A stretch of DNA of 30,499 bases, taken from a virus. The position numbers and the translations under genes were made by a program. Under the pieces are notes generated by a model. That model was not told where the DNA came from. It was given only the letters and a program-made list of their open reading frames with translations, and did not search any database. The stretch lies in the IMG/VR virus record IMGVR_UViG_3300025101_000113, positions 1 through 30,499 of that record. One strand, 5' to 3'. Positions 1 to 30,499 of this stretch are shown in pieces (the first letter of the stretch is position 1; every line of letters starts with the position of its first letter).

Positions 1-401
1 TAACTCTGAAGCCCTTTGATGAGATAGTAAACTCTGATAAGGGCTTTTTGATATTTGCTTTTAACTGTTCTACTATCACAATGAAAGCGTTTAGCTAGCC
101 ACGACCATCTAGCCCCACGCTCTCTGTTGACAGAACTCATAACTGTATACCAAATAACCTGTCTCTCTTCTTTACCGAGTTCCCAACCGAGTTCTAGTGC
201 AAACTCTAACCGAGTTATATCTTCCGTAGTAGGTGCTATCCTTACCGAGCTTTCCCAACCATATCCGCTCCAAGCATTTGCCAAAGCATAACTAGGCCAT
301 ACCGAGCTATACTGCTTTCTTTTAATAACCGGTGGTAGATGATGCAAAGTAACAGCAGCTTCCTTATACAAGCGATCTATACTAACCATATCCCAATTCA
401 T
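1..401 (-). CDS. DUF6362-like phage protein with C-terminal HTH, cut at window edge
   Basis: I translated this by hand; it gives 133 residues before the window ends, and the next codon begins TA, so it may stop right at the edge. It starts MNWDMVSIDRLYKEAAVTL, then has a Trp- and Pro-containing middle and a basic end with WSWLAKRFHCDSRTVKSKYQ (about residues 100-119), which reads like a helix-turn-helix. The pattern 'erl.eAa.tL..LP', a mid-protein 'eW/ElgW' stretch and a final HTH resembles the DUF6362 family seen in alphaproteobacterial phages and prophages; that assignment is from memory. The ATG lies 5 bases past the stop of the upstream gene, with AAGG about 9 bases before it, so it is the last visible gene of the leftward early operon. 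A role as a DNA-binding regulator or terminase-like protein is possible but unproven. Confidence 0.7.
   Translation of the reverse strand, partial: MNWDMVSIDRLYKEAAVTLHHLPPVIKRKQYSSVWPSYALANAWSGYGWESSVRIAPTTEDITRLEFALELGWELGKEERQVIWYTVMSSVNRERGARWSWLAKRFHCDSRTVKSKYQKALIRVYYLIKGLQS
174..306. repeat. Cluster of five ACCGAG[T/C] short repeats
   Basis: ACCGAG followed by T or C occurs at 174, 186, 209, 244 and 301, all in the same orientation, inside the DUF6362-like gene. The copies lie in all three codon phases of that gene, so they are not explained by a repeated peptide. Intervals are 12, 23, 35 and 57 bases. Further single copies were seen at 705 and about 3234. A DNA-binding site array or iteron-like element is possible; chance is not excluded. 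Confidence 0.4.
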
Positions 402-406
402 AGATA

Positions 407-913
407 TTAACCTTTTATTGACCATAACTCCTCATAGTTTTTTACAAATATAAACTGATACTCACGATCTAACCTGCGAACATTCTTAACTGTATCAAGA
501 TACGTTTGCTTGCTAGACATACGCTCTAATCTTCTAAAGATACGTTGCAGTCTCCACTCTAAATCATCTGACTGATAACGCTTTTTAATAGCCTGTCTAT
601 AGTTTGCATTCATTCCTTTGCTAGTCTTTTGTATTAGCCTGTGTATATCCTGTGATCTATCCTCAAGTGATTCGCTTTTATCTTCAAAACGCTCTACAGC
701 ATCTACCGAGTACAGAGTTTTACTATCCTTGCCGAGCCTAGTTTTACTAGGGTTTGCATTTTCCCTCTTGACAGAGCTTTTTTCAACCTCATACTCTATA
801 GAGAGCTTACTAGAGAGTAACACTCTAGTAGCTTCCCTTTTAAAACAAAAAGAAGTAATGGGTATGCTAACCCTTGCGGCCACTCTAGTTAGCTCTCTAG
901 AGAGTCTCATCAT
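407..913 (-). CDS. Hypothetical basic protein, 168 aa
   Basis: I do not recognise this protein. It opens with two Met codons; a GAGGAG ribosome-binding site sits 4 bases before the first ATG (913) and 7 before the second (910), so the second may be used. It is rich in Lys, Arg, Ser and Glu, with no membrane segment. The C-terminal third (for example LEWRLQRIFRRLERMSSKQ) is predicted helical and basic, which would fit nucleic-acid binding, but there is no clear motif. Its first 17 bases overlap the end of the zinc-ribbon gene and it stops 5 bases before the DUF6362-like gene, so it is translated as part of the leftward operon. Its 5' third holds several CTCTAG/CTAGAG palindromes. Confidence 0.7.
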   Translation of the reverse strand: MMRLSRELTRVAARVSIPITSFCFKREATRVLLSSKLSIEYEVEKSSVKRENANPSKTRLGKDSKTLYSVDAVERFEDKSESLEDRSQDIHRLIQKTSKGMNANYRQAIKKRYQSDDLEWRLQRIFRRLERMSSKQTYLDTVKNVRRLDREYQFIFVKNYEELWSIKG

Positions 914-927
914 CCTTCTCCTCTCTA
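794..927. repeat. Cluster of CTAGAG/CTCTAG inverted repeats
   Basis: Within about 130 bases there are CTCTATAGAG (794-803), ACTAGAG-7 nt-CTCTAGT (809-829), CTCTAG (883-888), the 12-base palindrome CTCTCTAGAGAG (893-904) and CTCTCTAG (920-927). They lie in the 5' part of the 168-aa gene and the end of the zinc-ribbon gene. They could be protein-binding sites or mRNA hairpins near the translation start. Confidence 0.35.
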
Positions 928-1064
928 GGCAAATACACCAACACGAAAGCTTTGCAATTTGGACAAGATAGGTTTGTTACCATACAATGATCCTCATCCT
1001 CTTCTCTCTCCAAATCATGATCCCCACCCCATATTAACTTTGTATCACAGTTATAACAGTTCAT
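897..1064 (-). CDS. Small zinc-ribbon protein, 55 aa
   Basis: I translated this by hand. It begins MNCYNCDTKLIWGGDHD and continues to MVTNLSCPNCKAFVLVY. Two CxxC pairs (C3/C6 and C34/C37) make a compact zinc ribbon, separated by an acidic stretch (EREEDED). Proteins with this 'C..C.t.LIWGGDHD...mvtNLsCp.C' pattern are frequent in marine phages and have no assigned job that I know of; small zinc ribbons usually bind nucleic acid or another protein. The start codon overlaps the stop of the preceding 48-aa gene (ATGA) and the 3' end overlaps the next gene by 17 bases, so it is translationally coupled on both sides. Confidence 0.85.
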   Translation of the reverse strand: MNCYNCDTKLIWGGDHDLEREEDEDHCMVTNLSCPNCKAFVLVYLPREEKDDETL

Positions 1065-1207
1065 AACTCTCTCTCAACAGGATAGATTGCTACAAGCTTA
1101 TCCTTGTATTTATTTTGCAAATAATACTTTGCCTTCATATCATTAAACAAACGATACATCTTATACTGCACCCACTTCTTCCCTTGTACTGCTACTATGT
1201 AATTCAT
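1061..1207 (-). CDS. Small hypothetical protein, 48 aa
   Basis: I found this by hand translation. It starts MNYIVAVQGKKWVQYKMYRL and ends YPVEREL. A strong AGGAG sits about 5 bases before the ATG, in the 12-base gap after the methyltransferase gene, and the stop overlaps the zinc-ribbon start as ATGA. It is basic and rich in Tyr and Lys, without a recognisable domain. The ribosome-binding site and the coupling on its 3' side make it very likely real despite its size. Confidence 0.75.
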   Translation of the reverse strand: MNYIVAVQGKKWVQYKMYRLFNDMKAKYYLQNKYKDKLVAIYPVEREL

Positions 1208-1219
1208 ACTTTCTCCTTG

Positions 1220-1783
1220 TTATATAAACGCATACTGGCACTCCTCCGGCACTTCATTCCCCCAAGCATCCCACCCTTGCGTACGCTCCCTTGCAAACAA
1301 CTCTATGCGTGGCAAGTCTCCCATCAGCTCCTCTATCCTATGTCTTATCACATCTGGCTTCTTGCTATGCTTATCTATAGGATGCAGCAATGCCTGCTGT
1401 ACAGCCCGAGACTCTCTTTTAGGTTTCCCTTTAGTAGCCAGTAAACATACCTCACAGTTAGCTCTAGTCCAGTACCCCATACCAACAAACAACTTGCCGC
1501 TGTTATAAGTCTTAGTCCATGTAAATGCTACTGTCTTGTATGTAAAGCCCCAAGCATCTATCACCTCAAAAGCTTCCTTCAAGTTAGGATAGGTAGCCCA
1601 CATAAACAAAGCAGTATCAGAAGCCGATATAGAGCTTACTGGTAACTCTTTAATACCATCAAGGCTCATGACATCATAATGACTGCTTGCAGTTCTCCCT
1701 GCTCCCTTTTTAGACCATACCTTGTATGTCCAAGGTGGGTCTGCATAAATAATATTGTATTGCTTGTCTGGGAAAGGTATCAT
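1220..1783 (-). CDS. MT-A70 family DNA N6-adenine methyltransferase
   Basis: This enzyme transfers a methyl group from S-adenosylmethionine to adenine N6. The catalytic motif DPPW is at residues 15-18 (YADPPWTYK), near the N-terminus as is usual for the circularly arranged MT-A70 family. The cofactor-side motif GMGYWTRANCE is at about 101-111, followed by a basic loop (KGKPKRESRAVQQ), a KKPD motif and the typical ending ELFARERTQGWDAWGNE. At 187 residues it has normal length for a phage MT-A70 enzyme and appears complete. It is coupled to the upstream 52-aa gene by an ATGA overlap. There is no restriction enzyme nearby, so it is an orphan methylase. Likely jobs are protection of phage DNA from host restriction or epigenetic control. 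The target sequence cannot be read from the protein. Confidence 0.93.
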   Translation of the reverse strand: MIPFPDKQYNIIYADPPWTYKVWSKKGAGRTASSHYDVMSLDGIKELPVSSISASDTALFMWATYPNLKEAFEVIDAWGFTYKTVAFTWTKTYNSGKLFVGMGYWTRANCEVCLLATKGKPKRESRAVQQALLHPIDKHSKKPDVIRHRIEELMGDLPRIELFARERTQGWDAWGNEVPEECQYAFI

Positions 1784-1938
1784 TGCTTCTCCTCCTTTGT
1801 AAGCTCCATTGGTTCTGCTTTCGTATTAACAGTATATCTAAGATCCTTGTCTCGTATCTTGCAAAAGAGAAAGTCGTTTAATTCTGTTAGCGTAGGCTTC
1901 CTGTTAGAATGTAAAGTTATGACTATCTCATACTTCAT
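1780..1938 (-). CDS. Small hypothetical protein, 52 aa
   Basis: I found this by hand translation. It begins MKYEIVITLHSNRKPTLTEL and ends MELTKEEKQ. It has a beta-strand-like N-terminus and a charged C-terminus, and I do not recognise it. The ATG overlaps the stop codon of the preceding gene (1938), and its own TGA overlaps the methyltransferase ATG at 1783-1780. The GGAGGAG sequence in its last codons serves as the ribosome-binding site of the methyltransferase gene. The two-sided coupling argues that it is a real gene. Confidence 0.7.
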   Translation of the reverse strand: MKYEIVITLHSNRKPTLTELNDFLFCKIRDKDLRYTVNTKAEPMELTKEEKQ

Positions 1939-2189
1939 TACTGCCCCTTTCCAAAGTAAGGTTTACGCTTCTTTGGTTTGTTCATCATGTCTTGTGTTTT
2001 CTTAATCATGAGATGTGTAAAACCGCTGTTTGTTTTTTTCTGGCACATATCTATATGACCTCTGTCATAGTCTTGCCTTGCTTGTATAATAACATCTGGT
2101 TCTATCTCTACCCAGTTTTTGCCATTAGGTCTTTTAAAAGCAATTAAATTCCAATTATTACTTTTTCTAAATATATGATACTGGCTCAT
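1938..2189 (-). CDS. Hypothetical protein, 83 aa
   Basis: The reading frame is open back to a TTG at 2216, but the ATG at 2189 (MSQYHIFRKSNNW) has AAAGGTGA 5 bases upstream and is the better start. The protein is basic, with a Trp/Phe-rich first half and a C-terminal tail of Lys-Pro-Lys-Lys-Arg type (KPKKRKPYFGKGQ). The tail suggests contact with nucleic acid, but there is no recognisable domain. It follows the HTH gene by 33 bases and overlaps the next gene, so it is the second gene of the leftward early operon. Confidence 0.7.
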   Translation of the reverse strand: MSQYHIFRKSNNWNLIAFKRPNGKNWVEIEPDVIIQARQDYDRGHIDMCQKKTNSGFTHLMIKKTQDMMNKPKKRKPYFGKGQ

Positions 2190-2222
2190 CGAATCACCTT
2201 TGACACTTTCAGACAACTAACA

Positions 2223-2429
2223 TCATTTAAAATAAAAATCGTTAGGCTGTACTGCTCCATTTGTAAGTTTTACTATTGCAAGCATAAATTTCTTATCAGG
2301 TATCATACTATTTTTGTGTGTAAGTGGCAAACACCAACGCCTTACGACAGTTGCATGAGATGCTCCAGTCATCATAGCAAGTTGACCATAAGACCAATTC
2401 TTTTGTAATCTGTAATCGTTTAGTTTCAT
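2223..2429 (-). CDS. Small helix-turn-helix regulator (Cro/CII-like size), 68 aa
   Basis: This is the first gene of the leftward operon. From the ATG at 2429 it reads MKLNDYRLQKNWSYGQLAMM; residues 14-33 form a helix-turn-helix (SYGQLAMMTGASHATVVRRW: first helix, the turn near TGAS, then a recognition helix). At 68 residues it is the size of Cro/CII-type phage regulators and has no self-cleavage domain. An in-frame ATG at 2474 exists, but it lies upstream of the predicted transcription start (about 2457), so the 2429 start is preferred although no clear Shine-Dalgarno precedes it. The location beside two overlapping divergent promoters suggests it controls them. The regulatory role is inference. 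Confidence 0.75.
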   Translation of the reverse strand: MKLNDYRLQKNWSYGQLAMMTGASHATVVRRWCLPLTHKNSMIPDKKFMLAIVKLTNGAVQPNDFYFK

Positions 2430-2446
2430 ATCATGTATATATCTTG

Positions 2447-2473
2447 TTGACCATATACTAGATATATTATACA
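2447..2473 (+). promoter_or_regulatory. Rightward promoter of recombination operon
   Basis: TTGACC (2447-2452), a 15-base spacer and TATACA (2468-2473). A start about 7-10 bases downstream would fall at or just before the ATG of the nuclease gene (2483). No Shine-Dalgarno precedes that ATG and the frame has a TAG at 2459, so the mRNA may be leaderless or nearly so. The spacer is a little short, which may indicate need for an activator. Confidence 0.45.
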
Positions 2474-2491
2474 TTTAACAGTATGAGTCAA
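2464..2491 (-). promoter_or_regulatory. Leftward early promoter
   Basis: Read on the minus strand: TTGACT (2491-2486), a 16-base spacer, TAATAT (2469-2464), with a start expected near 2457 and a leader of about 28 bases to the HTH gene ATG. The -35 box overlaps the first codons of the nuclease gene and the -10 box overlaps the rightward promoter. The two promoters therefore cannot easily be occupied at once. Confidence 0.6.
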
Positions 2492-2492
2492 T
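2478..2492 (+). repeat. 15-bp direct repeat, copy 1 (ACAGTATGAGTCAAT)
   Basis: Identical to the sequence at 5775-5789 and in the same orientation. It contains the leftward -35 box and, on the plus strand, the ATG of the nuclease gene (2483-2485). The two copies flank the recombination genes plus integrase. Confidence 0.8.
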
Positions 2493-3427
2493 GGAATAAA
2501 AATTACAACCATCATAGCAACCCTGCTGTAAGTGATGCCAAAACCTTTTTAGAGAAGTGTATATATAGAAAAAGAGTAGAGAAAGCATACAGTATTTTAA
2601 AGGGTGAAACAGATGGTGATAAAGAACTAGCCTTGGCTACCATAGATAAATACAAGATTGTAAATACAAAGATGCACGCAGGTACAACAGTACAAGAAGC
2701 TTGCGATAAACATTTACTTGAAGATGTATCTCTTGCTAATGCTTTGAAGTATGCAAAAGATAGATTGCGTGAATATGAAAGCCCTAGTTGGAGAGATAAG
2801 GATAAAGAAAAGTTTGAAATACAATATAAATTAGAAAGTCAATTTGCTGAGAAAGAAATTAAAGGCGAGATGCAATGGAGAAAGTCTGACAATGGAACAC
2901 ATACAGAATTAGAACTAGTATTCAATCATGCTATTGAAGGATTGCTTGATGCACAAAAACAACATGGATTAAATAGATTAGAAGGTGAAGTAGATTTATT
3001 TGGAGACTTACCAAAGTGCGAGCTGCCTTATAATGGCAAGCCTGATTATAGTCAATGTATAGAGTTAAAAACACAATGGACTAGCAACGTGCATGAAACT
3101 CCTAGATCAAATAGTTTACCATCTAGTATTAGAGCAGCACACATGACACAGATAGCAGGGTATTATCATCTTACAAATAAAATGCCAACGATTGTGTATG
3201 CAAACAGAGGCGGATATAAAACACTCTCACCTACCGAGGATGAGTTACGAGAATCTTTACAGCTAATTTTTGAGAGTTGTCAAAGAAGAGAGAGATTGCT
3301 AAAAGCAGCAGACAATATAGAAGATGTCTTACGCTTGTGCGATCCGCAATGGAATGGGTTGTTTGGCTGGAATGACATGAACCCAGAAGTTTTAATGAAC
3401 GCTAAAAAAATATGGAGGGTAGAATGA
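2483..3427 (+). CDS. PD-(D/E)XK nuclease, recombination exonuclease type
   Basis: This 314-residue protein carries the PD-(D/E)XK nuclease core. E167/E169 lie in RLEGEVDLFG, the motif II aspartate is D188 (GKPDYS), the ExK motif is E194-L-K196 (CIELKTQW), and a QxxxY motif is at Q223-Y227 (MTQIAGYYHL), as in RecB/lambda-exonuclease-like enzymes. It probably resects phage DNA ends to expose single strands for the annealing protein encoded two genes downstream. The start is the ATG at 2483: there is an in-frame stop at 2459, no upstream alternative and no ribosome-binding site, so leaderless translation is likely. Its end overlaps the next gene by ATGA. The N-terminal 160 residues are a charged helical extension without a recognised domain. 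Confidence 0.85.
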   Translation: MSQWNKNYNHHSNPAVSDAKTFLEKCIYRKRVEKAYSILKGETDGDKELALATIDKYKIVNTKMHAGTTVQEACDKHLLEDVSLANALKYAKDRLREYESPSWRDKDKEKFEIQYKLESQFAEKEIKGEMQWRKSDNGTHTELELVFNHAIEGLLDAQKQHGLNRLEGEVDLFGDLPKCELPYNGKPDYSQCIELKTQWTSNVHETPRSNSLPSSIRAAHMTQIAGYYHLTNKMPTIVYANRGGYKTLSPTEDELRESLQLIFESCQRRERLLKAADNIEDVLRLCDPQWNGLFGWNDMNPEVLMNAKKIWRVE

Positions 3428-3600
3428 AGCGTAGAATAAATCATGATCTTATTCGAGATCATATTAATGTTACAACTATACATCGCAAGCATAAGGGTGC
3501 TTACTATATAATTAAAATGCTTTGCTTGGCAGGTTTGTTGTTGTCATTAGGATATCTTATGGGTTGCGTATACCTTGATTGGGCGGGTATGTATGGCTAA
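3424..3600 (+). CDS. Small single-pass membrane protein, 58 aa
   Basis: The ATG at 3424 has GGAGGG just upstream and overlaps the nuclease stop (ATGA). The N-terminal half is basic (MKRRINHDLIRDHINVTTIH), followed by one hydrophobic segment at about residues 33-54 (IKMLCLAGLLLSLGYLMGCV). By the positive-inside rule the basic half should be cytoplasmic. It overlaps the next gene by 8 bases. I do not recognise it. A membrane protein inside a recombination operon is unusual; superinfection exclusion or host modification is possible, but this is only a guess. Confidence 0.7.
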   Translation: MKRRINHDLIRDHINVTTIHRKHKGAYYIIKMLCLAGLLLSLGYLMGCVYLDWAGMYG

Positions 3601-4330
3601 TATAGATCATAAAATAGTAATGGCTGAATGTGCTAAGTTGTTGAAAACGCATGGCGTGAAAATTAAAGGCAAAGGCTATACTATGGTTAAAGATAGGATA
3701 GAAACATTTAGGAGACATTACGGACTTGAACTTGGCATTAAAACCAATATACACACATACAATGATAAAGTTGTTGTTGTTGAAGCAAGTGTTATTGATG
3801 CAAATGGTAAATGTATTGGAGATGGCAAGTGTGAAGAATTTAGAAGCAGCAGTAAAATAAATCAAAGTTCTGCTCTGATGAATTGTGAAACAGGAGCGAT
3901 AGGTCGAGCATTAGCTAACTGTGGATTATCAGGAACAGAGTTTGCAAGTGCTGAAGAAATGGTTGCTGCTTTGACAGAACAAGAAAGTAAAGTTGTTGCA
4001 AATCTAATTAAAGAAAAAGAAAGTAATGAAGATACTTTACAAGATGATCTTGATAAAATAAAAGACACCTTCCCTGACTCTGAGATAGTAGAAAAAGAAC
4101 CTGTAACAAGGAATCACGATCCTATAGATGACTTTCATCCTAAGCATAACTGGTCTGCTTGGTTTGAGATACAGATGAAAACTATCGTAAACTTTAAATT
4201 CAAAGCAGAACTAAAAAAATACTTTGATAAAAATAAAGATTTGTTTGCAGAGTACAAAGCAGAAGACCCTAAGAAGCGTCAAATACTAATTGATTTACTT
4301 AACAAAAAAAATAAGGAGCTAGAACAATGA
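3593..4330 (+). CDS. Putative single-strand annealing recombinase (ERF/Rad52-like group)
   Basis: With the ATG at 3593 the protein is 245 residues. The N-terminal 130 residues match a phage family with the pattern 'Y..v.dRie.fR..y', then 'v.a.v.d..G..ig.G...E', then the hallmark SALMNCETGAIGRALANCGL (residues 93-112) and FASAEEM. In phages this family sits next to nucleases and is often considered a Rad52/ERF-like annealing protein; that label is from memory. Residues 130-175 are acidic and probably a flexible linker, and the rest is a separate Lys-rich helical domain. Paired with the upstream PD-(D/E)XK nuclease it would form a two-component recombination system. A TTG at 3575 is an alternative but weaker start. 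Confidence 0.65.
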   Translation: MANIDHKIVMAECAKLLKTHGVKIKGKGYTMVKDRIETFRRHYGLELGIKTNIHTYNDKVVVVEASVIDANGKCIGDGKCEEFRSSSKINQSSALMNCETGAIGRALANCGLSGTEFASAEEMVAALTEQESKVVANLIKEKESNEDTLQDDLDKIKDTFPDSEIVEKEPVTRNHDPIDDFHPKHNWSAWFEIQMKTIVNFKFKAELKKYFDKNKDLFAEYKAEDPKKRQILIDLLNKKNKELEQ

Positions 4331-4596
4331 GACCTGAATTTGGAAATTCAAAGATAAAGATATATGAAGATATAACTACAGAACATAAGATAGAAGCAGC
4401 AGCATGGCTGAACATTACTGACGAGGATTTAAGAAAGAAACTAGTAGAGTATTTTTCTGATCCTAAGAATGCAAATATCAATGTTCAGTTATCGAGAAAA
4501 ACTGGTGAGGGATATAACAAAGTTAAAGTCGCTGTGTTTAACTTGTTTGTGAATACACCTAAAGAGGAAAAGAAAGAGGATGAAGAGTTCGTCTGA
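4327..4596 (+). CDS. Hypothetical protein with acidic tail, 89 aa
   Basis: The start codon overlaps the stop of the annealing-protein gene (ATGA). The body is mixed alpha/beta and ends in an acidic tail (EEKKEDEEFV). Acidic C-termini are a hallmark of single-stranded-DNA-binding proteins such as T7 gp2.5 and bacterial SSB, and the neighbours are recombination genes, so a role on single-stranded DNA is an attractive guess. I cannot see an OB-fold signature and do not assign the function. Its 3' end overlaps the next gene by 17 bases. Confidence 0.65.
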   Translation: MRPEFGNSKIKIYEDITTEHKIEAAAWLNITDEDLRKKLVEYFSDPKNANINVQLSRKTGEGYNKVKVAVFNLFVNTPKEEKKEDEEFV

Positions 4597-4774
4597 TAAA
4601 AAAATACTTATCTGGGCAACAGAAACAGAAATAAGCGTACTGGTTGGCAACAAGTTGCATCGTAAACCAGTTACTAAAGAGCAACTGTTACAGCTTGCCC
4701 AGATGTTTCTGGACAAAGCTATCAACAACCATTATAAAGATTTTAAATATACGAAAAATGATTTTACAGAGTAA
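4580..4774 (+). CDS. Hypothetical protein, 64 aa
   Basis: The ATG at 4580 is preceded by GAAAGAGG inside the end of the previous gene. The protein has a beta-rich first half (ILIWATETEISVLVGNKL) and a helical second half (TKEQLLQLAQMFLDKAINN). I do not recognise it. It is the last gene of the rightward operon, and its 3' end overlaps the 3' end of the convergent integrase gene by 11 bases, leaving no room for a separate terminator between them. Confidence 0.65.
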   Translation: MKSSSDKKILIWATETEISVLVGNKLHRKPVTKEQLLQLAQMFLDKAINNHYKDFKYTKNDFTE

Positions 4775-5738
4775 GTGCAGCATCTAGTTTTGCTGCATCC
4801 TCTGCATTTCTTTTGCTATCATCTAGCCAATGACCATACACCTTTCTAGTCATCTCTATAGAGCCATGACCCATAAAGCTTGTTACTTTATGCAAGTCAT
4901 CTCCGTAAGTTTGCAGTAAGATAGAAGCAAAGAAGTGCCTAAGGTCATGCCATCGAATCACTTCTACACCTGCTTGCTTACAAGCTTTCTTTAGTACATC
5001 TCTTAGCTTCTGTCCAAAGATACGCTTGCCATTGTTGTGAAATACTAGAGATTCTTTGTCTGGTACTCCTTGCGACAAACGATATACTTTTAAATCTTTT
5101 GCAAGTGATTCGCTAAGAGGTACTTGTCTCTGACCATTCTTAGTTTTTGTAAAACCAACTGTGTCAAACAACTGTACACATCGAGTTACAGATATAGTTT
5201 TGTTCTCAAAGTTTATATCCTTCCAACGTAACTCTCTTTGTTCGCCTTGTCGTAAACCTGTGTATGCTGCAAACTTTACAGCTAGTGTATATGCTGCATC
5301 CGTCTTAGATAAGATAGTTTGTATTCTATCCTTGCTAATCTTGATTGCTTTGTTCTCTACATCATAGCTTGTATGTTGTCTCTTAGGAAACTTGACCATA
5401 CCCAAAGCAAAAGAATGTGTGTAGCCGCTGTCTAAAAAGAAACTAAAGATACTACGATAAGTATTATAGTAGCCTATCATAGTTTTGTACGACAAATCAT
5501 AGGCCATAATCTGATCTATAATCTGTGCAGCAATCGTAGCCGGTGTTCTTGTTTCACTTACAAGCTTTGTTATATTCCAATCAGCTATCTTCTTGCCATT
5601 AACTTTAAGTGCAAGAAACTTGTTTGCTGCATTTATCTTGTAGTGTAATTCTTGTTTTAAAAATTCATACCTATCAAATCTTTTAGTTTGATACGCTAAC
5701 CATTTATCGGTAGCTGTTCTACCTAGTATTGTTTTCAT
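4764..5738 (-). CDS. int: Tyrosine integrase (site-specific recombinase)
   Basis: This 324-residue protein integrates and excises the phage genome by strand exchange through a covalent phosphotyrosine. All catalytic positions are present: R163 (TGLRQGE), a beta-hairpin lysine (K198 or K200 in TKTKNGQRQVPL), H264 and R267 (HDLRHFF), H291 (MGHGS) and the nucleophile Y301 (TRKVYGHW). Residues 1-60 look like an arm-binding region and about 65-120 like the core-binding SAM-like domain. The start is the ATG at 5738 with GGAGG 5 bases upstream; the TTG and ATG codons just before it lack spacing to a ribosome-binding site. It is intact, so the element should be temperate. It is transcribed from its own promoter and converges on the recombination operon. 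Confidence 0.95.
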   Translation of the reverse strand: MKTILGRTATDKWLAYQTKRFDRYEFLKQELHYKINAANKFLALKVNGKKIADWNITKLVSETRTPATIAAQIIDQIMAYDLSYKTMIGYYNTYRSIFSFFLDSGYTHSFALGMVKFPKRQHTSYDVENKAIKISKDRIQTILSKTDAAYTLAVKFAAYTGLRQGEQRELRWKDINFENKTISVTRCVQLFDTVGFTKTKNGQRQVPLSESLAKDLKVYRLSQGVPDKESLVFHNNGKRIFGQKLRDVLKKACKQAGVEVIRWHDLRHFFASILLQTYGDDLHKVTSFMGHGSIEMTRKVYGHWLDDSKRNAEDAAKLDAALTL

Positions 5739-5752
5739 ATCGACCTCCATCA

Positions 5753-5765
5753 ATACTAGTAGTAT
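5753..5765. promoter_or_regulatory. Inverted repeat over the integrase -10 box, candidate operator
   Basis: ATACTA-G-TAGTAT is a perfect 6-base inverted repeat around one central base. It overlaps the integrase -10 box (5761-5766) and the expected transcription start. The left half, ATACTAG, also occurs at 2455-2461, at the expected start of the leftward early transcript. A repressor bound here would block integrase transcription. Confidence 0.5.
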
Positions 5766-5788
5766 ATACCAATGACAGTATGAGTCAA
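5761..5788 (-). promoter_or_regulatory. Integrase promoter
   Basis: Read on the minus strand: TTGACT (5788-5783), a 16-base spacer, TATACT (5766-5761), with a start expected near 5754, about 16 bases before the integrase ATG. The -35 region is the same 15-base block as in the leftward early promoter, with the same spacer length. Confidence 0.65.
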
Positions 5789-5789
5789 T
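5775..5789 (+). repeat. 15-bp direct repeat, copy 2 (ACAGTATGAGTCAAT)
   Basis: Identical to 2478-2492 and in the same orientation. It contains the integrase -35 box and directly abuts the stop codon of the AT-hook-like gene (5790-5792). Confidence 0.8.
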
Positions 5790-5918
5790 CTATTGTTTCT
5801 TAGGTCTACCTCTTTTGCTTTTCTTGGGAATCACTTTATCTTTACACTCACATAGTTTACCCACTAATCTTTTTTTTATTCTACTAAATAGGTTTTTTAT
5901 TTTGTTTATAATTAACAT
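5790..5918 (-). CDS. Small basic AT-hook-like protein, 42 aa
   Basis: I found this by hand translation. It starts MLIINKIKNLFSRIKKRLVG, has a CEC pair in the middle and ends PKKSKRGRPKKQ. The KRGRPKK core (about residues 35-41) is an AT-hook, a motif that binds the minor groove of AT-rich DNA. AAGGAG lies 9 bases before the ATG at 5918 and only 3 bases before an alternative ATG at 5924. The start overlaps the end of the preceding basic gene. It is the last gene of the late transcript. A DNA-packaging or host-nucleoid role is possible but inferred. Confidence 0.65.
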   Translation of the reverse strand: MLIINKIKNLFSRIKKRLVGKLCECKDKVIPKKSKRGRPKKQ

Positions 5919-6187
5919 TTCCATCTTCTCCTTGCTTGTCTCAATCTAGAGTTAGGGTTCTTTGCTGCCTTCGGAAACTTCTTCATCTGTCCTGCACTTC
6001 TAGCACAATATGACTTTCTTCTTTTAGCTGCTGCACTACCTTTTTTTACTTTGCCAGTAACAGCAGTTTTTAGTTTAGATCCGGGGTTCTCTCTTCTGTA
6101 TCTAGCTACACCTGCTTTGGTCATACCTGCACCAGACTTAGTAGATCGAAAATACTTTTTAGTTTTGGGTGGTTGCTTATCAGCCAT
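5912..6187 (-). CDS. Small basic phage protein ending RRRWKC, 91 aa
   Basis: This very basic protein contains GAGMTKAGVARYRRENPGSK (residues 19-38), LKTAVTGKVKKG, an RRKSYCARSAGQMKK motif and the terminal RRRWKC. This is a recognisable family of small phage proteins (I believe DUF6321, from memory) that often sits in groups of tiny genes in marine phages. The two invariant-looking Cys residues (one in SYCARS, one at the C-terminus) might bind metal or form a disulfide. The start codon overlaps the previous stop (TAATGG). Function is unknown. Confidence 0.8.
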   Translation of the reverse strand: MADKQPPKTKKYFRSTKSGAGMTKAGVARYRRENPGSKLKTAVTGKVKKGSAAAKRRKSYCARSAGQMKKFPKAAKNPNSRLRQARRRWKC

Positions 6188-6432
6188 TATACTCTCCTGT
6201 ATTTAGCTGTCTTTTTAGCAATACGTTTAGGTTGCTTACTAACTTGCTTGCCTGCTTTCTTTGCTTTACGTTTTGCCCTAGTGGTTGCAGCATACTCTGC
6301 TGGGGTAAGGGCTTTGATTGCAGCGGATGGTAAATATCTTTCACCAGTAACAGATGACTTCTTACCTGATTTAGTACGCCACTTTTGCTTACCCCAAGCT
6401 TTAAGACTTCTCTGTGATTTTGCTAATGCCAT
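6187..6432 (-). CDS. Small basic phage protein, 81 aa
   Basis: It begins MALAKSQRSLKAWGKQKWR, continues with TKSGKKSSVTGERYLPSAAI and ALTPAEYAATTRAKR, and ends with a basic KQPKRIAKKTAKYRRV tail. The same pattern is widespread in marine and cyanobacterial phages as a hypothetical protein; I do not know a proven function. It has no membrane segment and is strongly positive along its whole length. Its stop codon overlaps the start of the next gene and its start overlaps the previous stop, each by one base. Confidence 0.8.
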   Translation of the reverse strand: MALAKSQRSLKAWGKQKWRTKSGKKSSVTGERYLPSAAIKALTPAEYAATTRAKRKAKKAGKQVSKQPKRIAKKTAKYRRV

Positions 6433-6623
6433 TACTTATACCCTCCGCCTTTTTTTTTATAAAGACGTGCTAAAGCTTGAGCTTTACGAGCACTCCATTG
6501 TCCAGCTTTTGTTCCATAAGAATTACTAGCTTTGATTTGATTAAACAATCTTTTTCTCATAGTAGGTTTGGTATAATTACCAGCAGCATTAACTTTTGAT
6601 TTAGACTTTTTTCTTACCGCCAT
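6432..6623 (-). CDS. Small basic phage protein, 63 aa
   Basis: It starts MAVRKKSKSKVNAAGNYTKP and carries the motif GQWSARKAQALARLYKKKGG, ending GGGYK. This family ('KSKVNaaGNYTKPtmRk...WSARKAQ.LA..YK..GGGY') accompanies the two proteins above in many marine phages. Function is unknown. Its first 23 bases overlap the end of the preceding gene. The high Lys/Arg content suggests DNA or RNA contact. Confidence 0.8.
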   Translation of the reverse strand: MAVRKKSKSKVNAAGNYTKPTMRKRLFNQIKASNSYGTKAGQWSARKAQALARLYKKKGGGYK

Positions 6624-6738
6624 TTTTCATTCCCTTTTTTCTTTTAAGTTTTGCAAAGTCTGCACCTGTAATTTTATTTCTAGGACTAGCAACTCTTGCT
6701 AACTTTTTTTGTTTAGAACTGTATTTGGTAAATGGCAT
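6601..6738 (-). CDS. Small basic phage protein, 45 aa
   Basis: I found this by hand translation. It starts MPFTKYSSKQKKLARVASPR, followed by NKITGADFAKLKRKKG and a Lys-rich end. The 'PP/SPR.KITGADF.KLR/KRKK' pattern is a familiar tiny phage protein without known function. Its ATG overlaps the stop of the previous gene (TAATG) and its end overlaps the next gene by 23 bases, which is compelling for a real gene. Confidence 0.75.
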   Translation of the reverse strand: MPFTKYSSKQKKLARVASPRNKITGADFAKLKRKKGMKNGGKKKV

Positions 6739-6893
6739 TATTTCCCCACTTTCTTCATTGCAATTTTATGTGATTGAGTAAAAGTTTTACCACCTCGCAT
6801 CAGCTTACGCATCTCTGTCATGTGTTTTGCAGTATGATGTTTGCTATGTTTTTTGAGTGTGGTTTTCTGTCTATCTGTAAGTTGTTTCTTCAT
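6738..6893 (-). CDS. Small basic phage protein, 51 aa
   Basis: I found this by hand translation. It starts MKKQLTDRQKTTLKKHSKHH and continues TAKHMTEMRKLMRGGKTFTQ, ending KIAMKKVGK. It is His- and Lys-rich and helical. 'LTdrQk.tLkkHs.HHtakHM..M...M..GktFt.aH..AMkkvGk' is a recurring pattern in marine phage genomes; the function is unknown. The His-rich stretch might bind metal. Start and stop overlap its neighbours (TAATG at both ends). Confidence 0.75.
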   Translation of the reverse strand: MKKQLTDRQKTTLKKHSKHHTAKHMTEMRKLMRGGKTFTQSHKIAMKKVGK

Positions 6894-7012
6894 TAATACA
6901 TAGACCTTTTATTTTTACCTGCTTTCATTTTCATCTTTTTTGTTCCTGCTTTTTTCATAGCAGTTTTTTTATTTTTTTTCATTCCTGTTTTTTTCTTCAT
7001 GTAACCCGGCAT
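6893..7012 (-). CDS. Tiny Lys/Met-rich protein, 39 aa
   Basis: I found this by hand translation. MPGYMKKKTGMKKNKKTAMK is followed by a repeat-like MKKAGTKKMKMKAGKNKRSMY. More than a third of the residues are Lys, with regularly spaced Met. It starts 2 bases after the lysozyme stop codon and its own stop overlaps the next start. Low complexity makes the call less certain, but the coupling on both sides fits the pattern of the cluster. Confidence 0.6.
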   Translation of the reverse strand: MPGYMKKKTGMKKNKKTAMKKAGTKKMKMKAGKNKRSMY

Positions 7013-7014
7013 AT

Positions 7015-7461
7015 TTATTCTCCTTTTGCATAAGATTGAAAAACATCAGCAACTCTTTTGGCTCTATTTGGAGTTTGCTGATTCCACTTTGAATTAAGAC
7101 ACTCTGCTGCTGCCATACCATACCTTCCATGCTCAATATGATCTAGTGTCTTTTTAAACTGTAACAGTTTAGGAACTCCTAACTGGTACGCCATGTTTGC
7201 TAATGCTATCTTAATTGATTCTGGTTGATCCTTGTACCAAGGTATTCTGTTGTATAATTCTACAAGCATTGTATCGACAGTTGTTCTTAACAACATCTCT
7301 GCCTGCACATCTGTCAAGCCACCTCCGGGAACTTCTGGATCTATAAGTAATCCATATCCGATTGTAAGCTTACCTTCACTACATTTGTAGGGAATATGTT
7401 TACCATCTTTTTTTTTCGTACCCTCTTCTATCTTAATAACTTCTAACAATTCTTTATTCAT
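7015..7461 (-). CDS. Endolysin, T4-type lysozyme (glycoside hydrolase 24)
   Basis: This 148-residue muramidase cleaves peptidoglycan at lysis. The ATG at 7461 has GGAGC at the right distance; the frame is open a little further to a TTG. The N-terminal motif KIEEG supplies the catalytic Glu (E13), SEGKLTIGYG (28-37) matches the T4 TIGIG loop, and SKWNQQTPNRAKRVADVF is almost the T4 lysozyme QTPNRAKRV motif. The position of the T4 catalytic Asp (D20) is a Cys here (C27 in YKCSEGKLTIGYG), a variant seen in many phage endolysins. There is also a short Lys-rich insertion between E13 and C27. No signal peptide is visible, so release should need the holin encoded just upstream. Confidence 0.93.
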   Translation of the reverse strand: MNKELLEVIKIEEGTKKKDGKHIPYKCSEGKLTIGYGLLIDPEVPGGGLTDVQAEMLLRTTVDTMLVELYNRIPWYKDQPESIKIALANMAYQLGVPKLLQFKKTLDHIEHGRYGMAAAECLNSKWNQQTPNRAKRVADVFQSYAKGE

Positions 7462-7471
7462 GATTGCTCCT

Positions 7472-7846
7472 TTATTTTTTACCAATGAACTTTGTCATAG
7501 ACTTCAGTCCAAAACTAGCTCCTATACTTGCTAGTATACCCCAAGATAGCCAATCAGGGCAATCCTCTCTTAAAAATTTAAATCCATTCTCTATGTAAGG
7601 TTGAGCTGCTGGTATAAAACAAGCAACTATTAATAATATAAATGTAACTGTCCACAACTCATCTTTAATACTATCCTTACTAGCATCCATTGCAGCAGCT
7701 TCCCAGTCTCCATCTTGTTGAACTTTTTTTGTTGCAGCTTCTATCTTTGCAACTGCTAGTTTTTGTTTTGCTTTTGCTTTCTCTGCTCTGTTCTTTAAAA
7801 ATGTTGTGGCAATATTTCCTATTGGCCCTAGTAATGCTTGTAACAT
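7472..7846 (-). CDS. Holin of the GTA 3TM type
   Basis: This 124-residue protein has an Ala/Lys-rich coiled N-terminal half (residues 18-45), then a KDEL/W element and two clear hydrophobic segments (about 65-85, TVTFILLIVACFIPAA, and about 97-115, WLSWGILASIGASFGLKS), with a weaker hydrophobic N-terminus as a possible third. The 'W...kDe.w........P.......P.wl......i..sfG.k' layout resembles the holin family described in gene transfer agents (PF11351, from memory). It would form the membrane lesion that lets the endolysin out. The ribosome-binding site is the run of GAG GAG GAA codons that ends the upstream gene, and start and stop overlap as TAATG. Confidence 0.75.
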   Translation of the reverse strand: MLQALLGPIGNIATTFLKNRAEKAKAKQKLAVAKIEAATKKVQQDGDWEAAAMDASKDSIKDELWTVTFILLIVACFIPAAQPYIENGFKFLREDCPDWLSWGILASIGASFGLKSMTKFIGKK

Positions 7847-8472
7847 TATTCCTCCTCTACAATTATAGTTGTGTCATCAATGTGTTTTTTATCTTGCTCT
7901 CTTTTATTTTCAGCTACCCCCGGCCCTTCATTAACGCACAAGAAATAATAGTGTGTTGCTAAATCTGGATGAAAGATTGTGCAGTCATGCGACCTTACAC
8001 TTTTAATAGTTAATAAATAAGCAACAAATAAATAAAAAATATATATAGCTATAAGACCAAAGACACCTATAAAAGAGTATTCCATAAGCTTTCTTCTTTT
8101 TTCTTGCTGCTTATATATCATTTCTTGTCTTTCTTTTCGTATCTTTGCCTGCATCTGCAATAACTCTTGCCACGCATTAGGGCCATGAGTAAACCCAATA
8201 TACTCCCTTAGCTCTTTTTCCATAGCAGCAGCTTTCTTCTTTGCAGCAAAAGCATTTAATGCTTCTTCCTCTACACTTGCTCCTACAAATATCTTTTTAA
8301 AGATAGGTGGATTTTTAGCTTGCTTCTCTGCTTGGTTAATATCGGAAACAGCACCCATCCATTTACCCATATCTCCATACATAGAATCCAAATCTCTACC
8401 AACTTCAAACCCTTTTTTTATTGTATTAAATGCAGCAGTGGCAATGCCCAATGCTGATATTGGATCTATCAT
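7846..8472 (-). CDS. Membrane-anchored hypothetical phage protein, 208 aa
   Basis: The N-terminus (MIDPISALGIATAAFNTIKK, then MYGDMGKWMGAVSDI) matches a hypothetical protein common in marine podoviruses. Residues 65-128 are a charged coiled helix (EEEALNAFAAKKKAAAMEKE; ending KQQEKRRKLME). One membrane helix follows at about 132-155 (FIGVFGLIAIYIFYLFVAYL). The 50-residue C-terminal part has two Cys (C164, C179) and an acidic end, and would be periplasmic if the basic side is inside. The neighbours suggest lysis or late membrane function, possibly spanin-like, but I cannot assign it. Confidence 0.75.
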   Translation of the reverse strand: MIDPISALGIATAAFNTIKKGFEVGRDLDSMYGDMGKWMGAVSDINQAEKQAKNPPIFKKIFVGASVEEEALNAFAAKKKAAAMEKELREYIGFTHGPNAWQELLQMQAKIRKERQEMIYKQQEKRRKLMEYSFIGVFGLIAIYIFYLFVAYLLTIKSVRSHDCTIFHPDLATHYYFLCVNEGPGVAENKREQDKKHIDDTTIIVEEE

Positions 8473-8498
8473 TTTATGCCTATAATGTGTAAAATTAC

Positions 8499-8516
8499 GA
8501 GCCGTTTAAATGGCTC
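8499..8516 (-). other. Hairpin in the 78-base gap of the lysis region
   Basis: GAGCC and GGCTC form a 5-base stem, extendable by a G-T pair, around TTTAAA. On the minus strand it is followed only by GTAATTTTA, a poor T-run, so it is at best a weak terminator or attenuator, or an mRNA-stabilising hairpin. Confidence 0.3.
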
Positions 8517-8550
8517 AGGATGAATCTCGAGGTAGTTTAGTACCCCCTTT

Positions 8551-8802
8551 TTAATTTTTAATTTTAAGGTTATCTATCTTTTCGTTCAATGTTTTTAACT
8601 GATCTAGTATTTGCTTTATGTCTTGATGAAAGTCTTGCTTCATGTCCTTCATCTCTATTTTGGTTGCGTAACTTTCTCTTGTGTTTACTAATCTCTCTTG
8701 CAATTCTTGTACTTTTCGTACCAGAGTAGTGAACATATAAGAGAGCATCCCTATAATAACTGACAATAATCCACTCCATATAAATATCGGCTCAACTGTC
8801 AT
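8551..8802 (-). CDS. Small membrane/coiled-coil protein (XhlA-like layout), 83 aa
   Basis: An N-terminal membrane segment (about residues 6-28, FIWSGLLSVIIGMLSYMFTT) is followed by a long heptad-like helix (VRKVQELQERLVN and DIKQILDQLKTLNEKIDNLK). This layout is shared by hemolysin XhlA-type and other small holin-associated phage proteins; I do not assign a family. Its start overlaps the end of the upstream gene by 4 bases. After it comes a 78-base gap before the next gene. Confidence 0.7.
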   Translation of the reverse strand: MTVEPIFIWSGLLSVIIGMLSYMFTTLVRKVQELQERLVNTRESYATKIEMKDMKQDFHQDIKQILDQLKTLNEKIDNLKIKN

Positions 8803-9434
8803 CTGTAATAACTCTTAATATCATAGTCATCCGGCCAATCGTTTACCTTAGCAATAGTTTTTAATGTGCCATCTTCGTTATACTCATCAGTATGGATTGC
8901 AATAAACTTGGTCATTGAATTGCACGCATCTATTGCATCGCATATTGATTTGTGCGAAGTTCTAACACTAGTCATGAAGGTTGTTACTTCCGAAGGTATT
9001 GCAACATCTGCTGTAATCTTTCTCTCTACTAACCAACTAAATCTACTTAGCATACTATAAGCTGTTGTATCTGCTTTTTTTTTCGCTAGAGTTCGCAGCC
9101 CCGGAGTTACAATTTGATTGCCTTTTTCATCAAGCATTTTAGATCCATCTTCATTGACTTCATTCGTATCAGTAAGAGATTTGTTTTTTGCTTTTGTAAT
9201 TGTACCAACTACAGAGTTACCATCACTTGCAATCGCATAGGTTTCATTGTTAGATATGTAATACCTATTATCAAGTTTAGTTCCCGGAGTAACTGGCAGT
9301 ATTCCTACAGCTTTTTTTTCAGCAGCAGTCCATGCAGTAAAGATTTGTCTTGGATGCTTTACTCCATCTATCACCATTGGTTTAGGAAACTTAAAAATTT
9401 CCTCTATTTTATTATTCTTTATTAAAGCCCACAT
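8799..9434 (-). CDS. Tail-fibre-associated protein, 211 aa
   Basis: It begins MWALIKNNKIEEIFKFPKPM and has a segment PRQIFTAWTAAEKKAVGILPV followed by a domain that ends WPDDYDIKSYYR. Proteins with this 'MWALvk.g.v..i...P......G..hp..if..Ws..Ekka.GI' opening are found directly after tail fibre genes in marine podoviruses. The central region SLTDTNEVNEDGSKMLDEKG looks like a flexible loop and the second half is helical. It may be a fibre assembly chaperone or minor appendage protein. The ribosome-binding site TAGGAGGTGA is strong, suggesting high expression. Confidence 0.65.
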   Translation of the reverse strand: MWALIKNNKIEEIFKFPKPMVIDGVKHPRQIFTAWTAAEKKAVGILPVTPGTKLDNRYYISNNETYAIASDGNSVVGTITKAKNKSLTDTNEVNEDGSKMLDEKGNQIVTPGLRTLAKKKADTTAYSMLSRFSWLVERKITADVAIPSEVTTFMTSVRTSHKSICDAIDACNSMTKFIAIHTDEYNEDGTLKTIAKVNDWPDDYDIKSYYR

Positions 9435-9456
9435 ATTATTTCACCTCCTAAAATTA

Positions 9457-11199
9457 TCAAAATGTATTTCCGTACTTTGTCGGCACATCTGCCCATGCCA
9501 TGTAGATAAAATCGCCACCACTTTCATTTAAATATTGATTTGAACTACGAATTTTAAAACCATTAGATAAAAAATCAATAGGTTGATTTGCTGTATCTTC
9601 ATACCCATCATCATTCCATCTTACAATAGCATCATTTGGATTAAATGTATGTCTTGCAGTATCATATACTCTCCACCCTCCTGAACTACTTGTTCTTTTT
9701 ACTACTAAAAGTCTTGGTCTAAATCCTGTATATATGTATGGCCCATCAGCATTACCATTTCCTACATAGTGTGAAAACTTTTGCATACCTTCTACATTTG
9801 CCCAGAAATAACCTACATAACTATCAGATGAAGTATTAACTTGACCATAAGCTGTAAGTGTTAAAAAATCAGTTCCCGGTGCTGCTGAAAAATGCCCATT
9901 TACACCTTGATTTGAATACCAACTAGTATCACTTAATAACTCACCAAAAGAATCATAATCACCATCATTAAATCCTTGATGCCAAACACCAATAGCAGCT
10001 GTAGCATTTAATTTTTTAATAAATGTCATAGCAGGTTTAACTCCAAGTCCATGTGCTATTGTACTTCCTGAAGAACCATTACCAGTCCATGTAGCTATAG
10101 TAAATTTAGAAGCACTATTTGTTGACCTACTAACTGTTATATCTCCTGAATCATCTGAACTAGCTGTACCTCCAGCTTTCCAACACCATGCAACATATTC
10201 TTTACTACTTCCATTAGAAGCAGTTTGATTATTAGTACCTACTGTAAAACCATCTGAATCAAACGAAACTAAATCTTGTGTTGAAGTACTTGTTGCTTCT
10301 GCATTGTTTCTTTGACTGTAAATAACTTTAGAACGACCTCTAACAGTATCTACTAAACTATTAGAATATGCTGAATCTGGTGAACTTCTTTGTTTAATCC
10401 AGACGAGGTCTGGGGAAAAGCCTAAATTGCTTATTGCATTACTGGTTGAACCATCTCCAGTATAAAGAACTGCATTAAAATTTTTACTAGGATAATTATC
10501 GCTAGTCTGTGCAGGGTCTATGTCATCTGATACAGCCATATTACCTGTGCAAAGAGCTAAGAATCCTGTTGGGGGTGCATAGGCAAAATCACCAAATCCA
10601 TTTTCATCTGCATTACCACCTGCTGTTTCATTTCCATTAAATGTAGAATCTTGACCCCAGTTCCAAGTATGGTCTAATCTATTTACATCTCCTGACCAAC
10701 CACCCCAAGTAATATCCATATTTTCAAACATAGTAGAAGAACCTTGAAATATAAAACCAGTTCCATTAGCAGGGTCTCCAGAGTTTCTCCAAGTACCATC
10801 AACACCAACCCACCATTTATAAGTTGCAGGGTCATATGCAAACATAACAATATCACCTGCTGATACTGTACCACCTATATTTGCTATGCTTACAGATTGA
10901 CTAGTTTCGCCTGTATAATGATATAATTTTCCAGACTGATAACTTGCTTGAAATACAACAGAATCATGTACTTGACCCTGTGCTTGCATACCTCTTAATC
11001 CTATAACTCCTCCATAACCACCTAAACTATCTACTCTAAATTCACAATATGTTTTTACTGTCATAGCCATATTTGCAATCCATCCATCACCCCCAACATC
11101 ATCATATGTAAGATTTCCATTAGAATAATTACCTCTATTCATTCTTGAATCATATTCTGTTAAAGGATTTAACGTACAAAAATTTCCACTACTTGCCAT
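9457..11199 (-). CDS. Tail appendage protein: SPRY-like domain plus lectin-like repeats, 580 aa
   Basis: Residues 25-215 resemble a SPRY/concanavalin-like domain (YCEFRVDSLG, then GDIVMFAYDPATYKWWVGVD, then a NWGQDSTFNG motif and FAYAPPTGFLALCTGN). Three divergent repeats follow, starting near 241 (YTGDGSTSNAISNLGFSPDL), 365 (WTGNGSSGSTIAHGLGVKPA) and 471 (YVGNGNADGPYIYTGFRPRL), each 'Y.GnG.....I..lGF.P.lv.iK'. This is a known pattern of marine phage appendage proteins, probably for cell-surface binding. It has its own start, with GGGAG 10 bases upstream in the last codons of the previous gene. Its N-terminal NFCTLNPL normally continues directly from the LamG-type domain that here ends the previous gene, so the pair looks like one gene split in two. 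Confidence 0.75.
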   Translation of the reverse strand: MASSGNFCTLNPLTEYDSRMNRGNYSNGNLTYDDVGGDGWIANMAMTVKTYCEFRVDSLGGYGGVIGLRGMQAQGQVHDSVVFQASYQSGKLYHYTGETSQSVSIANIGGTVSAGDIVMFAYDPATYKWWVGVDGTWRNSGDPANGTGFIFQGSSTMFENMDITWGGWSGDVNRLDHTWNWGQDSTFNGNETAGGNADENGFGDFAYAPPTGFLALCTGNMAVSDDIDPAQTSDNYPSKNFNAVLYTGDGSTSNAISNLGFSPDLVWIKQRSSPDSAYSNSLVDTVRGRSKVIYSQRNNAEATSTSTQDLVSFDSDGFTVGTNNQTASNGSSKEYVAWCWKAGGTASSDDSGDITVSRSTNSASKFTIATWTGNGSSGSTIAHGLGVKPAMTFIKKLNATAAIGVWHQGFNDGDYDSFGELLSDTSWYSNQGVNGHFSAAPGTDFLTLTAYGQVNTSSDSYVGYFWANVEGMQKFSHYVGNGNADGPYIYTGFRPRLLVVKRTSSSGGWRVYDTARHTFNPNDAIVRWNDDGYEDTANQPIDFLSNGFKIRSSNQYLNESGGDFIYMAWADVPTKYGNTF

Positions 11200-11204
11200 A
11201 TTAA

Positions 11205-11957
11205 TTAACTCCCAAATGTTGGACTATCAAGAACTTGATGGTCTGCACCCATGTTCACAACATTCCAATCGTTATTGTTTCCACTTGAATCATTACCAAG
11301 GTCACTTGAATTTTCAAATTTAAGATGCCACCCTTGACTACCAAATGTAACAGAACTTGAAAAGTCTTTTGGTATCCAAACACCATTTTTACTTTCAGCA
11401 AAGGTTGTAGGATTATATGCTGTACCATCTATAAAAACTACTTCTGCCATATAGCCATCAAAAGAACTTGATGTACTAGGACTGTTTCTAGCTCCTAATG
11501 TATGTTTTACATTATTATTAATAGCAACATCTCCTGAAACACTTGATGTAGATACTTCTATTCCATTTACATATTGATAAGAAGTTCCACCAGTTAATTT
11601 CCATACTAAGTGCATCCAACCAGAAGTATCACGATATACACCACTACTAACATTATAATTAATTTCAGCAGATGAACTTCTAAATTTATCTTCATAAAAA
11701 TATGCTCTAAATCTTGAACTTTGATGTCCACTAGTACCTGCATTTAATAGCATAACATCTGCATTACCAGGATTAATTGTTTTTTTAACCCATGCACTCC
11801 AAGTCCATACTTGTCTGTTACCTGCACTACCTGGTGTAAAGTTCATACTACTTGGTGTTGCTCTATCAAATCTAGCTGACTGTTCTATCTGATGGTCATA
11901 AAAATCAGCAACAGCAGCCGCACTAGGTATTGCATTACTGTTTTGTAAAATACCCAT
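11205..11957 (-). CDS. LamG/concanavalin-like tail appendage protein, 250 aa
   Basis: After an N-terminal peptide (IPSAAAVADFYDHQIEQSAR) comes a LamG-like jelly roll: 'SARFDRATPSSMNFTPGSAG', a strand WTWSAWVKKT, then GWMHLVWKLTGGTSYQYVNG and FDGYMAEVVFIDGTAYNPTT, ending GWHLKFENSSDLGNDSSGNN. LamG-type domains bind sugars or proteins, so this is probably a receptor-binding or adapter part of the tail. It ends HQVLDSPTFGS; in related phages this point leads straight into 'NNFATLNPL', which here lies just past the stop in another frame. It overlaps the stop of the large fibre gene by one base. Confidence 0.75.
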   Translation of the reverse strand: MGILQNSNAIPSAAAVADFYDHQIEQSARFDRATPSSMNFTPGSAGNRQVWTWSAWVKKTINPGNADVMLLNAGTSGHQSSRFRAYFYEDKFRSSSAEINYNVSSGVYRDTSGWMHLVWKLTGGTSYQYVNGIEVSTSSVSGDVAINNNVKHTLGARNSPSTSSSFDGYMAEVVFIDGTAYNPTTFAESKNGVWIPKDFSSSVTFGSQGWHLKFENSSDLGNDSSGNNNDWNVVNMGADHQVLDSPTFGS

Positions 11958-14578
11958 TATGCGTATACCACAGAGTTAGTTAGATAAACATTTGTGCCAT
12001 CGGATAAGTACGATACTAGATAAGTTCCTGCTGCTGATAAAGTTGCTGCTATTGTTGCAGATCCTTTACTGTTTGCGTGTAATGATACAGTATGCCCACC
12101 ACTATTTATTAATAATATAAAACCTGATTGACCATCTGGTATATTCGTAAAAGTTAAAGTAAAGTTTCCACTAGGTGTACACTTAAAATTATTTGCTGCG
12201 TTTAAGTCAAACGATCCATCGTTATCTACAGTCAAAGCATTTCTTTGCGGTGCTGTAAAACTCTGTGTTACATCGGTCTTTGCTGTATCACTATCAAAAG
12301 CTTGTACATCAGATCCTATAGCTAATCCTAATGTCGTTCTTTGTGCTGAAGCATTAGCATCATCTAACAATGCTCGACCTGCTGAAGTACAAGATATTTC
12401 CTCTATCGTACCTGCACCACTAGAACTACGACCTAGTATTTTATCCGTAGCAGTTACATTAACAATTTCAGCTAAAGCTACGCCTTGGTCTTTTATTGTA
12501 ACAGCACCAGAACTTACATCAAAATTATCAGAGCTAAAAGAAGCTATACCCTTTGCACTTGTGCTTGCATCAGATAATCTTGCAAGAGCAACTGTTCCTG
12601 ATAGTTGTGAAGCATTTATAGTTTTGTTTGTTAAAGTTTGTGTAGCACTTGTTCCCACTATTTCTTGATCACTTCCCGGAGGTAGTGTTAGAACATTAGT
12701 TACTGAAGCGGAATGCGGTTGAGACTTTACTGTTTGTCCATGTGAATTACTTTCACAATTAAAAACTACAGTTCCCGGGTTACTGTTTCCTTTTACTACT
12801 ACTTTACCTGTTCCATGTGGAGCTAAATCTATATCTCTATTAGAAGATGATACAATGTCCTTTGCTAAAACATCTAAATCTCCTCCTAATTCTGGAGAAG
12901 TATCTGATACCACATCTGTTATACCGCTACCATCTGTACCAGAATATACAAATTCTAAACCTACTCCATCAGTATTAGAAAAAGATCCACTAGATACAAT
13001 ATGTGTAACAGGAACTTTTGTATAACCACTAGCATCTGTAATTGTTCCTGATACCTTGAATGTTGCAAAGGTAGTAGGAGTAGACTCTTTTCTAATTGTA
13101 ATAATACCTCTAGCTGTAGAGTTTACAATATCATCAAATGATTGCACAAAGCTTGTTATGTCTACACCATTATCATCCGCATCATCTATAAATAAAATTG
13201 ATACAGAACTTACAGTACCATTATTAAAAGCTATCTTTCCTGCACCCGGATCTGCATCTGATGTAGAGTTACTAAATGTTAACTCTAGTCCGTTTACGCC
13301 TTTTGTTCCTTGCGAACCTGTACTACCAGTATCACCAGCATTACCAGACCTAGAAAAGTGTACAGACAATTCATCTGCTGCACTAAACGTATTATTAGAA
13401 GCTACATGAGTAACTGCTAGTTTGTTATATCCAGAAGCATCAGTAGAACTTCCTGTAATATTAAATCTTGCATAGGTTGACCTGTCATTAATATCGTAAA
13501 TCATCAGGCTACCTTTTATGGAACTTGTACTGTCATCCCAAGTTAAAACATCTGTAGAAGTTGTAACACCATTTGCATCTGCATCATCTATGAAGATAGC
13601 AGTAACACTTGCGTATGTTCCATTGTTAAATGCAATCTCACCAGCTCCGGGATCTGCATCTGATGTACCTGAATCAAACTTGTAATAGTAACCCGGTATT
13701 GCACCATCTTCACCAGAAGCTACAAAACTTATAAATACTTTATCATTATTAGCTAATGAACCTGCACTATCTATATAGACTAAACTTACTTTTGTATAAC
13801 CAGAAGCATCCGTAACTGCTCCAGTTACTTTATACACAGCCCATACTACTAGACTGTTTGCTTTACTTATTCGTATTCTACCTCTGTTAGTATCGTTGCC
13901 TGCAACATCATCGAAGCTTTGTACCCACGCAGATACATCTGTACCATTAGCTTCTAAGTCATCTATATACGCTTCTGTTGCAGAAGCTAAATTAGTATTG
14001 TTAAATCGTACAACACCTGCACCGGGATCACTATCAGTAGTAGTAGTGCTATAAGTAAATTGTGCAGAGTCTCCTCCTGCTGGTAGAAAGTCTGCTACTG
14101 TTGTTAAGTTACCATCGCTGTCAAAGCCTAGTGTTTTACTTGCTCTGCTTGTAGCATCATCAGAAAACTCTGAAGTGGTAATACTATTGGTACGAGAAAC
14201 TTTAAAGGATCTGTCTATCTCTTCTTGTTGTTCTATAAGCTGATGTGTAATCTTATCTAGTGTATCTTCAAAGGAGCTTGAGAGAAACGGATCGTTCTCC
14301 ACTAAGTCTAGTGTCTGTGTGTTCGGAGTATTTCTAATAAGCACAACTGTTTCACCACTAGCAGGAGCAGATCCAAAAGTTACATTTCCACCACCATCTA
14401 CGCCTATGTTTGACAGAGTATAATCGGTGGTCAAACTCTTAACTGTTTCTGTACCTGTAGAGCTTCTGATAATTACAGTTATCTCTGCTGCTGCAAATAT
14501 CTTGAATGTGTATGCGAAGGCAGTAGTGCTGCCATTACCTGAATAGCTTACTTTAGTTGTAGTTGATGATACTGTCAT
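11957..14578 (-). CDS. Tail fibre protein with T7-type N-terminal adapter, 873 aa
   Basis: Residues 1-130 are the virion-attachment domain typical of podoviral fibres (VSYSGNGSTTAFAYTFKIFA, then TTDYTLSNIGVDGGGNVTFG, GETVVLIRNTPNTQTLDLVE, and a coiled region ending EEIDRSFKVSRT). Three copies of a roughly 110-residue module follow at about 173-288, 299-410 and 431-546, each with 'D.DPGAG.i.FNN', 'IDD...NG', 'TDASGY.K'. A short Gly-x-x collagen-like linker (GDTGSTGSQGTKGVNG) sits before the third copy. The C-terminal 300 residues hold 'TLTNKTINASQLSGTVALAR', a common phage fibre shaft motif, and a beta-rich tip. It should recognise the host surface. Confidence 0.85.
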   Translation of the reverse strand: MTVSSTTTKVSYSGNGSTTAFAYTFKIFAAAEITVIIRSSTGTETVKSLTTDYTLSNIGVDGGGNVTFGSAPASGETVVLIRNTPNTQTLDLVENDPFLSSSFEDTLDKITHQLIEQQEEIDRSFKVSRTNSITTSEFSDDATSRASKTLGFDSDGNLTTVADFLPAGGDSAQFTYSTTTTDSDPGAGVVRFNNTNLASATEAYIDDLEANGTDVSAWVQSFDDVAGNDTNRGRIRISKANSLVVWAVYKVTGAVTDASGYTKVSLVYIDSAGSLANNDKVFISFVASGEDGAIPGYYYKFDSGTSDADPGAGEIAFNNGTYASVTAIFIDDADANGVTTSTDVLTWDDSTSSIKGSLMIYDINDRSTYARFNITGSSTDASGYNKLAVTHVASNNTFSAADELSVHFSRSGNAGDTGSTGSQGTKGVNGLELTFSNSTSDADPGAGKIAFNNGTVSSVSILFIDDADDNGVDITSFVQSFDDIVNSTARGIITIRKESTPTTFATFKVSGTITDASGYTKVPVTHIVSSGSFSNTDGVGLEFVYSGTDGSGITDVVSDTSPELGGDLDVLAKDIVSSSNRDIDLAPHGTGKVVVKGNSNPGTVVFNCESNSHGQTVKSQPHSASVTNVLTLPPGSDQEIVGTSATQTLTNKTINASQLSGTVALARLSDASTSAKGIASFSSDNFDVSSGAVTIKDQGVALAEIVNVTATDKILGRSSSGAGTIEEISCTSAGRALLDDANASAQRTTLGLAIGSDVQAFDSDTAKTDVTQSFTAPQRNALTVDNDGSFDLNAANNFKCTPSGNFTLTFTNIPDGQSGFILLINSGGHTVSLHANSKGSATIAATLSAAGTYLVSYLSDGTNVYLTNSVVYA

Positions 14579-14587
14579 GTGTTACTC

Positions 14588-17500
14588 CTAGTCTGTATTT
14601 AACATTTGTTTATTAAGGATAGCTTCATTTAGTAATCTTAATTCTTCAGGCTTTTCAAATCCTTCTACATTTGTTCTAATGATTGCCATACCTTCTTCAT
14701 AATAAAAATTTTCTATTTCTTTAAATATATTTCTCTTAGTTGTGTTATTACCAAACTGATAAGCAGGTAACTTAATTACTTCTGCTAATGCTTCTCTAAA
14801 TGTAAAGCTTTGAAATCTATAACCTGATATACCTTTGAATTTATCTGGTAAACCTACTGCAATATTTTTAGATACGTTTGTCCAATGTGCTTGCAAACTT
14901 TTAGATAAAGAAATTGTTTTATATTTTCTTCTTCCCTCAGTTAAAGGCATATCTAAATTAATTGCTTCCTTTTCATAATCTTTCAATGCCCTTCCTCTTT
15001 TTATTTCAAAAGGTAAAGATACATTTCTTGCAGCTTCAAGAGGATTTACACCAAAAGGCACACCTCTTGATTTTTTCTCACCATAAACATTGTATATAGG
15101 TGCAAAATTTTCTTCCATAGGTGAAACTTCTCCATCATCAGGTAACGATAAACCTGTTTTTTCATAAACAGCTTTACCTAATTTTTTAGTATTTTGAAAA
15201 GCTAAATCTTCATATCTGTTCATTATATCAATAAAAAAATTACTACCTTTTGGAGTACCTACTAGTTTAGTGTTTTGTTGAGCTTCTGGATCTTGCAAAG
15301 TGTATACCCTAACTTCTGGACTGTATCTTTCACTTTCAGGGTCTATAGCTGTACTTCCTGCTCGTATTAAAGAACTGTAAGGTATCATATTTTTTAAAAT
15401 ACCATCTGTTAAATAACTCATATCTTCATATTCAAAAGATTTAAAAACTTGTTGTATGCCTTGCAACATAGGTAGTTCCATAAAATAATCAGCAACAGAT
15501 AATACAGTTTTACTTGCAAATTTATTCCATACTCCTTGAAACTCAGGATCATTGTTCCTGCGACCTAACTCTATATATTGTGCAGCTATGCCTATTACTG
15601 CTCCTACAGGCTCTAAACCAGCATAACTGACGTAATTTAATGGGCCGTTTGGCAAACCATTTTCATCGTACATAGGAAGCTCATCTCCATCTGCATCAAC
15701 AGGAAACCCCTCTCCTCTAAATACCATACTATAGGGTTGCCAATTATTAGGCAGTTTTCTTCTTTCTACACTACTACTAGGATAACCTCCTGTAATCCTT
15801 CCCTCTAATGCTAAAGAACCTATACCCATCATAACAGCAGATCCGTAAGTAATAGAAGCCAAAGCTCTTTGTCTTTCTCTTGGGCCTCTTCTAAATAAAG
15901 CGTCTCTTGTTTTTTGACTTGCTATTCCAATAGGAGTATTCTCCAAAGTCCTAAAAACACTATTAGTAGGAACTCTTGCAAAAGGAACTAAAAATCTACC
16001 TGCGATAGTGCTTTGGAATTTGTTTGTTACTTGCCCTATAAAACCCGGATCAGTAGTTAAAGTGTAAGTATTAGCTATCTCTTCTGTGTAATCTGCTGAA
16101 GCTCTTGGATCAAGATGTATTTCCATAGCATCAGCGATTGCATCTTTTTCTGATTTACCTTGATGTAAAGCATCATTGTATGCTTCCATAGACCTTTTAT
16201 ACAAGGCAGAATTTTCTGTTGCTGCTTTCATGAACTCATCAGTAATTAATAATCCTGTAGATGGCAAATCAATAAACTTTCCTATTGCTCCGAAAAATCT
16301 AGATAAGGTATCATCTCCTACTGGCGAAGAACCATAAGCATCTCCGTCTACTCTTTGCGGCCCATATCCTACTCCTGATTTTCTAGCAGCACCACCTGCG
16401 GCAAGTGCATTCCTAATACCCATTACCATTCCATAAATACTAGTAGAAATCTCGTTGAAAGAAACTCCATATTCTGATGATTGTCTACCAGCTACATTTC
16501 TTACTCCTCTTTCTAAAGGAGAAAAAATACCTGCTGCTATGAGGTCTCTAGGTAGTTGATACAAAGCATACACAGGAGTACCCAGTACGTTTTTTGCTAA
16601 AGTTTTTGGGCCTGATAACAACCCGTTTACATATATTCTATTTATCCAACTTTTATAACCTTGTCCTAATCTTGTCAACTTATTGATTGCAGCATTACCA
16701 CCGGACTGAGCTGCTTCATCAAGTTTGTTCATAAGCTTTATAGTGTACTTATCATCTCCAGCAGATTCTTTAGCATCTCTTAACACCTTCTTCATAAAAT
16801 CAGGATTGTTACTAGCTCCTACTGGTATTCTAAAAGACCTGAGTTTTCTTCCTGCTTCTGCTGCTTCAGCTAACTTTTTTACTTGTAATGCACCGGTAAT
16901 AATAAATTGCTTATGAAACTTGATTGCTAACTCTGGTGGTATTGGCCCATCATTATTTGTTCTGTATGTTTTTATTTCTTGTAGAGTATCATACAATCTC
17001 TTTGTACTTCTCTCTAATACCATACGCAAAGCAACCATCTCATAATCTTTTAAATCAGAAAACTTTTTATCAAACATTTCTTTTTGCATACCTAACTCAG
17101 CTTGTAGTTGGTCTGCTTCTGATTTTCCTTTGCCTAATAATTTATGAGCATTATATATCGTATCTTTTTCTGACTGCACTCCTCTTTTGACTTTATCTAT
17201 TTCATCTGCATATATTTTTGTTAAAGCATTTTTGACTTTAAAAACATCGTCTGCACCTTGAACAAAATCAAAGTTTACTTGTATGCCATCTTTATCAACA
17301 TTTAAAGCTTCTTGAATACTAAATTCTTTTTCTAAAGAAGAAGCTTTTTGCAAAGTATCTATGGATGGCTTGTATGGTTTTTCAGGATCATATCCTTCCA
17401 TATCATCCTTTACAGCTTTTCTTGCTTCTGTAAAAATTTTTTCTTCTTTTTGCTTTGCTTCAAACTTTTCTGCTTTTTGTTGTTTGGTTTCTATTTTAAA

Positions 17501-17938
17501 ATTATTGTTCTCAAGTATGTCAAATCTTTCTTGAGATAGTAAACCTTTCTCAACTAACTTTTCTGCAAAAAACTTTTGTGTCTTTTGATAATCTTTTCTA
17601 TCAACTTGTTCTAAATCTACTGGCTCTCCTTTTTTAGCTGCTTCTTCGTTAGCTTTTATTACCTGTTGTTCTTGTTCAACCTCTAGTATTCTCTCTTGTC
17701 TTGGAGTAGGAACATTACCTGCGACTTCTTTATCTGCACCTTCAGGTGTTTCCTTCACACTACTTTTTATAGTTTTTGCGTAGCTTCTTAAAAATGGTTT
17801 TATAAGAGCATCTAAACCTGCAATTTGTATTCTTTCTTTGGTAGGGTCTTTTGCTACCTGCGTAACTCCACCTGTTCTAGATGCTGCTTCTACTTGATCT
17901 TGTACATTATCGAACATTTCTGTTTGTCGTATTGCCAT
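14588..17938 (-). CDS. Large internal virion / DNA ejection protein, 1116 aa
   Basis: The ATG at 17938 (MAIRQTEMFDNVQDQVEAAS) overlaps the previous stop as TAATG and is preferred over a TTG 18 bases upstream. The N-terminal 400 residues are strongly charged and helical (KANEEAAKKGEPVDLEQVDR and following); the middle has hydrophobic stretches (YVNGLLSGPKTLAKNVLGTP; YGMVMGIRNALAAGGAARKS) and the C-terminal third is mixed. It occupies the position of T7 gp16, the large ejection protein, but I see no lytic transglycosylase motif. The middle resembles segments of 'large polyvalent' phage proteins, a weak impression from memory. It is probably packaged in the head and ejected with the DNA. Confidence 0.65.
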   Translation of the reverse strand: MAIRQTEMFDNVQDQVEAASRTGGVTQVAKDPTKERIQIAGLDALIKPFLRSYAKTIKSSVKETPEGADKEVAGNVPTPRQERILEVEQEQQVIKANEEAAKKGEPVDLEQVDRKDYQKTQKFFAEKLVEKGLLSQERFDILENNNFKIETKQQKAEKFEAKQKEEKIFTEARKAVKDDMEGYDPEKPYKPSIDTLQKASSLEKEFSIQEALNVDKDGIQVNFDFVQGADDVFKVKNALTKIYADEIDKVKRGVQSEKDTIYNAHKLLGKGKSEADQLQAELGMQKEMFDKKFSDLKDYEMVALRMVLERSTKRLYDTLQEIKTYRTNNDGPIPPELAIKFHKQFIITGALQVKKLAEAAEAGRKLRSFRIPVGASNNPDFMKKVLRDAKESAGDDKYTIKLMNKLDEAAQSGGNAAINKLTRLGQGYKSWINRIYVNGLLSGPKTLAKNVLGTPVYALYQLPRDLIAAGIFSPLERGVRNVAGRQSSEYGVSFNEISTSIYGMVMGIRNALAAGGAARKSGVGYGPQRVDGDAYGSSPVGDDTLSRFFGAIGKFIDLPSTGLLITDEFMKAATENSALYKRSMEAYNDALHQGKSEKDAIADAMEIHLDPRASADYTEEIANTYTLTTDPGFIGQVTNKFQSTIAGRFLVPFARVPTNSVFRTLENTPIGIASQKTRDALFRRGPRERQRALASITYGSAVMMGIGSLALEGRITGGYPSSSVERRKLPNNWQPYSMVFRGEGFPVDADGDELPMYDENGLPNGPLNYVSYAGLEPVGAVIGIAAQYIELGRRNNDPEFQGVWNKFASKTVLSVADYFMELPMLQGIQQVFKSFEYEDMSYLTDGILKNMIPYSSLIRAGSTAIDPESERYSPEVRVYTLQDPEAQQNTKLVGTPKGSNFFIDIMNRYEDLAFQNTKKLGKAVYEKTGLSLPDDGEVSPMEENFAPIYNVYGEKKSRGVPFGVNPLEAARNVSLPFEIKRGRALKDYEKEAINLDMPLTEGRRKYKTISLSKSLQAHWTNVSKNIAVGLPDKFKGISGYRFQSFTFREALAEVIKLPAYQFGNNTTKRNIFKEIENFYYEEGMAIIRTNVEGFEKPEELRLLNEAILNKQMLNTD

Positions 17939-18870
17939 TAATCTAACTCTTCCCAAGGTGCTTCTTTTGCTACCTTAATAATTGATTTTGCAAGTGGTAT
18001 TATAAATTTATCTATAGCTGCACCAACCAAGGCTCCTGAAGTAGAACCCCGTATTCTTTCTACTAATTCAGCATTTTTAGGATTTACTTGCAAAGCTGAA
18101 ACAACTATATTTGAAACATTACCTCTCTCTTCTTTTGGTATAGATTTCAAAGACTCAGCTATAATATTTTGTAATGAATCTTGGGGCATCAAAGTTGTAG
18201 CATCTGCAATAGCTCCCCATGCCATAGCTCTTAAAATAGGTGAAGGAGCAAAAGTACCATACAAAGTTTTAGTTACTCCTACTGCTTTAGCAGCAGGTAC
18301 AGCTCCAGCAGTAAACTGAGATATACCTTCTATAATGTTACCATAGGTTTCATTTCTATAGTTTCTTTTTATATTATCTGTAGAGACATCTGGTAAATAT
18401 TTAGAAGCCCAGTTTGTAATTTTCTCAAAACTTTGTTTCAAATCTTCTGTATTAGGTATTGGCCCTTTAAAATCTTTATCTCCTGTTAAAGTTTTAATAG
18501 TGAAATTAGCAAAATCCGCAGGTAGTCCAGCTACACTCAAAGCAGCTTGGTTCATTTGTCTTACACCTTTCTCAACGCCTGTTGCTATACCTTGCCCAGT
18601 ATCTTTTACAAGGTCTACTGCTTTTCTAGTTTTTGTTCTTTCTGTCTCTTGATCTACTGACTCTGCTTGTTCAACAACTTCTTTTTGAAACTCATCATCA
18701 AGTTTAAATGCGATATTATCTATTATGCCAGCTTGATATGTTTGTCCGAAACGATCTGTAAAACTTTCTACCTTTTCAAAGTTTTCTGGCTTTCTTGGTA
18801 GACCTTTAAAAAAATTAGCATCATCCTCTTTATCAAAAAAACTATCTACTGAATTAATATCTTTATACAT
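17938..18870 (-). CDS. Putative internal virion protein, 310 aa
   Basis: The acidic first 90 residues (MYKDINSVDSFFDKEDDANF) are followed by Gly/Ala-rich amphipathic helices (DTGQGIATGVEKGVRQMNQA; GISQFTAGAVPAAKAVGVTK; TSGALVGAAIDKFIIPLAKS). Such helices fit membrane insertion or channel formation during DNA ejection. It lies between the gp15-like and gp16-like genes, is preceded by AAGGT at a fair distance and overlaps the downstream gene. I do not recognise a family; the role is inferred from its position. Confidence 0.6.
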   Translation of the reverse strand: MYKDINSVDSFFDKEDDANFFKGLPRKPENFEKVESFTDRFGQTYQAGIIDNIAFKLDDEFQKEVVEQAESVDQETERTKTRKAVDLVKDTGQGIATGVEKGVRQMNQAALSVAGLPADFANFTIKTLTGDKDFKGPIPNTEDLKQSFEKITNWASKYLPDVSTDNIKRNYRNETYGNIIEGISQFTAGAVPAAKAVGVTKTLYGTFAPSPILRAMAWGAIADATTLMPQDSLQNIIAESLKSIPKEERGNVSNIVVSALQVNPKNAELVERIRGSTSGALVGAAIDKFIIPLAKSIIKVAKEAPWEELD

Positions 18871-18874
18871 AAAT

Positions 18875-20662
18875 CTACCTTATTTTTCTATCAATATTAC
18901 TTACTTGCAAAAATAAAGCATCTACAAACCTTCTAGCTGCTTGAAAAGTTGTTCTACTTTCACTTGCTTTTGTTAAGTCTGGTATAGTAAGAAAGTTTTG
19001 AAAATCCTCTCTAATTTTTTTTATGGTATCGAAAGCATTATCTTTATTAATTTGATTAATAGGATAAGTAGATGTTATATATTGAAGTATTAATGGTGAA
19101 CTTTTATTTAGTAATGGTAATTTATTAGTTACTTGATTATATATTTCATCCTTGTATATTACATTTAAAGCTTTATATTCTTCATTTATTAAATCATTAA
19201 TAACTCTTAGTTTATCAGATTTAGAAATAGTAATATCTTTATTAGGATTTCTAATTCTTATTGTACTATCATGTGTATCATTAGGCCAATTTAACAAAAA
19301 TCTTTTATATTTTTCTGCTACATTTGTAAATGTATTCTTTTGTGCTTCAAATATTACATCTCCATCAGCAGCACTTCCTGCAACAAAACCTATTGTGTCT
19401 TTTGCAAGACCAAGTAGAGCTTTATCTGTTTTTTCAAAACTTTCTAAAGTTAAAGTTCGTAATTTTTCAAAAGAACTTTCTGTTAAAAATCTTTTTTTAC
19501 TATAGAGTTCAGCAGTACCAAGCAGTCCTGCTGAAGCTTTTTCATCTAATTCTTTTCTAATACTATCATCATCTTGTTCTGCAAAACTAACCTCTCCTTG
19601 TTCTCCTATTCCTAATTCTTTGTACATAACTTCAAATTCTGTATTACTTATATCTGTAGGACTAAAACCGCTGTACCCTTCTTCTAAAGTTCTAAGTGCA
19701 GATAACCTTTCTTCTTTAGGTAAACTATCGTTAAAAACTACATCTTCTAATTGAAATCTTTTTTTCTTTAAATCATCTTCTTGTCTTTTATTTTCATCAT
19801 CTCGAATATTTATGATGTCTTTAAGTTTTTTATTTAGTGCAGATAAAAAAAGGCTTCTTTCTTCACCCGGATCTAAAGAATCTATCATTTCATTTAAAAA
19901 CTCATCTTGCTCCCCATCTTCTGTTTCAAAAACAACATCATCTCTACCTTGTTGATTGAGAAGTTGTGTAAGCATAAGTTGTGGATTTTTATAACTTCTA
20001 GATAACTCAACTGACATTTCTAACATAGTATTCTGTTTAAAAGTATTTATTCTTTGCTGTTCTTCTGCTAATGTTTGAAAACCATCTGCTGTAAGTTTTT
20101 TATAGTTATCTACTACTTCTTTTAAAGAATTATATCTAATATCATAATCTAGATTTTTGTTCATTATTCCTGTAGTAAAACTTTTATTTAGTTGCTCATT
20201 TCTATTTACTACGAAATCAGTTTTAATTTGTACGTTTTTTCCTTCAAAGCCAAATTGTGTATCTAATAAAAACTTTCCTAGTTTAAAACGTAACTTGTCT
20301 TGAGCATTTTTATCTTTTATTTTTAATAACAATGGAGGAAGTATCTTTTGTAAATTAGTTCTAAAATTTTCTTCTGCTTTCACCGGATCTGATTTAACTT
20401 CCTCAATAGCTTGCAGTTCATACTTTTTTGTTTGTTCTATGCCAGTCAATAAAGCATTGTTTACATCGTTTTCATTTTTTACTTTCTTCTCTGCTTGGTC
20501 ATACTGATACTTCTGTCCAGCTATACTCATGATCTGCTTGCCAACTCCTGCTAGTGCTATAGCAGGTGCAGCCATAGCATTAGGGTTTAAACTTGCTGTG
20601 AGATCACGACTTCCAGTTTCCATAGTCATATCTACTTGTCTTTTATATACAGGTACTTTCAT
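18875..20662 (-). CDS. Internal virion protein, T7 gp15 position, 595 aa
   Basis: It begins MKVPVYKRQVDMTMETGSRD, then LNPNAMAAPAIALAGVGKQI, an N-terminus shared by internal virion proteins of marine podoviruses. The rest is almost entirely Lys/Glu-rich helix, consistent with an elongated core protein that helps move DNA into the cell. It starts 1 base after the stop of the gp14-like gene, with no clear ribosome-binding site, so it probably relies on translational coupling. It ends 4 bases before the next gene. Confidence 0.7.
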   Translation of the reverse strand: MKVPVYKRQVDMTMETGSRDLTASLNPNAMAAPAIALAGVGKQIMSIAGQKYQYDQAEKKVKNENDVNNALLTGIEQTKKYELQAIEEVKSDPVKAEENFRTNLQKILPPLLLKIKDKNAQDKLRFKLGKFLLDTQFGFEGKNVQIKTDFVVNRNEQLNKSFTTGIMNKNLDYDIRYNSLKEVVDNYKKLTADGFQTLAEEQQRINTFKQNTMLEMSVELSRSYKNPQLMLTQLLNQQGRDDVVFETEDGEQDEFLNEMIDSLDPGEERSLFLSALNKKLKDIINIRDDENKRQEDDLKKKRFQLEDVVFNDSLPKEERLSALRTLEEGYSGFSPTDISNTEFEVMYKELGIGEQGEVSFAEQDDDSIRKELDEKASAGLLGTAELYSKKRFLTESSFEKLRTLTLESFEKTDKALLGLAKDTIGFVAGSAADGDVIFEAQKNTFTNVAEKYKRFLLNWPNDTHDSTIRIRNPNKDITISKSDKLRVINDLINEEYKALNVIYKDEIYNQVTNKLPLLNKSSPLILQYITSTYPINQINKDNAFDTIKKIREDFQNFLTIPDLTKASESRTTFQAARRFVDALFLQVSNIDRKIR

Positions 20663-20663
20663 G

Positions 20664-21152
20664 TTATTTCATCATTGCAGTTTGTGCAGTACCACTAAGT
20701 AATGTTCCTACTGCTTGATAACGAGATGCTTTTTGTCTTGCTCTACCTTCCATACGCATTAACTCTCCTCGAAGTCTAGCATTGGTAGCAGCTTCTCTTC
20801 TCTCTAAGGCAGCAACATTTGTATTGTACTCTTGATTATTTAAATCTTGTTTAAACTTTATATAATTAGTTAATGCTCTTTTCAAGGGAGTTCCTGTAGT
20901 TGCTAGCCACCCAGAACCTCTATAAGCCATTTGTGTTCGATCATTTAACTTTTTAAAATCTTCTTCTTGTTCTTGAGCTTTGAAAGCAAAGATACGTTGT
21001 ATCTGTTCTGCTTTTCTTTCTTGTGCTTTTGCATTTCTATCCTGCAAAGAAGCATTGTAATCTGCTGTAGCTTTTGCAGCTTTACCTGCTGCTAGTTGTC
21101 CTTGTACTGTTATGGCTGTTCCAGCAACCATCAAACCTTGAGCTATTGTCAT
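20664..21152 (-). CDS. Internal virion core protein, T7 gp14-like, 162 aa
   Basis: An N-terminal hydrophobic Ala/Gly segment (TIAQGLMVAGTAITVQGQLA) is followed by a long helical region (AKAQERKAEQIQRIFAFKAQ; DLNNQEYNTNVAALERREAA) and a motif AYRGSGWLATTGTP. The pattern 'G...A.....A...Y.A..q..naka...qA' with 'GsGv..TGTP' is that of the podoviral core protein corresponding to T7 gp14, which forms the outer-membrane channel at ejection. Its place between the gp13-like and gp15-like genes supports the call. Start overlaps the previous stop by 4 bases. Confidence 0.75.
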   Translation of the reverse strand: MTIAQGLMVAGTAITVQGQLAAGKAAKATADYNASLQDRNAKAQERKAEQIQRIFAFKAQEQEEDFKKLNDRTQMAYRGSGWLATTGTPLKRALTNYIKFKQDLNNQEYNTNVAALERREAATNARLRGELMRMEGRARQKASRYQAVGTLLSGTAQTAMMK

Positions 21153-21580
21153 TTCTTAATCCTTCCCATTACAAAATAGTCTGCACCTTCTGGCCCAAAC
21201 TTTTTCATTAAACCTTCTTTTTTAAAACCTAAAAACTGTGCAAAGCGTATTGCTTCAGCCCAGTCTGCTTTTACATTAGCGTGCATTCTGGTGTAAGGCA
21301 TTTTACCTATAATATCTTTTGTTGTTTTTATAACAGTTTTTAATCTTGTTTGTATTCTATCGCTTCCTATAAACCAACATTCTGCAACACCATCCCACAT
21401 AGGAATAAAACCTGCTGCACCAATAATATGTCCATTCTCTACCCCTGTAAAAGCATCATGCTGTGCTGCACGCTCCATGTGTTGTTCCCAGTCGTGTTCT
21501 GGCTTCATTGTGCCTACTGATAACTTATCTTCAAACACTAACTCTCTTGCGTGATCAGGTATAAACTTAATCAATCGCAT
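21149..21580 (-). CDS. GNAT-fold internal virion protein A, T7 gp13-like, 143 aa
   Basis: The sequence FTGVENGHIIGAAGFIPMWD, then GVAECWFIGSD and the C-terminal part AEAIRFAQFLGFKKEGLMKK and GADYFVMGRI follow the acetyltransferase (GNAT) fold. In T7-like phages the gp13 family has this fold and sits exactly here, between tail tubular protein B and the gp14-like protein. gp13 is needed for virion assembly in T7; whether this one acetylates anything is unknown. It overlaps both neighbours by 1 to 4 bases. Confidence 0.8.
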   Translation of the reverse strand: MRLIKFIPDHARELVFEDKLSVGTMKPEHDWEQHMERAAQHDAFTGVENGHIIGAAGFIPMWDGVAECWFIGSDRIQTRLKTVIKTTKDIIGKMPYTRMHANVKADWAEAIRFAQFLGFKKEGLMKKFGPEGADYFVMGRIKK

Positions 21581-24108
21581 TAGTCAAAATCTTGTACAAC
21601 TACCCTTGGATAAATACCTACAATTGTCATGGGTAATGGCTGTGTTTGTTTTACAACAATACTTCCTTCTGTGTCCCAAGAGGGTTGTGCTTCTATCGTT
21701 TTGTCTCCTGTAAATAATGGTACTGCTGTGTCTGTTGGATCGGAACTGTCTCGGAAGGGGATGGTGTCTGTATTTTCTGTACTAGTTCCCACAGAAGCCC
21801 CCACAGTGCGAAAAAAACGAACAATAACACTATGAATTTTTTTAATTTTGCCTTGAGCTGTACCACTTGCACTCCCTGATTCTAACCTTACAGTTCTTAA
21901 CGTAGAAGTATATCCTAGCCCTACTTGAGCTTTCGTGGTTGCTCTATCGGTTGCTATACTTCCGCTTGAAACTGTTTTGTCTGGATGAGCTGCTCCCTCT
22001 TCTAAAATAGAAACAGTTTGTCCCTCTAAATGATCTAGCCCTGATAAACTGGATGTGCTAGATCCTGAATATGTTAAACTGCTATCAACAAAAATAGCAT
22101 CCTGTATATCTGTTCCAAAATCAATATCGGACAATATCTCTACGTATCTTCTGGTTGCACCATTAATAGTTCTTTTTACAACCATGTATAAATTATCTTG
22201 ATTAAGTTCCCCCGGTATCACAGCAATGTTTTCTACGACACCATGATTTGTTGTAACGCCACCTGTTGTAAAAGAACCTCCTAATTTATGTTGATGCCAT
22301 GCAACAACTTGTTCTTCTCTTCTATACGTCATACCAATTAATCTACCATCTCCTGTAGTTGCCCATACTAAAGAAAAAGGTTCTTGTTGATATGCAAGTT
22401 CTACTAAACCATTTTCTGTAACGTGATCTGCAAGAATAGTTAGGTCAACAGCTTGGTACGCATCTGTATCATACACATAACCTAACTCTCGTAATTTTCT
22501 TTTTGCTCGCTGCACAAACAAAGTATAGGAACCTGCTTGTACTGGTTGTACATCTGCACTTCCATACGTTGCTTGCTGTTTGATCTGTATATTGGTAGGA
22601 GTAATAGGCTCGTCTGTTCCTGATGCTCGCACCACAAACTCACCACCAGTTGTTCCTACAACCATACTTCTTGCAGAAGCAAGATACAATATTCTGTTTA
22701 CCTGATTACTTCCGATGGTATAGTTCATAGCAGAACTATCGGTATCGCTTTCAGTCATGTTTTCAAAATCACCTGCAACACTAAAGAACAATGCTTGTGG
22801 TTGATTTGTTGTACCAGCAAACACTAAACGCTGTTCATAGAAAGCACAGGCTCTTGGAAACCCTGTAGTCTCTGAGAAGGCTCCTAAAGAAAACTCATCG
22901 GTAGCATTTAACTTTCCAACAAGTGTAATGGTGTTACTTGCACTTTCTGCAACTACATCATCAACTGGCACTAAGGTTATTTCATCGCTTGTTACTTTTA
23001 CAATTTCATAATCTTTATTATTGCCGCTGTTTGATGCACCACTTGCAGTAATAATCATTCCTTCTGTAAAACCTTCTTCTACAAATTGTTTATTACTATC
23101 TCGTATAAAATCATTGTGTGATGACCCTGTACCGCTAGGATCGCCTTCTACAAAACTAATCGTGTTACTTGCATACGTTGGTAGTATCTCTGCTACTCCA
23201 AGCTCATCTGTTTGCACAGTTGCAGCAACCACAGTTGCAGAAGTAAACGCTGTTATCTTTGCGTAACCATTATATATTTTTACCAATCTTCCTACATCTG
23301 TAGAAACAAAAGTGCTGCTTGATGCAGTAAGAGTAATACTACCACTTCTTCCGTTAGGAGTGAGGGTGGTAGTGGTAGCATTCTCATCTAAGTACGGCCC
23401 ATTAATAAACGTAACATCTGTAATTGTCCAATCTGTGTTACTTGTCCTTGATATTTTTCTAACAGGATGAGAACTATGGGTTATGTACATTACATCCGCA
23501 GACTGTGTAAATTTAAGTTCTGGTAGTTGTGCTGTTGTATAGGTTGTTGTTACTTCTACTATTTTGCTAGCTGTACCTCCAGAGGTATACGTTGTAAATG
23601 CAGAACTGTTAATGTTTGTACCATCAACATCTGTGAGTTCAAAAGTGTTTGTTGTTTTGTTAGCAACTATTCCTGTAACTCCATTGAGTTCTACCATACC
23701 TGCAACGCTGCCAATAATCACATGATCGCCATCACTAAATCCATGTGAAGTTGCTGTAATCACAACAGGATTAGCTTTTGTTGCTCCAGAAATAGTTTTC
23801 CCTGTTTCTGTTACAATACCACCATCTTGATATACTCTAAAATAGTTATTCCCAAACTCTAATACATACGTATTGGCAGTTGTGGTGTTAAATTCAAAAG
23901 GTATTAGTCGTGCTGCATTCGCACTTACTTTTACCTCATGAATAAATTTTGTACCCGGTCTCCTAGCTGCACCGCCAGCAGGATATACAAGAAAGTTCTC
24001 TAAGGATTTAGCTCCATTAAAGTATCTGGTTAAATCAGTTCTACCATCAAGCCTGTCGCTCAACTCTCCTGCTGTCCAGTTAGTATATCTAGGACTGGTA
24101 TAAGTCAT
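21580..24108 (-). CDS. Tail tubular protein B (nozzle), T7 gp12-like, 842 aa
   Basis: The N-terminus TNWTAGELSDRLDGRTDLTR with NFLVYPAGGAARRPGTKFIH is the hallmark of podoviral tail nozzle proteins ('f..GelSprl.gR.Dl..y..g...leNf.v...GG..rRpGt.fv'). A small inserted domain at about 105-180 (ITATSHGFSDGDHVIIGSV; NTFELTDVDG) repeats a motif found in many phage structural proteins. The central region has YEQRLVFAGTTNQPQALFFS, again typical. The protein forms the distal tube of the short tail and follows tail tubular protein A directly. Confidence 0.9.
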   Translation of the reverse strand: MTYTSPRYTNWTAGELSDRLDGRTDLTRYFNGAKSLENFLVYPAGGAARRPGTKFIHEVKVSANAARLIPFEFNTTTANTYVLEFGNNYFRVYQDGGIVTETGKTISGATKANPVVITATSHGFSDGDHVIIGSVAGMVELNGVTGIVANKTTNTFELTDVDGTNINSSAFTTYTSGGTASKIVEVTTTYTTAQLPELKFTQSADVMYITHSSHPVRKISRTSNTDWTITDVTFINGPYLDENATTTTLTPNGRSGSITLTASSSTFVSTDVGRLVKIYNGYAKITAFTSATVVAATVQTDELGVAEILPTYASNTISFVEGDPSGTGSSHNDFIRDSNKQFVEEGFTEGMIITASGASNSGNNKDYEIVKVTSDEITLVPVDDVVAESASNTITLVGKLNATDEFSLGAFSETTGFPRACAFYEQRLVFAGTTNQPQALFFSVAGDFENMTESDTDSSAMNYTIGSNQVNRILYLASARSMVVGTTGGEFVVRASGTDEPITPTNIQIKQQATYGSADVQPVQAGSYTLFVQRAKRKLRELGYVYDTDAYQAVDLTILADHVTENGLVELAYQQEPFSLVWATTGDGRLIGMTYRREEQVVAWHQHKLGGSFTTGGVTTNHGVVENIAVIPGELNQDNLYMVVKRTINGATRRYVEILSDIDFGTDIQDAIFVDSSLTYSGSSTSSLSGLDHLEGQTVSILEEGAAHPDKTVSSGSIATDRATTKAQVGLGYTSTLRTVRLESGSASGTAQGKIKKIHSVIVRFFRTVGASVGTSTENTDTIPFRDSSDPTDTAVPLFTGDKTIEAQPSWDTEGSIVVKQTQPLPMTIVGIYPRVVVQDFD

Positions 24109-24693
24109 TTAGTATCTCGAATTAATAAATGTATCTGCTTGTACAACTCCAAGATCTGCTCCTTCTACTCCGGGCATACCTTCTGTTGCATCTACAAAAC
24201 GTGCTTCTTTTAATTTTGCTTCATATAAACTATACATACTTGCAACTAAACTGTTGCTGTTTGTAATACTGTAACAAGTATCGGCTGCTAATCTTGCAGA
24301 GATTGTTTCCATTAACAAAGTATCATATTCATTAGGATCGGTTACTCTTCCTACAAATTTAATTTTCATTGTAGTTTCATCGCTAACGATTGTTCTTCCT
24401 TCTACCTTGTAATCAATGTCTAATTTTTCTAAACGCAATACTCGTAAACAAAATGGATCGGTAGGTAAGTTATACGCATACTCATATCCCCATGTAGGAG
24501 CTGTAGTATTTCTTGCTAACGATGCTCTACGAACTAAACAGTTCCAAGGGTGCGAACGAAACACCGCATCTCTAACAAAAGTATATCGCTGATTTACTAT
24601 TCTTGCAGCAACACTATCTTCTGTCAAAGAGTTAATGTTTGATGCACCTATCATGTTAAGTGCTGAGTTTGCTATATCTACTTCTGATGCCAT
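24109..24693 (-). CDS. Tail tubular protein A (gatekeeper), T7 gp11-like, 194 aa
   Basis: The start SEVDIANSALNMIGASNINS and the segment RDAVFRSHPWNCLVRRASLA, followed by a Tyr/Pro-rich stretch YEYAYNLPTDPFCLRVLRLE, identify the adapter that links portal and nozzle. The family pattern is 'ia..AL..iG...I.sl.e.s..a......y...r...lr..pWnfa..r'. At 194 residues it has the usual length. AAGGA before the ATG lies inside a small inverted repeat (24700-24713), so the site might be partly hidden in mRNA structure. It abuts the nozzle gene with no gap. Confidence 0.9.
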   Translation of the reverse strand: MASEVDIANSALNMIGASNINSLTEDSVAARIVNQRYTFVRDAVFRSHPWNCLVRRASLARNTTAPTWGYEYAYNLPTDPFCLRVLRLEKLDIDYKVEGRTIVSDETTMKIKFVGRVTDPNEYDTLLMETISARLAADTCYSITNSNSLVASMYSLYEAKLKEARFVDATEGMPGVEGADLGVVQADTFINSRY

Positions 24694-24699
24694 AATAAA

Positions 24700-24741
24700 T
24701 TCCTTGTAAGGAAAGGGAAGTGCAAACGCAACCCCCCTTTC
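24700..24741 (-). other. Two hairpins between the head and tail-tube genes
   Basis: TTCCTT-GT-AAGGAA (24700-24713) contains the ribosome-binding site of the tail tubular A gene. Overlapping it, GAAAGGG (24711-24717) pairs with CCCTTTC (24735-24741) with an inner TGC/GCA pair. The two structures compete for the same bases. There is no T-run, so this looks like translational or mRNA-processing control rather than a terminator. Confidence 0.4.
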
Positions 24742-24751
24742 ATGTTACCTA

Positions 24752-25258
24752 TTAATCAACAACGTATGTGATGACAAAAGATAGGTCTCCTGCTGTATCT
24801 CCAGCAGCATCAAACTTTAGACCGACATAATAATATCCGCCCGGATCTGATGACTGGCCAGCATCTTCCCATACCTTTTGGCCCATAGTGTTAATATTTC
24901 TTGCTTCAAAAGCAACCTCTGTACCTGTGGTAACAGCAGCTCTTAGATCGGTAATCGCTGAAGCATACGCATCATCATCGACAGCCGTAACTGTGCTTGA
25001 GTCTGCATTATACAAACCTACATCACAAGTATTCGTTGATCCTGAATCAAGATCGTCATTGAAAAGCTTGATACTAACAACAGAAGCATTAGTAGGAATA
25101 GGTGCAAGCATAACTGTGTCTGTTGCACTTAAATCCCCTGCTGCCAAAGCAATAGTACCTTGAGCAATTCTTTGAACCCCGCCTAGTTGAGAGGAAGGGC
25201 TTTTAACAATAGGACTAGCTTCAAAGTTAGAAACTAGTGTTTGATTTACATTAGCCAT
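24752..25258 (-). CDS. Head-associated (decoration-type) protein, 168 aa
   Basis: It starts MANVNQTLVSNFEASPIVKS and has GTIALAAGDLSATDTVMLAP, IKLFNDDLDSGST, and a WEDAGQSSDPGGYYYVGL ending with a beta-strand. This protein follows the capsid gene in many marine podoviruses and looks entirely beta-stranded, as expected for a decoration or head-completion protein. The exact function is not established. It has a strong ribosome-binding site (AGGAGGTAAATT before ATG), consistent with high copy number. Confidence 0.65.
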   Translation of the reverse strand: MANVNQTLVSNFEASPIVKSPSSQLGGVQRIAQGTIALAAGDLSATDTVMLAPIPTNASVVSIKLFNDDLDSGSTNTCDVGLYNADSSTVTAVDDDAYASAITDLRAAVTTGTEVAFEARNINTMGQKVWEDAGQSSDPGGYYYVGLKFDAAGDTAGDLSFVITYVVD

Positions 25259-25268
25259 AATTTACCTC

Positions 25269-26129
25269 CTATTCTGTGCAGGCTATCTCTACTACTTTTT
25301 CTTCTTCCATACGAGTTGCCCCGATGTCCATACAGTAATAGATTTGTGTGGAATACGACTTGTCTGATCTCTCATCTATACGACCAGTAACATCTTTACC
25401 TACAGCTAGCTTAATGCCATCTCCGGCAAAAGCGATAACTTGTCTGTTACCATTGCTGTCTGTGTTTAGTCTGTTACTTACGATAAACTTGAAACCAACA
25501 AATGTATCTACTTCACCTTGTACCAAAGCTCTGACTGTATTAAAGTCTGCTGAAGTAACTTCGGTGATGTTTAATAAATCTTCAATCTGCTCAGGTGATA
25601 CAATGATGTATCTCTGAATTGAAGGGTCTACGCTATTTTGATCTAGTATCTTTTTAGCAGACACTAGTTTAGCCTGAGTTAATCCTGCACTTCCATGAAC
25701 GATCTTTTGCCCAGATGGTAATGCTGTGGATGTGCTTCCTGCTTTGCCTGTGCTGGCAGAACCTAAAGCTGCTGAAATGATTACGTCATCCATAGACCTC
25801 CCCATCGCCATCGCTGCTGCTCTAGCATAGGAACTCGTAGGATCTACAAGTAATCTGATTTTATCTGGATCGTCAATTAAATCTGCATACTCATAGGTTG
25901 ACATTGTAACCATTCTTCTTGCGTGTGGTGTTTCCATCAATGGAGTATCACCATGACGGGAAGTTCTTACCTGTGCTACAGCAGAACCTACCTGATCGAA
26001 AAAAGCTTTCTCACCAGTAACAGTTTCCACATCAACTGCTTCTCTTAGTAGAGAACCCATTTGTTGACTTAACATGGTTATATTACTGCTAAACTGGTTT
26101 ACAAAAGCTGTAGTAATTTGCGTACTCAT
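25269..26129 (-). CDS. Major capsid protein
   Basis: The 286-residue protein begins MSTQITTAFVNQFSSNITML and contains VETVTGEKAFFDQVGSAVAQ, TPHARRMVTMSTYEYADLID and an AMAMGRSMDDVIISAALGSA segment. This is a well-known capsid family of marine and alphaproteobacterial podoviruses (I believe Phage_capsid_2, from memory). The fold should be HK97-like. The AAGGAG ribosome-binding site is strong, and the gene is preceded by a 150-base structured leader, the longest gap in the late region, as expected for separate control of the most abundant virion protein. It follows the scaffold gene. Confidence 0.92.
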   Translation of the reverse strand: MSTQITTAFVNQFSSNITMLSQQMGSLLREAVDVETVTGEKAFFDQVGSAVAQVRTSRHGDTPLMETPHARRMVTMSTYEYADLIDDPDKIRLLVDPTSSYARAAAMAMGRSMDDVIISAALGSASTGKAGSTSTALPSGQKIVHGSAGLTQAKLVSAKKILDQNSVDPSIQRYIIVSPEQIEDLLNITEVTSADFNTVRALVQGEVDTFVGFKFIVSNRLNTDSNGNRQVIAFAGDGIKLAVGKDVTGRIDERSDKSYSTQIYYCMDIGATRMEEEKVVEIACTE

Positions 26130-26179
26130 AACGCTCTCCTTGTAAAAAAGTTAATAATATTAAGAAAACAAATTGCTAC

Positions 26180-26263
26180 CCTGCTTACGCAGGACACTTC
26201 TATATTTAAGGTTAATCACCTTTGGCTGTCGGTGCCACCGGTAAGGGCTTTCGCTTATCTTAC
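26180..26263 (-). ncRNA. Candidate structured RNA leader of the capsid gene
   Basis: The 154 bases between the scaffold and capsid genes hold no convincing gene. On the minus strand they contain a series of stems: GTAAG/CTTAC (26259-26263 with 26241-26245) around GC-GAAA-GC, CGGTG/CACCG (26230-26240), AAGGT/ACCTT (26208-26222) and CCTGC-GTAA-GCAGG (26180-26193) with a GNRA tetraloop. None is followed by a T-run, so they are not terminators. The segment may be an mRNA-stabilising, processing or regulatory leader. I do not match it to a known riboswitch or ribozyme. Confidence 0.5.
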
Positions 26264-26283
26264 TTTACGCTCTTCTGTAAATT

Positions 26284-27126
26284 CTATTCCTCTTCTGGGT
26301 GCATATACTCCATAAGCTCTTGCACTTGTTGTACAGTTCTTATATGATCTGGATGCTTCTTATCCCAGTAGGGGCCGCCATCACGAGGATCTCCTCGCAA
26401 GGCTGCAATCTCTTTTTCTGCATCAGCAGGAGTATACTGCTGTGCTTCTTTTCCACCAATCATTTTATCCTCTCCTAGTTTGGAGTTGATATAGTTTCCT
26501 ATATTGGCTAGTGTTTTTATAAATGCAGGATCATTCCCTAATGGCAATCCTTCCTGCGTAGTTAATTGATCAAATTCTTTGGGAGCAAATTCTTCTAAGA
26601 CGTTTTTTGCTTCCTTCATTTTATTATCATACGCCTTACCCCACTCTTTTTTAAGAGCGAGTTCTGCTTCTCCTCTTTTTATTTCTAATTGCTCTTCACT
26701 TGGTGGAGCATTCGCAGAAGCTATCTCTGCTTCTTTAGCAAGGTATTCCTGAAAAATAGTGTTGGCCTGTCTATCGTTAAGACCAGCTTTGTGTGCTAAT
26801 CCTCGATACCATCCTTCAATATCTTTATCAACAGAAGTTCCTTCCTTTACTTCTAATTTATATGCTTCAGCATTTTCTGGTTTACCTAGTTTAGTGTAAA
26901 CATTGTCCCAGTCCGTATCATTCGCCCACTTTCCCGGAACTGGCACTTTATCTGCTCCTATCATGCTTTGTGCATGGATCGCAGTCTTTGCCAAAGACTC
27001 AATACTGTTTGCATTGTGTATTAATTGATTGTCTCTTATATCTTCTGGTAAACTTGCTTTCCAATCTTCAGACGGAGCCTGCCCAGTTTCCACCGGAGCT
27101 TCCGCTACCTGTTGTTCTTCAGCCAT
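26284..27126 (-). CDS. Capsid scaffolding protein, 280 aa
   Basis: The acidic, low-complexity N-terminus (MAEEQQVAEAPVETGQAPSE) leads to DWKASLPEDIRDN, a phrase seen in many podoviral scaffolds, then 'VPVPGKWANDTDWDNVYTKL' and GKPENAEAYKLEV. The remainder is charged helix with little predicted fold, ending MEYMHPEEE. Like T7 gp9 it should direct procapsid assembly and then leave the head. It sits directly before the capsid gene, has AAAGGAG at a good distance and follows the small terminase gene. Confidence 0.88.
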   Translation of the reverse strand: MAEEQQVAEAPVETGQAPSEDWKASLPEDIRDNQLIHNANSIESLAKTAIHAQSMIGADKVPVPGKWANDTDWDNVYTKLGKPENAEAYKLEVKEGTSVDKDIEGWYRGLAHKAGLNDRQANTIFQEYLAKEAEIASANAPPSEEQLEIKRGEAELALKKEWGKAYDNKMKEAKNVLEEFAPKEFDQLTTQEGLPLGNDPAFIKTLANIGNYINSKLGEDKMIGGKEAQQYTPADAEKEIAALRGDPRDGGPYWDKKHPDHIRTVQQVQELMEYMHPEEE

Positions 27127-27129
27127 GTG

Positions 27130-27558
27130 TTATTCTCCTTTGTTAATGTTATCAGATATTTCTACGTTGCCATTTGCCCATGACAAAGTAATAGCTCCTT
27201 GATTACCGGCATCTTCTTTTTTATCTCTAATGCCGTAAGGTTGTATTCTTGCTAGTGTCCATTTTAAGGTATCTACTTCTAATCTTCTACGCTGTACTTC
27301 TGCATTCATAAACCTTGCATCCATTCCATCAGGTAGTGGACTAGTTGCTAGTTCCGCCAAATGATCTCCATACCATTCTGCTTGCAATATTCTTCCTCTT
27401 CTGTATATCTCCCATAATTCTTCATCCTTTTGAACAGAACGGGTAATGGTTCTGTATGAAGGAAGATCAGGAAACTCTTTACATATTTTAACAAGACTTT
27501 TTCCCGCAGCCATTTCTTCTGCAATTTTTTCCATTATCTTTTTTGTAACTTTTTTCAT
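27130..27558 (-). CDS. terS: Small terminase subunit-like protein (Sf6 type), 142 aa
   Basis: Residues 7-50 form a helix-turn-helix (EKIAEEMAAGKSLVKICKEF; SYRTITRSVQKDEELWEIYR), followed by the typical RGRILQAEWYGDHLAELA helix and RRLEVDTLKWTLARIQPYG, which matches the 'qr.rl.vdtrkw.laklapkkyGdk' motif of Sf6-like small terminases. It binds the packaging start site and regulates the large subunit. Its place between the portal-side genes and the scaffold, rather than before the large terminase, is unusual. The start overlaps the previous gene by 4 bases. Confidence 0.8.
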   Translation of the reverse strand: MKKVTKKIMEKIAEEMAAGKSLVKICKEFPDLPSYRTITRSVQKDEELWEIYRRGRILQAEWYGDHLAELATSPLPDGMDARFMNAEVQRRRLEVDTLKWTLARIQPYGIRDKKEDAGNQGAITLSWANGNVEISDNINKGE

Positions 27559-27770
27559 TTTTCTTTTGCTTTTTCATCTAATGGTTGAAAGTCATTTAAT
27601 TGTCTAAATATAAAAAACAAGACACTTCTTGCTCCCTGATTGTATGCAGTCGTGTCCGGTTCCCCTCGTACAAACGTATCTCTATCATAGAAACGCTCTC
27701 GTAAGTCCTGTAATACTCTCTCTCCTTCTTTAGAAGTAAACACTAATCTGTAATCATCATTTGTCATCAT
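27555..27770 (-). CDS. Bbp19-like small phage protein, 71 aa
   Basis: DDYRLVFTSKEGERVLQDLR, RFYDRDTFVRGEPDTTAYNQ and GARSVLFFIFRQLND follow the pattern 'dyr.vF.t..G..VL.dL...f.....f..gdp..ta...G.rsv...i...l'. This is the small protein family named after Bordetella phage gene bbp19, found next to portal genes. Function is unknown; it may be a minor head or packaging component. The first two codons are both Met. It overlaps the portal stop by 4 bases and the small terminase start by 4. Confidence 0.75.
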   Translation of the reverse strand: MMTNDDYRLVFTSKEGERVLQDLRERFYDRDTFVRGEPDTTAYNQGARSVLFFIFRQLNDFQPLDEKAKEK

Positions 27771-29368
27771 TGTAATGCCTTTAACGCTGGTGCAGCTTTA
27801 CCTGCGGCTTCTGCTGTTTGTAGAGCCTCTTGTTGCTCCGCCATTTGTTGTTGTTGCTGTTGTCTTGCTTGTCTTTCTTCCACAACTTGCTCATCACTTT
27901 TAATGGTTGATGCAGGCACTCCTAATATTCTAATAATATACTTTGCCAATCCATCCATATCTACATAATCAAATACCGCAGGATTAACTTGTGATAATGG
28001 AGCAAGCATCTCAAACAATCGCATTGCAGATTGTACATCGCCAAATCTTTGAGCTTTTGCTAATGGTGAAATGTATTCTATTTCTACAGCATTGTTTTGT
28101 AAAAACTCAGGGGCAGTCGCAAATTTCTTTTCACGCACTAATACATTGTAACAACGCTCAATCATAGGCTGTAGCATCTCTGCTTGTAATCTACCTAAGA
28201 CCGGGCCAAGTAATCGCATTTTCTCTTCTGTTCTTTGTATTACTTCGGTAGCTGTCATCTGTGGGCCTTGCGACAGAATTAACTGGTCTACATAAAATGC
28301 AGAACGTATAGCATTCCTTCTTTGCTCTTCCATATTCAAGCCTAGAGAATTATTTGCCCCTATATTTAAAGGCTCAATCCTATCTCTAGTGCCAGAACGA
28401 TAGTAATTCAATCCACCCGGCACAGTTCTTATTGGCATCATAAACCCATCATCAGGGAGCATCAGAGGAGGATCTACTTGCTTTTGTGCAGAGCGGATTG
28501 TTACCTCTGCCATCTTGTTGAGCATCTTTGTGTCTGCTAATGCAGTCATGGCTGGAGAGCGACCATAACCACGCTCAAAAGAAGCTTTAAGGAATCTTGG
28601 ACACACATAAGGCAGTTCATCATAGCCACCTTCTGAAATAGTTTTCTTGTCATGTGGATCTATATATACACTAGCAAATGGTTTATTTAATGTATCTAGC
28701 TGTGTTACATCGTAGGCTTCTCTTGGAAACACAGCGTGCAATAATTCCACTTCTTTGTATGGTTCCATTCTTGCCATATTCTGTAATCTTGGAGGTAGGT
28801 TGTCATTACCAAACATCGTTCTCATAGCAATACAGGTCATCTTAAATTTTCTGTATACTGTATCTACTCTACCTTCTGCATCTTCGGCTAGGTAACATTC
28901 GGCTATGTGCCTTGTGCTAAAACGCAAATCGCTTTCTTTATCCTTCTCTATACTCATTACCCCGGTGCCAAACACCACTAAGTCTGAATATAATTCATGG
29001 ACTGCTTCTGCAAAGTTAGAGCGATTGATTGCAGCATACATGACATCGGTAACACCTTCTAACCATTCCTTTGCTTCATCGTTTCCGTCAAGCTCTCTGT
29101 CTTTAAAACGCAAGCTAAACCAAGGTGTAGAAGGATTAGTCAACATACCATGTAAACTTGCCGCCAACATTTCTGCTGCGTGAATAGCTGTACCATCAAA
29201 GACTAACTCTGTACGCTTATCACCAGAGGTACGCTTCTTGGTGATGTCTGCTTTTCTAGGACTTATAAAGTCTGCTAACTGTTGCCAATGACTTTCCCAG
29301 TTGCTTCTTTGATCGACCAAAGTTTTGAACTGGTGCATTATGGCAACTGCTTTTTTATCTTCAGCCAT
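27767..29368 (-). CDS. Portal protein (podoviral head-tail connector)
   Basis: This 533-residue protein has WESHWQQLADFISPRKADIT, FDGTAIHAAEMLAASLHGML and TNPSTPWFSLRF, the signature opening of the T7 gp8-type head-tail connector family (PF12236, from memory), then VVFGTGVMSIEKD and, later, YGRSPAMTALADTKMLNKMA. It forms the dodecameric ring through which DNA is packed and ejected. The C-terminus is Gln-rich (ERQARQQQQQQMAEQQEALQ), probably a flexible tail. A strong GGAGGATAG precedes the ATG. Confidence 0.93.
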   Translation of the reverse strand: MAEDKKAVAIMHQFKTLVDQRSNWESHWQQLADFISPRKADITKKRTSGDKRTELVFDGTAIHAAEMLAASLHGMLTNPSTPWFSLRFKDRELDGNDEAKEWLEGVTDVMYAAINRSNFAEAVHELYSDLVVFGTGVMSIEKDKESDLRFSTRHIAECYLAEDAEGRVDTVYRKFKMTCIAMRTMFGNDNLPPRLQNMARMEPYKEVELLHAVFPREAYDVTQLDTLNKPFASVYIDPHDKKTISEGGYDELPYVCPRFLKASFERGYGRSPAMTALADTKMLNKMAEVTIRSAQKQVDPPLMLPDDGFMMPIRTVPGGLNYYRSGTRDRIEPLNIGANNSLGLNMEEQRRNAIRSAFYVDQLILSQGPQMTATEVIQRTEEKMRLLGPVLGRLQAEMLQPMIERCYNVLVREKKFATAPEFLQNNAVEIEYISPLAKAQRFGDVQSAMRLFEMLAPLSQVNPAVFDYVDMDGLAKYIIRILGVPASTIKSDEQVVEERQARQQQQQQMAEQQEALQTAEAAGKAAPALKALQ

Positions 29369-29590
29369 CTATCCTCCTAACAAGGTTTTTACAGAAGTGC
29401 TATCTCCGCTTGCTGTCAACCCTTGGGTTCCTGTTAATATCGTAGTACGCTCTCCTGACACCCTTCTTCTCTTCCTATATTTAGGACTATCATCTTCTGC
29501 TCGTATAGCCGGTGCTGGTTGCACAGGAGGTCTTGGTTCTGCTCTTACTTGTGCGGCTGCTTTTTGACCACCTCCAAAAAATCCACCCAT
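29369..29590 (-). CDS. Small virion-type protein, paralogue of the next gene, 73 aa
   Basis: A Gly-rich start (MGGFFGGGQKAAAQ), a Pro-rich linker (RPPVQPAPAIRAEDD) and a C-terminal block RKRRRVSGERTTILTGTQGL followed by TLLGG. The C-terminal block is shared with the neighbouring gene at 29592-29807 (RRR...R.T.LTG..GLTA......TLLGG). Small proteins with this ending are commonly encoded between the large terminase and portal genes of podoviruses. Function is unknown. It has GGAGG upstream. Confidence 0.75.
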   Translation of the reverse strand: MGGFFGGGQKAAAQVRAEPRPPVQPAPAIRAEDDSPKYRKRRRVSGERTTILTGTQGLTASGDSTSVKTLLGG

Positions 29591-29591
29591 C

Positions 29592-29807
29592 TTAATATCC
29601 TCCTAATAATGTAGGAGTTATACTTGTGTCTGCTTCTGCTGTCAAGCCTGATGGCCCAGTTAGCATTGTAGCACGCACACCTCTTCTTCTTTTTAATCTA
29701 TCCTCTTCCTTGTCTATCTCTCCACGCTCTACCGGTTTAATTGCTGGTGGAGGGGGTGCTGGAGGAGGTGGTGGCGGTGTAGGTATCTTGGGGCTTAAAA
29801 AACTCAT
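29592..29807 (-). CDS. Small Pro-rich protein, paralogue of the previous gene, 71 aa
   Basis: MSFLSPKIP is followed by a polyproline run (PTPPPPPPAPPPPAIKP), a charged segment (RGEIDKEEDRLKRRRGVRAT) and the shared LTGPSGLTAEADTSITPTLL ending GGY. The match to the downstream gene over about 35 residues, with the same length and order, shows a tandem duplication. Polyproline suggests a rigid or protein-binding segment. GGAGAAGCAGG precedes the ATG, and its start overlaps the terminase stop by 4 bases. Confidence 0.75.
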   Translation of the reverse strand: MSFLSPKIPTPPPPPPAPPPPAIKPVERGEIDKEEDRLKRRRGVRATMLTGPSGLTAEADTSITPTLLGGY

Positions 29808-30499
29808 CCTGCTTCTCCTGTGTGTGTAAATGGGTTATAACTATTTGATGCCATCCTTTGCATAGGTTGGCTCCAATTATTCTTTTCTTTTAATCCTACA
29901 GCCATGTATCTGTAAGCATCACTTGCATGACTTGACCAGTTGTGGACAGGGCTGTTACGAAAGCTACGAGTTCTTTCGTTATAAGCTCTATGGTAATGCC
30001 TTAGTGCATCTAGCCCTATCTTACATCGCTCATTGTCAAACCAACATCTCGGTATTAACATTTGAGCTGCGTGTATTCCATCTTCTAATGGTAGTTTTGG
30101 TGCCACTCGAAAATTCAAACCTAGATCATAAGCAATCTCTCTTCTGCTTTTTCCTGAACCAAGCTCTCGTACTTCTATATCGTGTGGTGCTACATGGTCT
30201 CCATATAAATACTTCTTTCTTTGAAGTACATCTACATAATGGGGTAGCCCCTCATTTCTATTTTCATAAAAATCAATTACATTAATGGCACGCCCATCAT
30301 TCTGAGCAAACCATATAGCTGTGCTATCACCAATACCTAGATCCCAGTATGTATCTACTTTTAAGGAAGGGTTATAAGGTACTTTCGTAATACGCCCCTC
30401 TTCCATGGCTTCCTCTAGGTACTTGCCATATATTGAGCCGGGTACATTTGCCACCCAGCTACATTCAAATTCCTGATTGTACTGATCTTCTGTCATCAT
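29804..30499 (-). CDS. terL: Large terminase subunit, C-terminal nuclease part (cut at window edge)
   Basis: Only the last 231 codons lie in the window; the reading frame runs off the right edge, and the Met at 30499 is probably internal. Visible are DTYWDLGIGDSTAIWF, whose Asp is the first metal ligand of the RNase H-like nuclease, HDIEVRELGSGKSRREIAYD in the middle and SSHASDAYRYMAVG with the final Asp (motif 'HsDa.rY'). The ATPase half lies outside. This enzyme pumps DNA into the head and cuts it. Downstream are the paralogous pair and the portal. Confidence 0.92.
   Translation of the reverse strand: MMTEDQYNQEFECSWVANVPGSIYGKYLEEAMEEGRITKVPYNPSLKVDTYWDLGIGDSTAIWFAQNDGRAINVIDFYENRNEGLPHYVDVLQRKKYLYGDHVAPHDIEVRELGSGKSRREIAYDLGLNFRVAPKLPLEDGIHAAQMLIPRCWFDNERCKIGLDALRHYHRAYNERTRSFRNSPVHNWSSHASDAYRYMAVGLKEKNNWSQPMQRMASNSYNPFTHTGEAG

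Follow-up and report, generated by a model that had tools for sequence, protein, structure and literature searches.

A dispersed set of putative 17-bp operators at the early and integrase promoters of an uncultured relative of SAR11 phages

Introduction

In phages of the lambda type, the OR and OL regions of the CI/Cro switch carry 17-bp dyads over divergent early promoters, and a small Cro-type HTH protein is encoded by the first gene of the early operon. The CII sites of lambda are built differently, with TTGC as a direct repeat on either side of a weak −35 box, and at the integrase promoter they overlap this −35 box. The Cro protein of PY54 recognizes a palindrome of 16 bp, and the mRNAs of cI and cro lack a leader in this phage (PMC4488713). 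In mycobacteriophage BPs, the repressor occupies five regulatory regions and controls four promoters (PMC4557955). For the pelagiphages, the Skadi paper refers to two transcriptional regulators, with no mention of an integrase (PMC10504331). A limited search of the open-licence literature found no description of the operators presented below, or of a lysis/lysogeny switch in the integrase-bearing relatives of HTVC010P-type phages, which is weak evidence of novelty.

Materials and methods

The window, i.e. the whole stretch of DNA analysed (30,499 nucleotides), is IMG/VR record IMGVR_UViG_3300025101_000113, positions 1–30,499, one strand, read 5′ to 3′. Promoters were predicted by a consensus scan and are given as matches out of the 12 hexamer bases. 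Dyads were ranked with a 17-bp matrix trained solely on sites from a third locus in other contigs (the promoter of a rightward left-end operon, which lies off the window). Integrase promoters were compared among IMG/VR integrase homologues that are 91–100% identical. Querying with the aligned HTH proteins led to 80 loci, the newly fetched ones comprising 42 non-redundant contigs (408 kb).

Results

The region of interest contains a leftward early operon, a rightward recombination module and a leftward integrase gene, with the following features.

1938..2189, minus strand: next early gene, 83 aa, function unassigned, downstream of O-mid (ORF; order of homologues kept in L019, L018 and L080)
2200..2216, no strand: O-mid, putative operator dyad TTGACACTTTCAGACAA, in the gap that separates the stop of the HTH gene from the next early gene
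2223..2429, minus strand: candidate regulator, a 68-aa Cro-like HTH protein whose gene opens the leftward early operon
2447..2475, plus strand: predicted rightward promoter TTGACC-17-TACATT (consensus scan, 9/12)
2464..2491, minus strand: predicted leftward early promoter TTGACT-16-TAATAT (consensus scan, 9/12)
2475..2491, no strand: O-HTH, putative operator dyad TTAACAGTATGAGTCAA, holding most of the block copy at 2478–2492
2483..3427, plus strand: nuclease-type gene that opens the recombination module (ORF; gene content of cultured relatives)
4764..5738, minus strand: tyrosine integrase, 324 aa (PHROG integrase, E=1.4e-45; Pfam PF00589, E=8.4e-28)
5761..5788, minus strand: predicted integrase promoter TTGACT-16-TATACT (consensus scan, 10/12)
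5772..5788, no strand: O-int, putative operator dyad ATGACAGTATGAGTCAA, holding most of the block copy at 5775–5789

The block ACAGTATGAGTCAAT occurs on the plus strand at 2478–2492 and 5775–5789 in the same orientation, as the preliminary description had reported, and the minus-strand hexamers and 16-base spacers that it assigned to the two copies are as described (2491..2464 and 5788..5761). No third match within three mismatches was found in the whole window. The copies overlap the predicted −35 boxes of the HTH/early and integrase promoters, and the ATG at 2483, which starts the rightward nuclease-type gene (M-S-Q-W), lies inside the copy at 2478–2492. By itself, an exact 15-bp repeat is weak evidence in this AT-rich window, which holds eight direct exact repeats of at least 15 bp (mean of 1.2 in 30 dinucleotide shuffles). 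Promoter-like sites are not in excess either, with 12 between 2000 and 6000 against a shuffle mean of 16.4. The block is compelling because of where it lies and because it is conserved as a dyad, not because of the repeat alone.

The actual unit proves to be an imperfect dyad of 17 bp, of the type TTGAC-N7-GTCAA. The matrix places the three dyads listed above first in the window (16.8 for 5772–5788, 14.4 for 2200–2216 and 13.7 for 2475–2491), the next site scoring 8.7. These are also exactly the three window sites with at most one mismatch to TTGAC-N7-GTCAA, each of them being an imperfect dyad. A score of at least 13.6 turns up in 25% of shuffled windows, which hold on average 0.30 such sites compared with three in the window; single scores are modest, and three of them at regulatory positions common to the relatives are not expected. 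As in CI/Cro-type systems, several near-identical dyads of fixed spacing are thus found in one genome at promoters. O-int overlaps the −35 box of the integrase promoter, and a GGAGG ribosome-binding site follows between this promoter and the ATG at 5738. The predicted leftward early and rightward promoters overlap completely, and O-HTH covers the −35 box of the former, the start of the latter and the ATG of the nuclease-type gene. Only about 7 bases separate the predicted rightward promoter from this ATG, at 2483, so that the transcript of the nuclease gene may be leaderless. O-mid, a third dyad that the preliminary description had missed, has no obvious promoter beneath it; a promoter over it was considered and rejected, no acceptable −10 box being present at 16–17 bases. 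A fourth operator, at the left end, should probably lie a few hundred bases beyond the left edge of the window, as its place is shown by L077 and L078.

The HTH gene is present in 17 of 24 relative contigs, that is, in all of those that cover the region, and a SHATV-RR core is invariant among the close set of HTH proteins. The AlphaFold2 model of the window protein is confident (pLDDT 88) and has four helices. Its Foldseek neighbours are largely XRE/Cro proteins, including Xfaso1 Cro, P22 c2 and N15 Cro; no match reaches significance by E-value. Pfam gives weak HTH matches only for this protein, and searching PDB sequences with the HTH profile brought no meaningful match; in the Pfam and PHROG scans, the HTH and nuclease genes are named weakly or not at all. 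A small Cro-type HTH gene, with fold matches below significance, is therefore what stands first in the early operon adjacent to the dyads. At the equivalent divergent place, cultured relatives have genes for a 'putative nuclease' and for ss-annealing. No tRNA lies in the window, nor does an attachment site at a tRNA end; in relatives, the 3′ end of a tRNA is located directly upstream of the integrase.

The shared binding site suggested in the preliminary description is borne out by comparison with the relatives, albeit with another unit: the dyad TTGAC-N7-GTCAA instead of the 15-mer. As a conserved unit the exact 15-mer was rejected, its integrase copy drifting among relatives to TTGACTCGTACTGTCA (L006, L010), TTGACAGATACTGTCA (L007), TTGACATATACTGTCA (L008, L009), TTGACATTTGCTGTCA (L011) and TTGACATTTTCTGTCAA (L019). 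As these letters drift, the dyad TTGAC...GTCA(A) stays over the integrase −35 box (L006–L011, L019), and it is perfect in L007, L008, L011 and L019. Even an integrase clade at 59% identity, with different upstream DNA, has the dyad at its integrase promoter. Absence of the block from close relatives, which the preliminary description had named as counting against its proposal, was not seen at the HTH promoter, where the exact block occurs in every same-clade contig that covers it and also encodes the M-S-Q-W start of the rightward gene. On the integrase side it is exact in near-identical contigs only, a dyad variant being found elsewhere. More distant contigs carry HTH-side variants such as TTGACTCTTCGTGTTAA, TTGACTCTTAAAGTCAA, TTGACTCTTACTGCCAA, TTGACTCTTTGTGACA and TTGACTCGTAATGACA; in all, a dyad variant is found at the HTH promoter in 17 of 17 contigs compared, the weakest being in the L172 and L184 lineages. 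A dyad also occurs at the place equivalent to O-mid in L171, L175, L176, L178, L182 and L183. A DNA search of a phage collection with 2200–5900 gave no match.

The spacing of the dyad is fixed. TGACA-N5-TGTCA occurs 15 times in 658 kb, compared with a single occurrence for the other spacers of 0–11 combined (some of the loci being the same contig), and it is present in 13 of the 24 relative contigs, the reversed control being in none. Exact TTGAC-N7-GTCAA is found 25 times in the 408 kb of the 42 contigs, compared with 0–2 times for other spacers, except N12 (six times), which is used by one lineage group. With at most one mismatch, the 42 contigs hold 100 N7 sites, against about 14 at other spacers. 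More than half of these sites (58 of 100) fall within the 5.9% of bases upstream of cro-like, repressor, nuclease (exo), integrase or left genes, the 'other' class also including some integrase and left sites that lie outside the stretches counted. A recurrent coding match, TTGACTTGGAAGGTGAA, among the 'other' sites is noise. These counts bear on the suggestion that the block is a short-homology seam at which the recombination/integrase module is exchanged, or that two −35 regions are alike by coincidence. The copies do flank this module, and about 1.2 exact 15-bp repeats arise by chance per shuffled window; however, the same dyad is found at further promoters that do not flank it, N7 is fixed across lineages and the two copies in one genome usually differ outside the arms. 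The module-exchange seam is thus not supported, and we find this explanation, in either form, scarcely credible.

Base 6 of the half-site agrees between loci of one genome more often than expected (0.66 versus 0.34 permuted, p=2e-4), and this holds for 16 lineage-representative genomes (0.65 versus 0.32 permuted, p=1e-4). Such agreement, which −35 boxes alone would not give, points to a genome-specific regulator. Across lineages, half-site identity tracks the HTH recognition helix imperfectly, relatedness being a confounder of covariation of this kind. We may wonder whether a SAR11-type host factor binds the dyads, given that they overlap host-type promoters and that their assignment to a phage protein is read from sequence. 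Base 6, however, varies between phage lineages while agreeing inside each genome, and no promoter-placed perfect dyad was found in HTVC034P, HTVC203P, Greip or Skadi-10, four SAR11 phages in culture whose structural genes are related, which makes a host factor very improbable. The portal protein of the window is about 60% identical to those of Skadi, HTVC203P and other Pelagibacter phages, from which we infer a SAR11-type host. When genome contigs were scanned with the integrase alignment, no close prophage came up, and the host is thus not fixed directly; the best match is a Rickettsiales MAG contig, which has neither the dyad nor an HTH homologue.

Between the HTH and nuclease genes, seven of the 24 contigs encode a CI-type repressor of 219–250 aa that has an HTH_3 domain; the same dyads flank its gene. 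No such gene is present at this locus in the window or its integrase clade, where the gap is 54 bp, and no homologous repressor was found in relatives of 33.7 and 28.7 kb; a repressor, for example a non-homologous one, could be encoded outside the window. The repressor-less contigs (the window lineage and L193 and, separately, L253–L260) have gaps of 54–115 bp between the HTH and nuclease starts, and keep the dyads. Because they do so, and because all 17 contigs covering the region keep the HTH gene, the 68-aa Cro-like protein is, by gene content, the best candidate for the protein that binds. Where a repressor is encoded, the simplest reading is that it would share the dyads with the Cro-like protein, as in lambda. 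The dyads might instead be operators of the CI-type repressor only, being leftovers here or serving the repressor of a resident related prophage. The dyads flanking the repressor gene in the relatives favour this; their persistence at the 54–115 bp gaps in two lineage groups and the perfect integrase-promoter dyads of four contigs, which are not what decay leaves, make it unlikely.

An activator site would have the opposite effect, switching the integrase and the early operon on in the manner of lambda CII at pI and pRE, and the overlap of the dyad with the −35 box of the integrase promoter would fit. Yet this −35 box is near consensus (TTGACA in L007–L009, L011 and L019) and the −10 box is fair, unlike in activator-dependent promoters, and the dyad is an inverted and not a direct repeat. 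We therefore give an activator little chance of being the explanation.

Discussion

We consider it probable that the two block copies belong to a dispersed set of 17-bp operators, bound by a dimer of the phage's own HTH protein, through which the early operon and the integrase are shut together. The comparison with relatives likewise argues for the suggestion of the preliminary description that one regulator may coordinate the two. What we infer from the dyad family, its spacing, positions and conservation, the within-genome matching and the gene content is which protein binds, that it represses, and when. Each operator would act over a −35 box or in the leader of an early gene, and the dimer would most likely be that of the Cro-like protein encoded at 2223–2429. 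Upon infection both leftward promoters would fire, the HTH protein would accumulate and both would be shut. By masking the −35 boxes, the bound protein would bring about negative autoregulation of the early operon and a short early burst of integrase, and on 2475–2491 it would block the leftward and rightward promoters alike. The near-consensus −35 boxes favour repression over activation. In relatives with a CI-type repressor, this repressor probably holds the prophage silent via the same dyads. In another pelagiphage, HTVC022P, the integrase is highly expressed 1–2 h after infection (PMC12753301), a timing that is compatible with an early integrase pulse and is not evidence for the window phage.

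The most interesting feature is that the operator set outlives the CI-type repressor gene in some lineages. A Cro-only circuit is possible, albeit doubtful: these relatives of SAR11 phages would have lost the CI-type repressor (and, in the window lineage, an excisionase-like gene) and kept the integrase and the complete set of operators under a lytic regulator alone, giving a brief early integrase pulse without classical lysogeny, or lysogeny via the repressor of a resident relative. In the repressor-less lineages, nature provides a test of the effect of the Cro-type protein alone on the integrase. More generally, a two-copy repeat has become a testable operator set for integrase-bearing relatives of HTVC010P-type SAR11 phages, with exact 17-bp targets for binding assays.

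Compared with the described systems, the window shares its divergent HTH/nuclease/annealing-protein early layout with the HTVC010P-type and Skadi/HTVC034P pelagiphages. Four isolates (HTVC034P, HTVC203P, Greip and Skadi-10), in contrast to the window with its integrase, have no annotated integrase or CI-type repressor. As in BPs and L5, several sites for what may be one repressor are dispersed over the genome. However, the L5 sites are asymmetric, bound by monomers and block elongation, and such stoperators are many and lie in transcribed regions, whereas here the sites are dyads that mostly lie over −35 boxes, with three symmetric dyads in 30.5 kb, two of them over a −35 box; the proteins and hosts are also unrelated. 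From CII-type sites the set differs by its inverted repeat and near-consensus −35 boxes. The closest likeness is to lambda-type OR/OL, including N15/PY54 Cro and P22 c2, with 17-bp dyads over divergent early promoters, a small Cro-type HTH gene first in the early operon and, in the relatives, a divergent CI-type repressor. Unlike the lambda-type triplets, there is one operator per promoter in most contigs, operators are also found at the integrase, nuclease and left promoters, and the divergent repressor gene is absent from the window lineage, for which our claim is accordingly the operator set and a Cro-like gene and not a full CI/Cro switch. Judged by its sequence, the set is one of CI/Cro-type dispersed operators; switches of this kind are well known in phages, and the mapping of one in uncultured relatives of ocean SAR11 phages is new.

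The CI-type repressor gene, which encodes an HTH_3-domain protein and in the related viral contigs L184, L175, L174 and L179 separates the HTH gene from the nuclease gene, is absent from the corresponding interval of the window (2429–2483). It is missing from between these two genes throughout the short-integrase clade, and L253–L260 form a second group that lacks it.

Translation of the rightward nuclease-type gene may start on an mRNA without a leader (window 2447–2483): no ribosome-binding site is present, and a promoter-like pair stops about 7 bases short of the ATG. In the repressor-bearing relatives L018 and L172–L175, a short inverted repeat, CTCTCTAACTTAGAGAG, lies directly over the nuclease gene's ribosome-binding site, where it could possibly exert translational control.

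The window integrase (4764–5738) has 324 amino acids, compared with 373 in the repressor-bearing relatives (L018:565–1686), and its N terminus is about 50 residues shorter than theirs. No tRNA-end attachment site was found upstream of it; L018 and L080 have one upstream of their integrase. A gene resembling an excisionase gene, assigned to HTH_17 by a weak Pfam match, lies upstream of the module's last small gene in L184 (6999–7226) and L019 (7107–7331); the window lacks it (4580–4600).

A small rightward operon at the left end also carries a perfect copy of the 17-bp dyad operator on its promoter (L077:2728, L078:2797, L080:468 and L177:4383). In these four contigs this operon is convergent with the early operon, and it encodes proteins of 63 and 160 amino acids without assigned function. 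Upstream of the HTH gene in L240, L242, L250 and L251, the operator arms are separated by 12 bases rather than 7 (TTGACGTAGCGAATAACGTCAA), possibly reflecting another operator geometry or an overlapping pair in this lineage.
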